From Buttiauxella sp. A111 (GTDB lineage Bacteria > Pseudomonadota > Gammaproteobacteria > Enterobacterales > Enterobacteriaceae): 64,000 nt of DNA. The notes under the pieces were generated by a model. The model was not told where the DNA came from, did no database searches, and worked only from the letters and a program-made list of their open reading frames with translations. Every line of letters begins with the position of its first letter. Position 1 is the stretch's first letter. Position numbers and translations under genes: made by a program. Below are positions 1 to 64,000 of the stretch, piece by piece. The stretch is from assembly GCF_014189855.1 (NCBI RefSeq), contig NZ_BJFN01000010.1:1-64000 (forward strand), read 5' to 3'.

Positions 1-71
1 GCGCAGATGGTGAAGTTACCGATAAGAAGAGAAAGAGCCTTCCCGAGGGTGGTGAAGGAAAGGCCACATAA
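1..71 (+). CDS. Possible C-terminal end of maoP (yifE)
   Basis: An open frame enters from the left edge (first full codon at base 3) and ends at a TAA at 69-71. It encodes a short charged tail beginning ADGEVTDKK. In E. coli the neighbour of yifB on this side is maoP, a small protein of chromosome organisation transcribed toward yifB, and the position and strand fit. The tail itself does not clearly match the MaoP C-terminus I remember, so this rests on synteny only. Sequence left of the window would settle it. Confidence 0.3.
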   Translation, partial: ADGEVTDKKRKSLPEGGEGKAT

Positions 72-93
72 ATATGGTAAAGCCAGGAACAAA

Positions 94-123
94 AATGCCA
101 GTCAGTTGCTTAACTGACTGGCA
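94..123 (-). terminator. Intrinsic terminator of yifB
   Basis: A 12-bp perfect stem (TGCCAGTCAGTT with its complement, 96-107 and 112-123) has a GCTT loop. On the minus strand it is followed by five Ts (bases 95-91 read in reverse). It lies just beyond the yifB stop, so it most likely ends that transcript. It may also act on a plus-strand transcript from the left. Confidence 0.8.
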
Positions 124-144
124 TTAGGGCTAAGGCCCCATTTT

Positions 145-1665
145 TTATCCAATAAGCTGCTGTAAGTGAATCAGCAAGCGGTCGATTGCGCGATAGCTTA
201 GCGCCTCCAAAAGATGTTCCCGCTTTATCTTCTCGCACTCCTGAATATCTGCGATTGTTCGTGCAACTTTTAATAATCGATGCCATGCGCGAACTGATAA
301 TCCCAGTTTTAGCAACGTTGCTTCCAACCAAATCGCATCACTGTGCTCAATGACACAATGTTTGCGAATTTCATGGTTATCCAGCCTCGCGTTTAGCTTT
401 TGTTGGCGAATATATTGCCGCTGCTGTGTGGCGATGACCCGAGCTCTTACATCGCTGCTGCTTTCACTGCTCAGAACGGGATTGCTTAACATGCCGGATG
501 GAGGCAGGGGGATCTCGACCGATAAATCAAAGCGATCGAGAAAGGGCCCTGAAAGACGACTGAGATAGCGTAATGTCTGCTCGGGAGTGCAGCGATTATG
601 CTTGCCCTGGTAATGCCCTGTCGGGCTGGGATTCATCGCAGCTAGCAATTGGAAATTAGCCGGATAACTGATTTTGGCCCGAGTACGAGAGATGTGAATT
701 TCACCCGATTCTATAGGCTCACGTAATGCATCAAGCACACGACGTTCAAATTCCGGGAGCTCATCGAGAAACAGGACTCCGTTGTGCGCCAACGAGATTT
801 CACCGGGCCGGGGAATCGAACCGCCACCAACCATGGCACTTAGTGAAGCACTGTGGTGAGGCGCCCTGAATGGACGCTGACGCCACTGCTGCTGTAGCGT
901 ATGTGGATTGACCAGGCTGAGAATGGCCGCACTCTCCAATGCTTCGTTGTCGTTTAATGGCGGGAGCAGCGTTGTCAGACGGCTGACTAACATGGTTTTG
1001 CCCGTACCTGGTGGCCCAATGAGCAAGAGGTTGTGCCCACCCGCTGCTGTGATTTCCAGCGCTCGTTTCCCTTGGGACTGGCCAAAGATTTCATTGAGAT
1101 CTTGTCGATGCTCAATCTGCTGATGCTGTAGCTTTTCTGGGGCAGGCAATTCACCCTTGCCTTCCAGAAATGCGCATACCTCGGTGAGATGACTTGCAGT
1201 AAGGCAGCCTGCTTGCTCAATTAAGCCAAGTTCCGCAGCGTTTTCATCTGCAACAACAATCTTCTTCCCTGATTTTAAAGCCTCCATGGCAGACGAAATC
1301 GCGCCAGGGACGCCACGTAACGCACCGGTAAGCGCGAGTTCTCCAACGAACTCATATTGACTCAACTTATCGGTTGAGAGTTGCTCAGACGCTGCCAGCA
1401 GCGCTAGCGCGATGGGTAAGTCATACCTACCACCATCCTTCGGAAGATCTGCTGGCGCGAGATTTATGGTTATCTTACGGGCCGGAAAAACGTAACCACT
1501 ATTTATGATGGCACTTCGTACCCGGTCCCGTGCTTCACGGACGGTTGTTTCCGGCAAGCCAACCAGAGTCAAACCTGGCAATCCCTGGCTGATATGAACT
1601 TCTACGGTGACCAGCGGTGCGGCAATGCCTAAAGCTGCCCTTGTATTAACAACTGCCAGTGACAT
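145..1665 (-). CDS. yifB: YifB, ComM-like Mg-chelatase-family AAA+ ATPase
   Basis: This 506-residue protein has the same length and end-to-end similarity as E. coli YifB. An N-terminal Lon-protease-like domain (about 1-170, motif LPETTVREARDR) is followed by an AAA+/Mg-chelatase domain with Walker A GPPGTGKT near residue 220 and Walker B-like VLFLDELPEF near 300. A C-terminal helical domain contains SYRAIDRLL. The family includes ComM, a helicase that promotes branch migration in natural transformation; YifB's own role in enteric bacteria is poorly defined. The start at 1665 (ATG) has family-conserved residues MSL next to it. A terminator follows on the minus strand. It diverges from the ilv operon, with 356 bases between it and ilvL. 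Confidence 0.93.
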   Translation of the reverse strand: MSLAVVNTRAALGIAAPLVTVEVHISQGLPGLTLVGLPETTVREARDRVRSAIINSGYVFPARKITINLAPADLPKDGGRYDLPIALALLAASEQLSTDKLSQYEFVGELALTGALRGVPGAISSAMEALKSGKKIVVADENAAELGLIEQAGCLTASHLTEVCAFLEGKGELPAPEKLQHQQIEHRQDLNEIFGQSQGKRALEITAAGGHNLLLIGPPGTGKTMLVSRLTTLLPPLNDNEALESAAILSLVNPHTLQQQWRQRPFRAPHHSASLSAMVGGGSIPRPGEISLAHNGVLFLDELPEFERRVLDALREPIESGEIHISRTRAKISYPANFQLLAAMNPSPTGHYQGKHNRCTPEQTLRYLSRLSGPFLDRFDLSVEIPLPPSGMLSNPVLSSESSSDVRARVIATQQRQYIRQQKLNARLDNHEIRKHCVIEHSDAIWLEATLLKLGLSVRAWHRLLKVARTIADIQECEKIKREHLLEALSYRAIDRLLIHLQQLIG

Positions 1666-1951
1666 AGTTGGTTCCTCTGGGATGAGTTTTTATCCTGGCA
1701 GTTAGCAGATACCGTCAAAAGAGGTGAAATGCTATTTCTCGATAAGCCTTCCAGACTTTCGAGCGAGACATCTTATTTTGAAAACTATTCTGCGATGTGT
1801 ATTGCAAAAGATTTATTTATTGAGGGTGTTTTTGGTAAAGGAATAAGAGTTTGCTCTGCGTGAAATATTTTCACTATCGCGTTATCTACTGAAAACAAAT
1901 AGGTTTTCTGTAAGTCTATTTTTAAAGTCTTTCACTGGTCATAAAAAAATC

Positions 1952-1980
1952 TTGTGTATCTGGCTGAGCCTGTGATAACT
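1952..1980 (+). promoter_or_regulatory. Probable sigma-70 promoter of ilvGMEDA
   Basis: TTGTGT (1952-1957) and ATAACT (1975-1980) are separated by 17 bases, with an A/T-rich run just upstream of the -35. This places a start near 1987, about 35 bases before the ilvL start codon, as expected for the attenuated ilv leader. The rest of 1666-1951 is A/T-rich and contains no gene that I can see; it may hold an IHF or upstream activation region. Confidence 0.55.
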
Positions 1981-2021
1981 CTGTAGGCATTACTTCGAAC
2001 AAGTTGTCAGAACATACAAAT

Positions 2022-2120
2022 ATGAAAGCCCTTCTACAAGTGATTAGCCTAGTCGTGATTAGCGTGGTGGTGATTATTATCCCACCGTGCGGGGCTGCAC
2101 TTGGAGAAAGAAAGGCTTAA
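2022..2120 (+). CDS. ilvL: IlvL leader peptide (attenuation)
   Basis: This 32-codon open frame begins MKALLQVISL and is very rich in Leu, Val and Ile codons, including a VVVIII run. It closely matches the E. coli ilvGMEDA leader peptide, including the PPCGAAL segment. Ribosome stalling at these codons when branched-chain aminoacyl-tRNAs are scarce favours an antiterminator and lets transcription reach ilvG. The attenuator hairpin follows 23 bases after its stop. Confidence 0.95.
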   Translation: MKALLQVISLVVISVVVIIIPPCGAALGERKA

Positions 2121-2143
2121 AAATCAAGCCTGAATCGAAAAGA

Positions 2144-2174
2144 ACCCCCGCACCGAAAGGTCCGGGGGTTTTTT
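2144..2174 (+). terminator. ilv attenuator terminator
   Basis: A G/C stem (CCCCCG... with ...CCGGGGG) followed by a run of Ts lies between ilvL and ilvX. It is the attenuation terminator of the ilvGMEDA operon, controlled by translation of ilvL. Confidence 0.92.
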
Positions 2175-2203
2175 GTTGGGCAAAGAAATTCGGAGAGGAA
2201 CAG

Positions 2204-2257
2204 ATGATGCGTTACAGAATAAAATTCTGTTTCTCCGATAATGAGACGGGGAACTAA
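2204..2257 (+). CDS. ilvX: IlvX small protein
   Basis: A 17-codon open frame (an alternative ATG lies one codon in) is preceded by a strong ribosome site (GGAGAGGAAC) and ends two bases before the ilvG start. The peptide contains KFCFS and ends TGN, as in the 16-residue E. coli IlvX, a translated small protein of unknown function between ilvL and ilvG. The conserved C-terminus and the spacing support it being real. It may also couple translation into ilvG. Confidence 0.75.
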
Positions 2258-2259
2258 CT

Positions 2260-3906
2260 ATGAATGGTGCACAGTGGGTGGTACATGCGTTGCGAGCGCA
2301 AGGGGTAGAGACTGTATTCGGCTATCCGGGTGGCGCAATAATGCCAGTTTACGATGCGTTATATGACGGTGGTGTAGAACATTTACTTTGCCGTCACGAG
2401 CAGGGCGCAGCCATGGCAGCCATTGGTTATGCTCGTTCTACTGGAAAAACAGGCGTTTGCATCGCAACTTCCGGGCCTGGTGCGACCAACTTAATAACAG
2501 GTCTTGCTGATGCGCTATTAGATTCCGTTCCAGTCGTTGCCATAACCGGCCAGGTTGCAGCTCCATTTATTGGTACTGACGCTTTCCAGGAAGTCGATGT
2601 TTTAGGATTGTCACTCGCCTGCACTAAACACAGTTTCCTCGTTGAATCTTTTGATGATTTGCCCCGCGTTCTCGCAGAAGCTTTTGAGATAGCAAACTCC
2701 GGTCGTCCAGGCCCAGTCTTGGTCGATATACCCAAAGACATCCAGCTTGCACAAGGCGACCTGGAGCCCTGGTTATCAACTGTTGAAGATGATGTTGAAA
2801 TGCCACGCGCAGAGCTGAACCTGGCCTTCGAAATGATTGCCAATGCTCGCAAACCGATGCTGTATGTTGGTGGTGGAGTTGGTATGGCTCAGGCTGTTCC
2901 TGCATTGCGTGAGTTCATCGCAGTTACCAACATGCCTTCAACCGTAACACTGAAAGGTTTGGGTGCGGTTCCGGCAGACAATCCATTTTATACCGGCATG
3001 TTAGGAATGCATGGCACCAAAGCGGCGAATCTTGCCGTGCAAGAGTGTGACTTGCTGATTGCTGTGGGCGCACGTTTTGATGACCGCGTAACGGGCAAAC
3101 TGAATACCTTTGCCCCACATGCCAAAGTGATTCATATGGATATCGACCCGGCGGAATTGAGCAAGTTGCGCCAGGCGCATGTCGGATTGCAGGGGGATTT
3201 GACTCAGTTATTGCAGGCTCTGCAACAACCGTTGGATATCACTGAGTGGCAGCAGGAAGTTGCGACCTTACGTGCCGAAAACCCGTGGCGTTACGATCAT
3301 CCAGGTGAAGCCATTTTTGCTCCGCTGTTGCTGAAGCAAATCTCCGACCGTAAACCACAAGAATGCGTGGTGACCACCGATGTGGGCCAGCACCAAATGT
3401 GGACGGCTCAACATATGTCCTTTACTCGACCGGAGAACTTCATCACGTCGAGTGGTTTAGGGACGATGGGCTTTGGGTTACCAGCGGCAGTAGGGGCGCA
3501 AGTAGCCCGGCCGAACGATACGGTAATCTGTATCTCCGGTGATGGCTCCTTCATGATGAATGTTCAGGAGTTGGGCACCGTAAAACGAAAACAGCTGCCG
3601 TTGAAAATCGTTTTACTGGATAACCAACGTTTAGGGATGGTTCGCCAGTGGCAGCAGATGTTTTTCTCCGAACGTTACAGCGAAACCAACCTCTCTGATA
3701 ACCCCGATTTCCTCACGCTGGCCAGCGCCTTCGGTATCCCTGGCCTTCACATTACCCGTAAAGACCAGGTCGAAGCCGCCATCGACACCATGCTGAATAG
3801 CGATGGCCCGTACATGCTTCACGTCTCAATTGATGAGTATGAAAACGTCTGGCCGTTGGTACCACCCGGTGCCAGTAACTCACAAATGCTGGAGAAATTA
3901 TCATGA
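2260..3906 (+). CDS. ilvG: Acetolactate synthase II large subunit
   Basis: This 548-residue thiamine-diphosphate enzyme condenses pyruvate with pyruvate or 2-oxobutyrate in valine/leucine/isoleucine synthesis. It has an N-terminal ThDP domain ([18 protein letters not shown] with the catalytic Glu), a central FAD-binding domain, and a C-terminal ThDP-Mg domain with the [12 protein letters not shown] motif near residue 425. The gene is uninterrupted, unlike the frameshifted ilvG of E. coli K-12, so isozyme II should be active. Isozyme II is known to be comparatively valine-resistant. It overlaps ilvM by four bases (ATGA). Confidence 0.97.
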
Positions 3907-4160
3907 TGCAACATCAGCTCGCTGTGCAGGCCCGTTTTCGTCCTGAAACCCTGGAGCGCGTGTTACGCGTCGTGCGCCACCGCGGTTTTCAGGTGTGTTC
4001 TATGAACATGGTCACGCTGGGGAATACCGACGATATTAATATTGAATTGACCGTTGCCAGCCTGCGTCCAGTCGAATTACTGTTTAGTCAATTAAGCAAA
4101 CTGGTTGACGTGGGCCGCGTCGAAATCCAGCACCAAACAACACAACAAATCCGCGCCTGA
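3903..4160 (+). CDS. ilvM: Acetolactate synthase II small subunit
   Basis: This 85-residue ACT-domain protein begins MMQHQ and contains [13 protein letters not shown] and NIELTVAS, as in E. coli IlvM (87 residues). It is the small subunit needed for full activity and stability of the IlvG enzyme. Its start overlaps the ilvG stop (ATGA), which implies translational coupling and balanced subunit production. ilvE follows 19 bases later. Confidence 0.95.
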
Positions 4161-4179
4161 GCGTAGAAGGAAGAGAATA

Positions 4180-5112
4180 ATGACAACGAAGAAAGCTGAT
4201 TACATCTGGTTCAATGGTGAGATGACGCCGTGGGGCGAGGCAAAGGTTCACGTAATGTCTCACGCACTGCATTACGGGACATCGGTATTTGAAGGCATCC
4301 GTTGCTACGAATCTCACATTGGTCCAGTGGTGTTCCGCCATCGCGAACATATGCAGCGTCTGCGTGATTCAGCAAAAATCTATCGTTTCCCTGTATCGCA
4401 AAGCGTTGATGAGCTGATGGAAGCTTGCCGCGCCGTTATTCGCAAAAACAATCTGACCAGCGCATACATCCGCCCGTTAGTGTTTGTTGGTGATGTCGGT
4501 ATGGGCGTGAACCCACCAGACGGATACACCACTGATGTGATCATCGCAGCCTTCCCATGGGGTGCATATCTCGGTGCAGAAGCGCTGGATCAAGGGATCG
4601 ATGCGATGGTCTCCTCCTGGAACCGTGTGGCGCCAAACACCATTCCTACAGCTGCGAAAGCAGGGGGTAACTATCTTTCTTCCTTGCTGGTTGGCAGCGA
4701 AGCGCGCCGCCATGGTTATCAGGAAGGGATTGCGCTCGACGTGAACGGTTACATCTCCGAAGGTGCGGGCGAAAACCTGTTTGAAGTGAAAGATGGCATT
4801 CTGTTTACCCCTCCGTTTACCTCATCCGCGCTGCCGGGCATTACTCGCGACGCCATCATTAAACTGGCGAAAGATATGGGTATCGAAGTGCGCGAACAAG
4901 TGTTGTCTCGCGAATCACTCTATCTGGCGGATGAAGTGTTTATGTCCGGCACAGCGGCAGAAATCACGCCAGTTCGTAGCGTTGATGGTATTCAGGTGGG
5001 CGAAGGTCGTTGTGGCCCGGTCACCAAACGCATTCAACAGGCTTTCTTTGGCCTGTTTACGGGTGAGACTGAAGATAAATGGGGCTGGTTAGATCCAGTA
5101 AACCCGCAGTAA
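4180..5112 (+). CDS. ilvE: Branched-chain amino acid aminotransferase
   Basis: This 310-residue fold-type IV PLP enzyme carries out the final transamination giving valine, leucine and isoleucine, with glutamate as amino donor. The start MTTKKADYIW at 4180 has a good ribosome site (GGAAGAG) and matches the E. coli protein (309 residues). The open frame extends upstream into ilvM, but that part is not family-like. Visible motifs are HYGTSVFEGIR, the PLP lysine in PTAAKAGGNY near residue 160, and EGAGENLF. It is third in ilvGMEDA. Confidence 0.97.
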   Translation: MTTKKADYIWFNGEMTPWGEAKVHVMSHALHYGTSVFEGIRCYESHIGPVVFRHREHMQRLRDSAKIYRFPVSQSVDELMEACRAVIRKNNLTSAYIRPLVFVGDVGMGVNPPDGYTTDVIIAAFPWGAYLGAEALDQGIDAMVSSWNRVAPNTIPTAAKAGGNYLSSLLVGSEARRHGYQEGIALDVNGYISEGAGENLFEVKDGILFTPPFTSSALPGITRDAIIKLAKDMGIEVREQVLSRESLYLADEVFMSGTAAEITPVRSVDGIQVGEGRCGPVTKRIQQAFFGLFTGETEDKWGWLDPVNPQ

Positions 5113-5175
5113 AAAATGATAATCAAGCGGATGGCGATAGATCGTCCGCTCTCAGACAGACGGGAGTAAATAAGC

Positions 5176-7026
5176 ATGCCTAAGTACCGTTCAGCCACCA
5201 CCACCCACGGCCGTAATATGGCGGGTGCCCGCGCTTTGTGGCGCGCAACTGGGATGACTGATGCCGATTTCGGCAAGCCAATTATTGCGGTAGTGAACTC
5301 CTTTACCCAATTCGTACCAGGCCACGTACACCTGCGCGATTTGGGAAAACTGGTTGCCGAACAAATTGAAGCCTCCGGTGGCGTGGCAAAAGAATTCAAC
5401 ACCATTGCCGTTGATGACGGTATCGCCATGGGACACGGCGGCATGCTTTATTCTCTGCCGTCACGCGAGCTGATTGCCGACTCCGTGGAATACATGGTGA
5501 ACGCACACTGCGCCGATGCGATGGTGTGTATCTCCAACTGCGACAAAATCACCCCAGGGATGTTAATGGCCTCTTTGCGCCTGAACATTCCGGTTATTTT
5601 TGTTTCTGGCGGCCCGATGGAAGCCGGGAAAACCAAGCTGTCTGATCAAATCATCAAGCTGGATCTGGTTGATGCGATGATTCAGGGTGCCGATCCGAAG
5701 GTCAGTGACGAGCAAAGCGAGCAGATTGAACGTTCCGCATGCCCAACTTGCGGCTCTTGTTCAGGTATGTTCACCGCCAACTCGATGAACTGCCTGACCG
5801 AGGCGCTGGGCTTATCCCAACCGGGTAACGGATCTTTGCTGGCAACACACTCCGATCGTAAAGAGCTGTTCTTGAATGCCGGCAAACGTATCGTCTCCCT
5901 GACCAAGCGTTATTACGAACAAGATGATGAAAGTGCGTTGCCACGCAGTATCGCCAGTAAAAAAGCTTTTGAGAACGCCATGACGTTGGATGTTGCGATG
6001 GGTGGCTCGACCAATACCGTTTTGCATTTGCTGGCTGCGGCTCAGGAAGCTGAAATCGACTTCACGATGACTGACATCGACCAGCTTTCTCGCAAAGTGC
6101 CTCAGTTGTGTAAAGTCGCGCCAAGCACCCAGAAATACCATATGGAAGATGTGCACCGCGCGGGCGGCGTCATCGGTATTTTGGGCGAGTTGGATCGTGG
6201 TGGTTTATTGCATCGTGACGTGAAAAACGTGTTGGGCCTGACGCTGTCGCAAACGCTGGAACAGTACGACGTCATGCTGACCAAAGACGAAAGCGTGAAA
6301 AGCATGTTCTCTGCGGGCCCGGCGGGTATTCGTACCACTAAGGCGTTCTCACAATCTTGCCGTTGGGATTCTCTGGACGTTGACCGTAAAGAAGGTTGTA
6401 TCCGTTCCAAAGAGCATGCGTACAGCCAGGAAGGTGGTTTGGCGGTTCTGTACGGCAACTTCGCGGAAAATGGCTGTATCGTGAAAACCGCAGGCGTGGA
6501 CGATGAAAGCCTGGTGTTCCGTGGCCCTGCAAAAGTCTACGAGAGCCAGGATGATGCGGTTGAAGCCATCCTTGGTGGAAAAGTTGTGGCGGGCGACGTC
6601 GTCGTCATTCGCTACGAAGGGCCAAAAGGCGGGCCGGGCATGCAAGAGATGCTCTACCCAACGACTTTCCTGAAATCTATGGGCCTCGGAAAATCTTGTG
6701 CTCTGATCACGGATGGCCGTTTCTCTGGTGGTACGTCTGGTTTGTCTATTGGCCACGTTTCTCCAGAAGCGGCAAGCGGCGGCAATATCGCACTGATTGA
6801 AGATGGCGACATGATTGCGATTGATATCCCGTCTCGTGGTATCCAACTGGAACTGTCGGAGCAACAAATGGCAGCTCGTCGTGAAGCGCAAGAAGCTCGC
6901 GGTGATCAGGCCTGGACTCCACTTGCGCGTGAACGTCAGGTCTCCTTCGCTCTGCGCGCTTACGCCATGCTTGCCACCAGTGCTGATAAAGGTGCGGTGC
7001 GCGATAAAAGTAAGCTTGGAGGCTAA
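5176..7026 (+). CDS. ilvD: Dihydroxy-acid dehydratase
   Basis: This 616-residue enzyme dehydrates 2,3-dihydroxy-3-methyl acids to the 2-oxo acids that IlvE transaminates. Family cysteines that bind the iron-sulfur cluster are seen in CISNCDK (near residue 120) and [11 protein letters not shown] (near 193). The C-terminal part carries [12 protein letters not shown]. Length and sequence match E. coli IlvD. A 63-base spacer separates it from ilvE, and its stop overlaps the upstream in-frame ATG of ilvA. Confidence 0.97.
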
Positions 7027-7028
7027 TG

Positions 7029-8573
7029 ATGGCCGAATCACAACCGCTACCAGACGCCCCTTGCGGGGCGGAATATCTGCGAGCCGTGCTGCGCGCTCCG
7101 GTTTACGAAGTTGCGCAGGTCACGCCATTGCAGAAGATGGAAAAGCTGTCGTCACGTCTGGATAACGTCATTCTGGTGAAACGTGAAGATCGCCAGCCGG
7201 TGCACAGTTTTAAACTGCGCGGCGCGTATTCGATGATTGCTGGACTGAACAGCGAGCAAAAAGCCAGTGGCGTGATTACGGCATCGGCGGGCAACCACGC
7301 CCAGGGCGTGGCGCTTTCTTCAACGCGTTTGGGCATTAAATCTTTGATAGTCATGCCGGTGACCACGGCGGATATCAAAGTGGATGCTGTCAGAGCGTTT
7401 GGCGGTGAAGTGCTTCTGCATGGCGCAAACTTTGATGAAGCGAAGGCTCGCGCCATCGAACTTTCGCAACAGCAGGGTTTCACTTACGTGCCTCCGTTCG
7501 ACCATCCGGCAGTGATTGCCGGACAGGGCACGCTGGCGCTTGAGCTGCTGCAACAGGATGCGCATATCGATCGCGTATTTGTACCTGTTGGCGGTGGCGG
7601 TTTGGCAGCGGGTGTTGCGGTGTTGATCAAGCAGTTGATGCCGCAAATCAAAGTGATTGCCGTCGAAGCAGAAGATTCAGCCTGTCTGAAAGCGGCATTG
7701 GATGCGGGCAAGCCGGTTGATCTGGCGCGTGTGGGTTTGTTTGCTGAAGGCGTAGCGGTAAAGCGCATTGGCGATGAAACTTTCCGTCTGTGCCAGGAAT
7801 ATCTCGACGACATCATCACCGTAGATAGCGATGCAATCTGCGCCGCCATGAAAGATTTGTTCGAAGATGTTCGTGCTGTTGCGGAGCCGTCTGGCGCTTT
7901 AGCGCTGGCGGGCATGAAGAAGTATATCCAGCAGCATCAGATCCGTGGCGAGCGCCTTGCGCATGTGCTTTCAGGTGCTAACGTCAATTTCCACGGTCTG
8001 CGTTACGTATCTGAACGTTGCGAATTGGGCGAACAGCGTGAAGCATTGCTGGCCGTCACCATTCCTGAGCAAAAAGGCAGCTTCCTGAAATTCTGCCAGG
8101 TGCTGGGTGGGCGTTCGGTCACCGAGTTTAACTATCGTTATTCCAGTTCGTCAGATGCCTGCATTTTCGTGGGGGTTCGTCTGACACGCGGCGTAGAAGA
8201 GCGGCACGAGATTATCGCACTGCTGAACGAAAATGGTTATGGCGTGGTCGATCTTTCTGATGACGAGATGGCGAAACTGCACGTGCGCTACATGGTGGGT
8301 GGGCGTCCGTCTAAGCCATTGCGCGAGCGGTTGTACAGTTTCGAATTCCCGGAATCACCAGGTGCTTTGCTGAAATTCCTGCAAACACTGGGGACGCACT
8401 GGAATATCTCGCTGTTCCACTACCGTAGCCACGGTACGGATTATGGTCGTGTGCTGGCGGCATTCGAACTGGGCGATAACGAGCCTGATTTCGAAACCCG
8501 GCTTAACGAGCTGGGCTACGATTGCCATGACGAATCTAACAATCCGGCGTTCCGTTTCTTCCTGGCGGGTTAG
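7029..8573 (+). CDS. ilvA: Threonine deaminase (biosynthetic)
   Basis: This 514-residue PLP enzyme converts threonine to 2-oxobutyrate, the first step to isoleucine. The N-terminal catalytic domain shows the PLP lysine in HSFKLRGAY (near residue 61), SAGNHAQG and the phosphate-binding GGGGLAAG. Two C-terminal ACT-like regulatory domains (about 325-514) carry the isoleucine/valine control site of the family. The start chosen is the second of two adjacent ATGs (7026 and 7029), matching the E. coli MADSQ start. Its stop overlaps the ilvY stop on the other strand by four bases. Confidence 0.97.
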   Translation: MAESQPLPDAPCGAEYLRAVLRAPVYEVAQVTPLQKMEKLSSRLDNVILVKREDRQPVHSFKLRGAYSMIAGLNSEQKASGVITASAGNHAQGVALSSTRLGIKSLIVMPVTTADIKVDAVRAFGGEVLLHGANFDEAKARAIELSQQQGFTYVPPFDHPAVIAGQGTLALELLQQDAHIDRVFVPVGGGGLAAGVAVLIKQLMPQIKVIAVEAEDSACLKAALDAGKPVDLARVGLFAEGVAVKRIGDETFRLCQEYLDDIITVDSDAICAAMKDLFEDVRAVAEPSGALALAGMKKYIQQHQIRGERLAHVLSGANVNFHGLRYVSERCELGEQREALLAVTIPEQKGSFLKFCQVLGGRSVTEFNYRYSSSSDACIFVGVRLTRGVEERHEIIALLNENGYGVVDLSDDEMAKLHVRYMVGGRPSKPLRERLYSFEFPESPGALLKFLQTLGTHWNISLFHYRSHGTDYGRVLAAFELGDNEPDFETRLNELGYDCHDESNNPAFRFFLAG

Positions 8574-9463
8574 TAACTGCCGGGCAGTAACTTCCAGAAC
8601 GCATGAACAAGCGGCTCATTGAGCCGCTTTTTTTGTACACAAACGCCTAGCTCGAACGGCGTGGTTTCATCGCTGCGTTCCAGTATCTGCACGCGGTTAC
8701 GTACCGGCTCAGGGCTATTTTCCAGCACGATTTCGGGAATCAACGCCACGCCGCAGCCCAATGCCACCATCGAAACCATTGCTTCATGCCCCGCGACAGT
8801 CGCGTAAATAAACGGATTACTGATTTTTTGTCGGCGAAACCATAGCTCAATGCGGCGGCGTACCGGTCCTTGATCCGGCAAAATAAACGGTACTTTTGCC
8901 CAGTCGGGATCGGGCTGATTCACTTGCGCACGAACCGGGCAGGGCAACGCCGGGGCGATAAGTGCCACAGATAAGTTATCCAGAATCGAGAATGCAATAC
9001 CTGGAGGCAATGTCTCAGGTTTGCCTGCAATAGCGATATCAGCCTCGTCAGAATCCACTTTTTCTACGGCGTCGGCGGCATCGCCCGTGGTCAGTTTTAT
9101 CTCCACGTTGGGGTGCTCCGCACGGAATCTATCGAGAATGGGGGGTAAATGACTGTACGCAGCGGTGACGGAGCAAAAAAGATGTAACTCCCCGGTGAGC
9201 GACGGCCCTTCCTGCCCAATGGTGTGGCGCATTTGCTGATATTGCAAAAGGGTATGTTGGGCGAACTGTTTGAGTTGTTCTCCGGCTTCCGTCAGCGTAA
9301 CGGTGCGGTTATCGCGTAAAAACAAGGGTTGACCCAGATCGTCTTCAAGGCGCTGGATCTGGCGCGAAAGCGTCGAAGGGCTCACGTGCATCGCACGTGC
9401 ACTTCTGCCGAAATGGCGACTTTCCGCAAGATGAAGGAACGTTTTCAGATCGCGCAAATCCAT
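8570..9463 (-). CDS. ilvY: IlvY, LysR-family activator of ilvC
   Basis: This 297-residue LysR regulator has an N-terminal winged helix-turn-helix (about 1-60, SARAMHVSPSTLSRQIQRLE) and a C-terminal effector domain. In E. coli, IlvY activates ilvC in response to acetolactate or acetohydroxybutyrate. I use the MDLRDLKTF start at 9463, as in E. coli, rather than upstream codons at 9472. It is divergent from ilvC with a shared operator region, and convergent with ilvA, whose terminator lies within its last codons. Confidence 0.95.
   Translation of the reverse strand: MDLRDLKTFLHLAESRHFGRSARAMHVSPSTLSRQIQRLEDDLGQPLFLRDNRTVTLTEAGEQLKQFAQHTLLQYQQMRHTIGQEGPSLTGELHLFCSVTAAYSHLPPILDRFRAEHPNVEIKLTTGDAADAVEKVDSDEADIAIAGKPETLPPGIAFSILDNLSVALIAPALPCPVRAQVNQPDPDWAKVPFILPDQGPVRRRIELWFRRQKISNPFIYATVAGHEAMVSMVALGCGVALIPEIVLENSPEPVRNRVQILERSDETTPFELGVCVQKKRLNEPLVHAFWKLLPGSY
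8609..8634 (+). terminator. ilvGMEDA terminator, inside the ilvY coding region
   Basis: AAGCGGCTC pairs with GAGCCGCTT across a three-base loop, followed by a run of seven Ts on the plus strand. It sits 36 bases after the ilvA stop, inside the 3' end of the convergent ilvY gene. It is well placed to end the ilvGMEDA transcript. Confidence 0.88.
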
Positions 9464-9484
9464 GGTCATCAACCCTCATTTCTA

Positions 9485-9534
9485 CGTTGCAAAAATTGCA
9501 ACGTCACGTTGTTAATATATCAATTTAAGCAACG
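9485..9534. promoter_or_regulatory. IlvY operator region between ilvY and ilvC
   Basis: A dyad CGTTGCAA-N3-TTGCAACG (9485-9503) is followed by a weaker one, CGTTG (9507-9511) with CAACG (9530-9534). They lie between the divergent starts of ilvY and ilvC, where E. coli has tandem IlvY operators overlapping both promoters. A TATAGT-like -10 for ilvC follows near 9548. Confidence 0.7.
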
Positions 9535-9629
9535 CGTTTCCTGTCATATAGTGAATTCATTATCGCAAGCAAGACACGGCTGGCGAACCTTACAAAAGCA
9601 CAACACGACAATGACGGAGTACCACTACG

Positions 9630-11105
9630 ATGGCTAATTATTTCAACACTTTGAACCTGCGCCAGCAGTTGGCGCAACTGGGTAAATGTCGTTTCATGGG
9701 GCGTGATGAATTCGCCGATGAAGCAAGCTACCTCAAAGGCAAAAAAGTCGTCATCGTCGGTTGTGGCGCACAGGGCCTGAACCAGGGTCTGAATATGCGT
9801 GACTCCGGTCTGGACGTGGCTTATGCGCTGCGTGCAGAAGCTATCGCTGAGAAACGTGCATCCTGGCGTAAAGCGACCGAAAACGGTTTTAAAGTTGGGA
9901 CTTACGAAGAGCTGATCCCGCAGGCGGATCTGGTCGTTAACCTGACACCAGACAAACAGCACTCAGCGGTAGTTAAAGCTGTTCAGCCAATGATGAAAGA
10001 TGGCGCAGCACTGGGTTACTCCCACGGTTTCAACGTGGTTGAAGTTGGCGAGCAAATTCGTAAAGACATCACCGTGGTGATGGTTGCTCCAAAATGCCCA
10101 GGTACTGAAGTTCGTGAAGAATACAAACGTGGTTTCGGCGTACCGACGCTGATTGCGGTTCACCCGGAAAACGATCCGAAGGGTGAAGGTATGGCGATCG
10201 CCAAAGCCTGGGCTGCGGCTACTGGTGGCCACCGCGCAGGTGTTCTGGAATCTTCCTTCGTGGCTGAAGTGAAATCAGACCTGATGGGCGAGCAAACTAT
10301 TCTGTGCGGTATGCTGCAAGCCGGTTCCCTGCTGTGCTTCGATAAGCTGGTGGAAGAAGGTACCGATCCAGCATACGCTGAGAAACTGATTCAGTTCGGT
10401 TGGGAAACCATCACTGAAGCGCTGAAACAAGGTGGTATTACGCTGATGATGGACCGTTTGTCCAACCCGGCAAAACTCCGTGCTTATGCGCTTTCTGAAC
10501 AATTGAAAACCATCATGGCTCCACTGTTCCAGAAACACATGGATGACATCATCTCTGGTGAATTCTCTTCCGGCATGATGGCTGACTGGGCAAATGACGA
10601 TAAAAACTTGCTGACCTGGCGCGAAGAGACCGGCAAAACGGCATTCGAAACCGCTGCGCAGTTTGACGGTAAAATCTCTGAGCAGGAATACTTTGATAAA
10701 GGCGTTCTGATGATCGCCATGGTGAAAGCGGGCGTTGAGCTGGCATTCGAAACCATGGTGGATGCGGGTATTATCGAAGAGTCTGCTTACTACGAATCTC
10801 TGCACGAGCTGCCATTGATTGCGAACACCATTGCTCGTAAGCGTCTGTACGAAATGAACGTGGTTATCTCCGATACCGCAGAATACGGCAACTACCTGTT
10901 CTCTTACGCAGCGGTTCCATTGCTGAAAGAGTTTATGACCACGCTGCAAGCGGGCGATTTGGGCAAAGAAATTCCAGCGGGTGCGGTTGATAACGCACAA
11001 TTACGTGAAGTTAACGAAGCGATTCGCAATCATGAAATCGAAACCGTTGGTAAGAAGCTGCGTGGGTATATGAAGGATATGAAACGTATTGCAGTAGCAG
11101 GCTAA
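9630..11105 (+). CDS. ilvC: Ketol-acid reductoisomerase, class II
   Basis: This 491-residue NADPH-dependent enzyme isomerises and reduces acetolactate or acetohydroxybutyrate to the dihydroxy acids used by IlvD. The N-terminal Rossmann domain has [14 protein letters not shown] (near residue 33). The long form with a duplicated C-terminal helical domain is the class II enterobacterial type. It is monocistronic, transcribed from the region shared with ilvY, and followed by a palindromic repeat and an intrinsic terminator. Confidence 0.97.
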
Positions 11106-11107
11106 TT

Positions 11108-11225
11108 CCTCGTCGCCTTTCGACTTGCAGATGCGTTGGCTGCATTCGCACAGTCCAGTCACATAGTTATCTATGCTCCTGGGCTGTACTCATTTGCCGC
11201 CTTCCTGCAAACCGAAATCCTTAGA
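11108..11225. repeat. Imperfect palindromic intergenic repeat after ilvC
   Basis: About 118 bases form an imperfect inverted repeat. Outer arms TTTCGACTTGCAG and CTGCAAACCGAAA are complementary with mismatches, and inner arms pair around ATAGTTATCTAT. The GCCGCCTTCCTG segment recurs at 33503-33514 in another intergenic region. I recall similar elements as common intergenic repeats in Enterobacter/Klebsiella-type genomes, but the family name is not certain. There is no coding sequence. Confidence 0.6.
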
Positions 11226-11243
11226 GGAACTCTTTCGCACGTA

Positions 11244-11276
11244 AGCCCGGTAAGCATTAGCGCTGCCGGGCTTTTT
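11244..11276 (+). terminator. ilvC terminator
   Basis: AGCCCGG and CCGGGCT arms with a 16-base interior are followed by TTTTT just before the convergent ppiC stop. This is a plausible factor-independent terminator for ilvC. Confidence 0.75.
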
Positions 11277-11280
11277 GCTC

Positions 11281-11562
11281 TTAGTTCCGGTACAACACTT
11301 TGATGATGTGGTAGCCAAACTGCGTGTGCAGCGGGCCTGTTGGCTCGAGCAGCGGGCAGGAGAACACCACTTTATCGAACGCCGGAACCATCTGGCCCTG
11401 ACGGAATTCACCTAAGTGACCGCCTTTTTTGCCTGACGGGCAGGTGGAATGCTTTTTAGCCAGTTTCTCAAAGTCGCCGCCATTCTGAAGCTGCGCCAAA
11501 ATTTCCTGAGCCAGTTTTTCTTCCTTAACAAGGATATGCAATGCTGCCGCGGTTTTTGCCAT
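11281..11562 (-). CDS. ppiC: Peptidyl-prolyl cis-trans isomerase C (parvulin)
   Basis: This 93-residue single-domain parvulin catalyses prolyl isomerisation in the cytoplasm. The start [11 protein letters not shown] at 11562 matches E. coli PpiC exactly in position and length; the open frame extends 24 codons further upstream without family resemblance. The parvulin signature [16 protein letters not shown] and the C-terminal [11 protein letters not shown] are present. It diverges from rep with 83 bases between starts. Confidence 0.95.
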
Positions 11563-11645
11563 GATAGTACCTTGAGTCATGTTGATTACGCTCGTTATAC
11601 TACCATGCTCTTTTTCTCCCCTCCTGACTTTCATTGAGTGACCTT

Positions 11646-13667
11646 ATGCGTTTAAACCCTGGCCAACAACAAGCCGTCGAATTTGTCACTGGGCCTTGCC
11701 TGGTTCTGGCTGGCGCAGGCTCAGGCAAAACGCGTGTCATCACCAATAAAATGGCGTATTTGATCCGCGAATGCGGGTATCAGGCTCGTCATATCGCCGC
11801 CGTTACGTTTACCAATAAAGCGGCGCGTGAGATGAAAGAGCGTGTCGCACAAACGCTGGGGCGCAAAGAAGCGCGCGGCTTACTGATCTCAACTTTCCAT
11901 ACCTTGGGGCTTGAAATCATTAAGCGTGAATACGCGGCGCTTGGGATGAAATCTAATTTCTCATTGTTTGATGACACCGACCAGACAGCCTTGCTGAAAG
12001 AGCTGACCGAAGGTTTGCTCGAAGAAGATAAGACTTTATTGCAGCAACTGATCTCAACGATCTCAAACTGGAAAAATGATCTGATGTCGCCTTCTCAGGC
12101 CGCAGCGCAGGCGAAAGGAGAGCGTGACCGAATCTTCGCCCATTGCTATGGCCTGTACGATGCACACCTGAAATCCTGCAACGTGCTGGATTTTGACGAT
12201 CTGATTTTGCTGCCGACGCTGCTTTTGCAACGTAACGAAGAAGTGCGTGAACGCTGGCAAAACCGCATCCGCTATTTGCTGGTGGATGAATATCAGGATA
12301 CCAACACCAGTCAGTATGAATTAGTGAAGCTGCTGGTGGGTGCGCGCGCGCGGTTCACCGTGGTAGGGGATGATGATCAGTCGATCTATTCCTGGCGTGG
12401 CGCGAGGCCACAAAACCTCGTCCTGCTAAGTCAGGATTTTCCGGCACTTCAGGTCATTAAACTTGAACAGAACTACCGTTCATCCGGGCGTATTCTGAAG
12501 GCGGCGAATATTCTGATCGCCAATAATCCCCATGTTTTTGAAAAGCGGCTTTTTTCGGAGCTGGGTTACGGCACTGAATTGAAAGTGGTGACGGCAAATA
12601 GCGAAGATCATGAGGCTGAGCGGGTGACTGGCGAGCTGATAGCTCATCATTTTATCAATAAAACCAGCTACAAAGATTACGCTATTCTCTATCGCGGGAA
12701 TTTCCAGTCGCGCGTGTTTGAGAAGATGCTGATGCAGAACCGCATTCCTTATCGCATTTCAGGCGGAACATCATTTTTCTCCCGACCGGAAATCAAAGAC
12801 CTCCTGGCTTATTTGCGTGTACTGACCAACCCAGATGATGACAGCGCATTCATGCGTATCGTGAATACACCGAAACGTGAAATCGGACCGGCTACGCTGC
12901 AAAAACTGGGTGCATGGGCGATGCAGCGCAATAAAGGTTTGTTTGGCGCCAGCTTCGACATGGGTTTGAGTCAGACGCTTAGCGGGCGTGGCCTGGAGTC
13001 GTTACAGCGTTTTACCCATTGGTTGCGCGATGTGGCAACTCTTGCTGAACGTGAGCCGATTGCGGCTGTACGCGATTTAATTCATGGCATTGATTATGAA
13101 AGCTGGCTCTACGAAACATCGCCTAGCCAGAAAGCGGCAGAAATGCGTATGAAAAACGTCAACCAACTGTTTAGTTGGATGACCGAAATGCTTGAAGGAT
13201 CGGAAATAGACGAGCCGATGACGCTAACTCAAGTCGTCACCCGTTTTACCCTGCGCGATATGATGGAACGCGGAGAAAACGATGAAGAAGCCGATCAGGT
13301 TCAGTTGATGACTCTTCATGCCTCGAAAGGGCTGGAGTTCCCCTATGTATTTTTAGTGGGGATGGAAGAAGGACTGCTGCCGCATCAAAGCAGTATTGAT
13401 GAAGATAATATCGAAGAAGAGCGTCGCCTAGCGTATGTGGGTATTACTCGCGCGCAGAAAGAATTGACCTTTACGCTGTGTAAAGAACGCCGTCAGTATG
13501 GCGAACTGGTGCGACCGGAGCCGAGTCGCTTCTTACTGGAATTACCACAAGATGATTTGCAGTGGGAGACCGAACGCAAAGTGGTATCGGCTGAAGAGCG
13601 GATGCATAAAGGCCAGAATAATGTTGCCAACATCCGTGAAATGCTGGCAAAAGCACGTAAAAACTGA
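11646..13667 (+). CDS. rep: ATP-dependent DNA helicase Rep
   Basis: This 673-residue superfamily 1A helicase is a 3'-5' translocase that works at replication forks with DnaB and clears proteins from DNA. The start [11 protein letters not shown] follows the E. coli annotation; an upstream ATG at 11634 would add four residues. Walker [11 protein letters not shown] is near residue 25, motif [10 protein letters not shown] near 215, and motifs [10 protein letters not shown] and [10 protein letters not shown] follow. It is convergent with gppA, with one base between the stops. Confidence 0.97.
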
Positions 13668-13668
13668 G

Positions 13669-15153
13669 TTACTTGATGGTCAGAGGCCAGTGAACATAGC
13701 TTTGCCACAGGCTTTCTTGTGCCAGTAATTCAGCCCCCAATGGATGACATTCAAGCCACTTTTCTGGCAGCTCCAGAAGTAAGGTTTCACTTTCCACTTT
13801 CAGCGTGATTTCCGGCAGGATGTCATCCCGGCGGCGGCTGGCGAAAATAATCGCCAGACGTAGCAGACGGCAAAGATGTTCTGCAATGCGCGGCGGCACA
13901 GCATTTTGCTGGTGGAGTGAAGAGAGATCGACGGGGTTTGTCTGGTTTAACATCAGTGTCGAAAGCAGCTTTTTCTGTGCAGGTGTATAACCCGGAAGAT
14001 CGAGATTCTTCACCAGATAGGCGGCATGTTGTGGTGCTTGTTTAAAATCGACACTCAGACCAATTTCATGAAGCAAAGCGGCGCTGTTTAGCATTTCGAT
14101 GCTGAGCGGTGTAAGGCTCCATGCGTCCTTGACCTGGTTGGCGAGAGCCTGAGCTAACTGTTGGACGCGCTCTGCCTGGCCAGTATCGACCATAAAACGG
14201 CGTTGGATATTACGCACCGTGCGACTTCTGATTTCCTGATTAACAGACAGATGAAGCATTCCGTAGACCAGACCTTCACGCAACGCGCCACCTGCAAGCG
14301 TCATGCAATCAATCGATAACTCTTCGAATATCGCAATTAAAATGGCAAGACCGCTTGGGAACACCAGTGCTCTTTCGAGCGTCAGACCTTCAATTTCCAG
14401 CTCTTCAAGCCGCCCACATTGAATCGCTCTTTGCTTCAGCTGTTGAAGTTTTACAAGCGTGATGCGTTCGTCCATTCCCTGCGCCATCATGATTTCTTGC
14501 AATGCTTGCACGGTGCCAGAAGCCCCGACGCATACCTTCCAACCATGATGTTTTAACCGATCACAAATGGGCCTGAGCACTTCTTTTGCAGCCGCTTCTG
14601 CGGCATCAAAGTTTTCTTTTGCCAGATTTCGGTCGCTGAAGAAGCGCTCGAGCCAGGTCACACAACCCATGGATAAGCTAAACAGCGCTGTAGTTTGCGC
14701 ACCGCTGCCAGTCACGAGTTCAGTACTGGCACCGCCGATATCAACGACTAAGCGCTGATCTGCACCACCCGTAGTGTGAGCAACCCCCTGATAAATCAGG
14801 CGAGCTTCTTCTTCACCATGGATAATTTGTACCGGGCAACCGAGAATTTTTTCAGCCTGCTCGATGAATTCATTGGCATTGATAGCAAGGCGCAGTGTCG
14901 CGGTGGCGACAACACGAATTTGTGTCTGAGGGATATCTTGTAGACGTTCAGCAAATAAGCGCAGGCATTGCCACCCGCGCTCCATCGCTTCGCGTGAAAG
15001 CGTATTATCGCTGCTTAAACCAGCAGCAAGACGTACTTTCCGTTTAATGCGGGCAAGGGTTTGTATACTCCCTGCCACCTCACGTACAACCAACATATGA
15101 AAGCTATTTGAGCCTAAATCAATTGCTGCATACAGCGAGGTGGAGCTGAGCAT
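13669..15153 (-). CDS. gppA: Guanosine-5'-triphosphate,3'-diphosphate pyrophosphatase
   Basis: This 494-residue Ppx/GppA-family protein converts pppGpp to ppGpp in the stringent response. The actin-like ATPase fold is marked by [14 protein letters not shown] at the N-terminus and [14 protein letters not shown] near 140. A C-terminal HD-like helical domain follows. Length equals E. coli GppA. It lies six bases after rhlB on the same strand, so the two are probably co-transcribed. Confidence 0.96.
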
Positions 15154-15159
15154 AAATTT

Positions 15160-16431
15160 TTAACCTGTGCGACGACGATTACCACGGGAGGCGCCACCAT
15201 TACGGCGAGGACCGTTACCCGGACGGGAACGTGTCAGACGCTTCGGTGGAGGAAGTTCGCTTAACAGTGCTTCAGTTTTGTACTTACTGACTGGGATTGA
15301 GTGACCGATATAGGTTTCAATAGCAGACAGGTTTAACGCATAGTCTTCACACGCAAGGCTGATGGAATGGCCACTTTCACCTGCACGACCGGTACGGCCA
15401 ATACGGTGAACGTAGTCTTCGCAGTCATCCGGTAAATCGTAGTTGAAAACGTGAGTCACTAACGGGATATGTAAACCGCGAGCGGCAACATCGGTTGCAA
15501 CCAGAATATCGAGATCGCCACGGGTGAATTCATCAAGGATGCGCAGACGTTTTTTCTGAGCAACATCACCTGTTAACAGCCCAACACGATGTCCATCTGC
15601 AGCAAGGTGACCCCAGATATCTTCACAACGGTGTTTGGTGTTGGCAAAGATGATTGCGCGATCTGGCCACTCTTCTTCGATAAGCGTCTGTAGCAGGCGC
15701 ATTTTTTCTTCGTTAGAAGGGTAGAACAGCTCTTCTTTGATGCGATGACCGGTTTTTTGTTCCGGCTCAACTTCCACGTATTCCGCGTTGTTCATCTGCT
15801 CGAACGCCAGTTCACGCACACGGTAAGATAATGTGGCGGAGAACAGCATATTCAGGCGTTGGGTGACAGGTGGCATGCGACGGAACAACCAGCGGATATC
15901 TTTAATAAAGCCCAGATCGTACATCCGGTCGGCTTCATCCAATACCACAACCTGAATTGCACCTAAGTTAATGTGGTTTTGTTTAGCGTAATCAATCAAA
16001 CGGCCCGTTGTGCCGATAAGAATATCAACACCGCTTTCCAGTACTTTAAGCTGTTTGTCGTAGCCATCGCCACCGTATGCCAGCCCGAGTTTCAGACCGG
16101 TCGATTGTGCAAGTGGCTCTGCATCAGAGTGAATTTGTACTGCCAGTTCACGAGTCGGCGCCATGATTAAGGCACGCGGCTGGTTCACCTGGCGATTCTC
16201 TGGAACCGGGTGAGAGAGTAAATAATGGAACGTTGACGTTAAAAACGCCATCGTTTTGCCAGTACCGGTTTGCGCCTGCCCTGCAACGTCACGATTCGCT
16301 AGTGTCAGCGGTAGTGCCAGTGCCTGAATTGGGGTGCAGTTATGAAAGCCTTTATTTTCAAGGGCTTCAATCACCTTAGGGTGTAGGGCGAAGTCGGAAA
16401 ACTTCTGTTCGGTCAAATGTGTTTTGCTCAT
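15160..16431 (-). CDS. rhlB: ATP-dependent RNA helicase RhlB
   Basis: This 423-residue DEAD-box helicase unwinds structured RNA for the RNase E degradosome. Motifs in order are the Q motif ([10 protein letters not shown], near residue 35), [28 protein letters not shown] and [10 protein letters not shown]. The basic C-terminal tail rich in Arg and Gly is typical of RhlB. It diverges from trxA, with 131 bases holding the two promoters. Confidence 0.97.
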
Positions 16432-16562
16432 AGTGTGGTAGAATATCAGTTTACTATTGCTTTACGAAAGCACATCCGTTGAAATAAACGGGGTGAAATA
16501 AAGTCACCCTGAGTTGGTTAATGCTACACCAACAAGGTAGACATAATCCTGCGGAGTAGAAC

Positions 16563-16892
16563 ATGAGCGATAAAATTATTCACCTGACTGACGACAGTTT
16601 CGACACGGACGTGCTAAAAGCTGATGGGTTGATTCTGGTTGATTTCTGGGCAGAGTGGTGCGGTCCATGCAAGATGATCGCCCCGATTCTTGATGAAATC
16701 GCTGATGAATATCAGGGCAATCTGACCGTTGCTAAACTGAACATCGATCAGAACCCGGGCACGGCACCGAAATACGGTATCCGTGGTATCCCAACTCTGT
16801 TGCTGTTCAAGAACGGTGAAGTGGCTGCGACCAAAGTAGGTGCGCTGTCTAAAGGCCAGTTAAAAGAGTTCCTCGACGCTAATCTGGCATAA
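16563..16892 (+). CDS. trxA: Thioredoxin 1
   Basis: This 109-residue cytoplasmic thiol-disulfide reductant supplies electrons to ribonucleotide reductase and other partners. The active site WCGPC is at residues 32-36 and the cis-proline in GIPTLLLF near 76. It is a near-copy of E. coli TrxA. The ribosome site GCGGAGTAG precedes ATG. It lies upstream of rho, as in E. coli. Confidence 0.98.
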
Positions 16893-17249
16893 TGGAATCT
16901 CAGCCGGTGCGTGCGGGTTCGCAAATTTTTGTGAGCTGCTGGACGCCCGGCGTCAGTCATGCTAAGTTACTTTTACTGCATTTTGAACTTGTCTTGTAGT
17001 TTGAATCTTTGTAATACCCAATGCTTCCAGTTAACTTTCACTAAGACGCTGTTTTACAGTGAACATACGGTCGCAAAATCGATTTCGGGCGTATCACCCA
17101 TTCCGTCGTGTCGTTTCAGTTCTGCGTTTTTCCTATGACCAGACAGCGATAAGACATGTGGTGGTGGCCATTAAACAGGCATGGATGATCCTGCCATACC
17201 ATTCACGATACATGTTCGAGATTTACCCCGAGTTTAAGAACCCACCATT
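16893..17249 (+). promoter_or_regulatory. rho leader region with a possible uORF (rhoL position)
   Basis: These 357 bases between trxA and rho hold the rho promoter and long leader. In E. coli the leader is the site of Rho-dependent autoregulation and carries the small ORF rhoL. An open frame from a GTG at 17059 runs to a TGA at 17251-17253 that overlaps the rho ATG. It begins near the rhoL position (RSQNRF, compare RSEQIS in E. coli), but the codon where I expect the rhoL ATG is ATA. No good ribosome site precedes it, so I do not call a gene. Confidence 0.45.
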
Positions 17250-18509
17250 ATGAATCTTACCGAATTAAAGAATACGCCGGTTTCTGAGCTGATTACTCTC
17301 GGCGAAAATATGGGGCTGGAAAACCAAGCCCGTATGCGCAAGCAGGACATTATTTTCTCCATCCTGAAGCAACATGCGAAGAGTGGCGAAGATATCTTTG
17401 GTGACGGTGTACTGGAGATATTGCAGGACGGATTTGGTTTCCTCCGCTCTGCAGACAGCTCCTACCTCGCCGGTCCCGATGACATCTACGTTTCTCCCAG
17501 CCAAATCCGCCGTTTCAACCTCCGCACAGGGGATACCATCTCCGGTAAGATTCGTCCGCCGAAAGAAGGTGAACGTTACTTTGCACTGCTGAAAGTTAAC
17601 GAAGTTAACTACGACAAACCGGAAAACGCGCGTAGCAAAATCCTGTTCGAAAACTTAACCCCGCTGCATGCTAACTCTCGTTTACGCATGGAACGTGGTA
17701 ACGGTTCTACTGAAGACTTAACCGCTCGCGTACTGGACCTGGCATCCCCAATCGGTCGCGGCCAGCGTGGCCTGATTGTGGCACCGCCGAAAGCCGGTAA
17801 AACCATGCTGTTGCAAAATATCGCGCAAAGCATCGCCTACAACCACCCTGATTGTGTGTTGATGGTTCTGCTGATTGATGAACGTCCTGAAGAAGTGACT
17901 GAGATGCAGCGTCTGGTTAAGGGTGAAGTTGTTGCTTCTACCTTTGATGAGCCAGCCTCTCGCCACGTTCAGGTTGCTGAAATGGTCATCGAGAAAGCGA
18001 AGCGTTTGGTTGAGCATAAGAAAGACGTGATCATTCTGCTCGATTCCATTACCCGTTTGGCTCGTGCCTACAACACCGTAGTACCGGCATCCGGTAAAGT
18101 ATTGACCGGTGGTGTGGACGCCAATGCCCTGCATCGTCCAAAACGCTTCTTCGGTGCAGCGCGTAACGTGGAAGAGGGTGGTAGCTTGACTATCATCGCT
18201 ACGGCTCTGGTTGATACCGGTTCTAAAATGGATGAAGTTATCTATGAAGAATTTAAAGGTACCGGCAACATGGAACTGCATCTGGCGCGTAAAATCGCTG
18301 AGAAGCGCGTGTTCCCTGCTATCGACTATAATCGTTCAGGTACGCGTAAAGAAGAATTGCTGACGACTCAGGAAGAACTGCAGAAAATGTGGATCCTGCG
18401 TAAAATCATCCACCCAATGGGTGAGATTGATGCGATGGAATTCCTCATCAATAAGCTGGCGATGACGAAAACCAACGAAGACTTCTTCGATATGATGAAG
18501 CGCTCGTAA
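17250..18509 (+). CDS. rho: Transcription termination factor Rho
   Basis: This 419-residue hexameric RNA-dependent ATPase ends transcription at rut sites. The N-terminal helix bundle ([15 protein letters not shown]) is followed by the RNA-binding cold-shock-like domain with DGFGFLRS near residue 60. The RecA-like motor has Walker [11 protein letters not shown] near 180 and Walker [17 protein letters not shown] near 260. It is almost identical to E. coli Rho in length and sequence. An intrinsic terminator follows. Confidence 0.98.
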
Positions 18510-18526
18510 GCAATAAAAACTCGGGG

Positions 18527-18555
18527 AACGCCACGCTTAGTCGTGGCGTTTTTCT
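18527..18555 (+). terminator. rho terminator
   Basis: AACGCCACG pairs with CGTGGCGTT, followed by a T-rich stretch, 18 bases after the rho stop. Confidence 0.88.
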
Positions 18556-18761
18556 TTAGTGGTATATACGATATAGAATCGACCATCACCGTTAGGCATC
18601 AACCGTGGCAAAGGATGCCATAATTTTATTATCAAAAACGCTGAGATAACGTTGTGTAAATAATAAATCGGTTGTTCAAGGATTCGATGTATATAACCAT
18701 TGGACTGGGTAGACTTTGATTGAGTTCGCCTTGACCTTTTATTTTGCAGAGAGCTTGCACT

Positions 18762-19853
18762 GTGAATTTAATCACCGCTGGAACTGACCTGGTAAGTATT
18801 TTTTTATTCACCACCGTTTTTCTTTTCTTCGCACGCAAAGTGGCGAAAAGAATCGGCTTGGTAGATAAACCAAACTTCCGCAAACGCCACCAGGGACTCA
18901 TTCCTTTGGTGGGCGGCATTTCTGTTTATGCCGGAATCTGCTTTACCTTCCTGATTGCCAATTATTACATTCCCCATGCGTGGCTCTATTTGACCTGTGC
19001 CGGGGTACTGGTGTTAATCGGTGCTCTGGATGACCGCTTTGATATCAGTGTAAAAATTAGAGCCTCAATACAGGCATTAATTGGCATTGTTATGATGGCT
19101 GTCGGGAAATTATACCTGGTCAGCCTTGGGTATATTTTTGGTTCCTGGGAAATGGTACTCGGCCCATTCGGTTATTTTTTAACCTTGTTTGCGGTTTGGG
19201 CAGCAATAAATGCTTTCAACATGGTTGATGGTATAGATGGCCTGCTGGGAGGACTTTCTTGCGTATCCTTTGCGGCAATGGGAATTATCCTTTATTTCGA
19301 TGGGCAATTGAGTCTGGCGATGTGGTGTTTCGCAATGATTGCGGCCATCCTGCCTTATATTCTTTTAAACCTCGGGATACTTGGACGCCGCTATAAAGTG
19401 TTTATGGGTGATGCGGGTAGCACACTCATTGGCTTTACTGTTATCTGGATCTTGCTGGAAACTACGCAGGGTCAAACTCATCCAATCAGCCCAGTCACTG
19501 CCTTGTGGATTATCGCCATTCCTTTAATGGACATGATTGCCATCATGTACCGTCGGTTACGCAAAGGTATGAGTCCATTCTCCCCAGATCGTCAGCACAT
19601 TCACCATTTGATCATGCGTGCTGGGTTTACTTCTCGTCAGGCTTTCGTGCTTATCACAGCAGCAGCAGCGTTGCTTGCCAGCATCGGTGTTGCTGCTGAA
19701 TATATTCATTCTATTCCTGAGTGGGTAATGTTGGCATTATTCTTGCTTGCATTTGTTCTATATGATTATTGCATCAAGCGCGCCTGGAAAGTGGCTCGTT
19801 TTATAAGACGTCATAAGCGTCGGCAACGTAGAAACAGCAGTGGCATTTCTTAA
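18762..19853 (+). CDS. wecA: UDP-GlcNAc:undecaprenyl-phosphate GlcNAc-1-phosphate transferase
   Basis: This 363-residue inner-membrane enzyme begins ECA synthesis, and often O-antigen synthesis, by making lipid I (GlcNAc-PP-undecaprenol). The GTG start at 18762 (reads M-N-L-I-T) matches the E. coli start; the open frame extends six codons upstream. About 11 membrane segments are predicted. Family motifs are GALDDRFD, NMVDGIDGLLGG, FMGDAGSTLIGF and the HIHH histidines. It opens the ECA cluster, 252 bases after rho, a gap with A/T-rich promoter sequence and no other gene visible. Confidence 0.96.
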   Translation: MNLITAGTDLVSIFLFTTVFLFFARKVAKRIGLVDKPNFRKRHQGLIPLVGGISVYAGICFTFLIANYYIPHAWLYLTCAGVLVLIGALDDRFDISVKIRASIQALIGIVMMAVGKLYLVSLGYIFGSWEMVLGPFGYFLTLFAVWAAINAFNMVDGIDGLLGGLSCVSFAAMGIILYFDGQLSLAMWCFAMIAAILPYILLNLGILGRRYKVFMGDAGSTLIGFTVIWILLETTQGQTHPISPVTALWIIAIPLMDMIAIMYRRLRKGMSPFSPDRQHIHHLIMRAGFTSRQAFVLITAAAALLASIGVAAEYIHSIPEWVMLALFLLAFVLYDYCIKRAWKVARFIRRHKRRQRRNSSGIS

Positions 19854-19876
19854 TTCTGAATGTAATTGGGGAAGTG

Positions 19877-20926
19877 ATGAAACAAAACGTGCCAGGAAGT
19901 AACCCGGGAATGGTAGACAACGAGTTGGACATTCGTGGTTTATTCCGGACACTTTGGCAAGGTAAGTTGTGGATTGTGGGTGTGGCAGTGTTGTTTGCAG
20001 CTGTCGCGCTAATCTACACCTTCTTTGCTAAGCAGGAGTGGAGTGCTAACGCGATAACTGACCGCCCTACAGTTAATATGCTGGGTGGTTATTATTCGCA
20101 GCAGCAATTCCTGCGGAATCTTGACCTCAGAGCCAATATGCTGCCGGTTGATCAGCCGTCGGTGATGGATGAAGCTTACAAAGAATTCATCATGCAGCTA
20201 TCTGCCTACGATACCCGCCGTGATTTTTGGCTGCAGACTGACTATTACAAACAACGTCAGGTCGGCAACAGTAAAGTTGATGCTGCGTTGCTAGACGAAA
20301 TGGTTGATAACATTCAGTTTACAGCAGGCGACGTCACCCGTAATACCAGCGATAGCGTCAAGTTAATTGCTGAAACTGCGGCCGACGCTAACAATCTGCT
20401 GCGTCAATATGTCGCTTTTGCCAGCCAGCGTGCAGCAAGCCATCTGAATGAAGAACTGTCGGGAGCCTGGGCTGCTCGCACTGTTCAGATGAAAGCACAA
20501 GTTAAACGCCAGGAAGCCGTTGCGAAGTCAATTTTCGACCGCAAAGTGCACAGTATTGAGCAGGCGCTGAAAATCGCAGAACAGCAGAATATTTCTAAAA
20601 GTGAAACAGAAGTTCCTGCCGACGAGTTACCCGATTCTGAAATGTTCATGTTAGGACGTCCTATGTTGCAAGCACGCCTTGAAAGCCTGCAAGCGGTAGG
20701 TCCAAACTATGATATCGACTACGACCAGAATCGAGCCATGCTGTCGACGCTAAATGTTGGGCCGACGCTCGACGCTCGCTTCCAAACCTACCGCTATTTA
20801 CGTACCCCTGAAGAACCTGTGAAGCGTGATAGTCCACGCCGGGCATTCTTACTGATCATGTGGGGTATGGTTGGGGCCCTGATTGGTGCTGGCGTGGCAT
20901 TAGCTCGCCGTCCAAAATTGTTATAA
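19877..20926 (+). CDS. wzzE: ECA polysaccharide chain-length modulator WzzE
   Basis: This 349-residue inner-membrane Wzz co-polymerase sets the length of ECA chains made by WzyE. There is a membrane segment near residues 32-52, a large periplasmic domain with helical segments, and a second membrane segment at the C-terminus (about 320-342, preceded by SPRRAFLLIMWG). I use ATG 19877 rather than the GTG just upstream. An intrinsic terminator-like hairpin follows before wecB. Confidence 0.95.
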   Translation: MKQNVPGSNPGMVDNELDIRGLFRTLWQGKLWIVGVAVLFAAVALIYTFFAKQEWSANAITDRPTVNMLGGYYSQQQFLRNLDLRANMLPVDQPSVMDEAYKEFIMQLSAYDTRRDFWLQTDYYKQRQVGNSKVDAALLDEMVDNIQFTAGDVTRNTSDSVKLIAETAADANNLLRQYVAFASQRAASHLNEELSGAWAARTVQMKAQVKRQEAVAKSIFDRKVHSIEQALKIAEQQNISKSETEVPADELPDSEMFMLGRPMLQARLESLQAVGPNYDIDYDQNRAMLSTLNVGPTLDARFQTYRYLRTPEEPVKRDSPRRAFLLIMWGMVGALIGAGVALARRPKLL

Positions 20927-20937
20927 CGCCCTTACCC

Positions 20938-20971
20938 GGTGAAAGCTCGATGGACGGCTTTCACCTTTTTT
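20938..20971 (+). terminator. Terminator-like hairpin between wzzE and wecB
   Basis: GGTGAAAG and CTTTCACC form an 8-bp stem with a 12-base loop, followed directly by six Ts. It lies in the 62-base gap inside the ECA gene series. It is likely a partial terminator that lowers expression of wecB and following genes, or marks an internal transcript end. Confidence 0.65.
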
Positions 20972-20988
20972 AATAAAAGAGAATTGCT

Positions 20989-22122
20989 GTGAAAGTGTTA
21001 ACTGTTTTTGGCACGCGCCCGGAGGCTATCAAAATGGCTCCTCTGGTTGATGCGTTGGCAAAAGATCCATTTTTTGACGCAAAAGTCTGCGTGACTGCAC
21101 AGCATCGCGAGATGCTGGATCAAGTGTTGAATTTATTTTCTATCGAGCCGGATTATGATTTAAACATCATGAAGCCGGGGCAAGGGCTGACGGAAATTAC
21201 CTGCCGAATTCTCGAAGGATTAAAGCCGATTCTTGAGTCCTTTAAGCCAGATGTGGTGCTGGTGCATGGCGATACGACGACGACGCTTGCCACTAGCCTG
21301 GCTGCATTTTATCAGCGTATTCCGGTCGGACATGTTGAAGCGGGTCTGCGTACTGGCGATCTGTTGTCTCCGTGGCCAGAAGAAGCGAACAGAACGATTA
21401 CCGGGCATCTGGCGACATATCACTTTGCTCCGACAGAAAATTCCCGACAAAACCTGGTACGTGAAAATATCAGCGACAATAATATCTTCGTCACTGGCAA
21501 TACGGTGATTGATGCGCTGATTTCTGTCCGCGATCGTGTACTTGCCGATGACAATCTGCGTAGCTCTTTGGCGCAGTGTCACCCATTCCTGGATAGCAGT
21601 AAGAAACTGATTCTGGTCACGGGGCACCGTCGCGAAAGCTTTGGTGATGGCTTTGAGCGTATTTGTCACGCTTTGGCTGAAATTGCCAAACAAAACAGCG
21701 ATGTTCAGATTGTTTATCCTGTACACCTGAATCCGAATGTTAGCGAGCCTGTTACGCGCATTCTTGGGGACGTCAAAAACATAGTGTTGATCGACCCGCA
21801 GGAGTATTTGCCATTTGTCTATTTAATGAACCATGCGTATCTGATTCTGACTGACTCAGGTGGCATTCAGGAAGAAGCGCCATCGCTGGGTAAACCCGTA
21901 TTGGTTATGCGTGATACCACTGAACGCCCTGAAGCTGTAGATGCAGGTACTGTTCGTTTGGTGGGGACGGATACTCAAGAGATCGTCCGCCAGGTAACGC
22001 GTTTGTTGAAAGATGAAAACGAATATGAAGTGATGAGTCGGGCACATAATCCTTACGGCAACGGTAAGGCCTGTGAACAAATTTTGGCTGCATTAAAGAA
22101 AAATCAGGTGACACAACAATGA
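20989..22122 (+). CDS. wecB: UDP-N-acetylglucosamine 2-epimerase (ECA)
   Basis: This 377-residue GT-B-fold epimerase converts UDP-GlcNAc to UDP-ManNAc for ECA. It has a GTG start ([12 protein letters not shown]). Motifs are [27 protein letters not shown] and [16 protein letters not shown]. Length and sequence match E. coli WecB (376 residues). Its end overlaps wecC by four bases. Confidence 0.96.
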
Positions 22123-23381
22123 GTTTTGCAACCATCTCTGTGATTGGTCTTGGCTATATCGGATTACCCACTGCGGCGGCATTTGCTTCTAAACAGCAAA
22201 ACGTCGTAGGTGTTGATATCAACCAACATGCGGTAGATACCATAAATCGTGGTGCTATTCATATTGTTGAGCCTGACCTCGATAAGGTGGTTAAAACTGC
22301 TGTGGAAGGCGGTTTCTTACGCGCCAGCACACAACCAGTTGAAGCGGATGCTTTTTTAATTGCGGTGCCTACGCCGTTCAAAGGCGATCACGAGCCGGAT
22401 ATGGTTTTTGTCAAAAGCGCCGCTGACTCCATTGCGCCCGTTCTCAAGAAAGGGGCTTTGGTTATCCTGGAGTCAACTTCGCCTGTCGGTTCAACCGAGC
22501 AAATGGCGGAATGGCTCGCCGAACTTCGCCCTGACCTGACTTTCCCACAACAGGCAGGTGAAGCAGCAGATGTTAATGTTGCTTACTGCCCGGAACGCGT
22601 ATTGCCAGGCCAGGTGATGGTAGAACTCATCAAAAATGATCGGGTGATTGGCGGTATGACACCGCTTTGTTCCGCGCGAGCCAGCGAACTGTACAAGATT
22701 TTCCTCGAAGGTGAGTGCATCGTGACGAACTCCCGCACTGCTGAAATGTGCAAGCTGACAGAAAACAGTTTCCGTGATGTGAACATCGCATTCGCTAACG
22801 AGCTTTCGCTGATTTGTGCTGATCAGGGGATCAATGTCTGGGAATTAATCCGCCTTGCTAACCGCCATCCGCGCGTCAATATTTTGCAGCCAGGTCCTGG
22901 CGTGGGTGGGCACTGTATCGCGGTTGACCCTTGGTTTATCGTCGCGCAGAACCCTGAACATGCACAGTTGATCCGCACCGCGCGTGAAGTCAACGACGGC
23001 AAGCCACAATGGGTTGTAAACCAGGTGAAAGCTGCCATTGCAGACTGCTTATCAGAGACGGGTAAGCGCGCCAGTGAAATCACTATTGCCTGCTTTGGGT
23101 TGGCCTTTAAACCGAATATTGATGACCTGCGTGAAAGCCCGGCGATGGAAATCGCTGAAATTATCAGTTCGTGGCATAGCGGCAAAACATGGGTTGTTGA
23201 GCCCAATGTCCACCAACTGCCAAAAGCGCTCGTTGGACACTGTGAATTAGCAACGACTGATGAAGCCCTTGCGCAGGCCGATGTCCTGGTGATGTTGGTT
23301 GATCATCAGGTATTCAAAGCCATCCCAGGTACGCAAGTCCAGCAGCGCTGGGTTGTTGATACCAAAGGGGTCTGGCGCTAG
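22119..23381 (+). CDS. wecC: UDP-N-acetyl-D-mannosamine dehydrogenase
   Basis: This 420-residue NAD-dependent UDP-sugar dehydrogenase oxidises UDP-ManNAc to UDP-ManNAcA, the second ECA sugar. A Rossmann motif ([16 protein letters not shown]) is at the N-terminus, and the UDP-sugar-binding core [12 protein letters not shown] near 265 follows. It starts within the wecB stop (ATGA), which suggests translational coupling of the two steps. Confidence 0.96.
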
Positions 23382-23397
23382 TTTTCGCCAGGCGAAA

Positions 23398-24096
23398 ATG
23401 AAGCCGATGACGTTTTGCTCTGTGCCCGTTCAAGCAAGAATTGAATCTCTCGACTGGGAGAATCAATTCTTTGCGGTAAACAGCGGAATTCTTCGCTTTG
23501 AAGAAGACGCGCCTTTGCTGACCCTGCAACACCTCGATGCCTATGCTCGCGTACAGGCGAAAATCTCTACCCAGCAAACTGTCCTGCTTGATGGTTTGCA
23601 GCAACTCGGTTTTAAACTGGTTGAAGGGGAAGTCGATTTTGTACTGAAAGTTGGCACGCAACATGCTCCATCTTCTGTAGAGCTTGCCACAAGTGCTGAT
23701 ATTCCTGTGTTGCGGGATTTAGCCGCCAATATCTTCACACAAAGCCGTTTTCGTACGCCCTGGTATCAGGCAACGGATAGTGGTCGTTTCTACGCGCAAT
23801 GGGTTGAGAATGCCGTGCTGGGCACCTTTGACCATGAGTGCCTGTTATTGAAAAACGGCAATGCGATACAAGGTTTTGTGAGCATGCGTCAGCTAAATGA
23901 TGATGAGGCTCGTATTGGCTTGCTGGCAGGTCGTGGTGTTGGCGCTCAGCTGATGGACGCAGCCTGTTTTTGGTGTCAGCAACGTGGCCTTCAAACACTA
24001 CGCGTGGCTACACAAATCAGCAATACCGCAGCTCTGCGGCGCTATGTTCAAAGCGGTGCCACTATAGAAAGCACCGCCTTCTGGTTATACAGGTGA
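23398..24096 (+). CDS. wecD: dTDP-4-amino-4,6-dideoxy-D-galactose acetyltransferase
   Basis: This GNAT acetyltransferase N-acetylates dTDP-Fuc4N to give dTDP-Fuc4NAc, the third ECA sugar. The acetyl-CoA motif is [15 protein letters not shown], and the C-terminus ESTAFWLYR matches E. coli WecD. The start is uncertain. ATG 23398 (232 residues) lies 16 bases after wecC; ATG 23407 and GTG 23422 are alternatives. The GTG lines up with the E. coli start (MPV), but none has a strong ribosome site. The N-terminal half is more diverged than the catalytic half. Confidence 0.9.
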
Positions 24097-24100
24097 AAAA

Positions 24101-25231
24101 ATGATCCCATTTAATGCTCCTCCAGTAGTAGGTACGGAAATCGAATACATGCAGGCTGCGATGGGTAGCGGCAAGCTTTGTGGCGATGGCGGTTTCACGC
24201 GTCGTTGCCAGCAATGGATGGAGCACCGCTTTGGTTGCAAAAAAGTGCTGCTAACACCTTCCTGTACGGCATCACTGGAAATGGCGGCGCTGTTGTTAAA
24301 TATTCAGCCCGGCGATGAAGTGATTATGCCGAGCTATACCTTTGTTTCTACTGCTAACGCTTTCGTTCTGCGTGGGGCAAAAGTGGTGTTTGTCGATATT
24401 CGTCCGGACACCATGAACATTGACGAAAAGCTGATTGAAGCGGCAATCACCGAGAAGACTCGTGCGATTGTTCCTGTTCATTACGCCGGTGTAGCCTGTG
24501 AAATGGACACCATCATGGCGATTGCCAACAAGCATAATCTGTTTGTTGTGGAAGATGCAGCGCAGGGAGTGATGTCGACCTACAAAGGCCGCGCGTTAGG
24601 GACAATTGGCCACATAGGTTGCTTCAGCTTCCATGAAACCAAAAACTATACAGCGGGTGGTGAAGGTGGTGCGACGCTGATTAATGACCCTTCGCTTATC
24701 GAGCGTGCGGAAATTATTCGCGAGAAAGGCACTAACCGCAGCCAGTTCTTCCGTGGACAGGTAGATAAATATACCTGGCGGGATATTGGCTCAAGCTACT
24801 TGATGGCCGACTTGCAGGCTGCTTATCTGTGGGCGCAACTCGAAGCGGCTGAAAAGATTAACCAACAGCGACTGAAGCTGTGGCATGCCTACTACGATGC
24901 CCTGAAACCGCTAGCTAAAGCAGGGCGCATTGAACTGCCATCTATTCCAAAAGACTGCGTGCAAAATGCGCATATGTTTTATATCAAATTGCGTGATATT
25001 GACGATCGCAGTGCTCTGATTTCCTGGCTGAAAGAGGCGGAAATTCTGGCGGTGTTCCATTACATCCCATTACATGACTGCCCGGCTGGCGAGAAGTTTG
25101 GTTACTTCCACGGCGAAGACCGTTTCACTACGCAAGAAAGTGAGCGCCTGTTGCGCCTGCCGTTGTTCTATAACCTGTCTCCTGCGAATCAACGTACTGT
25201 TATCAATACGTTGTTAAGCTTCTTCTCCTGA
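24101..25231 (+). CDS. wecE: dTDP-4-amino-4,6-dideoxygalactose transaminase
   Basis: This 376-residue DegT/DnrJ/EryC1-family PLP enzyme aminates dTDP-4-keto-6-deoxyglucose to dTDP-Fuc4N. The PLP lysine lies in SFHETKNYTAGGEGG near residue 180, and VVEDAAQG carries the usual Asp. Length matches E. coli WecE. It starts four bases after wecD and is followed after one base by wzxE. Confidence 0.96.
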   Translation: MIPFNAPPVVGTEIEYMQAAMGSGKLCGDGGFTRRCQQWMEHRFGCKKVLLTPSCTASLEMAALLLNIQPGDEVIMPSYTFVSTANAFVLRGAKVVFVDIRPDTMNIDEKLIEAAITEKTRAIVPVHYAGVACEMDTIMAIANKHNLFVVEDAAQGVMSTYKGRALGTIGHIGCFSFHETKNYTAGGEGGATLINDPSLIERAEIIREKGTNRSQFFRGQVDKYTWRDIGSSYLMADLQAAYLWAQLEAAEKINQQRLKLWHAYYDALKPLAKAGRIELPSIPKDCVQNAHMFYIKLRDIDDRSALISWLKEAEILAVFHYIPLHDCPAGEKFGYFHGEDRFTTQESERLLRLPLFYNLSPANQRTVINTLLSFFS

Positions 25232-25232
25232 T

Positions 25233-26483
25233 ATGTCACTCGCGAAAGCTTCGGTGTGGACCGCAGGGTCCACACTGGTAAAAATTGCTGCCGGTTTGCT
25301 GGTGGTGAAGCTGCTTGCTGTGGCATTTGGCCCGAGTGGGGTTGGGCAGGCTGGTAACTTCCGCCAGATGGTTACCGTATTAGGCGTGCTTGCCGGGGCG
25401 GGGATCTTCAACGGCGTGACAAAATACGTCGCGCAATATCACGATCAACCCGAACAATTACGCAAGGTGATTGGCACGTCATCAGCGATGGTGCTTGGCT
25501 TCTCGACGCTTTTAGCCATCATTTTTGTTGTGGCGGCAAAACCCATTAGCCTTGGGTTATTTGGGCATGAAAATTACCAGGGGCTCGTGCGCCTGGTGGC
25601 GTTAGTGCAGATGGGGATCGCCTGGGCGAACTTGTCGCTGGCAATCATGAAAGGGTTTCGAGACGCTGCGGGTAACGCGCTGGCGCTGATTGGCGGCAGT
25701 ATTATCGGTGTGATGGCGTACTACCTTTGTTATCGTCTGGGCGGTTATCAGGGAGCGTTATTGGGGCTTGCGTTAGTTCCTGCACTGGTGCTTATTCCAG
25801 CGGGAATCATGCTGGTTCGCCGTGAACACGTCCCGTTTGGTTATCTGAAACCGCAGTGGGATAAGGTTTACGCCAGCAGCCTGGGTAAGTTCACGATCAT
25901 GGCGTTGATTACGTCCGTGACGTTACCCGTGGCTTACGTGATGATGCGTAACCTGCTTGCCGCGCACTACAGCTGGGATGATGTTGGAATCTGGCAGGGG
26001 GTGAGCAGTATTTCAGATGCCTATCTGCAATTTATCACCGCTTCGTTTAGCGTCTATCTGTTGCCAACGCTTTCACGCTTAACCAACAAATCTGATATTA
26101 GTCGCGAGATTGTTCGTTCGCTGAAATTCGTGCTGCCCGCGGTGGCTCTGGCAAGTTTCACCGTCTGGCTATTGCGCGACTTTGCTATCTGGTTACTTTT
26201 TTCACATAAATTCATCGCGATGCGCGATCTCTTTGCCTGGCAGTTGGTGGGGGATGTGCTGAAAGTGGGTTCGTACGTATTTGGTTATTTAGTGATAGCG
26301 AAAGCCTCGCTTCGCTTCTATATCTTGACGGAAATCAGCCAGTTCACATTATTGACCGGTTTTTCACATTGGCTTATACCTGCGCATGGTGCTCTGGGGG
26401 CCGCGCAGGCCTATATGGCAACGTACATCATTTACTTCACGCTCTGTTGCAGCGTTTTTCTCATTTATCGTAGACGAGCATGA
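25233..26483 (+). CDS. wzxE: ECA lipid III flippase WzxE
   Basis: This 416-residue polytopic membrane protein of the Wzx/MOP flippase family has about 12 predicted membrane helices. It moves undecaprenyl-linked ECA trisaccharide to the periplasmic face. The N-terminal [17 protein letters not shown] resembles E. coli WzxE in sequence and length. It overlaps wecF by four bases (ATGA). Confidence 0.95.
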
Positions 26484-27559
26484 CGACACTGATTCACGTT
26501 TTGGGATCGGATATCCCGCATCATAATCAAACGGTACTGCGTTTCTTCAATGACGCACTGGCTGTCTCAAATCCGCATGCACGCCAGTTTATGGTGGTGT
26601 CAAAGGACGACGCTTTGCTTTCCGCTTTTCCTGCGCTTGCCATAACGCTTTATCCCACCAAAAAAGCGCTGGCGCAGGCTGTTGTGGTAAAAGCTCGAGC
26701 TAACCGCCAACAACGCTTTTTCTTCCACGGCAACTTTAACAGTGCGCTGTGGATAGCACTGTTGACCGGTGGTTTGAAACCCGCCCAGATGTACTGGCAT
26801 ATTTGGGGCGCTGATCTTTACGAGGCCTCGAAGAGCTTAAAATTTCGGGCTTTTTACCTGCTGCGTCGCATCGCGCAGGGCCGTGTCGGGCGCGTGTTTG
26901 CCACCCGGGGGGACCTGAACTATTTCCATGAACGTCACCCACGCGTGCCGGGTGAGCTGATTTATTTCCCAACAAGAATGGACTTATTGCCTGAGAGTAA
27001 CGCTTGCGAAGACGTCAAAACGGGGAAAATGACATTGTTAGTCGGGAATTCCGGCGATCTTAGCAACCAGCATATTGCAGCGTTGAAAGCGATTCATACC
27101 CAGTTTGGCGACACGGTACGCGTCGTGGTCCCGATGGGGTATCCTGGCAATAATGACGCCTATATTCATGAAGTGCAGCAAGCGGGGCGGGCGCTCTTTA
27201 GCGAAGAAAACCTGCAAATCCTAACGGAAAAAATGGACTTCAACGAGTATGTGGCTCTGTTACGCCAATGCGATCTGGGGTATTTCATTTTTGATCGCCA
27301 GCAAGGCATCGGTACGCTCTGCTTGCTTATCCAGGCGGGGATCCCTTGTGTACTCAGCCGCAAAAATCCTTTCTGGCAGGACATGACCGAGCAGCATATC
27401 CCGGTGTTGTTTACGGGCGATCCGTTGAATGAGTCGATAGTGCGCGAAGCGCAGCGTCAACTACGCTTACTGGATAAACAACAAATCGCCTTCTTTAATC
27501 CAAATTACATCGATGGCTGGAAACGGGCACTGGAAATTGCATCAGGAGAAACCGCATGA
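26480..27559 (+). CDS. wecF: TDP-Fuc4NAc:lipid II Fuc4NAc transferase
   Basis: This 359-residue glycosyltransferase (WecF/RffT family) adds the third sugar, Fuc4NAc, to lipid II to complete the ECA repeat unit. The family pattern [13 protein letters not shown] is at the start and [11 protein letters not shown] near residue 110. It is soluble or peripheral, with no membrane helix evident. It has four-base overlaps with wzxE before and wzyE after. Confidence 0.95.
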
Positions 27560-28932
27560 GTTTGCTGCAATTTGGCGGTTTGTTTGTGGTCTGGTTTGCC
27601 TCAGTGATGTTCATTGGCATTTTAACGTACCAGGAATTCCGACGGGTGCGTTTCAATTTTAATGTGTTCTTCTCACTGCTGTATTTGCTGACGTTTTTCT
27701 TTGGCTTCCCGTTTACCTGCACCCTGGTGTTTCGCTTCGGTGTGGCAGTCGTGCCGGCAGATGTGTTGCTCCAGGCTCAACTCGCTGCCGTGTGTTTCTA
27801 CGGTATCTATTATGTCGCTTACAAAACGCGACTGCGTGAAAAGCGAACCACAACGGTTCGGCGTCCTGTCTTTACCATGAACCGGGTCGAGACTCATCTC
27901 ACGTGGGTGATGTTGATGGTGGTGGCGCTGGTAAGCGTCGGCATCTTCTTTATGCATAATGGATTTTTGTTATTTAAGCTGCATTCTTATAGCCAAATAT
28001 TCTCCAGCGAAGTGTCGGGCGTTGCGTTAAAGCGTTTCTTCTACTTCTTTATTCCCGCGATGCTGGTGGTCTATTTCCTGAAACAAGATGGGCGAGCCTG
28101 GCTGTTCTTTCTGGTCAGCACGGTAGCCTTTGGTCTGCTGACCTACATGATTGTCGGCGGTACACGCGCCAATATCATCATCGCATTCGCCATTTTCTTG
28201 TTCATCGGCATTATCCGCGGTTGGATTTCGCTATGGATGCTGGTGGCTGCGGGCGTCTTTGGCATTGTTGGGATGTTCTGGCTGGCGTTGAAACGCTACG
28301 GTCTGAACGTCAGCGGCGATGAAGCGTTTTATACCTTCTTGTACCTGACGCGCGATACCTTCTCTCCATGGGAAAACCTGGGATTACTACTGCAAAATTA
28401 CGACAAAATTGAGTTCCAGGGACTGGCCCCGATCTTGCGTGATTTTTATGTCTTTATCCCAACCTGGTTATGGCCAGGTAGGCCGAGCATCGTTCTGAAC
28501 AGTGCGAACTACTTTACCTGGGAAATTCTCAACAACCATTCTGGGCTGGCGATTTCACCTACCTTAATTGGCTCGCTGGTGGTGATGGGCGGAGTGTGGT
28601 TTATCCCGCTGGGCGCGGTGGTGGTGGGACTCATCATCAAATGGTTCGACTGGTTATATGAATTGGGCAATCGGGAAACCAATAAATACAAAGCGGCCAT
28701 TTTGCATAGTTTCTGCTTCGGGGCGATCTTCAACATGATTGTTCTGGCGCGAGAAGGGTTGGACTCCTTCGTTTCACGTGTGGTGTTTTTCCTGATGGTA
28801 TTTGGCGTCTGTTTGATGCTCGCGAAATTGCTTTACTGGTTATTTGATAGTGCGGGGCTGGTGCATCAACGGTTACGGCGTTCACCGAAAATTACCTCCG
28901 GCACCCAAAATGCATCACAAGGAATATCATGA
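27556..28932 (+). CDS. wzyE: ECA polymerase WzyE
   Basis: This 458-residue integral membrane protein has about 11 predicted helices. It polymerises ECA trisaccharide repeats in the periplasm with WzzE. Conserved WzyE segments include [15 protein letters not shown] and [17 protein letters not shown]. Slightly longer than the E. coli protein, with a charged C-terminal tail. It overlaps wecF and wecG by four bases each. Confidence 0.95.
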
Positions 28933-29669
28933 GTCCACTGACTACAGCACCTTCATACGCTATTCGTGGCCTGGATCTTCTTGGCTGGCGCGATATGCAG
29001 CACGCTCTGGATTACCTCTATGCAGATGGTTCGCTGCGCTGCGGTACTTTGGTGGCGATTAACGCTGAGAAAATACTCGCCGCAGAGCGTGAGCAAGAAG
29101 TGCGAACGCTAATCCTGGAGGCGGAATACAAATACGCTGACGGTATAAGCGTGGTTCGTTCTATCCGTAAAAAATTCCCCGGTGCGGTCGTGTCGCGAGT
29201 GCCAGGTGCTGATCTATGGGAAGCGCTGATGCAGCGCGCAGGGCAAGAAGGCACACCGGTTTTCCTCATCGGTGGCAAACCGGAAATACTGGCGCAAACA
29301 GAGGCCAAACTGCGCAAGCAGTGGCAGGTGAATATTGTCGGCAGTCAGGATGGGTACTTCAACGCGGAACAGCAGCCAGCTTTGTTTGAGCGTATTCGCG
29401 ACAGTGGTGCTGCGATTGTGACGGTTGCGATGGGATCGCCACGGCAGGAAATCTTTATGCGTGATTGCCGTAAGGTGCATCCTGATGCGTTGTATATGGG
29501 CGTTGGCGGTACCTATGACGTGTTTACGGGCCATGTGAAGCGTGCACCAAAAATATGGCAGAACCTTGGTCTGGAATGGCTTTACCGCTTGTTGTCGCAA
29601 CCGAGCCGTATCACGCGCCAAATAAAACTGCTGCGTTACCTGGCCTGGCATTATACCGGTCGCCTTTAA
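28929..29669 (+). CDS. wecG: UDP-ManNAcA:lipid I ManNAcA transferase
   Basis: This 246-residue WecG/TagA/CpsF-family glycosyltransferase adds ManNAcA to lipid I to give lipid II. Family motifs are [19 protein letters not shown] and [12 protein letters not shown], with [11 protein letters not shown] in the C-terminal half. It overlaps wzyE by four bases and ends the ECA cluster. In E. coli the next gene is yifK; here the tRNA operon promoter follows directly. Confidence 0.96.
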
Positions 29670-29776
29670 AATATCCCTTTGTGTGCAGATAAAGTGAGTT
29701 TGATGGGTGAAATTGGCTGGATAATCATCAGAATGTGCAAAGCATGACCAAATGCGCATTTTATTTAAATAAGCAC

Positions 29777-29805
29777 TAGACAGCCGAGCATGAAGGCCGT
29801 AATAT
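29777..29805 (+). promoter_or_regulatory. Promoter of the tRNA operon
   Basis: TAGACA (29777-29782) and TAATAT (29800-29805) are separated by 17 bases. They are followed by a G/C-rich discriminator (CCGACCCCGC), as in stringently controlled stable-RNA promoters. It lies 21 bases upstream of the first tRNA. The remainder of 29670-29776 shows no gene. Confidence 0.8.
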
Positions 29806-29826
29806 CCGACCCCGCAACGGCGCTAT

Positions 29827-29903
<77 letters not shown>

Positions 29904-29980
29904 TCTTTATTAAGAAGGGCGTTGGAGCTGCGGCGGCACTTCTTTCTAAGAAAGTTGGCCGTGCAAAAAAGTTTTCAGTG

Positions 29981-30056
29981 GTGGCTATAGCTCAGTTGGT
30001 AGAGCCCTGGATTGTGATTCCAGTTGTCGTGGGTTCGAGTCCCATTAGCCACCCCA
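29981..30056 (+). tRNA. hisR: tRNA-His (anticodon GTG)
   Basis: A 76-base cloverleaf with acceptor GTGGCTA/TAGCCAC, anticodon loop TTGTGAT (GTG) and encoded CCA. The base before (29980, G) can pair with discriminator C73 as the extra G-1 typical of tRNA-His. It is second gene of the operon. Confidence 0.97.
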
Positions 30057-30072
30057 TTAATTTAGTGATATT

Positions 30073-30159
30073 GCGAAGGTGGCGGAATTGGTAGACGCGC
30101 TAGCTTCAGGTGTTAGTGTTCTTACGGACGTGAGGGTTCAAGTCCCTCTCTTCGCACCA
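30073..30159 (+). tRNA. leuT: tRNA-Leu (anticodon CAG)
   Basis: An 87-base class II tRNA with a long variable arm (near 30111-30129). Acceptor arms are GCGAAGG/CTTCGC, the anticodon loop TTCAGGT gives CAG, and CCA is encoded. It is third gene of the operon. Confidence 0.97.
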
Positions 30160-30196
30160 TCTCTAAGTTAAGTAGTAAGTAGTAAAAGCAGTATTT

Positions 30197-30273
30197 CGGC
30201 GAGTAGCGCAGCTTGGTAGCGCAACTGGTTTGGGACCAGTGGGTCGGAGGTTCGAATCCTCTCTCGCCGACCA
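30197..30273 (+). tRNA. proM: tRNA-Pro (anticodon TGG)
   Basis: A 77-base cloverleaf with acceptor CGGCGAG/CTCGCCG, anticodon loop TTTGGGA (TGG) and encoded CCA. It is the last tRNA of the operon. Its last 19 bases are repeated exactly 166 bases downstream. Confidence 0.97.
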
Positions 30274-30283
30274 AATTCAAGAA

Positions 30284-30310
30284 AACCCAACCGCAAGGTT
30301 GGGTTTTTTT
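30284..30310 (+). terminator. tRNA operon terminator
   Basis: AACCCAACC pairs with GGTTGGGTT around a short GCAA loop, followed by a T run, 11 bases after the tRNA-Pro CCA end. Confidence 0.92.
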
Positions 30311-30450
30311 ACGTCTGTAGTTTATAGAGGAAGAGAACCTCCGAAGGAGGTTTGAGCCGAGCGCAGCGAGACAACATTGCCTTAGCAACGGCCCGCAGGG
30401 CGAGTCACGCAGTGGCGAGTAATCCTCTCTCGCCGACCAATTTTAGAAAA

Positions 30451-30475
30451 AGCCAACCTTCGGGTTGGCTTTTTT
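30451..30475 (+). terminator. Second terminator in the tRNA-linked repeat
   Basis: AGCCAACC pairs with GGTTGGCT around a TTCG-type loop, followed by a T run. It is the diverged counterpart of the first terminator in repeat unit 2. Confidence 0.85.
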
Positions 30476-30584
30476 GCATCTGAAGTTTATAGAGGATGAG
30501 AACCTCCGAAGGGGGTTTGAGCCTGGTGCCGTGAGACAACATTGCTTTAGCTCAGTCTCAATTTCACGACATTGTGGTTTTAAT

Positions 30585-30602
30585 TGTCGTTGTTTGGTGA
30601 CT
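30585..30602 (+). promoter_or_regulatory. Putative GlrR (QseF) site, distal
   Basis: TGTC-N10-GACT, one base off the reported TGTC-N10-GACA consensus for the GlrR activator, lies 63 bases upstream of a perfect copy. That spacing is close to six helical turns, so both would face the same side of the DNA. Confidence 0.5.
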
Positions 30603-30647
30603 TATAACTATTTAATAAATAACAAAAATTTTATTAAAGCGTATTGA

Positions 30648-30665
30648 TGTCTCTAAAAAGAGACA
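30648..30665 (+). promoter_or_regulatory. Putative GlrR (QseF) site, proximal
   Basis: A perfect TGTC-N10-GACA dyad (TGTCTC...GAGACA arms) lies about 115 bases upstream of the sigma-54 -24 element of glmZ. This is a usual enhancer distance for a sigma-54 activator. Confidence 0.65.
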
Positions 30666-30777
30666 CTATTGCGATGAGATTAATGAGTGAAAGCAACGGA
30701 CCAGGCACCTGAAAGTCCTCCGGTAACATGCTGAATGCAAAACGATTACATGCTCATATTAATTTTGAATACAAACA

Positions 30778-30794
30778 TGGCACGTATCGTGCAA
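30778..30794 (+). promoter_or_regulatory. Sigma-54 promoter of glmZ
   Basis: TGGCACG-N4-GTGCAA matches the -24/-12 sigma-54 consensus TGGCACG-N4-TTGCA at all but one base. The invariant GG and GC are 10 bases apart. It ends 10 bases before the expected GlmZ 5' end. Confidence 0.75.
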
Positions 30795-30804
30795 TAATAT
30801 ATCT

Positions 30805-31008
30805 GTAGATGCTCATTCCACTTCTTATGTTTGCTTAGGCTTCATAAACCCAGGAATGACGCAGAGCCGATTTACGGTGCTTATCGTCCACCGACAGATG
30901 TCGTCTTTCAGACCTCATCCAACACCATGGACATAACGTTGAGTGAAGCACCATTTAGTTGTCATACAGACCTGTTTTAACACCTGCCTTTTGGCGGGTG
31001 TTTTTTTT
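30805..31008 (+). ncRNA. glmZ: GlmZ small RNA (activator of glmS translation)
   Basis: About 204 bases start GTAGATGCTCATTCCA and include GGAATGACGCAGAGCC, CCATGGACA and GTTGAGTGAAGCAC, as in E. coli GlmZ. The segment TTGTCATACAGACCTG near 30959-30974 corresponds to the glmS mRNA pairing region. GlmZ, with Hfq, unmasks the glmS ribosome site to raise glucosamine-6-phosphate synthase; RapZ and RNase E destroy it when GlcN6P is plentiful. The 3' end is an intrinsic terminator (ACCTGCC/GGCGGGT then nine Ts). Its position next to hemY matches E. coli. Confidence 0.92.
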
Positions 31009-31034
31009 TGCTTTCAGAAAGGGAAGCGAGAAAG

Positions 31035-31060
31035 GGAAAAGGGCGAAAGATTTCGCCCTT
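31035..31060 (-). terminator. hemY terminator (minus strand)
   Basis: AAGGGCGAAA and TTTCGCCCTT pair around a two-base loop, just past the hemY stop. On the minus strand the stem is followed by a short T-rich run (TTCCCTTT). It probably ends the hemCDXY transcript opposite the glmZ end. Confidence 0.65.
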
Positions 31061-31066
31061 AGTGGA

Positions 31067-32263
31067 CTACGTATTAGGATTATTTTGCAGAGTTAACAAC
31101 AGGCCGTCACGACGCATGGTCGCCGCTTCTTCAGGTTGGTGCAGACGATCCAGACAATCTGCCAGCCAGGCGTAATCAAACGCATCAGGGCGCTGTTTGA
31201 TGGCTTCGCGGAATGCCTCGCATGCGGGTTGCCATTCACCGTGCTTCATCAGCAACTGTCCCAGTGTGCTGTAAAGCAACGGACGATCGCCCTGAGTTTT
31301 GATCTGCTGACGAAGGGCTTTTTCGAGTTGCTCTGGGTTTCCTGATTTCAAACGCGGCATCAGCAACACCAGACGTTCATCAAACTGGCGTTTTAGACCA
31401 TCAAGGATAATTTCCTGCGCAGCGTCATGATCGTCACATTCAATGAGATGCTCCGCCATAGCGACCTGCAACGCCGTCTCGTGGCGTGTTTTACGGCTTT
31501 GGTTTTTCCACCAGGTTTTCAGGCCATCGTTACCTTGATCAGCCATCGCCTGATCCATCAAACCAATCCAGGCCTGGCGCTGAAGCTCTGCACGATGGGC
31601 TTCATCACTAACCTGTACTTTGTCCATTGCTGGCAAAATATCAAGCAGCGATCCCCACGCACCGGTACGAACATAAGCCATTTCAGCCAGACGCAGAACT
31701 TCTGGATGACGCGGAGCCGTTTCCAGTAATTTATCCACACCATGACGCGCTGCGTGATTCTCATTGCGAGCCAGTTGCAGGCGTACACGGGTAATTTCTA
31801 CTGGTAACTGATCGTGGTCTGCCAGCTCTGCCGCACGTTCGAGATGTTGGTTTGCCCGGATTTCATCGCCGCGCTGTTGTGCAGCTTCGGCGGCCAGCAA
31901 ATAGTTCACCACTGGCTGTTCCGCATGATCGGCATTTTTCAGCATGAGCTTTTCAACTTGCTGATAATCACCTTCTGCCAGTTTCAGCAATGCAGCTTTA
32001 GTTTGCTTACGCGCACGGCTGCTTTTACGTCCAACAAACCAACCACGTGTACGAGCACCGGTACGGAAAACACGACGCAGTAGCCACTCGATGGCGAACA
32101 GCACAACCATGCTCAGGATAAGAATGATCACCAGGCCCGTGACGCTGGTTTCCACGTTGTAATTGTCAGTCTGGATCAGCACATAGCCCTGATGCCCGGC
32201 AAGCATCGGCCCGAGGACGATCCCGGCGATCAACAACAGAAAGAGTAATAAGACTTTAATCAT
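31067..32263 (-). CDS. hemY: HemY, heme-biosynthesis-associated membrane protein
   Basis: This 398-residue inner-membrane protein has two N-terminal membrane helices (about 3-23 and 42-62) and then a cytoplasmic domain of TPR-like helical repeats. It lies in the hemCDXY operon, and the family is called HemY. Despite the shared name it is not protoporphyrinogen oxidase, and its biochemical role in enterobacteria is unsettled; a scaffolding role in heme synthesis has been proposed for the family. It starts two bases after the hemX stop. Confidence 0.93.
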   Translation of the reverse strand: MIKVLLLFLLLIAGIVLGPMLAGHQGYVLIQTDNYNVETSVTGLVIILILSMVVLFAIEWLLRRVFRTGARTRGWFVGRKSSRARKQTKAALLKLAEGDYQQVEKLMLKNADHAEQPVVNYLLAAEAAQQRGDEIRANQHLERAAELADHDQLPVEITRVRLQLARNENHAARHGVDKLLETAPRHPEVLRLAEMAYVRTGAWGSLLDILPAMDKVQVSDEAHRAELQRQAWIGLMDQAMADQGNDGLKTWWKNQSRKTRHETALQVAMAEHLIECDDHDAAQEIILDGLKRQFDERLVLLMPRLKSGNPEQLEKALRQQIKTQGDRPLLYSTLGQLLMKHGEWQPACEAFREAIKQRPDAFDYAWLADCLDRLHQPEEAATMRRDGLLLTLQNNPNT

Positions 32264-32265
32264 GC

Positions 32266-33453
32266 TTATTCTCCTTGAGTCGGTGCAGGCACCGGTGCTG
32301 GTACAGGTTCAGTTGGGACTGGAGCTGGCGCTGCGGTACTCGCAGCGGGCTGAGCGAGTAAATTGCGCACCCGAGTCTGCATCAGTTTTTCCAGCAAAGG
32401 TTGGCTTTCCAGCGTTTGCGGCACATCCATATTGATGCTTTGCTGGCTGAGAGAGTCCAGTTCATCGAGGAACGATTTGGTCACACTGTCGTTGGTATCG
32501 TAATAGGCACGAACCCAGGTAGAGACATTCTCCAGCGACTGCTTATAGGTTTCATCCTGATGACGTGGAACGGCTTGCGCTGCAACCAGCAGACGCGAGC
32601 GGATATTCTCACGCAGATAAACATCCTGGTTTGGTGCCAGAAGCGGAACCGCTGTTTCATCACGACGACGAATAGTAATGAAACTATCCATAAAGTTGTG
32701 CCAGCTTTTTGCCAGGTTCTGACGCCATTCCGTGACGGTGCTTGAAAGCTCGCTACCATCAGAGTCCATCGGCGTGTCATCGGTATTATTGTCTGCAAGG
32801 CGCAAGTTATCGACTTGATTAGAAAGCTGATTTAGCTTGAGGATAATCCCGTCGTAATCGACCTGAGTAATAGAAGACAGTGCAGCAATGTCATCTGTCA
32901 GCGCACGGCGAGCAACAAGCAGACTCGGATCATTCATGTCAGCAAGGCTGGCATCTGCACTTTTCAAAAGTGCAGCGGCGGTAGTGACATCCTGATCGCT
33001 CCACAGTTTTCGACCGGCCAGTTTCACCAGGAAATCGGACTGTGCTAACAGCCAGGTTTTCGCATCACTTCCAGAAATCGTCGCCACTTTTTGCTGTACT
33101 TCATCAAGCTCACGCGCCAGATTCGCCTGCTGACGATTCGACTCTTCGAGAGCCGACGCTTGCTGCTTGATGGTCGTTTCCAGCGCTGATTGCTGCTGTT
33201 CTTGCTGCTTTTGTAAGGCGATTAACTGTGTTGCCAGGGCATCGGTGTTGGCCGTTTGCGCCGCCGCCTGATGCTTGCCATAACTGTAAAGACCGCCACC
33301 TAGCGCCAGGGCAATAGCAATGGCAATCGCACCCAGGGCAATTCCGGCAATACCATTACGATTTTTTTTTGGTGGTTGTTCTGGAAGCGGTGCGCTTTCC
33401 ACCGCAGGTGTGGTCTCTTCAACCATGGCGGAGGTATTCTGTTGTTCCGTCAT
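32266..33453 (-). CDS. hemX: HemX membrane protein
   Basis: This 395-residue protein begins MTEQQNTSA and has one membrane helix near 33-53 ([18 protein letters not shown]). A coiled coil rich in Gln follows (about 65-125), then a periplasmic domain and a Pro/Ala/Val-rich tail ([13 protein letters not shown]). It is in the hemCDXY operon. It has been annotated as a possible uroporphyrinogen-III methyltransferase, but no SAM-binding domain is visible, so I regard that as unsupported. Confidence 0.92.
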
Positions 33454-33470
33454 TGTAGCGTCCCATTATT

Positions 33471-33530
33471 GTATACCCGTCAAAATCCAAGTTGCATGTG
33501 CGTCGCCGCCTTCCTGTAACTCGAATTATC
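33471..33530. repeat. Fragment of an intergenic palindromic repeat
   Basis: GTATACCCGTC... and GCCGCCTTCCTGTAACTCGAA between hemD and hemX share a 12-base core (GCCGCCTTCCTG) with the repeat after ilvC. It appears to be a truncated member of the same enterobacterial family and lies inside the operon. Confidence 0.5.
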
Positions 33531-33542
33531 TTAGGTTAAAGT

Positions 33543-34283
33543 TTATTGTAACGCGCGAAGCAGCGCGTCATTGTCTGCGTTATCGGCGACCCGAATATCT
33601 TGCCAGCCCAGATCCCGGGCAAGGTCTGCCAGACGCTCACTAACAACTAAGAGTTGGCAGTGGAGTAACCAGTTTTTTCGATACCATTCGGGAATGAGCG
33701 CATAAAGTTGCTGTAGCATTTCACCGCTGGTCACGACCAGCGTTGAAACCCCACGCTCGCGCCAGCGAAAGGCTTCTTCTGTTCCATCATAAATTCTGGC
33801 ACTTCTTTGGTAACATTCGCAGAACGTCACTTCTGCACCGCGTTCTGTCAGCGTTTCACCTAACAGTTCACGGCCACCATTGCCGCGTAAAATGAGCGCT
33901 CGTTTCCCGGCAACATTCTGTAATTCAGGTAATTGTAGCAAGACTTCCGACGTTTCCCGATCTTGTGGATAACGAACCGGCAAATGGCTGACTGTATGAA
34001 ACGCTAATGCAGTCGTACGTCCAATCGCAAACCAGGCAAGATTTGCAGGCCATGACATCGCATTTTGGCTTAATTGTGGCTGGGCATAATGTATGACGTG
34101 CTGCGATAGAACGAAAACCAGATCGCCTGCGGAAAGGCTCGCGAGCATTGCCGGCAGTTTGTCCAACTGTCGGCCTGGGGAAAACTCGATGAGAGGGAAG
34201 CTGTACGCCACCTGCCCCAGTGCGCGCAGTCTGCTCACTAACTCGTCCCCTGCGGGCGAAGGGCGGGTGACAAGGATCGTCAT
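33543..34283 (-). CDS. hemD: Uroporphyrinogen-III synthase
   Basis: This 246-residue enzyme cyclises hydroxymethylbilane to uroporphyrinogen III with inversion of ring D. Two alpha/beta domains are expected, with family patterns [17 protein letters not shown] at the start and [11 protein letters not shown] in the C-terminal half. Length equals E. coli HemD. It overlaps the hemC stop by four bases, consistent with coupled expression of consecutive enzymes. Confidence 0.96.
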
Positions 34284-35221
34284 GCCGGAGCATCTCCGTC
34301 ATAAACTGCGGCCAGAATTTCACGGGCGCCTTTATCAAGGAGTTCTTCAGCAAGGGAAACACCCATGGCTTCGGCATCTTCTGGTTTACCACGACGTTCA
34401 CCGCGAACCAGGATTGAACCATCGGGTGCGCCTACTAATGCCCGCAGCCATAACTCGCCATTGCTTAATTCGGCATAGCTGCCGATTGGCACCTGGCATC
34501 CGCCTTCAAGACGCATGTTCATGGCGCGCTCTGCGCGGACGCGAATCGCTGTTTCTTCGTGATTTAGCGACTCAAGCAACTCCTGAGTACGTATATCGTC
34601 AAGGCGACACTCGATTCCGACAGCTCCCTGGCCCACAGCGGGAAGAGAAACTTCAGCTGGCAAGGCGTAACGAATGCGGGATTGCAATTCAAGGCGGTTA
34701 AGACCGGCGACGGCAAGAATAATCGCATCGTAGTCACCGTTATCGAGTTTACCCAAACGGGTGCCGACGTTGCCGCGTAATGAACGAATGACCAGGTCCG
34801 GGCGACGCTCGGCAATCTGGCATTGGCGGCGGAGGCTTGATGTACCGACTACGCTGCCAGCCGGCAAATCATCAAGGTTGGCGAAATTGTTGGAAACAAA
34901 GGCATCACGTGGATCATCGCGCTCGCAAATTGTCACCAGGCCAAGCCCTTCAGGAAACTCGACAGGTACATCTTTCATTGAATGCACTGCGATATCTGCA
35001 CGCCCTTCAAGAAGGGCGAGCTCTAACTCTTTGACAAACAATCCCTTGCCGCCAACTTTTGCCAGCGGTGTATCAAGAATGATGTCGCCACGCGTAACCA
35101 TAGGCACCAGTTCAACCGTGAGCTGGGGATGGTTCGCCATCAGGCGTTGTTTGACATAATGTGCTTGCCAAAGTGCTAATGGGCTTTGGCGAGTGGCAAT
35201 TCTTAATACATTGTCTAACAT
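34280..35221 (-). CDS. hemC: Porphobilinogen deaminase (hydroxymethylbilane synthase)
   Basis: This 313-residue enzyme links four porphobilinogens into hydroxymethylbilane. The catalytic Asp lies in VHSMKDVP near residue 84 and the dipyrromethane-cofactor cysteine in [15 protein letters not shown] near 242. It is first gene of hemCDXY, divergent from cyaA. Confidence 0.97.
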
Positions 35222-35390
35222 TGCTAGTTACCGTAATTATCGTCCCTGACCATCCTACCACTCTTCACGGAAGGCTGTCAGTTTCAACGGTTTTTCGGAA
35301 AAGAGGGATGTCTTTCGTATTATGGAATATAAAGCAGGGAGCCGGAGAGGAACTTGGCGTGTAGCGCATCTTTCTTTACGGTCAACCAGC

Positions 35391-35443
35391 AAGGTGTTAA
35401 ATTGATCACGTTTCCAGCAATTCTTTGCCTTGTCGTTTATAAT
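35391..35443 (+). promoter_or_regulatory. cyaA P2 promoter with CRP site
   Basis: GGTGTTAAATTGATCACGTT (35393-35412) matches the CRP site known to overlap the main cyaA promoter in E. coli, where CRP-cAMP represses adenylate cyclase. A TATAAT -10 lies at 35438-35443. The 281-base gap from hemC to cyaA also holds the hemC promoter. No gene is seen there. Confidence 0.8.
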
Positions 35444-35502
35444 AGAGGCAACAACCGGGAAACGGGTTTTTTCGAAATACTGAAACCATCAGGCGATATG
35501 TC

Positions 35503-38055
35503 TTGTACCTCTATATTGAGACTCTTAAACAGAGACTGGATGCCATTAACCAACTGCGTGTAGATCGCGCACTTGCTGCCATGGGGCCTGCTTTCCAACA
35601 GGTCTACAGTCTTCTGCCAACATTGCTACATTATCATCACCCGCTGATGCCAGGTTACCTTGAGGGTAACGTTCCACATGGCATTTGCATCTACACGCCT
35701 GATGAAACCCAACGCCACTACCTAAACGAACTCGAATTGATGCGTGGCATGCCGCCGCAGAAAACCGATCTGGGTGAATTACCTATTACAGGTCTTTATT
35801 CAATGGGCAGCACCTCGTCCGTTGGGCAGAGCTGTTCATCCGATTTGGATATTTGGGTGTGTCACCAGTCCTGGCTCGATAACGACGAGCGCCAGTTACT
35901 GCAACGCAAATGTAGTGTGCTGGAAAGCTGGGCAGCATCCTTAGGTGTTGAAGTCAGCTTCTTCCTGATTGACGAAAACCGCTTCCGCCACAATGAAAGT
36001 GGCAGCCTGGGCGGCGAAGATTGTGGTTCTACACAACACATCTTGTTGCTGGATGAATTTTATCGTACTGCGGTGCGCCTGGCCGGGAAACGTATTCTCT
36101 GGAGTATGGTTCCGGGTGATGAAGAAGATCATTACGACGATTACGTGATGAGTCTCTATTCTCAGGGCGTGCTCACACCAAACGAGTGGCTTGATCTCGG
36201 TGGTTTAAGTTCCCTTTCGGCTGAAGAGTACTTTGGTGCCAGCCTTTGGCAGCTCTATAAAAGTATCGACTCCCCTTATAAAGCGGTGCTGAAAACGCTG
36301 CTGCTGGAAGCTTATTCCTGGGAATATCCAAACACGCGTTTGCTGGCAAAAGACATCAAACAACGTTTGCATGATGGTGAGATAGTCTCTTTCGGGCTTG
36401 ATCCGTATTGCATGATGTTGGAACGAGTAACCCACTATCTTTCGCAAATCGAAGACAACGCACGTCTGGATTTAGTGCGCCGTTGCTTCTATCTCAAAGT
36501 GTGCGAAAAACTTTCCCGTGAACGTGCGTGCGTTGGCTGGCGTCGTGAAGTATTAAGCCAACTGGTCAAAGATTGGGGCTGGGACGAAGCACGCCTGGCG
36601 ATGCTGGATAACCGCGCCAACTGGAAAATAGACCAGGTTCGTGATGCACATAACGAGCTTCTGGATGCGATGATGCAAAGCTATCGCAACCTGATTCGTT
36701 TCGCGCGCCGCAATAATCTGAGCGTCAGTGCAAGCCCACAAGATATTGGTGTTTTAACCCGTAAATTGTATGCGGCGTTTGAAGCGCTGCCGGGCAAAGT
36801 GACATTGGTTAACCCACAGATCTCCCCTGATCTGTCTGAACCCAATCTGACCTTTATCCATGTGCCGCCGGGCCGTGCCAACCGTTCAGGCTGGTATCTG
36901 TACAACCGTGCGCCGAACATGGACTCCATCATCAGCCATCAACCGCTGGAATATAACCGTTATCTTAATAAGCTGGTGGCATGGGCCTACTTCAATGGCT
37001 TGCTGACTTCCCGCACCCGTCTGTTTATTAAGGGCAACGGTATTTGTGATTTACCAAAACTGCAGGAAATGGTTGCCGATGTGTCGCACCATTTCCCGCT
37101 GCGTTTGCCTGCACCAACAGCGAAAGCGTTGTATAGCCCATGTGAAATTCGCCATTTAGCTATTATCGTTAACCTCGAATATGACCCGACAGCGGCATTC
37201 CGCAATCAGGTTGTTCATTTCGATTTCCGTAAGCTGGATGTATTCAGTTTCGGGCAGCAACAGCAGTGCCTGGTGGGAAGCGTTGATTTGCTTTACCGCA
37301 ACTCATGGAATGAAGTGCGTACGCTGCACTTCAATGGTGAACAGTCCATGATTGAAGCCCTGAAAACGATTCTGGGCAAAATGCACCAGGATGCGGCGCC
37401 ACCTGATAGCGTTGAAGTTTTCTGCTATAGCCAGCATCTGCGTGGGCTAATCCGCACTCGAGTACAGCAACTGGTTTCTGAATGTATCGACTTCCGTTTG
37501 TCGAGCACTCGCCAGGAGCCTGGCCGCTTTAAAGCGTTGCGGATCTCTGGCCAAACGTGGGGACTGTTCTTCGAACGTCTAAGCGTATCGGTGCAAAAAC
37601 TAGAAAATGCGGTCGAGTTCTACGGCGCGATTTCGCATAACAAACTGCATGGTTTGTCAGTGCAAGTTGAAACCAACCAGGTTCAACTGCCGTCGGTGGT
37701 CGATGGGTTTGCCAGCGAAGGGATCATTCAATTCTTCTTTGAAGAAGCGAATGAGGATCAAGGATTCAATATCTACATTCTTGATGAGAGCAACCGGGCA
37801 GAGGTATATCACCACTGCGAAGGTAGCAAAGAAGATTTAGTGCGTGACGTTAGCCGTTTCTACTCATCGTCGCACGATCGCTTTACCTACGGCTCAAGCT
37901 TTATCAACTTCAACCTGCCGCAGTTTTATCAGATTGTGAAAGTGGATGGGCGCTCTCAGATCATTCCGTTCCGCAACCAGGCTATCACAGCAGCGACGCC
38001 AGCTAATCATGACGATAGCTCAACACCGCTGCTTCAACAGTACAGCAATAGCTAA
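35503..38055 (+). CDS. cyaA: Adenylate cyclase, class I
   Basis: This 850-residue enzyme makes cAMP for CRP-dependent regulation. The start is TTG at 35503 (reads M-Y-L-Y-I-E-T-L), the conserved inefficient start of enterobacterial cyaA. The nucleotidyltransferase motif [18 protein letters not shown] is near residue 103. The C-terminal half is the glucose-sensitive regulatory region, where phosphorylated EIIA-Glc acts in E. coli. It is convergent with cyaY, with two bases between the stops. Confidence 0.97.
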
Positions 38056-38057
38056 AG

Positions 38058-38378
38058 CTAGCTAAAACTAACCGGCTCTCCGGCTTGCTGCGTGCAAGCC
38101 TCTTCCAGCAACGCCCAAAACTCAGCGCCGCTGCGATCGCAAATCCAGAGATCCCCTTTCAGGTCAAAATGGTAGCCGCCACTTTTGGTCGCAAGCCAGA
38201 CCTGATGCAGAGGCTCCTGGCGATTGATAATAATTTTGCTGCGGTTCTCAAAACTCAGGCTCAGCACGCCACCATTGATTTCGCAGTCAATATCGCTGTC
38301 CCCATCCCAGTCATCCAGGCGTTCTTCGATTGTTGACCACAGGCCATCAGCCAGGCGATGAAATTCACTGTCGTTCAT
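38058..38378 (-). CDS. cyaY: CyaY (bacterial frataxin)
   Basis: This 106-residue frataxin homologue binds iron and modulates the IscS iron-sulfur assembly machine. The acidic ridge is seen in [16 protein letters not shown] near residues 18-33, and the family core [20 protein letters not shown] follows. Same length as E. coli CyaY. It is convergent with cyaA and divergent from lptM. Confidence 0.97.
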
Positions 38379-38506
38379 ATCTTTTTCTCAGTTGTTCGTC
38401 TTCAGGGCAGTATAAAAGCAACACCCGTGAATAGAAAAGAGTATTGCTTTTCAGGGATCACCTGCGATGATAGAAGACAGAATATTGGATTACAGGCATC
38501 TCAATA

Positions 38507-38713
38507 ATGAAGAAAATTTTCTGCCCACTGGCATTTATGCTGGCACTTTTCAGTCTTTCTGGCTGCGGTCTTAAAGGGCCTCTGTACTTTCCGCCTGCCG
38601 ATGGTAAAACCAAACCCGCGACTCAGGTAAGCCCTGAGAAAAAGACCCAATCGGCGACGCCAGACCGCAATAATCGTGGTACGGATAACGCACCGACTCA
38701 GGTTATCTACTAG
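38507..38713 (+). CDS. lptM: LptM (YifL) lipoprotein
   Basis: This 68-residue lipoprotein has a signal peptide and a lipobox LSGC at about residues 17-20, followed by GLKGPLYFPPAD, the conserved core of YifL. LptM has been reported to help LptD adopt its native disulfide pattern in the outer membrane. The tail is Thr/Pro/Gln-rich. It sits 38 bases upstream of dapF, as in E. coli. Confidence 0.92.
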   Translation: MKKIFCPLAFMLALFSLSGCGLKGPLYFPPADGKTKPATQVSPEKKTQSATPDRNNRGTDNAPTQVIY

Positions 38714-38751
38714 CTAATTATCGATAAGTAGCCGCGTATATGGAGCAGAAG

Positions 38752-39576
38752 ATGCAGTTTTCGAAGATGCATGGCCTTGGTAATGACTTTATGGTCGTCG
38801 ACGCGGTGACTCAAAACGTCTATTTCTCCCCTGAGCTGATTCGCCGCCTGGCCGACAGACATCTGGGAGTGGGTTTCGATCAGTTGCTGGTGGTTGAGCC
38901 ACCTTACGATCCTGACCTGGATTTCCATTACCGTATTTTCAACGCCGATGGCAGCGAAGTTTCTCAATGCGGCAATGGTGCGCGTTGTTTCGCGCGTTTT
39001 GTGCGCCTGAAAGGGCTGACTAACAAACGCGATATTCGCGTCAGCACTGCCAATGGTCGCATGGTCCTCAGCGTGACCGAAGATGAGCTGGTGTGCGTGA
39101 ATATGGGTGAGCCGAATTTCGAGCCATCCGCCGTGCCGTTTCGCGCAAACAAAGCGGAAAAGACCTATATTATGCGTGCCGCCGAACAAACCATTATGTG
39201 TGGCGTTGTCTCGATGGGTAACCCGCATTGCGTTATTCAAGTCGATGATGTGACGACGGCTGCAGTGGAAACATTGGGGCCGGTGATGGAAAACCATGAG
39301 CGTTTCCCGGAGCGCGCGAATATCGGCTTTATGCAGGTCGTGACGAAAGAGCATATCCGCCTGCGTGTTTATGAGCGCGGCGCGGGGGAAACTCAAGCTT
39401 GTGGTAGTGGAGCTTGCGGCGCAGTTGCCGTGGGCATCTTGCAAGGAATACTTGCGGAACAGGTTCGCGTAGAGCTGCCTGGTGGCCGCCTTGATATCGC
39501 CTGGAAAGGGCCGGGAAATCCGCTATTTATGACCGGTCCGGCGGCCCATGTCTATGATGGATTTATACATCTATGA
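38752..39576 (+). CDS. dapF: Diaminopimelate epimerase
   Basis: This 274-residue PLP-independent epimerase converts LL- to meso-diaminopimelate for lysine and peptidoglycan. The two catalytic cysteines lie in the twin motifs SQCGNGARC (near 73) and QACGSGACG (near 217). I use the ATG at 38752 (MQFSKMHGL), which has GGAG upstream and matches E. coli; the frame opens four codons earlier. It overlaps yigA by four bases. Confidence 0.97.
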
Positions 39577-40277
39577 AGAACGCCGAGGAACAGCAAGAAG
39601 CCGTACTGGAACTGGATGACCGTGTTGTAGCGGAGTATCTACTACGTCATCCCGATTTCTTTATTCGTAACGCCCAGCATGTAGAACAGATGCAAGTACC
39701 GCATCCGGTGCGCGGTACTGTATCGTTGGTTGAGTGGCACATGGCGCGCAGCCGTAACCATATCAATTTTCTTGAAGAAAACATGACCTTGTTGATGGAA
39801 CAAGCGAGTGCCAACGAAGGGCTTTTCTATCGCTTACTGAAATTGCAGGGTCGCCTGGCTTCTGCAACCAGCTTGCAGGAAATGCTCAACCGTCTGCACC
39901 GTTGGGCGCGTGAAATGGGTCTGGCTGGCGCGAATGTGCGTCTTTTTGCAGACCGTTGGCGGATTGGTGCTCCTTCTGATTTTACTCATTTGGCACTGAG
40001 TCGACAGGCTTTCGAGTCGCTTCGCATTCAACGTCTGGGCGACCGACAGCATTATCTCGGGTCGCTGAACGGCCCTGAGTTACTGGTTGTTTTGCCTCAG
40101 GCAAAAGCTATTGGTTCTGTGGCACTGTCGCTGTTAGGAAGTGATGCGGATTTAGGCGTGCTGGTGTTCAGTAGCCGCGATCCTCAGCATTATCAGGAAG
40201 GGCAAGGCACGCAATTACTGCACGAACTGGCGCTGATGCTGCCCGATCTTCTGGAGCGTTGGATCGAGCGAGTATGA
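39573..40277 (+). CDS. yigA: YigA, DUF484 family protein
   Basis: This 234-residue protein of the DUF484 family, related to GAF-like domains, has no known activity. It starts with an acidic stretch, then [12 protein letters not shown], and a C-terminal GAF-like half. It lies between dapF and xerC with four-base overlaps on both sides, an order kept across enterobacteria, which implies co-expression with them. Confidence 0.92.
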
Positions 40278-41179
40278 CCGTCTCCCCGCTGCAATCCTCT
40301 GTCGATGGCTTTCTGCGCTACCTGAAAGTAGAGCGCCAGCTAAGCCCGCTGACCTTGCTTAATTATGGTCGTCAGTTGGCTGCGATTATCGGCCTTGCCG
40401 CTGAGATGAAGTTGAACTCCTGGCAGCAGTGCGATGCAGCGGTGGTTCGTTCCCTGGCCGTTCGCAGCCGCAAGGCAGGTCTTGGGCCGTCAAGCCTGGC
40501 ATTACGTCTCTCCGCGCTTCGCAGTTTCTTCGACTGGTGTGTCAGCCAGGGTGAACTTAAAGCCAATCCCGCAAAAGGTATAACGACGCCGAAAGCTGGC
40601 CGTCACCTGCCCAAAAATATCGATGTCGATGACGTTAACCGTCTACTGGATATCGACATTAACGATCCGCTTGCGGTACGCGACCGTGCAATGCTGGAAG
40701 TCATGTACGGAGCAGGGCTGCGTCTTTCTGAACTGGTTAATATGGATTGTCGTCATATTGACCTGACGACGGGCGAAGTTTGGGTGATGGGGAAAGGCAG
40801 CAAAGAGCGTCGGGTTCCGGTGGGGAAATCTGCCGTTATCTGGGTTGAGCACTGGCTGGATTTGCGTGAGCTTTTTGGTCCGGATGACGATGCGCTGTTT
40901 CTCTCAAAACAAGGGAAGCGTATTTCAACGCGCAACGTCCAGAAACGTTTTAGCGAGTGGGGGATAAAACAGGGGCTGAACAGCCATGTACATCCACACA
41001 AACTGCGTCACTCGTTTGCCACGCATATGCTGGAATCCAGCGGTGATTTGCGCGGCGTGCAGGAGTTATTAGGCCACGCCAATCTTTCCACGACGCAAAT
41101 CTATACCCATCTCGACTTCCAACACTTAGCCTCAGTGTATGATGCTGCCCATCCACGCGCTAAACGAGGGAAATCGTAA
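40274..41179 (+). CDS. xerC: Tyrosine recombinase XerC
   Basis: This 301-residue site-specific recombinase acts with XerD at dif to resolve chromosome dimers. A SAM-like N-terminal DNA-binding domain precedes the catalytic domain. Catalytic residues are seen in GAGLRLSEL (Arg), GKGSKERR (Lys), [13 protein letters not shown] (His, Arg), [11 protein letters not shown] (His) and IYTHL (Tyr nucleophile). I use ATG 40274, overlapping the yigA stop. It shares one base with yigB. Confidence 0.97.
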
Positions 41180-41895
41180 TGCATTTTTACCGCCCATTAG
41201 GGACTATTGCCGCGCTCACTTTTGATCTCGACGATACGCTGTACGACAACCGTGCGGTGATTGAGCGTACCGAGCGGGAATCAATGAGCTTCGTGCAGAA
41301 TTACCATCCGAAGCTAAACCATCTTCAACGTCCCGATTTTTTGCGTATTCGACATGCGCTGCGCCTCGCAGAGCCAGATATTTATCACGATGTCACCGAA
41401 TGGCGTCGCCGTGCGGTAGAACACGCGATGTTAAACGCGGGTCTCTCGGCAGAGGAAGCCTCCGCAGGCGCACAGGCATCGATGGAGAACTTTGCCCACT
41501 GGCGTAGTCAAATCGACGTGCCGCAAGAAACTCACGACACGCTGGCTGCGCTTGCTAAAAAGTGGCCGCTGGTGGCGATTACCAACGGTAACGCCGAGCC
41601 CCATCTTTTTGGCCTCGATCAGTACTTTAAGTTTGTCTTGCGAGCGGGTCCTCATGGGCGTTCCAAGCCCTTCAACGACATGTATCATTTGGCAGCAGAA
41701 AAGCTGAATGTGCCGCTCGGCCATATCCTGCATGTTGGCGATGACCTGACGACGGATGTCGCAGGGGCGATTCGCAGCGGGTTACAGGCGTGCTGGATAA
41801 ACCTGCGCGATGGCGACTTGATGCAGATTGATGACAGCCGTTTATTGCCACATCTGGAAATTTCGCAGTTGGCATCCCTCACCGCGCTGATATAA
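41179..41895 (+). CDS. yigB: YigB, FMN phosphatase (HAD family)
   Basis: This 238-residue HAD-superfamily phosphatase has motif [12 protein letters not shown] near residue 16, with nucleophile and acid Asp residues, and motif [15 protein letters not shown] near 188. E. coli YigB dephosphorylates FMN. It starts within the xerC stop codon and ends 66 bases before uvrD. Confidence 0.94.
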
Positions 41896-41905
41896 TCATC
41901 AACAA

Positions 41906-41925
41906 CTCTGTATAAAATTCCAGGG
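41906..41925 (+). promoter_or_regulatory. LexA box of uvrD
   Basis: CTG-N10-CAG (41908-41923) with an A/T-rich interior (TATAAAATTC) lies in the yigB-uvrD gap. uvrD is a known SOS gene with a LexA site at this position in E. coli. Confidence 0.8.
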
Positions 41926-41961
41926 GTGGCTGACCGCCACTTCTCTTACGTGGCGGTGCCA

Positions 41962-44124
41962 ATGGACGTTTCTTACCTGCTCGACAGCCTCAATGACAAA
42001 CAGCGCGAAGCCGTCGCAGCCACGCGTAGCAATATGCTGGTGCTGGCTGGAGCGGGCAGTGGTAAGACACGCGTATTGGTTCACCGCATTGCCTGGTTGA
42101 TTAGCGTCGAAAATTGCTCGCCATATTCCATTATGGCCGTGACGTTCACCAACAAAGCAGCAGCAGAAATGCGCCACCGTATTGGTCAGTTGATGGGAAC
42201 CAGTCAGGGCGGGATGTGGGTCGGTACTTTCCACGGCCTTGCACATCGTTTACTGCGCGCGCATCACATGGACGCGAATTTACCGCAGGATTTCCAAATC
42301 CTCGACAGCGAAGATCAACTCCGTTTGTTAAAGCGTCTGATCAAAGCCATGAATCTTGATGATAAACAGTGGCCCGCCCGCCAGGCGATGTGGTTTATCA
42401 ACGGTAAGAAAGACGAAGGTTTACGTCCGCACCACATAGAAAGCTATGGCAATCCGGTAGAGCAAACCTGGCAAAAAATTTATCAGGCCTATCAGGAAGC
42501 GTGTGACCGCGCGGGCTTGCTGGATTTCGCCGAGTTGCTGCTGCGTGCTCATGAGCTTTGGCTGAACAAACCGCACATCCTCAATCACTATCGCGAACGC
42601 TTCACCAACATTCTGGTGGACGAATTCCAGGATACCAACAGCATCCAGTACGCGTGGATTCGTATGCTGGCAGGTGACACCGGCAAAGTGATGATCGTTG
42701 GCGATGATGACCAGTCCATCTATGGCTGGCGCGGTGCGCAGGTCGAGAACATCCAGCGCTTCCTGACGGATTTCCCGGGCGCACAAACCATTCGCCTTGA
42801 GCAAAACTACCGTTCCACCAATAACATCCTGAATGCCGCCAACGCCTTGATTGCGAATAACTCAGGCCGTCTGGGTAAAGAGCTGTGGACTGATGGCAGC
42901 GACGGGGAACCTATTTCACTTTACTGTGCTTTTAACGAACTGGACGAAGCCCGTTTCGTGGTTAATCGCATCAAGACATGGCAGGAAAATGGCGGTGCAC
43001 TCGAGCAATGCGCGATTCTTTATCGCAGCAACGCCCAGTCTCGTGTACTGGAAGAAGCGTTATTGCAGGTCAGCATGCCGTACCGTATTTACGGTGGGAT
43101 GCGCTTCTTCGAACGCCAGGAAATCAAAGATGCGCTCTCTTATCTGCGCCTGATCGCCAACCGTAACGACGATGCCGCATTTGAACGTGTGGTAAACACG
43201 CCAACGCGTGGCATTGGCGATCGCACGCTGGACGTTGTTCGCCAGACTTCCCGCGACAAGCAACTGACAATGTGGCAAGCCTGCCGTATGCTGCTTCAGG
43301 AAAAAGTGCTGGCGGGGCGTGCGGCTTCTGCGCTGCAACGCTTTATGGAGCTTATCGACGCGCTGGCCCATGAAACCATTGATATGCCGCTGCACGTACA
43401 AACTGACCGTGTAATCAAAGATTCCGGTCTGATGATGATGTATGAGCAAGAAAAGGGTGAGAAAGGCCAGACACGTATCGAAAACTTAGAAGAACTGGTC
43501 ACAGCAACACGCCAGTTCAGCTACCAGGATGAAGACGAAGACCTGATGCCTCTGCAGGCTTTTCTGTCACACGCGGCTCTAGAAGCCGGTGAAGGGCAAG
43601 CGGATACCTGGCAAGACGCGGTGCAATTGATGACATTGCACTCGGCGAAAGGTCTGGAGTTCCCGCAAGTCTTTATCGTTGGCATGGAAGAGGGCATGTT
43701 CCCGAGCCAGATGTCACTGGATGAAGGTGGACGCCTGGAAGAAGAGCGCCGCCTGGCTTACGTCGGCGTGACGCGTGCGATGCAAAAACTCACGTTAACC
43801 TATGCCGAAACGCGCCGTTTGTATGGCAAAGAAGTGTATCACCGGCCGTCACGCTTTATCGGCGAGTTGCCGGAAAACTGCGTGGAAGAAGTGCGCCTGC
43901 GTGCAAGCATCAGCCGCCCGGTCAGCCATAAACGCATGGGAACGCCAATCTCCGAAAATGATTCTGGCTTTAGCCTTGGGCAGCGTGTGCGCCATGCGAA
44001 GTTTGGTGAAGGCACCATCGTCAATCTGGAAGGCAGTGGTGAACACAGTCGGGTTCAGGTGGCATTCCCTGGTCAGGGAATTAAGTGGTTGGTGGCAGCT
44101 TATGCGCGCCTGGAAACCGTGTAA
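41962..44124 (+). CDS. uvrD: DNA helicase II (UvrD)
   Basis: This 720-residue SF1A helicase works in nucleotide excision repair and mismatch repair and removes RecA filaments. The start MDVSYLLDSL at 41962 equals E. coli; an upstream in-frame codon at 41926 would overlap the LexA region and is not favoured. Walker [15 protein letters not shown], motif II VDEFQDTN, DDQSIYGWRG, and the C-terminal Tudor-like domain (LGQRVRHAKFGEGTIVNLEG) are present. Confidence 0.97.
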   Translation: MDVSYLLDSLNDKQREAVAATRSNMLVLAGAGSGKTRVLVHRIAWLISVENCSPYSIMAVTFTNKAAAEMRHRIGQLMGTSQGGMWVGTFHGLAHRLLRAHHMDANLPQDFQILDSEDQLRLLKRLIKAMNLDDKQWPARQAMWFINGKKDEGLRPHHIESYGNPVEQTWQKIYQAYQEACDRAGLLDFAELLLRAHELWLNKPHILNHYRERFTNILVDEFQDTNSIQYAWIRMLAGDTGKVMIVGDDDQSIYGWRGAQVENIQRFLTDFPGAQTIRLEQNYRSTNNILNAANALIANNSGRLGKELWTDGSDGEPISLYCAFNELDEARFVVNRIKTWQENGGALEQCAILYRSNAQSRVLEEALLQVSMPYRIYGGMRFFERQEIKDALSYLRLIANRNDDAAFERVVNTPTRGIGDRTLDVVRQTSRDKQLTMWQACRMLLQEKVLAGRAASALQRFMELIDALAHETIDMPLHVQTDRVIKDSGLMMMYEQEKGEKGQTRIENLEELVTATRQFSYQDEDEDLMPLQAFLSHAALEAGEGQADTWQDAVQLMTLHSAKGLEFPQVFIVGMEEGMFPSQMSLDEGGRLEEERRLAYVGVTRAMQKLTLTYAETRRLYGKEVYHRPSRFIGELPENCVEEVRLRASISRPVSHKRMGTPISENDSGFSLGQRVRHAKFGEGTIVNLEGSGEHSRVQVAFPGQGIKWLVAAYARLETV

Positions 44125-44210
44125 GTCATAGAAAAACACATCGTTTTTTACACAGTTGCTACCCTATAAATATCACGGGAATTAATTAGTCCATGGTATC
44201 CCGTTGCGTG

Positions 44211-44239
44211 TTGACGCCATATTTGTGGTGGCGTAACAT
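44211..44239 (+). promoter_or_regulatory. corA promoter
   Basis: TTGACG (44211-44216) and TAACAT (44234-44239) lie 17 bases apart, 33 bases before the corL leader ORF. This would produce a leader of about 245 bases ahead of corA. Confidence 0.7.
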
Positions 44240-44271
44240 GCGCGCACGATTACGCTAAGAGGACACTCGCC

Positions 44272-44328
44272 TTGGACACACCCAGTAAATACTGGCTCAA
44301 TAACCTGTCATCCAGGTACAACTTCTAA
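44272..44328 (+). CDS. corL: CorL-like leader peptide of corA
   Basis: An 18-codon open frame starts at TTG 44272 with an AGAGGA ribosome site 9 bases upstream. It encodes a peptide containing DTPSKYWLNNLSSR. It resembles the small ORF annotated ahead of corA in enterobacteria (corL in Salmonella, ysgD in E. coli, compared from memory). In Salmonella, corL translation decides whether Rho terminates in the corA leader. The stop codon overlaps a 9-bp perfect hairpin. Confidence 0.65.
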   Translation: MDTPSKYWLNNLSSRYNF

Positions 44329-44354
44329 GGCTATCCTCTTATGCTGATAGCCTT
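44327..44354 (+). promoter_or_regulatory. Hairpin in the corA leader
   Basis: AAGGCTATC and GATAGCCTT form a 9-bp perfect stem with a 10-base loop that begins in the corL stop codon. There is no U tract, so it is not an intrinsic terminator. A ribosome ending at corL would melt it, fitting a translation-sensitive leader. The 44355-44491 remainder contains no gene apart from the corA ribosome site. Confidence 0.6.
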
Positions 44355-44491
44355 AGTGGTTGTCGGCGACCTCATATCTCGTATATCCCGTCGCAATGAG
44401 TCAGACTTTTTAATGGTCTGAAACCTATATCGTTTCTGTCTGTGTGCCAACCGAACTGTCCCTGTTATTTTTTGCATTGGGAGTACCGGTC

Positions 44492-45442
44492 ATGCTGAGC
44501 GCATTTCAACTGGAAAACAATCGTCTGTGCCGTCTCGAATTAGACGAGGCCGACAACCTGAGCAATTCCGTCTGGGTTGATTTGGTCGAGCCTGAAGAGA
44601 ACGAGCGGCAGCGCGTGCAAACGGAACTTGGTCAAAGCCTGGCAACACGCCCGGAACTGGAAGACATCGAAGCATCCGCGCGTTTCTTTGAAGACGAAGA
44701 CGGCTTGCACATCCACTCATTTTTCTTTTTTGAAGATGCAGACGATCATGCAGGCAACAGCACCGTGGCATTCACCATTCGTGAAGGCCGCCTGTTTACG
44801 CTTCGTGAACGTGAATTACCTGCATTTCGCCTTTACCGTATGCGCGCTCGTAGTAACGCGATGGTGGACGGCAACGCTTATGAATTACTGCTCGACCTGT
44901 TTGAAACCAAAATCGAACAGCTGGCAGATGAAATCGAAAATATTTATAGCGACCTCGAGAAACTCAGCCGCGTGATCATGGAAGGGCATCAAGGCGATGA
45001 GTACGACGCTGCACTTTCAACACTTGCTGAACTGGAAGATATCGGCTGGAAAGTGCGTTTGTGTCTGATGGATACCCAACGCGCACTCAACTTCCTGGTG
45101 CGTAAAGCGCGTTTGCCGAGTGGGCAACTGGAGCAGGCGCGTGAAATCCTGCGAGATATCGAATCCCTGCTGCCACACAACGAATCCCTGTTCCAGAAAG
45201 TTAACTTCCTGATGCAGGCGGCGATGGGCTTTATCAACATCGAGCAGAACCGCATCATCAAGATCTTCTCGGTGGTATCGGTCGTGTTCCTGCCGCCAAC
45301 GCTTGTGGCGTCCAGCTACGGGATGAACTTCGAGTTTATGCCAGAGTTGAAACTGAGCTTCGGTTATCCTGCGGCGATTATCGTGATGATCCTTGCGGGG
45401 CTTGCACCGTATCTCTACTTCAAGCGGAAGAACTGGTTGTGA
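44492..45442 (+). CDS. corA: Magnesium/cobalt transport channel CorA
   Basis: This 316-residue pentameric inner-membrane channel brings in Mg2+, with Co2+ and Ni2+ also carried. A large cytoplasmic N-terminal domain is followed by two C-terminal membrane helices joined by the signature [11 protein letters not shown], and the protein ends KRKNWL. The [10 protein letters not shown] start at 44492 has a GGGAG site and equals E. coli. The frame opens 16 codons earlier, which I reject. Its leader carries corL. Confidence 0.97.
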
Positions 45443-45453
45443 GATGAAAATGG

Positions 45454-45479
45454 AAAGGGAGCCGAATGGCTCCCTTTTT
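45454..45479. terminator. Terminator between corA and rarD
   Basis: AAAGGGAGCC and GGCTCCCTTT form a 10-bp stem with a GAAT loop and T run, immediately before the convergent rarD stop. It clearly serves corA, and possibly rarD from the other side. Confidence 0.85.
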
Positions 45480-45480
45480 A

Positions 45481-46395
45481 CTATTTATCAGCCGCGCTGC
45501 GTGCTGCAATTCGCGAATTCCGTTGTGTATAAACCGCATCAAGAATAAACAACGCCAGTGCTGCCCAGATAAATCCGAAGGTCAGCATCTTATCTTTGCC
45601 GACCACTTCACCGTAGAACGTCACGGCCAGCAGGAACATAAGGGTAGGGCCAAGGTACTGGAAGAAACCCAGTGTCGAAAGACGCAAGCGCGTTGCCGCT
45701 GCGGTGAAACACAGTAGCGGAATCGTTGTGACCACACCTGCCGCGATCAGCAGCAAATTCAGAGACATGGGATTTTGCCCCATATGGCTGGTTGAGCTGT
45801 CTGCGATACCAAACAAATAGATAGCGGCAATCGGCAATAGCCACAGCGTCTCCACCAACATTCCCGTTTGCGCATCGACGGCGATTTTCTTACGCACCAG
45901 CCCGTAAAACGCAAAGCTGAACGCGAGGCCAAGAGCGATAATCGGTAGCGAGCCGAATGTCCAAAGCTGAACCAGAACGCCACAGGCTGCGAGTGCCACG
46001 GCGATCCACTGCATTCTGCGGAACCGTTCACCAAGGAAGATCATCCCCAGCACGACGTTAACCAACGGGTTAATGAAGTAGCCGAGACTCGCTTCCAGCA
46101 TGTGATTGTTATTCACCGCCCAAATGAACAGCAACCAGTTCCCACCGATCAGCACCGCAGACAGCGCCATCGCAAAAACCTTCTTACGGTTTTGACAGGA
46201 TTTTTTCACCTGTGGCCACTGGCGGCTCAAGCTAATCAACACCACCATAAAAAAGAACGACCAAATCACGCGATGCGTCAGGATTTCATCTGCTGGGACG
46301 TAGTGAATTAATTTGAAATAAGCAGGCGCAATGCCCCAAATAAAATACGCCGCCAGCGCAAGTAACACGCCCTGGCGGGTTTGTTTCGCATCCAT
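45481..46395 (-). CDS. rarD: RarD, EamA-family transporter
   Basis: This 304-residue inner-membrane protein has about ten predicted helices in two EamA/DMT halves. It starts at MDAKQTRQGVLLALA (46395); the frame opens ten codons earlier, without a family match. It was named for a chloramphenicol-sensitivity-related phenotype in Pseudomonas; its substrate is unknown. It lies after yigI on the same strand with 51 bases between. Confidence 0.93.
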   Translation of the reverse strand: MDAKQTRQGVLLALAAYFIWGIAPAYFKLIHYVPADEILTHRVIWSFFFMVVLISLSRQWPQVKKSCQNRKKVFAMALSAVLIGGNWLLFIWAVNNNHMLEASLGYFINPLVNVVLGMIFLGERFRRMQWIAVALAACGVLVQLWTFGSLPIIALGLAFSFAFYGLVRKKIAVDAQTGMLVETLWLLPIAAIYLFGIADSSTSHMGQNPMSLNLLLIAAGVVTTIPLLCFTAAATRLRLSTLGFFQYLGPTLMFLLAVTFYGEVVGKDKMLTFGFIWAALALFILDAVYTQRNSRIAARSAADK

Positions 46396-46446
46396 GAAAG
46401 GAACTCGTTGATGAATAGTAAGCAAATAGTAACAGGAATTACCTTT

Positions 46447-46917
46447 TCACCCCACCATGTAGGTGGCGGTTGCGCTGGCGATATGCACCAGTTCTTCGTT
46501 GTGTAATTCCACGCGCGCAACCGCCACTTTATTCCCGGCACGCAACAGGCTGCTACTGGCGGTAAATCGTTGCCCACGGCCCGGACGCAGGTAGTCGACA
46601 CGTAAATCGATAGTGCCCATTTTTGACAGACGCTGACGCAGTTCTTCTTCGCTAATACTGTCGTGGCGGGTCAGCGTACTGCCGACACAAACCAGGCCTG
46701 CTGCGACATCCAAAGAAGAAGCAATGACGCCACCATGCAAAATACTTTGCGCCCAGTTCCCCACCATCATCGGCTGGTTATTAAAGCTCAGTTCAGCGTA
46801 GTTTTTTTCATACCGGATAAGTTCCAGACCCAGCGCGCGGTTGAATGGCATGTGATAAACAAAAATCTCACCGACCAGTTGCAGGGCGGCCTCAGGGCTC
46901 AGAAATGGGGTAGACAT
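46447..46917 (-). CDS. yigI: YigI, hotdog-fold thioesterase
   Basis: This 156-residue hotdog-fold protein of the acyl-CoA thioesterase (PaaI-like) type has the conserved [17 protein letters not shown] segment near residues 61-77. E. coli YigI is reported to be a medium/long-chain acyl-CoA thioesterase. It is upstream of rarD on the minus strand; 162 bases separate it from divergent pldA. Confidence 0.92.
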
Positions 46918-47079
46918 GGATCTTCCTCGATCTCGTTATGTTAATTAATTGTTTATTTTATGCTTCCAAATCGTTGATTTCCACTTTAAGAAAGGTAGAC
47001 AGAGCTTGAACATGCATATCTATGTAAAATGTGTCGGAGAAAATAATTTGAAACCTTTTTGTTCAGGAGAATATTGCCA

Positions 47080-47949
47080 ATGCGCAAGTTTCTGGGATGG
47101 TTAGTGGCGGCGAGCCTGCTACCGCTGACTGCTTACGCACAGGAAGCAACGATTAAAAGAGTGCACGATACGCCTGCTGTACGCGGCAGCATCATCGCCA
47201 ATATGCTTCTGGAACACGATAATCCATTTACACTTTATCCGTATGAAACCAACTATTTAATTTATACGGTGACAGACGACCTCAATAAAGAAGCGATCAA
47301 AACCTACAACTGGTCTGAAAATGCCAAGAAAGATGAAGTGAAATTCCAGCTTAGCCTCGCGTTTCCAATCTGGCGTGGCATTTTTGGATCAAACTCGGTG
47401 CTGGGCGCGTCCTACACACAGAAATCCTGGTGGCAGCTATCAAACAGTGAAGAGTCTGCACCTTTCCGTGAAACCAACTACGAACCGCAAGTTTTCCTCG
47501 GTTTTGCGACCGATGAATCCTTCGCGGGTTGGACATTACGTGATGTCGAATTTGGTTATAATCACGATTCCAATGGCCGTTCAGACCCGACGTCCCGCAG
47601 CTGGAACCGTTTATACACGCGTTTGATGGCTGAAAATGGCAACTGGATGGTGGAAGTGAAGCCGTGGTATGTCATTGGCAGCACCGACGATAACCCTGAT
47701 ATCACCAAATATATGGGCTACTACCAGCTGCGAGTCGGCTACCAGTTTGGTGATGCAATTCTGAGCATGAAAGGCCAGTACAATTGGAATACCGGTTACG
47801 GCGGCGCAGAATTAGGCTTTAGTTATCCGGTCACTAAACACGTCCGCCTATATAGCCAACTGTACAGTGGCTATGGCGAATCATTAATTGATTACAACTT
47901 TAACCAGACACGCTTTGGTGTCGGCGTTATGCTTAACGATCTTTTCTAA
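47080..47949 (+). CDS. pldA: Outer membrane phospholipase A1
   Basis: This 289-residue outer-membrane beta-barrel lipase acts on surface-exposed phospholipids, which marks loss of outer-membrane asymmetry. A 20-residue signal peptide ends AYA, before QEAT. The catalytic cluster His-Ser-Asn lies in YNHDSNGRSD and the following RSWNR. The barrel ends in the aromatic C-terminus LNDLF. I use ATG 47080, seven codons inside the open frame, with an AGGAG site upstream. Confidence 0.96.
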   Translation: MRKFLGWLVAASLLPLTAYAQEATIKRVHDTPAVRGSIIANMLLEHDNPFTLYPYETNYLIYTVTDDLNKEAIKTYNWSENAKKDEVKFQLSLAFPIWRGIFGSNSVLGASYTQKSWWQLSNSEESAPFRETNYEPQVFLGFATDESFAGWTLRDVEFGYNHDSNGRSDPTSRSWNRLYTRLMAENGNWMVEVKPWYVIGSTDDNPDITKYMGYYQLRVGYQFGDAILSMKGQYNWNTGYGGAELGFSYPVTKHVRLYSQLYSGYGESLIDYNFNQTRFGVGVMLNDLF

Positions 47950-47992
47950 ACGATTTGTTTTAAAAACTGGCGGTATTTGTGGTGGGGAAAGC

Positions 47993-49822
47993 GTGACACA
48001 GGCGGAAGTCATTAATCAGGCAGTGCTGGCCAGGCAGGTTTTGCAAGATACCTTTGGCTACCAACAGTTCCGCCCGGGCCAGGAAACCATCATCGAAACG
48101 GTGCTGGAAGGGCGTGATTGCCTGGTTGTTATGCCGACTGGTGGTGGCAAATCACTGTGTTATCAAATCCCGGCACTGGTGTTCGGCGGGCTAACCGTCG
48201 TGGTTTCGCCGCTGATTTCTTTGATGAAAGACCAGGTTGATCAACTGCTGGCAAACGGCGTTGCGGCGGCCTGTCTTAACTCAACGCAAACTCGCGAGCA
48301 GCAGCAAGAAGTGCTTACGGGGTGTCGCACCGGGCAAATTCGCCTGCTGTATATCGCCCCCGAACGATTGATGATGGATAACTTCATTGATCAACTCAGC
48401 CAATGGCATCTCTCGATGGTGGCGGTCGACGAAGCGCATTGTATTTCGCAATGGGGTCACGATTTCCGACCAGAATATGCCGCGCTGGGCCAGTTGCGTG
48501 AGCGCCTGCCCACGGTGCCATTTATTGCCCTCACCGCCACTGCTGACGACACCACTCGTGCTGATATTGTTCGCCTTTTAGGCCTGCACGATCCGTTTAT
48601 TGAAATCAGCAGTTTTGACAGACCGAATATTCGCTACATGCTGATGGAGAAGTTTAAACCTCTCGATCAGCTGATGCGCTACGTGCAAGAACAGAAAGGA
48701 AAATCCGGCATTATCTATTGTGGCAGCCGCGCCAAGGTTGAAGACACCGCCGCACGTTTGCAAAGCAAAGGGATCAGCGCCGGTGCTTATCACGCTGGGC
48801 TTGAACACCAGGTTCGTGCTGAAGTGCAGGAAAAATTCCAGCGAGACGATCTGCAAATCGTGGTCGCTACGGTGGCGTTCGGTATGGGTATCAATAAGCC
48901 CAACGTCCGTTTTGTCGCCCACTTCGACATCCCACGTAATATCGAATCCTACTATCAGGAAACCGGGCGCGCGGGGCGTGACGGCCTGCCTGCGGAAGCG
49001 ATGCTATTTTACGATCCGGCCGATATGGCCTGGTTGCGTAAATGCCTGGAAGAAAAACCGGTCGGGCAATTGCAGGACATTGAACGCCATAAACTCAATG
49101 CGATGGGGGCGTTTGCTGAAGCGCAAACCTGTCGCCGCCTGGTATTGCTGAATTACTTTGGCGAAGGTCGCCAGCAATCTTGTGGCAACTGCGATATTTG
49201 TCTCGATCCGCCGCGTCGTTACGACGGGCTGGTGGATGCGCAAAAAGCGCTGTCTTGTATTTATCGCGTCAATCAGCGCTTTGGTATGGGCTATGTGGTG
49301 GAAGTGCTGCGTGGCGCTAACAATCAACGTATCCGCGACTTGCAGCACGACAAGCTGCCGGTCTACGGAATTGGCCGTGACCAGACACACGAACATTGGG
49401 TCAGCGTTATCCGCCAACTCATTCACCTGGGCGTGGTGACACAAAACATCGCCCAGCACTCCGCATTGCAGCTCACCGAAGCGGCTCGCCCGTTCTTACG
49501 TGGCGAAGAACCTTTAATGCTTGCCGTGCCGCGTATCGTCGCGGTCAAATCCCGCAGCAGCAGCCAGAAAGCATTCGGCGGTAACTATGACCGCAAGCTG
49601 TTCGCCAAGTTACGCAAACTGCGCAAAGCCATTGCCGATGAAGAAAACATTCCACCGTATGTGGTGTTTAACGACGCGACATTAATCGAAATGTCCGAAC
49701 AGATGCCGATTACCCCAGGCGAAATGCTGGGCGTGAATGGTGTTGGAACGCGTAAGCTGGAACGTTTTGGTCGTGAGTTCATGGCACTGATTCGCAGCCA
49801 TGTTGATGGTGAAGATGAGTAG
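47993..49822 (+). CDS. recQ: ATP-dependent DNA helicase RecQ
   Basis: This 609-residue 3'-5' helicase works in the RecF recombination pathway and at stalled forks. Start GTG 47993 (M-T-Q-A-E-V) follows a GTGGGG site and gives the E. coli length; the open frame extends upstream into pldA. Walker A PTGGGKSLCYQ, DEAH box VDEAHCISQWGHDFRPEY, the zinc cysteines in CRRLVLLNYF...CGNCDIC, and a C-terminal HRDC domain are visible. It is 43 bases after pldA. Confidence 0.97.
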   Translation: MTQAEVINQAVLARQVLQDTFGYQQFRPGQETIIETVLEGRDCLVVMPTGGGKSLCYQIPALVFGGLTVVVSPLISLMKDQVDQLLANGVAAACLNSTQTREQQQEVLTGCRTGQIRLLYIAPERLMMDNFIDQLSQWHLSMVAVDEAHCISQWGHDFRPEYAALGQLRERLPTVPFIALTATADDTTRADIVRLLGLHDPFIEISSFDRPNIRYMLMEKFKPLDQLMRYVQEQKGKSGIIYCGSRAKVEDTAARLQSKGISAGAYHAGLEHQVRAEVQEKFQRDDLQIVVATVAFGMGINKPNVRFVAHFDIPRNIESYYQETGRAGRDGLPAEAMLFYDPADMAWLRKCLEEKPVGQLQDIERHKLNAMGAFAEAQTCRRLVLLNYFGEGRQQSCGNCDICLDPPRRYDGLVDAQKALSCIYRVNQRFGMGYVVEVLRGANNQRIRDLQHDKLPVYGIGRDQTHEHWVSVIRQLIHLGVVTQNIAQHSALQLTEAARPFLRGEEPLMLAVPRIVAVKSRSSSQKAFGGNYDRKLFAKLRKLRKAIADEENIPPYVVFNDATLIEMSEQMPITPGEMLGVNGVGTRKLERFGREFMALIRSHVDGEDE

Positions 49823-49889
49823 TAGCCAGCCTTGCCCGAACGTGGCAGGATGGTTGCTCACTGAATAATTATCCTGCGAGTTAACTCCT

Positions 49890-50510
49890 ATGTTGATGCT
49901 CTTCCTCACGGTGGCATTAGTGCATATCGTTGCGCTGATGAGCCCCGGTCCCGATTTTTTCTTTGTTTCCCAGACCGCAGTCAGCCGCTCTCGTAAAGAA
50001 GCGATGATGGGTGTATTGGGAATTACCATGGGTGTCATGATCTGGGCAGGCGTAGCGCTGCTGGGTTTGCATCTGATTCTGGAAAAAATGGCGTGGTTGC
50101 ACAACATCATTATGGTTGGAGGTGGTTTGTATCTTTGCTGGATGGGCTACCAGATGCTGCGTGGCGCATTGAAGAAAGAGAAGCCTTCCGAGCAAGCACC
50201 GAATGTTGAACTGGCTCGTAGCGGGCGCAGTTTTGTAAAAGGTTTACTCACTAACCTGGCAAACCCAAAAGCGATTATCTACTTCGGCAGCGTGTTCTCA
50301 CTGTTTGTCGGCGATGATGTAGGTAGTGCAGAACGTTGGGGCCTGTTTGTTTTGATTTCACTGGAAACACTGGCCTGGTTCACCGTGGTTGCCAGCTTAT
50401 TTGCACTGCCGAAAATGCGCCGGGGTTACCAGCGCCTTGCTAAATGGATTGATGGGTTCGCAGGTGCATTGTTTGCCGGATTCGGTATTCACCTGATCAT
50501 CTCCCGCTAA
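49890..50510 (+). CDS. rhtC: Threonine efflux protein RhtC
   Basis: This 206-residue LysE/RhtB-family exporter has about six predicted helices and exports threonine. The family N-terminus MSPGPDFFFVSQTAVSRSRKEA is evident. It is convergent with rhtB across 15 bases, as in E. coli. Confidence 0.95.
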   Translation: MLMLFLTVALVHIVALMSPGPDFFFVSQTAVSRSRKEAMMGVLGITMGVMIWAGVALLGLHLILEKMAWLHNIIMVGGGLYLCWMGYQMLRGALKKEKPSEQAPNVELARSGRSFVKGLLTNLANPKAIIYFGSVFSLFVGDDVGSAERWGLFVLISLETLAWFTVVASLFALPKMRRGYQRLAKWIDGFAGALFAGFGIHLIISR

Positions 50511-50525
50511 TCCTTTCCTCTGATG

Positions 50526-51146
50526 TTATGCCTGGCGTGCTCCGGCTAAAAGCGCGCCAACCAGCATAAACAGTGAACCAAACACGCGGTTCAGCGCTTT
50601 CATCTGACGTGGCCCTTTAATCCAGCCCGCAATCCGTGTTGCCAGCGTCGCGTAGCCTATCATCACAATAATATCGACCACGACGGTAGTCACGCCGAGT
50701 ATTAAATACTGTGCCGCTTGCGGCTGATGGGGGGCGATAAATTGTGGGAAAAGTGCCGCGAGAAAGACAATGCTCTTGGGATTGGTGAGATTCACAAAAA
50801 CCGCACGCTTAAACAGGCGGCTACGTGGTTGGCTGGCCGCTATCGTATTTAAATCTATCGCCCCAGCGGCACGCCATTGCTGAATCCCCAACCAGACAAG
50901 GTAAGCGGCTCCCGCCCATTTCAATATTTCAAAAGCCAGCAGCGAATGCGAAAAAATTGCCCCCAGGCCAATGCCAACCAGCACGATATGAATCGCAAGA
51001 CCGGTTTGTAGCCCTGCAATAGACGCAGCCGCACCGCGATATCCGTGGCTGATGGCGGTCGTCATGGTATTAATCGCCCCGGAACCGGGTGAAAGACTCA
51101 GAATTATTGTGGTTACGAGATAGGTAAACCACCACTCAACGCTCAT
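50526..51146 (-). CDS. rhtB: Homoserine/homoserine lactone efflux protein RhtB
   Basis: This 206-residue LysE/RhtB-family exporter gives homoserine and homoserine lactone efflux. N-terminal [19 protein letters not shown] and about six helices are the family pattern. It diverges from pldB with 79 bases between starts. Confidence 0.95.
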
Positions 51147-51225
51147 GTGAAATTCCCTGATCGAACACTTTTATGCCACAATACGCTATTGTTGATGAGC
51201 GTGCTACGAATCACAAAAAAGCGAA

Positions 51226-52218
51226 ATGACTCAGCATAAAAATGGATGGTTATCCAGGGAAAATGCCTTTGCGGCTTTCACCACGGGTTCACTGATGGAC
51301 TTCTGGCGTAAGCGCGAAGAGTGTGAATTTTCAGGCGTCGACGAAGTGCCGGTACGCTACGTACGGTTTCGCTCGCAGGATCATGACCGGGTGATTGTTG
51401 TTTGTCCTGGGCGTATCGAAAGCTATGTCAAATATGCTGAATTGGCGTACGACTTATTTCTGTGTGGATTCGACATTTTAATCATCGACCATCGTGGACA
51501 AGGGCGTTCTGGACGCATGCTATCGGATTCGCATCGCGGGCATGTGGCGAAGTTTAGCGACTATGTCGACGATTTTGATCGCTTTTATCAGCATGAAGTC
51601 GCGAATGGTCCGTGGAGAAAACGCTACGCGTTAGCGCATTCCATGGGCGGGGCGATTATCACGCTGTGGCTGGAAAAGAACTCACAATGCTTTGATGCCG
51701 TTGCGCTGTGCGCACCCATGTTTGGCATCGCCTTACGCTGGCCGGACTGGATGGTTCGTCATATTCTTGATTGGGCGGAAGGTCATCAACGTTTTCGTGA
51801 GGGATATGCAATCGGAACAGGCCGCTGGCGCGCATTACCATTTAGCGTTAATGTCCTGACCCATAGCCGTGAACGTTACCGCCGAAACCTACGTTTTTAT
51901 GCTGACGAGCCAGCATTGCGGGTCGGTGGGCCAACGAATCACTGGGTACGAGAAGGGATACTCGCAGGAGAACAGGTTTTAGCAGGAGCCACTGCGATTA
52001 CCACGCCGATTTTTATCCTGCAGGCAGAAGAGGAGCGCGTCGTTGATAATCGCGCGCATGACCGATTCTGTGAACTTCGAGCCACGGCGGGCAACCCTTG
52101 TGAGGGGGAAAAACCTTACGTCATAAACGGTGCATATCATGAGATCCTGTTCGAAAAGGACGATATACGGACCGAAGCGCTGAATGCCATTATCACGTTT
52201 TTTGATAGGCATAATTAA
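51226..52218 (+). CDS. pldB: Lysophospholipase L2
   Basis: This 330-residue alpha/beta hydrolase removes the remaining acyl chain from lysophospholipids. Motifs are VVCPGRIESYVKYAE, IIDHRGQGRSGR, and the nucleophile elbow AHSMGGAI near residue 141. It is ten residues shorter than E. coli PldB at the C-terminus. yigL starts 32 bases after. Confidence 0.94.
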   Translation: MTQHKNGWLSRENAFAAFTTGSLMDFWRKREECEFSGVDEVPVRYVRFRSQDHDRVIVVCPGRIESYVKYAELAYDLFLCGFDILIIDHRGQGRSGRMLSDSHRGHVAKFSDYVDDFDRFYQHEVANGPWRKRYALAHSMGGAIITLWLEKNSQCFDAVALCAPMFGIALRWPDWMVRHILDWAEGHQRFREGYAIGTGRWRALPFSVNVLTHSRERYRRNLRFYADEPALRVGGPTNHWVREGILAGEQVLAGATAITTPIFILQAEEERVVDNRAHDRFCELRATAGNPCEGEKPYVINGAYHEILFEKDDIRTEALNAIITFFDRHN

Positions 52219-52249
52219 TCTGAATTCAACACCTGAGGTTTCAAATCCT

Positions 52250-53056
52250 ATGTACCATGTCGTTGCGTCTGACTTAGATGGCACGTTGTTGTCCCCCGAT
52301 CACCTGCTCACCCCGTACGCCAAAGAAACGCTGAAATTGCTCACCGCTGAAGGGGTACATTTCGTCTTTGCTACGGGTCGTCACCATATCGATGTGGGGC
52401 AAATCCGCGATAACCTCGAAATCAAAGCCTACATGATCACCTCCAACGGTGCGCGCGTGCATGATACTGACGGCAACCTGGTATTCAGCCACGATCTTGA
52501 TCAGGACATCGCCCGTGATCTGTTTGGTGTCGTGCATACCCATCAAGATATCGTGACCAACGTCTACCGTGGTGACGAATGGTTCATGAACCGTCATCGC
52601 CCTGAAGAGATGAAATATTTTAAAGAGGCCGTGTTTAATTACAGTCTGTTTGAGCCAGGTTTGCTGGACGCCGATGGTATCAGCAAAGTGTTCTTCACCT
52701 GTGATTCGCACGAAAAATTGCTGCCGCTTGAGCAAGCGTTGATTGCCCGTTGGGGTGACCGAGTCAATGTAAGCTTCTCGACACTCACTTGTCTGGAAGT
52801 GATGGCGGGCGGGGTATCCAAAGGTCACGCGCTGGAAGCGGTATCCAAAGCAATGGGTTACAGCCTGAAAGAGTGCATCGCTTTTGGTGATGGCATGAAC
52901 GACGCAGAAATGCTCAGCATGGCGGGTAAAGGCTGCATCATGGGCAATGCCCACCAGCGCCTGAAAGACTTGTTGCCAGAGCTGGAAGTGATTGGCACCA
53001 ACGCCGATAACGCCGTTCCGCATTACCTGCGTAAGATGTTCCTCGGTAAAGATTAA
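52250..53056 (+). CDS. yigL: YigL, pyridoxal phosphate / sugar phosphatase (HAD)
   Basis: This 268-residue Cof-type HAD phosphatase has motif I SDLDGTLLS near residue 8 and motif IV AFGDGMNDAEML near 213. E. coli YigL dephosphorylates pyridoxal phosphate and sugar phosphates, and is controlled by the sRNA SgrS through the pldB-yigL message. I use the ATG at 52250 (MYHVVASDLD). After the stop there is a 9-bp hairpin (53069-53091) without a T run. Confidence 0.94.
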   Translation: MYHVVASDLDGTLLSPDHLLTPYAKETLKLLTAEGVHFVFATGRHHIDVGQIRDNLEIKAYMITSNGARVHDTDGNLVFSHDLDQDIARDLFGVVHTHQDIVTNVYRGDEWFMNRHRPEEMKYFKEAVFNYSLFEPGLLDADGISKVFFTCDSHEKLLPLEQALIARWGDRVNVSFSTLTCLEVMAGGVSKGHALEAVSKAMGYSLKECIAFGDGMNDAEMLSMAGKGCIMGNAHQRLKDLLPELEVIGTNADNAVPHYLRKMFLGKD

Positions 53057-53164
53057 TTCGCCGACATTGAGTGGCGATTTAATCGCCACTCGTCAACCAA
53101 ATACCTAAGCCTCTGCCAACACCCTTCGCTACAATAAGGCATAACCTGTTGTAGAGACTTCATC

Positions 53165-54064
53165 GTGCCGTTACTGATCATCACCACAATCCTGTGGGCC
53201 TTCTCATTTAGTCTGATTGGCGAATATCTTGCCGGGCATGTCGACAGCTATTTTTCGGTGCTGATGCGCGTCGGGCTTGCGGCACTGGTATTCCTGCCGT
53301 TTCTGCGTTTTAAAGGTTACAGCGCGAAAACGTTGCTGTTGTATATGCTGGTAGGCGCGCTGCAACTCGGCGTGATGTACCTGTTCAGCTTCCAGGCCTA
53401 TCTCTACCTGACCGTTTCAGAATTCCTTTTGTTCACCGTGATGACGCCGTTGTACGTCACGCTAATTTACGATCTGATCAGTGGCAACAAACTGCGCTGG
53501 GGTTATGCGTTAAGTGCAGGGCTGGCGGTGATTGGCGCGGCGATTATTCGCTATGACAAAGTGAGCGATCACTTCTGGACTGGCCTGCTGTTGGTGCAGG
53601 CGGCCAACATCTGCTTTGCTATCGGCATGGTGGGCTACAAGCGTTTGATGGAAACTCGTCCGATGCCGCAGCATTGCGCATTCTCATGGTTTTATCTTGG
53701 CGCATTCATTGTGGCCGTAAGCGCCTGGTTTGCGCTAGGGAATCCGCAAAAACTGCCGAGCACCAACCTGCAATGGGGCATCCTGGTGTGGCTCGGCGTC
53801 GTAGCGTCAGGGCTGGGTTATTTCATGTGGAACTATGGCGCAACGCAGGTGGATGCAGGAACGCTCGGCATCATGAACAACGTGCATGTTCCGGCAGGGC
53901 TGCTGGTTAACCTCGCCATCTGGCAAGAACAGCCCCACTGGGCGAGCTTTATCATTGGTGGGACGGTGATAATGGCCTCGCTATGGGTGCATCGCCGTTG
54001 GGTCGCTCCGCATTCTTCACAAACGGCAGATGCTCGCAAGCGTGTGAGCGCGTCGAGCGAATAA
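53165..54064 (+). CDS. bioP: Biotin transporter BioP (YigM)
   Basis: This 299-residue inner-membrane EamA-type protein has about ten helices. It is similar along its length to E. coli YigM, reported as a biotin transporter. The GTG start at 53165 precedes [14 protein letters not shown]. The charged C-terminus ([16 protein letters not shown]) is encoded opposite the end of metR, with which it overlaps by 113 bases. Confidence 0.92.
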
Positions 54065-54905
54065 ACGCTTCTGTCACCGGTTGACGCTGCTCGCCATCGC
54101 GCACGGCGGCGTACAACCGGCTCCACAATCCTTCGCCCAGGGTTTTAGTCACCACCAGACCCTGGCGCTCTACATTCTCGACCACCCAATGCGGCAGCGC
54201 GGCAATGCCCATGCGCGCCGACACCATCTGAATTAACAGCAACGTGTTATCCACACTTTTCAGCGACGGGCTCACGCCTGCGGGTTGCAGGAAATGTCGC
54301 CAGATATCCAGCCGCTGGCGCTGCACCGGGTAAATCAACAATGTCTCACTGCTCAAATCTTCCGGATCAATTCGTGTTTTGTTCGCTAATGGGTGGTCCG
54401 TTGCCAGCACCAGGCGCACTTCATAATCAAACATCGGCGAATAGTGCAGACCGCTGCGCGGCAGAATGTCCGAAGTCAAAACGATATCCAGCTCGCTTTG
54501 CTGTAGCGCGGGCTGCGGGTCGAACGTCACGCCTGATTTGAAATCCAGATCCACCTGCGGCCAGGTTTTGTGGAAGTTCTCCAGTGCCGGGGTTAGCCAC
54601 TGAATACAGCTATGGCATTCGATGGCGATACGCAACGTTGTCTGATGCGGTTCGTTGCAGGCCTGAAGCGCACGGCTAATCTGCGGCAGCACTTGTTCTG
54701 CCAGTTGCAATAGCACTTCGCCCTGCGGAGTAAAGCGCAGAGGCTGACTTTTACGGACAAACAGGCGGAACCCAAGCCGTTGCTCCAGATCGCTGAACTG
54801 ATGAGAGAGAGCCGATTGGGTTTGATGCAACGCGGCGGCGGCGGCGGCTAAAGAGCCGCAATTTCGTAACGCCTGGAGCGTCCGCAGGTGTTTGATCTCG
54901 ATCAT
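53952..54905 (-). CDS. metR: MetR, LysR-family regulator of methionine synthesis
   Basis: This 317-residue LysR protein has an N-terminal winged HTH (about 1-60, [20 protein letters not shown]). With homocysteine as effector it activates metE, metH and other genes. Same length as E. coli MetR. Its 3' end overlaps convergent bioP by 113 bases; both reading frames there resemble their families, so the overlap seems real. It diverges from metE, and its start codon overlaps a MetR box. Confidence 0.96.
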
Positions 54906-54917
54906 GAAAGTCCTTCA
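54905..54917. promoter_or_regulatory. MetR binding site
   Basis: TGAAAGTCCTTCA fits the MetR consensus TGAA-NNTNN-TTCA at every fixed position. It overlaps the metR start codon and lies upstream of metE, so it can serve activation of metE and autorepression of metR. Confidence 0.8.
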
Positions 54918-54976
54918 CTTCGGCATGAGCAAATTGCGCTTGAGGAATATACAGTACCTTTGCAAGATGGCGGTGT

Positions 54977-55000
54977 AAACATCTGGACGTCCAAATCCAA
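54977..55000. promoter_or_regulatory. Probable MetJ operator upstream of metE
   Basis: GGACGTCC (54985-54992) has six of eight bases of the AGACGTCT met box and forms a perfect palindrome TGGACGTCCA. Flanking 8-base segments ATCT and AAATCC resemble weaker boxes, as MetJ operators are tandem. It lies 33 bases before the metE start. Confidence 0.55.
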
Positions 55001-55024
55001 AAAATTCACCATGAGGACATAAAA

Positions 55025-57286
55025 ATGACAATCAAAAATCACACCCTCGGCTTCCCCCGTGTTGGTCTGCGTCGCGAACTGAAAAAGGCACAAGAAAGTT
55101 ACTGGGCAGGCAATTCCACCCAGGAAGAATTACTGGCGGTGGGCCGCGAACTGCGTGCTCGTCACTGGGATCAACAAAAACAGGCCGGCGTTGAGTTACT
55201 GCCTGTGGGCGATTTCGCCTGGTACGATCACGTTCTGACCACCAGCTTGTTACTTGGCAATGTACCGGCTCGTCATCAGAACGCGGACGGCAGTGTGGAC
55301 ATTGATACTTTATTCCGTCTGGGTCGTGGCCGCGCACCGACTGGCAAGCCTGCTGCCGCCGCAGAAATGACGAAATGGTTTAACACCAACTATCACTACA
55401 TGGTGCCGGAATTTACTCAAGGCCAGCAGTTCAAACTGACCTGGACACAGCTTCTGGATGAAGTGGACGAAGCGCTGGCACTGGGCCACAACGTGAAACC
55501 TGTGCTGCTTGGCCCGGTCACCTATCTGTGGCTGGGTAAAGTGAAGGGTGAGCAGTTCGACCGCCTGAGCTTGCTCAACGACATTCTGCCGGTTTACCAA
55601 CAAGTTCTGGCTGAACTGGCAAAACGCGGCATCGAATGGGTGCAAATAGACGAACCCGCACTGGTGCTGGAGTTGCCGCAGGCGTGGCTGGATGCGTTCA
55701 AGCCTGCTTATGACGCGCTGAATGGTAACGTTAAGCTGTTGCTGACCACCTATTTTGAAGGCGTCACGCCAAACCTGAACACCATCACCGCGCTGCCGGT
55801 CCAGGGTTTGCACGTTGATTTCGTACACGGTAAAGATGATATCAACGCGTTGCATCAACAGCTTCCGGCTGACTGGTTGCTGTCTGCGGGGGTGATTAAC
55901 GGCCGTAACGTCTGGCGTGCCGATCTGACGGAAAAATATCAACAATTGCAGGCAATCGTCGGGAAACGTGATCTATGGGTGGCCTCTTCTTGCTCCCTGT
56001 TGCACAGCCCAATCGATCTCAGCGTGGAAACGCGTCTTGATGCGGAAGTGAAAAGCTGGTTTGCCTTCGCCCTGCAAAAATGTGCTGAGCTTTCACTGCT
56101 GACTGAAGCGTTAAACAGCGGTAACACCGAAAAGCTGGTGGAATGGAGCGCGCCAATTCAGGCTCGCCGCCATTCAAGCCGCGTACACAACGCCGCAGTA
56201 GAACAGCGTCTGGCGACCATTACCGCGCAAGACAGCCAACGTCACAGCGACTATGCCGCTCGTGCCGTGGCGCAGCGTCAGCGTTTTAACCTGCCAGCGT
56301 GGCCGACAACGACTATCGGTTCTTTCCCGCAAACCACTGAAATCCGCGGCCTGCGCCTGGACTTCAAAAAAGGAAATCTGGATGCCAACAACTATCGCAC
56401 AGGTATCGCTGAACACATCAAACAAGCGGTAGCTGAACAGGAACGCCTGGGCCTGGATGTGCTGGTGCACGGCGAAGCAGAGCGCAACGACATGGTGGAA
56501 TACTTTGGCGAACACCTCGACGGTTTCGTCTTCACGCAAAACGGCTGGGTGCAGAGCTACGGCTCCCGCTGTGTAAAACCACCGGTCGTGATTGGCGATA
56601 TCAGCCGCCCGGAAGCAATCACCGTGGAGTGGGCAAAGTTCGCGCAATCCCTGACTGACAAACCGGTAAAAGGCATGTTGACGGGCCCGGTGACGATTCT
56701 GTGCTGGTCATTCCCACGCGAAGACGTGTCGCGCGAAACCATTGCGAAGCAAATCGCCTTAGCGTTGCGTGACGAAGTGGCGGATCTGGAAGCGGCGGGC
56801 ATTGGCATCATTCAGATCGACGAACCCGCGCTGCGCGAAGGTTTGCCGCTGCGTCAGTCCGACTGGCAGGCATATCTGGAATGGGGCGTGGAAGCTTTCC
56901 GCCTGAACGCCGCTGTGGTACGCGACGATACGCAGATCCACACACACATGTGTTACTGCGAATTCAACGACATCATGGATTCTATTGCGGCGCTGGATGC
57001 AGACGTGATCACCATTGAAACTTCACGTTCCGATATGGACCTGCTGGAGTCGTTCAAAGAGTTCGAATACCCTAACGAAATTGGACCGGGCGTGTATGAC
57101 ATTCACTCGCCGAACGTGCCAAGCGTGGAATGGATTGAAGCCTTGCTGAAGAAAGCGGCAGAAAGTGTTCCGGCTGAGCGTTTGTGGGTTAACCCGGACT
57201 GCGGCCTGAAAACTCGCGGCTGGCCAGAAACCCGCCAGGCGCTGGCGAACATGGTGAAAGCGGCGCAGAACTTGCGTAGCGCTTAA
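55025..57286 (+). CDS. metE: Cobalamin-independent methionine synthase
   Basis: This 753-residue enzyme transfers a methyl group from methyl-THF-triglutamate to homocysteine in the cytoplasm. It has twin beta-barrel domains. Zinc ligands are in [11 protein letters not shown] (His, Cys, near residue 641), the following Glu, and NPDCGLKTR (Cys near 726). Same length as E. coli MetE. It is activated by MetR and repressed by MetJ. The last conserved housekeeping gene of this window: in E. coli ysgA and udp come next; here an accessory cluster begins. Confidence 0.97.
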
Positions 57287-57292
57287 TTATTT

Positions 57293-57507
57293 ACCCTCAC
57301 CCTAACCCTCTCCCAAAACGGGAGAGGGGACGTTCTTTTCTCCCTCGCCCAATAGCGAGAAGACGATCTTTTCTCCCTCACCCAATAGCGAGAAGACACT
57401 CTTTTCTCCCTCACCCAATAGCGAGAAGACACTCTTTTCTCCCTCACCCAATAGCGAGAAGACGCTCTTTTCTCCCTCTTCCTTTGGGAGAGGGCTGGGG
57501 TGAGGGG
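57293..57507. repeat. REP-like palindrome with a 33-bp minisatellite
   Basis: The outer arms CCCTCACCCTAACCCTCTCCC and GGGAGAGGGCTGGGGTGAGGG are nearly complementary and make a long hairpin. Between them lie four head-to-tail 33-base units (57336-57368, 57369-57401, 57402-57434, 57435-57467) and the start of a fifth. Each unit begins TTTTCTCCCTC and includes CCCAATAGCGAGAAGAC. Units differ by one to three bases. The arms resemble a widespread REP-type sequence, and the repeats look like slippage growth. It may help end metE and LysR-gene transcripts. Confidence 0.88.
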
Positions 57508-57519
57508 CAAAGCGTTTAT

Positions 57520-58428
57520 TCAACTCCCACCCCCCAACTTCCCACTCACCGCGGGCTGCAACAAATAATCCATACACCAACGGCAAACTTTGCCCATGCC
57601 ATCAGAACGGGCGGCCAGGAATAATTTGGTGGCGTGTTTATGTTCCTGCATCGGTTTTTTCAGCAATTGACCGTTATTAAGCAGAGGCAGCGCCAGATGG
57701 TGCGGAATATAACCGATGCCGACATTTTGCTGGATCAACGCAATAGCGGTGGCGAAGTCCGGGACAAACAGCGGTTTTTGACCTTCCAGCAGCCACGCCT
57801 GTTGTGGGGCGAAGTTGACTGCGGTGTCGCGGATGCAGATAGCGGAATACTGGCGTAGCTCGGCGTTTTCCAGCGGCTGGAGATGCCCGGCAAGCGGGTG
57901 CTGTGGGCTGACCACGAAATCCCACTCCAGTTGACCAATCGGTTCGCTGATGATCCCTTCCGTGCTCGGCACTGAATGCGGCGCGCCAATCACTAAATCA
58001 GCGCGTTTACTGTAAAGCGCGTCCCAGCAGCCGTTGTAAACCTCAAGATTTACCGTCAGCGTGGTGGAGGAAAATTCGCGCTCAAAATCTCGGATAAACT
58101 CAACCAGCGTGGCGGTGGGGATAATATTATTCACCGCGACAGACAGCTCTTTTTCAATCCCGTCATGAATCAGTACTGTGTTGCGTTTAAGCGCATCAAG
58201 ATCGCCAAGAATGGTTTTGCTGTGTTCGATGAAATAGCTACCCGCAGGCGTTAGTTCGATATAGCGGCCCTTGCGGATAAACAGCTCCGCGCCAATGCTC
58301 TCCTCGGCTTTTTTGATGGTGTAACTGATAGCGGATGGCACCTTGTTCAACTGCTCGGCGGCGGTGGTGATGCTCTGATATTTTGCGACCAGATGGACAA
58401 CGCGGATGGTTTCATCGGAGATAAACAT
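57520..58428 (-). CDS. LysR-family regulator, YahB/AllS-like
   Basis: This 302-residue LysR protein has an N-terminal winged HTH (about 1-60, ITTAAEQLNKVPSAISYTIKKAEE) and a C-terminal effector domain (about 90-295) with EVYNGCWDAL and GIGYIPHHLA segments. These resemble YahB and AllS of E. coli, a group tied to ureide-type gene sets. It is the last gene of the minus-strand cluster, 77 bases after the permease, so it may be co-transcribed rather than divergent as is common. Likely regulator of the cluster. The effector is unknown. Confidence 0.8.
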   Translation of the reverse strand: MFISDETIRVVHLVAKYQSITTAAEQLNKVPSAISYTIKKAEESIGAELFIRKGRYIELTPAGSYFIEHSKTILGDLDALKRNTVLIHDGIEKELSVAVNNIIPTATLVEFIRDFEREFSSTTLTVNLEVYNGCWDALYSKRADLVIGAPHSVPSTEGIISEPIGQLEWDFVVSPQHPLAGHLQPLENAELRQYSAICIRDTAVNFAPQQAWLLEGQKPLFVPDFATAIALIQQNVGIGYIPHHLALPLLNNGQLLKKPMQEHKHATKLFLAARSDGMGKVCRWCMDYLLQPAVSGKLGGGS

Positions 58429-58505
58429 GTGGCTTCCTGTCTGTGCGTTGAGTGGCCTGATTCTTCCTGAACCAGACCACTGTATTACGCAAGTATACCC
58501 AGGAA

Positions 58506-59729
58506 TTAGCTGCGGTTACTTATACGGCTCAACACCGCATAAGCGACGCAGGCCACAGCAATTGAATCTACTGAAGGGATGGTGGTGAGCGTAAACAGCC
58601 CATTGACCGTCATAAAGCCAACGGCGGCACCGAGAATCCAGGCAACGAAGGTCATAACTTTGATTTGCGGGTCGCGGGTCAGCACTGATTCTTCGTAACC
58701 GTTACGGCGATAAAGGAAGAAGTCAGCGATATAAATCCCGGCAACCGGCGGCGTGGCAATCCCGAGGAACAGCAGGAACGGGATAAACCAGGACATGATA
58801 TCCATGCTACCGACGATGGCGGATAAAATTCCTAGTGCGACGGTGATCTGCCATTTAGGGAAACGGGTCACCAGGGTGGAAACCACCAGCGTACCCTGGA
58901 ACATATTCCCGGCATTACCGGTGACGCAGGCAAAAATCAGCAGCACAGCGGCAGGCAAAACGGCACCGAATACCGCCATTGCGCCGAGTAAAGAACCCTG
59001 ACCGGAGATGGCACTAGGCGTCGCACCCGCCCAATACAGCAGCGGATAAGCCACCAGAAACGTCAATCCTGCGGCGATCAGCGCATGTTTGCGGTTATGC
59101 ACGAAACTGCCGAAATCGGGCAGCGTGGCAACCAGCACGATGATTGTGCCGACCACGGTTGATACTGCGACGCCGGTGTTCATGCTGGTGAACGCAGCGG
59201 GTGCGGCGACTTCTGTATGCGTTGCGACGTAAAGAATGTAGCAAAGCACCAGCGCAATCACCGGCACGGCGAACTGTGCCACTTTACCTAACACCGCAAA
59301 ACCAAACGCGGTTGAGGCAACAAAAATCACACAGCCCGCAGCTACCAGCAGTTGCACCGGCAGTTCCAGCCCATGTTGTGCCAGTAAATCATGCACTGAA
59401 TGGCCGAACATATTGGCGGTCACCGCAATCCAGCCAAACAGGCTGATGGCCATCAGAATGTTGATAGCAATCGCGCCTTTCTCGCCAAACGGATATTTCA
59501 CAATGCCGTAAGTGGGCAGACGGGCTTTTTCGCCCACGCTGATTGTAATCGCTGACAACACGGTCAGAATCAGGCCGCCCAACAATACGACGCTTATCAG
59601 ACTGGAGCTGGAAAGCTGGTTGCCGAGGCTTGAAGACGACAGCAGCACGGGCGTGACGGCAATGCCCAGCAAAATCATGGCAATACGTAATCCTGACGCC
59701 GTGTTGAGACTCTCTTGGGTCTTACGCAT
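58506..59729 (-). CDS. NCS1-family permease (cytosine permease-like)
   Basis: This 407-residue polytopic membrane protein has about 12 predicted helices and resembles CodB/purine-cytosine permeases of the NCS1 family. Segments GLRIAMILLGIAVTPVLL, KYPFGEKGAIAINILMAISLFGWI and TPPVAGIYIADFFLYRR are typical. Its ribosome site is AGAGGGAAC. It lies 24 bases after the small AtzF-like gene. NCS1 members carry pyrimidines, purines, hydantoins, allantoin and related compounds with Na+ or H+. Here it likely imports the substrate of the cluster; which one cannot be told from sequence. Confidence 0.82.
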   Translation of the reverse strand: MRKTQESLNTASGLRIAMILLGIAVTPVLLSSSSLGNQLSSSSLISVVLLGGLILTVLSAITISVGEKARLPTYGIVKYPFGEKGAIAINILMAISLFGWIAVTANMFGHSVHDLLAQHGLELPVQLLVAAGCVIFVASTAFGFAVLGKVAQFAVPVIALVLCYILYVATHTEVAAPAAFTSMNTGVAVSTVVGTIIVLVATLPDFGSFVHNRKHALIAAGLTFLVAYPLLYWAGATPSAISGQGSLLGAMAVFGAVLPAAVLLIFACVTGNAGNMFQGTLVVSTLVTRFPKWQITVALGILSAIVGSMDIMSWFIPFLLFLGIATPPVAGIYIADFFLYRRNGYEESVLTRDPQIKVMTFVAWILGAAVGFMTVNGLFTLTTIPSVDSIAVACVAYAVLSRISNRS

Positions 59730-59753
59730 ATCTTGTTCCCTCTGAATGGCGTT

Positions 59754-60146
59754 TTACGCAGTATGGAAATGGCCGGTGTATTTGCGCCAGCATCCCAGAT
59801 CGGTGATCTCTTTTTGCCCTTCGGTCAGCCAGTTTTCCGCCAGCACGCCCAGCACTTCGCTGCCGTCTTCGAGTTTGACTTTGCCAATGGATAACCCGGC
59901 AGGCTCGCTTTCCAGCAGTGCGGCGAAGCTGGCTAACGGCAACTCCCAGATTTCCAGCGATACATTTGTGCCGCCTTGCATCACGCGGATCATGCCTGGA
60001 TGGTCGTCGTTAATGCTCCAGATGCGGTAGTGGGCGTCGGTACGGGCTTCACGCACGAAGACACCGCCTGCTTTTTGCATGTTCGGGTTGAGTTTCAGGC
60101 CGCGCATCAGGGTGCCGTTGACTGCGAGTAAAGTTGTTGCTGTCAT
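59754..60146 (-). CDS. Stand-alone allophanate hydrolase C-terminal-like protein
   Basis: This 130-residue soluble protein starts at MTATTLLAVNGTLMRG (60146), with a GGAGA ribosome site; the frame opens 16 codons upstream. NGTLMRGLKLNPNMQKAGGV, YRIWSIND-HPGMIRV, SLEIWELP and GIGKVKL-type segments (here SIGKVKLEDGSEVLG) resemble the C-terminal domain of allophanate hydrolase (AtzF/DUR1). This has a gamma-glutamylcyclotransferase-like fold. In that enzyme the domain acts on the N-carboxycarbamate released by the amidase. Here it is a separate gene with no amidase half in the window. Function in this cluster is inference. Confidence 0.7.
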   Translation of the reverse strand: MTATTLLAVNGTLMRGLKLNPNMQKAGGVFVREARTDAHYRIWSINDDHPGMIRVMQGGTNVSLEIWELPLASFAALLESEPAGLSIGKVKLEDGSEVLGVLAENWLTEGQKEITDLGCWRKYTGHFHTA

Positions 60147-60203
60147 GATAGTTCTCCAGAAATTTGCCAAAAGGAAGGTTTTGTCTCCCTTCAATAAATA
60201 CGA

Positions 60204-61163
60204 TTAAGGTGCGATCCAGGTGCCGCTTTGGTGAGCAAGAGCCGCTTTAATGGCCTGCGGGCTGGTGATCAGGCCGCTGGCATTTTTGCCCTGCTTCTGG
60301 CTGGCATTCACAAAGCCGAGAATCGCTTCCACTTTTGGCTGCATGCTGCCAACGCCGAATTGCCCTTGATCTAAAAGCTCCTGCGCTTTGGCGACGGTCA
60401 GCGTGTCCAGCCATTCCTGCTGTGGGGTGCCGAAGTTAATCGCCACTTTTTCCACGCCGGTTGGGATCAGCAACAGGTCGGCACCTAATTGGCTTGCGAG
60501 CAGCGCGGAGGCCAGGTCTTTGTCGATCACCGCTTCAACGCCTTTCAGCTCGCGCTTTTCGTCGCGAATCACAGGAATACCGCCGCCGCCGCAGGCGATG
60601 ACGATGTAGCCCTGTTTCACCAGGTTGGCGATGGTTTCGCGCTCGATCACTTCAAGCGGAGCAGGGGATGGCACGGTGCGACGCCAGCCGCGACCGGCGT
60701 CTTCCATCATTGTCCAGCCGAGTTCTTTCTGGCGCAGTTGCGCGGTTTGCTCGTCCATAAACGCACCAACCGGTTTGCACGGGTTGGCAAAAGCCTCATC
60801 GTCTTTGCTTACTAAGGTTTGCGTCACGAGGGTGACAACCGGCTTGTTGATACCGCGACGCATCAGTTCGTTATGCAGCGCTTTCTGGAACATGTAGCCA
60901 ATCGCGCCCTGGGTGTCGCCTACCGCGTAATCCAGCGGCACCGGAGCCACTTCGTGGCTTGCCATTTCGGAGCGGCGCAGGATAAAGCCCACCTGTGGGC
61001 CGTTGCCGTGAGTCAGCACCAGATCCCATCCGGCTTCTACCATGTCGGTAATGTGCTTCACGCTTTCCATTACGGCTTCGTACTGATCCGGAATGCTGTT
61101 GTGACTTTCGTCCTGGATCAGCGCGTTGCCGCCTACCGCGACGACAGCTAAAGGTTTGCTCAT
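60204..61163 (-). CDS. Carbamate kinase (YahI/ArcC/AllK-like)
   Basis: This 319-residue amino-acid-kinase-fold enzyme would convert carbamoyl phosphate and ADP to ATP, ammonia and CO2. Motifs are VVAVGGNALI (near residue 6), THGNGPQVGF, VIACGGGGIPV and EAVIDKDLASALLA (near 210), and the C-terminal GVGSMQPKVEAILGF. It starts at MSKPLAVVAV with the ribosome site inside the end of the DUF1116 gene; the two overlap by four bases (ATGA). It is the likely energy-yielding step of the cluster. Confidence 0.9.
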   Translation of the reverse strand: MSKPLAVVAVGGNALIQDESHNSIPDQYEAVMESVKHITDMVEAGWDLVLTHGNGPQVGFILRRSEMASHEVAPVPLDYAVGDTQGAIGYMFQKALHNELMRRGINKPVVTLVTQTLVSKDDEAFANPCKPVGAFMDEQTAQLRQKELGWTMMEDAGRGWRRTVPSPAPLEVIERETIANLVKQGYIVIACGGGGIPVIRDEKRELKGVEAVIDKDLASALLASQLGADLLLIPTGVEKVAINFGTPQQEWLDTLTVAKAQELLDQGQFGVGSMQPKVEAILGFVNASQKQGKNASGLITSPQAIKAALAHQSGTWIAP

Positions 61164-62575
61164 TTTTTTTCTCCTACAGATTGGGCTAACGCCTGAATCG
61201 CGTCCACGAAGCACGACATCGGTGCAGTGGTGATCCCGGCCCCAATCTGGCCTACGCCCGCCTGTTTGTGGGCGATGCCGGTGTTGATGATGGGCAAAAT
61301 GCCACGGTCAGCGACTTTGCGGGCGTCGATGCCAGCGGCGGTCGGCGCGAAGTTCAGCGCGGGCAGCGTAAATGCTGGGTTCGAGCCAATGACGATCGCC
61401 TGCATGCGACGGCTGTTATTGGTGGCATCGGCAGGTGTGCCGCCGACGAATTTCACGATGGCTGGTGAAGACGCCATCGCAAAGCCACCGACGCCTGCGG
61501 TTTCGGTAATCGCGCTGTCGCCCAAATCCGCAGCCGCGTCGTCCACGCCGTAGCCTGGGAAGAACAGCCCTTCGACCGGATTCGCCGGAGCCTGATACCA
61601 CTGGTCGCCAGTGCCGGACAAACGAATGCCAAAGTTCACGCCGTTGCGCGCCATCACCGTGACCATCGAGCTGAATGGCACATCGGCGGCGGCATCCATC
61701 ATCGCTTTACAGGCGGCCATCGACAGGTTGAGGAAGAAGTGGTCGTTGCCGGTAATAAAGGCCACCGCGTTCTGCACGGTTTCCAGCGGCAGGTTACAGG
61801 CCAGCAGCGCAGGCACCAGACGCTTGATCAGCAGGCCCGTGGCGGCGGCGTTACGGTTATGCACTTCATCGCCCATGTGCAGCGCTTGCGCCATCAGCGG
61901 TTTCAGCTCCAGCTCGCCGATTTGACGCACTGCTTTTTTCAGTGCCGGAGCCAGTTCATTGCGCATCCAGTGCAGACGATTGAGGACTTCCTCGTTGTTG
62001 GCGCCGAAACGTAAAACCTTGCCCAGCCCTTCGTTGAAATTGCTGAATGCGCGCTTGCCGTTGGTTTTGTTTTCAATCACCCACAGCGGCATCGACGGGC
62101 TGATAATCCCGGCCATCGGGCCGACGGCGTTGTAGTGGTGGCAAGGCTCGAGGTCGATGGTGCCGCTCTTCGCGAGAGCTTCCGCTTCTTCATGATTGGT
62201 GGCCCAGCCTTCAAACAGGATCGCGCCGACAATCGCCCCTTGTACCGGGCCGCACATGTTGTCCCAGCTGATTGGCGGGCCGGAATGCAGAATCAGTTTG
62301 CGTTCAGCCATCTCCGGAATTGCTTCTGCTGCGAACATCACGTCTACCAGCACCGGCTGTGCGTTCAGGTAACGTTCCATCGCAACCTGGTTTGCCTGCT
62401 CGACCAGCGGGTGACGCAGTAAACTCGCCAGATCCAGCCCGGCGTCAATATTGCCGAGGGCTGGCGGCTGCCAGCTCAACGGAGTCACTTCACCGCCGAC
62501 TTTCTGGATGTTGTTCGCAAATCCTGCCAGCCCGGCGTTGACCACTTTCAGCGGCTGATTAAATAAGGTGTTCAT
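61160..62575 (-). CDS. DUF1116 protein (YahG/AllG-like)
   Basis: This 471-residue protein is strongly similar, as remembered, to E. coli YahG and more distantly to YlbE (AllG). Conserved blocks are HSGPPISWDNMCGPVQGA (near 98-115), CHHYNAVGPMAGIISPSMP, HMGDEVHNRNAAA (near 243), FITGNDHFFLN and MARNGVNFGIRLSGTGDQW. AllF, AllG and AllH together form the oxamate carbamoyltransferase of allantoin fermentation. By analogy this is one subunit of a carbamoyltransferase-type enzyme. It overlaps both neighbours by four bases. Confidence 0.88.
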   Translation of the reverse strand: MNTLFNQPLKVVNAGLAGFANNIQKVGGEVTPLSWQPPALGNIDAGLDLASLLRHPLVEQANQVAMERYLNAQPVLVDVMFAAEAIPEMAERKLILHSGPPISWDNMCGPVQGAIVGAILFEGWATNHEEAEALAKSGTIDLEPCHHYNAVGPMAGIISPSMPLWVIENKTNGKRAFSNFNEGLGKVLRFGANNEEVLNRLHWMRNELAPALKKAVRQIGELELKPLMAQALHMGDEVHNRNAAATGLLIKRLVPALLACNLPLETVQNAVAFITGNDHFFLNLSMAACKAMMDAAADVPFSSMVTVMARNGVNFGIRLSGTGDQWYQAPANPVEGLFFPGYGVDDAAADLGDSAITETAGVGGFAMASSPAIVKFVGGTPADATNNSRRMQAIVIGSNPAFTLPALNFAPTAAGIDARKVADRGILPIINTGIAHKQAGVGQIGAGITTAPMSCFVDAIQALAQSVGEKK

Positions 62576-64000
62576 GCGGTTGCTCCGTTTTTCTTAGCCT
62601 GAATCAGTGCCACGCTGCTTGCCCAAACGGCGGCTTGCGCGTTGCAATCGGCGACAATCACGCCTGCCTCACGCAGGGCTTCAATCTGGCGGTCACGCTG
62701 CTGTGGGTCGGCTTCAGTGCCGCAGACGTGAGCGATGAGAACCGGCAATTTCTGTTTATCAATTTGGGCGAGCAGCTCCAGCAGCCCGGCAGCCGGGTCT
62801 TCCGACGCGCCATAGCCGAGTACCAGGTCAAACAGCACCACGGCGGTTTGCGGATCGTTTAGCTCGTCAAGAATGCGCTGGTTGCGCAGCGTCGGGTCGA
62901 TCATCGGGTGCGGTTTGCCGCGCGTGAAATCGTCATCGCCCATATCGATCAGCGTATGGCCGCTGCTTTTCCAGATATCCGCCAGCTTGCTGTTGCCGGA
63001 AACCGGTGTGTTGGAAGATGCGGTAAAGCCGTTTTGCTGGCACAGAAGCTGTGCTTCATAGCAGAAAGTGCCGCCCGCAAAGACACCGCGAATAAGCTGA
63101 CGCGTGGCTGGCAATGTTGAGCAGGCTTGTTCCAGCATCGCGAGCTGTGCTTCATCAGGACGAGTTGCGTGCTGGCGTAGTTCAGTTTTATTCAGCAATG
63201 CAACGGCGAGATCGGCCGCGCTGGCAAGCGTGGTCGCTGCGGTCACGCCTGGGCGAGCGATGTCTTCTGGCTTCGCGCCAAGGAAGTTCACCACCACTGG
63301 TTTACCTGCTGCCTGAGCCTGCTCCAGAATGCGCTCGGCTACAGCTTTTGCTGGTGGTTTAGAGATCAATACGATGACCTGAGTCGCCGGGTCTTCTGCC
63401 AGCGCTTGCAGGCCAAACAGCATGGAAATGCCGCCAATCTCTTCACTTAAATCGTGGCCGCCGGTGCCCAGCGCCTGGGAAATACCCGCGCCAAGCTGGT
63501 CGATACGGCAGGTGACTTCCTGAACGCCAGTGCCGGACGCGCCGACAATGCCAATCGCGCCGCGGTTCACCACGTTGGCAAAGCCCAACGGAATACCGTT
63601 CACAATCGCGGTGCCGCAGTCCGGGCCCATTACGATACGGTTGCGTTCACGGGCGAGGGTTTTAATCGCTTTTTCCTGTGCGACGCTGACGTTATCGCTG
63701 AACATCATCACGTTCATGCCCAGATTCAGGGCTTTAATCGCTTCGGCGGCGGCGTAGTCGCCCGGTACGGAAATCAGTGCCAGATTGGATTCAGGCTCTT
63801 TTTCCAGCGCCATTTCCATACTCACTAAATCCGGTGCGCGCACGCCGTCGTTGCCGCTTTCCGCTGGTTTGCTATTCAGGCGCTGATGCGCCAGATCCAG
63901 CGCTTCCTGGCAGGCGTCGTCTTCGCCCTGTACTGCGATAACCAAATCGTTTGGCCCGGCGGCGATGTTGTCCCCAAGCCCTGCGTCGTGCAGTTGCTCA
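62572..64000 (-). CDS. FdrA/YahF-like protein (N-terminus outside the window)
   Basis: The open frame continues through the right edge; at least 475 codons are visible. The domain is similar to succinyl-CoA synthetase, with a CoA-ligase-like region (VMGPDCGTAIVNGIPLGFAN near window 63570-63640, IGIVGASGTGVQEVTCRI, ALGTGGHDLSEEIGG). A second domain has HPMIDPTLRNQRILDEL. It belongs with FdrA (AllF) and YahF, partners of YlbE/YahG. It overlaps the DUF1116 gene by four bases. The promoter and any upstream partner, such as a DUF2877 (AllH/YlbF-like) gene, lie outside the window. Confidence 0.87.
   Translation of the reverse strand, partial: EQLHDAGLGDNIAAGPNDLVIAVQGEDDACQEALDLAHQRLNSKPAESGNDGVRAPDLVSMEMALEKEPESNLALISVPGDYAAAEAIKALNLGMNVMMFSDNVSVAQEKAIKTLARERNRIVMGPDCGTAIVNGIPLGFANVVNRGAIGIVGASGTGVQEVTCRIDQLGAGISQALGTGGHDLSEEIGGISMLFGLQALAEDPATQVIVLISKPPAKAVAERILEQAQAAGKPVVVNFLGAKPEDIARPGVTAATTLASAADLAVALLNKTELRQHATRPDEAQLAMLEQACSTLPATRQLIRGVFAGGTFCYEAQLLCQQNGFTASSNTPVSGNSKLADIWKSSGHTLIDMGDDDFTRGKPHPMIDPTLRNQRILDELNDPQTAVVLFDLVLGYGASEDPAAGLLELLAQIDKQKLPVLIAHVCGTEADPQQRDRQIEALREAGVIVADCNAQAAVWASSVALIQAKKNGATA

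Follow-up and report, generated by a model that had tools for sequence, protein, structure and literature searches.

The window analysed here is a stretch of 64,000 nucleotides from Buttiauxella sp. A111 (contig NZ_BJFN01000010.1, positions 1-64000 of the + strand, with contig and window coordinates identical), and its end at 64000 splits an operon of eight neighbouring genes in two. Six minus-strand genes in series, as described in an earlier note on this DNA, were all recovered as open reading frames and by Pfam/NCBIfam profile matches: a LysR-type regulator (57520..58428; 302 aa), which is the operon's last gene; a CodB-like NCS1 permease (58506..59729; 407 aa); a free AtzF-C-like protein (Pfam AH_C; 59754..60146; 130 aa); a carbamate kinase (CK; 60204..61163); an AllG-like carbamoyltransferase subunit (DUF1116; 61160..62575; 471 aa, with His at residue 279); and an AllF-like (FdrA) subunit (62572..64131, cut by the window; 519 aa). 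Start codons were set at ATG 60146 for AH_C and ATG 61163 for CK, the longer ORFs beginning at upstream TTG/GTG codons, and the ATGA overlaps at both the AllF/AllG and AllG/CK junctions were verified in the sequence. Past base 64000, where a DUF2877 gene and a promoter had been suspected, the contig continues with an AllH-like gene (DUF2877; 64229-65104), a TrtA-like hydrolase of the isochorismatase fold as the eighth gene (65110-65775), and a region of operator-like and promoter-like sites before trtA (65822-65970), followed by ysgA and then udp. The identical eight-gene run lies between metE and ysgA in E. coli LR-28, a genome of the same genus (G019) lacks both free AH_C and any close TrtA-like gene, and metE adjoins the operon in only 3/17 family loci within the sequence examined; these data are compatible with the insertion after metE that had been proposed.

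Free AH_C was found in 17 of the 198 genomes surveyed in the family Enterobacteriaceae, after six genomes with partial or broken AH_C matches (G028, G051, G054, G095, G107, G184) had been excluded by score and frame; none of these six gave an AllG match in the family AllG survey. All 17 carried AllG no more than 1.7 kb away, together with an adjoining TrtA-like gene of 72-100% identity (next level down: 53%), and we therefore conclude that the gene set is not a chance assembly, in line with the earlier expectation that the families co-occur in other genomes. The operon was also present in 1543 of 5426 complete E. coli genomes, and AH_C was found at 24/24 of the proteobacterial TrtA-AllG loci examined.

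All three subunits of the AllFGH family are present in the operon. AllG (325 bits) and AllH (85.8 bits) matched their Pfam models above cut-off, AllF scored 502 bits against the FdrA model (cut-off 433), and CK scored 364.2 bits against NCBIfam arcC (cut-off 358.25). We know of no activity for this AllFGH set, and to our knowledge oxalurate is the one AllFGH substrate known. Twenty-six TrtA- or cyanuric-linked rows and three all-type rows share 102 invariant positions in AllG and 76 in AllF, and the chemistry is therefore likely to have been kept; the polar residues of AllFG are nearly identical to those of the oxalurate type. Residue 279 of AllG was His in 33/33 TrtA- or cyanuric-linked rows, Gln in 34/34 all-type rows and Tyr in 21/21 yah-type rows, counts that track clades and are thus not independent. 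This reading covered all 68 AllG places of the family (17 operon loci, 48 others, and L010, L011 and L016, with L015 a repeat of L011 counted once), and L021, L022, L090 and L095 stand outside the three counts. L095 is the distant copy of genome G517 (40% identity), which has His279 and adjoins an AtzF-like match; it was the one inspected among the weaker AllG matches outside the family (20.8-215 bits; G213, G385, G433, G485, G517). L090 belongs to G474, also outside the family, whose strong AllG has Gln279 and no TrtA linkage, which counts against the triuret reading set out below. All-type rows other than E. coli AllFGH were labelled by similarity, and their oxalurate role rests on the E. 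coli enzyme, for which oxalurate is the substrate (PMC11326118). No allantoin or ureidoglycolate gene was found among the eight operon genes or their listed neighbours; AllC/D/E are part of the all locus as annotated in E. coli.

For the TrtA-like hydrolase, the top PDB match was 6xix (273.6 bits), followed by the Rhizobium BiuH 6azo (242). It carries 6/6 of the residues that discriminate TrtA from biuret hydrolase (F35, N41, A134, E160, Y187, I205) and 6/6 catalytic residues (D24, F29, K129, K132, C162, Q202), both sets of positions being taken from PMC7948467. The eighth gene would thus encode a TrtA-type hydrolase, with triuret activity suggested by these residues; an identity as BiuH was rejected on these residues. 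In nine family BiuH/TrtA-like loci without AllG (L076-L084), 0-2/6 discriminating residues were found. Three observations count against the triuret reading: the TrtA-type residues are not specific to the operon, as four TrtA loci without AllG (L091-L094) also have 6/6; two Firmicutes TrtA-like rows have 4/6; and the three copies in G507 have 5/6, one of them with Leu in the Q202 column. A search for other BiuH/TrtA-like genes in the 17 genomes gave no second match in 12 (E <= 1e-20) and one at 31-33% identity in five; a BiuH step to allophanate is therefore unlikely there.

Relatives of the core lie next to a ring-opening enzyme, cyanuric acid hydrolase. The known cyanuric acid pathways AtzDGEHF and CAH-BiuH (PMC6219798) share the carboxybiuret node with our proposal, and differ from the arrangement in Moorella mulderi, Amphibacillus, Paenibacillus, Enterococcus aquimarinus and enteric plasmids, where AllFG and CK adjoin the cyanuric acid hydrolase. 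The plasmid hydrolase reached 580 bits with the model for cyanuric acid hydrolase (cut-off 360), and 582 bits with the Moorella enzyme compared to 327 with barbiturase, so that barbiturate or ureidomalonate was rejected as the substrate of the plasmid operon. All six cyanuric acid hydrolases with at least 60% identity to it, two of which are 97-100% copies, adjoin AllF, AllG and CK. No AllFG was found at 20/28 cyanuric acid hydrolase loci (44-49% identity), which speaks against the triuret reading. In trees that exclude L017, L021, L022, L025, L042, L053, L064, L065, L067 and L073, the enteric cyanuric-linked AllG and AllF were nested within the TrtA-linked clade. Among the Firmicutes, Peptoclostridium has a TrtA-like gene and no cyanuric acid hydrolase in the sequence examined, yet was placed among the cyanuric-linked rows, and Amphibacillus has both a TrtA-like gene and a cyanuric acid hydrolase in a single cluster. 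According to PMC7948467, triuret hydrolase and cyanuric acid hydrolase both yield 1-carboxybiuret, where the pathways converge. The upstream enzyme is thus swapped beside related AllFG, which indicates a shared intermediate.

The free AH_C protein matched Pfam AH_C with 137.3 bits (cut-off 27) and is 85% identical to the solved structure 5c5z (c4763 of uropathogenic E. coli). With 130 aa, AH_C alone and no fused amidase domain, it falls outside AtzF. Across the four fused C domains compared, a single His, that of the GAHL motif, is invariant; we take it to be the catalytic His of the AtzF C domain, and its counterpart is Leu in 20/20 free copies aligned and in four further ones. The AtzF C domain decarboxylates an N-carboxy compound; judging from the alignment, the free protein may differ from it in action, and a role as a plain AtzF-type decarboxylase is doubtful given the loss of this His. 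Free copies also gave weak hits to GGACT, a cyclotransferase family with a cut-off of 22.8 bits (16.8 and 20.1 bits, with 44.1 bits for the G445 copy), and share an invariant Glu (E81 in the window protein), so that other chemistry is possible. The predicted structure (mean pLDDT 65) gave Foldseek matches to 5c5z, AtzF C domains and cyclotransferases, and added little to the sequence comparison.

A large NCS2-type permease replaces the NCS1 permease at 5/17 family loci. Among NCBIfam models the LysR protein came nearest to PunR and AllS (283 and 224 bits, with cut-offs of 345 and 372, respectively), and it likely controls the promoter before trtA. Consensus scans of this region for FNR, sigma-54, Nac and ArcA gave no site common to the loci. 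One-mismatch CRP-like sites occurred in 6/15 loci, and the repeat GCATCAAATTATTTGCTGC was found with <=3 mismatches in 11/13; as its consensus was derived from those same sequences, counts in shuffled sequence do not test it fairly. Single FNR-like sites, with one mismatch each, were seen before trtA in L017 and L066.

We consider it reasonably probable that the eight genes serve triuret uptake, its cleavage, and ATP formation by AllFGH-type phosphorolysis and CK. The NCS1 permease is the proposed triuret importer, and the TrtA-like hydrolase would hydrolyse one of its terminal amides to yield 1-carboxybiuret and NH3. Modelled on AllFGH, which converts oxalurate to carbamoyl phosphate and oxamate, the AllF/AllG/AllH paralogue would then phosphorolyse the N-acylurea end (1-carboxybiuret + Pi to carbamoyl phosphate and allophanate), and CK, going by its family function, would transfer the phosphate to ADP, leaving ATP and carbamate, the latter breaking down to CO2 and NH3. 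Allophanate may exit as such, decay to urea or go to AtzF where the genome has one, and free AH_C would act on one of the intermediates in some manner. A 'fused AtzF' was counted in the 17 genomes from an AH_C match inside a frame of 612-678 aa; four of the 17 have neither such an AtzF-length frame nor a urease, and the operon should therefore pay by itself. The earlier idea that an AllFGH and CK core handles a carbamoyl compound, with carbamoyl phosphate and ATP as the expected products, is supported. Its ureide, hydantoin or pyrimidine substrate was not: the eighth gene is TrtA-like and AllFG relatives pair with cyanuric acid hydrolase, evidence in favour of triuret and the carboxybiuret/biuret node.

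Carboxybiuret was preferred over biuret as the carbamoyl donor, since it retains a carboxylate as found in oxalurate. In the alternative, which we regard as unlikely, carboxybiuret loses CO2 through free AH_C or spontaneously, and the paralogue converts biuret to carbamoyl phosphate and urea. Decarboxylation by the AtzF C domain and the constant AH_C at TrtA-AllG loci would suit this scheme, as would the carboxybiuret half-life of ~20 min (PMC7948467). It has against it the Leu in place of the GAHL His, the oxalurate-like polar residues of AllFG, given that oxalurate bears a carboxylate, and the finding of AH_C at 0/28 cyanuric loci (by tblastn at E <= 1e-6, with some of the contigs short). 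The difference from the 24/24 TrtA-AllG loci also counts against the carboxybiuret reading, as a common donor does not explain it.

Triuret with carboxybiuret as donor was also weighed against other substrates. Degradation of a pyrimidine, hydantoin or ureide, or the published RutB-like/CodB-like/oxamate interpretation for E. coli BEN2908 (PMC12928451), would agree with the CodB-like permease, the RutB-superfamily fold of the hydrolase and the PunR/AllS-like regulator. However, the RutB model scored 111.5 bits (cut-off 378), far under the BiuH/TrtA scores, none of the eight operon genes encodes an enzyme that opens a pyrimidine or hydantoin ring, and in the related plasmid operon the hydrolase is of the cyanuric acid type rather than a barbiturase, which makes such a substrate very improbable. 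Lower still in probability is a BiuH-like hydrolase that yields allophanate, with the paralogue converting allophanate and Pi to carbamoyl phosphate and carbamate. BiuH is the nearest NCBIfam model (275.6 bits, under the cut-off of 370), which we note against the triuret reading, and the E. aquimarinus cyanuric cluster has a BiuH-type gene (1/6 discriminating residues) that would suit allophanate as donor there, but the window operon has 6/6 TrtA-type residues, and a search of two enteric cyanuric loci, L025 and L027, turned up nothing TrtA/BiuH-like. Least probable are two separate adjoining pathways, triuret hydrolysis and true oxalurate transcarbamylation, as nitrifiers with both sets adjacent are read in PMC12625717 and as oxalurate, the one AllFGH substrate known to us (PMC11326118), would allow, since the window genome carries a separate all-type set (L011), the two sets have different residues at AllG 279, and the core also lies beside 6/6 close cyanuric acid hydrolases.

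Compared to E. coli AllFGH and AllK, the oxamic transcarbamylase system of allantoin fermentation (PMC11326118), the operon has the same three subunits and carbamate kinase, whereas its AllF and AllG belong to another clade, AllG 279 is His instead of Gln, and its linked genes are TrtA, AH_C and a permease rather than those for allantoin. The E. coli yah operon likewise combines AllF/AllG/AllH-like proteins with a carbamate kinase, but has the amidohydrolase YahJ where the operon has TrtA, and Tyr at AllG 279. Herbaspirillum TrtA-TrtB-BiuH-AtzF (PMC7948467 via PMC12625717) has a TrtA-type hydrolase with the identical six discriminating residues, followed by hydrolysis through BiuH and AtzF, whereas here a carbamoyltransferase and a kinase follow and would yield ATP. 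The gene table for the tkt1 genomic island between metE and ysgA of extraintestinal E. coli has the same run (regulator, permease, hypothetical, carbamate kinase, yahG, yahF, yahE, isochorismatase), with no function assigned in the accessible part of the paper apart from a remark on carbamate kinase (PMC3349570). The operon genes thus stand in print either without function, as in that table, or as pyrimidine-related, and PMC12625717 treats the genes lying side by side in nitrifiers as separate. Among the matches listed for open-licence PMC papers, none was found that unites cyanuric acid, triuret or carboxybiuret with carbamate kinase or carbamoyltransferase as a single pathway, and a term search of PMC9118981 and PMC7439467 returned nothing on the operon.

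In our estimate there is an even chance that the AllFGH family includes a second, so far undescribed enzyme, a phosphorolytic 1-carboxybiuret carbamoyltransferase that, together with CK, forms an ATP-yielding ending for triuret (via TrtA) and cyanuric acid (via its hydrolase). Moorella and other anaerobes, along with over a quarter of the complete E. coli genomes, would use this ending, and AllG His279 would mark the substrate. If true, the family would go from one known substrate to at least two, with a testable one-residue marker, and the reason for Moorella's cyanuric acid hydrolase would be ATP as well as nitrogen. A substrate would also be at hand for genes without known function in the 1543 E. 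coli genomes, including c4763, crystallised as 'uropathogenic E. coli-specific'. Triuret is a product of uric acid oxidation, and such products would then be tied to the energy metabolism of gut bacteria, where the pathway may have its ecological role.

The six minus-strand genes that the earlier note had placed at 57520-64000 are present in the 4.89 Mb draft genome (window, C10:1-64000), and the ATGA overlaps it described are real at the AllF/AllG and AllG/carbamate kinase (CK) junctions. Past the window, AllF (minus strand) runs on to 64131, and the DUF2877 gene suspected beyond base 64000 is indeed there as a minus-strand AllH-like gene at 64229-65104 (Pfam AllH, 85.8 bits; cut-off 25). An eighth minus-strand gene, at 65110-65775, encodes an isochorismatase-fold hydrolase resembling the triuret hydrolase TrtA, after which ysgA and udp come on C10. 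The transcription order is hydrolase, allH, allF, allG, CK, AH_C (the free protein resembling the C-terminal part of the allophanate hydrolase AtzF), permease and lysR. Past the window end, the region before trtA (C10 65822-65970) shares with related loci a GCATCAAATTATTTGCTGC-like repeat together with an ATACTC/AATACT element, likely a LysR operator and -10. Between metE and the LysR gene, a 33-base unit is repeated in tandem at 57329-57478 (4.5 copies, 95% matches), flanked by CTCTCCC...GGGAGAGGG-type sequence.

The best solved relative of the operon hydrolase was 6xix (273.6 bits), followed by the Rhizobium biuret hydrolase BiuH (6azo, 242 bits). Labelled merely 'Cysteine hydrolase' in the structure match, 6xix was taken as TrtA because the residues named in PMC7948467 align with it at an offset of three and because in 6xj4, which is nearly identical, the catalytic Cys is replaced by Ser, as in that paper's C162S crystals. 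The accessible part of the paper names six residues that differ between TrtA and BiuH (PMC7948467). All six are of the TrtA type in the window protein, the E. coli chromosomal and plasmid copies, the Photobacterium copy, 16/16 other family operons and loci L085 and L086; the count was five of six in three copies of genome G507, four in Peptoclostridium and Amphibacillus and one in E. aquimarinus. Nine BiuH/TrtA-like family loci without AllG had 0-2 of the six. Four TrtA loci without AllG from the wider phylum (L091-L094) carry all six too, and the residue type therefore marks a triuret hydrolase, not the operon.

Co-occurrence of these families, which the earlier note had proposed to survey, was borne out among 198 Enterobacteriaceae genomes, 72 of which had an AH_C match and 49 an AllG match. 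Once frames of AtzF length were excluded, along with partial or broken matches in six genomes, free AH_C was found in 17/198 genomes, and in all 17 AllG lay at most 1.7 kb away and a TrtA-like gene was present at 72-100% identity; no TrtA-like gene above 53% identity was found in the other genomes of the set. By tblastn, TrtA, AllF, AllG, CK and AH_C were matched in 17/17 family loci, and AllH gave no match in two (L054, L068). Five loci (L055, L058, L063, L064, L068) have a 532-aa NCS2-type permease adjoining AH_C, the NCS1 gene being absent. In L053 (genome G126), the AllF frame at 6445-7991 is split into two overlapping ORFs, reflecting either decay or an assembly error.

The operon has been described within the tkt1 island between metE and ysgA (PMC3349570, available text) and, in region GR 29 of BEN2908, was interpreted as combining Rut-like use of pyrimidines with oxamate transcarbamylation (PMC12928451, available text). 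The E. coli LR-28 operon was at least 80% present in 1543/5426 complete E. coli genomes, and the 1618 matching places comprise 1489 chromosomal and 129 plasmid ones; one opened plasmid copy (L017) had no lysR match. Photobacterium pDA100 carries all eight operon genes. Among 398 genomes of the phylum, five AllG places outside the family exceeded 290 bits, and a TrtA-like gene adjoins four of them (G439, G445 and two in G507) and not that of G474. These four places also have an AH_C match (4/4, 44-76% identity), and AH_C was found in 24/24 proteobacterial TrtA-AllG loci examined. G507 (L087, L088, L089) has the TrtA-AllHFG-CK-AH_C set twice, plus a third TrtA-like gene, this one next to an AllH match. 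In three of the four fetched TrtA loci without AllG (L091-L093), the adjoining permease is 49-52% identical to the large NCS2-type one of the second operon variant; therefore uptake can remain coupled to the first cleavage even where the downstream steps are different.

A second link is to cyanuric acid. On the Leclercia plasmid pE61_001 (typed IncHI2A), a ring-opening hydrolase, a carrier weakly matching DcuC and an NCS2 permease adjoin AllH, AllF, AllG (79% identical to the window AllG) and CK. The hydrolase is a cyanuric acid hydrolase, scoring 580 bits against the model for that enzyme (cut-off 360) and 582 bits against the Moorella enzyme, versus 327 bits against barbiturase. A scan with this hydrolase over one genome per species (84,980 species) gave 28 loci. 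The six hydrolases at 60% identity or more all have AllF, AllG, CK and a DcuC-like gene next to them, with AllH found in five; they comprise two 97-100% copies of the plasmid hydrolase at enteric loci (L025, L027) and those of Moorella mulderi, E. aquimarinus, Amphibacillus marinus and Paenibacillus tepidiphilus. With more distant hydrolases, L042 has AllH, AllF and AllG and lacks a CK match, and L051 has AllF at a contig end. Neither AllF nor AllG was found in the other 20 loci, several on short contigs, and AH_C was found in 0/28. In Amphibacillus, a single cluster with a single AllFG core contains genes for both a TrtA-like enzyme and a cyanuric acid hydrolase. The Moorella mulderi run (L026 4836-14219: DcuC-like, AllH, AllF, AllG, cyanuric acid hydrolase, NCS2, CK) may constitute a pathway by which that genus gains ATP from cyanuric acid. 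In the cyanuric cluster of Enterococcus aquimarinus (L028 11183-21104), carbamate kinase was matched twice and one gene is of the BiuH type. On Paenarthrobacter aurescens TC1 plasmid pTC1 (L023 6986-8435; L075 7001-8435), atzB and atzC flank a truncated AllG (57.6% identical over residues 301-465) and a CK, and a DcuC-like carrier lies farther along; this looks like the remnant of a cyanuric-type AllFG cluster beside atrazine genes.

In AllG and AllF trees rooted at their midpoints, with several long branches flagged (including Moorella), the enteric cyanuric-linked rows nest inside the TrtA-linked clade (AllG, 14-row set, 100/99; AllF, 13-row set, 99/98), and therefore the upstream enzyme was exchanged and the core kept. 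Firmicutes cyanuric-linked rows and Peptoclostridium form a separate clade (AllG 100/98; AllF 99/92) whose sister group is yah (AllG 99/96; AllF 100/98). All-type rows stand apart (AllG 100/95 with G474; AllF 94/92). Only one charged-residue column of AllG is fixed differently between 26 TrtA/cyanuric rows and three all-type rows (His279 versus Gln); no such column was found in AllF. Over the full 68 AllG places in the family survey, plus the other loci, residue 279 was His in 33/33 TrtA- or cyanuric-linked rows, Gln in 34/34 rows with all-type as nearest reference and Tyr in 21/21 yah-type rows; it is a candidate marker, not proof, the rows within a class being related.

The window genome has two further sets, yah-like on C3 (L010) and all-like on C6 (L011). 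At L010 2604-10400, an NCS2-type permease 40% identical to the large TrtA-linked one lies between AllG and CK, whereas E. coli K-12 has the small YahH at that position. The Firmicutes cyanuric/TrtA clade is the sister group of yah AllFG in the trees, and the yah set may therefore act on a related compound.

The free AH_C protein is 85% identical to the solved structure 5c5z. Its copies have Leu at the position of a His invariant in four fused C domains, and an invariant Glu that those four lack there. The 613-aa frame on C1 of the window genome that contains an AH_C match was taken as AtzF.

TrtA and cyanuric acid hydrolase both yield 1-carboxybiuret (PMC7948467, accessible part), and AllFGH is described, in the text available, as converting oxalurate, an N-acylurea with a carboxylate, to carbamoyl phosphate and oxamate (PMC11326118). 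Since the two hydrolases share this product and the same core, and a BiuH gene was not found anywhere in the 17 operon genomes, next to TrtA or otherwise, carboxybiuret or biuret is the most probable carbamoyl donor. By analogy, carboxybiuret can be regarded as the same kind of molecule as oxalurate, with one extra NH, and the AllFGH-like enzyme would convert carboxybiuret and Pi to carbamoyl phosphate and allophanate. We did not find a proposal of an AllFGH enzyme using carboxybiuret, biuret or allophanate in the partly covered open-licence literature; in comammox bacteria, trtA, biuH and atzF next to allFGHK were treated, in the available text, as separate purine-product pathways (PMC12625717). 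An AtzF-length AH_C frame was present in 10/17 operon genomes and urease in 4/17; four have neither, and therefore neither seems needed to keep the operon.
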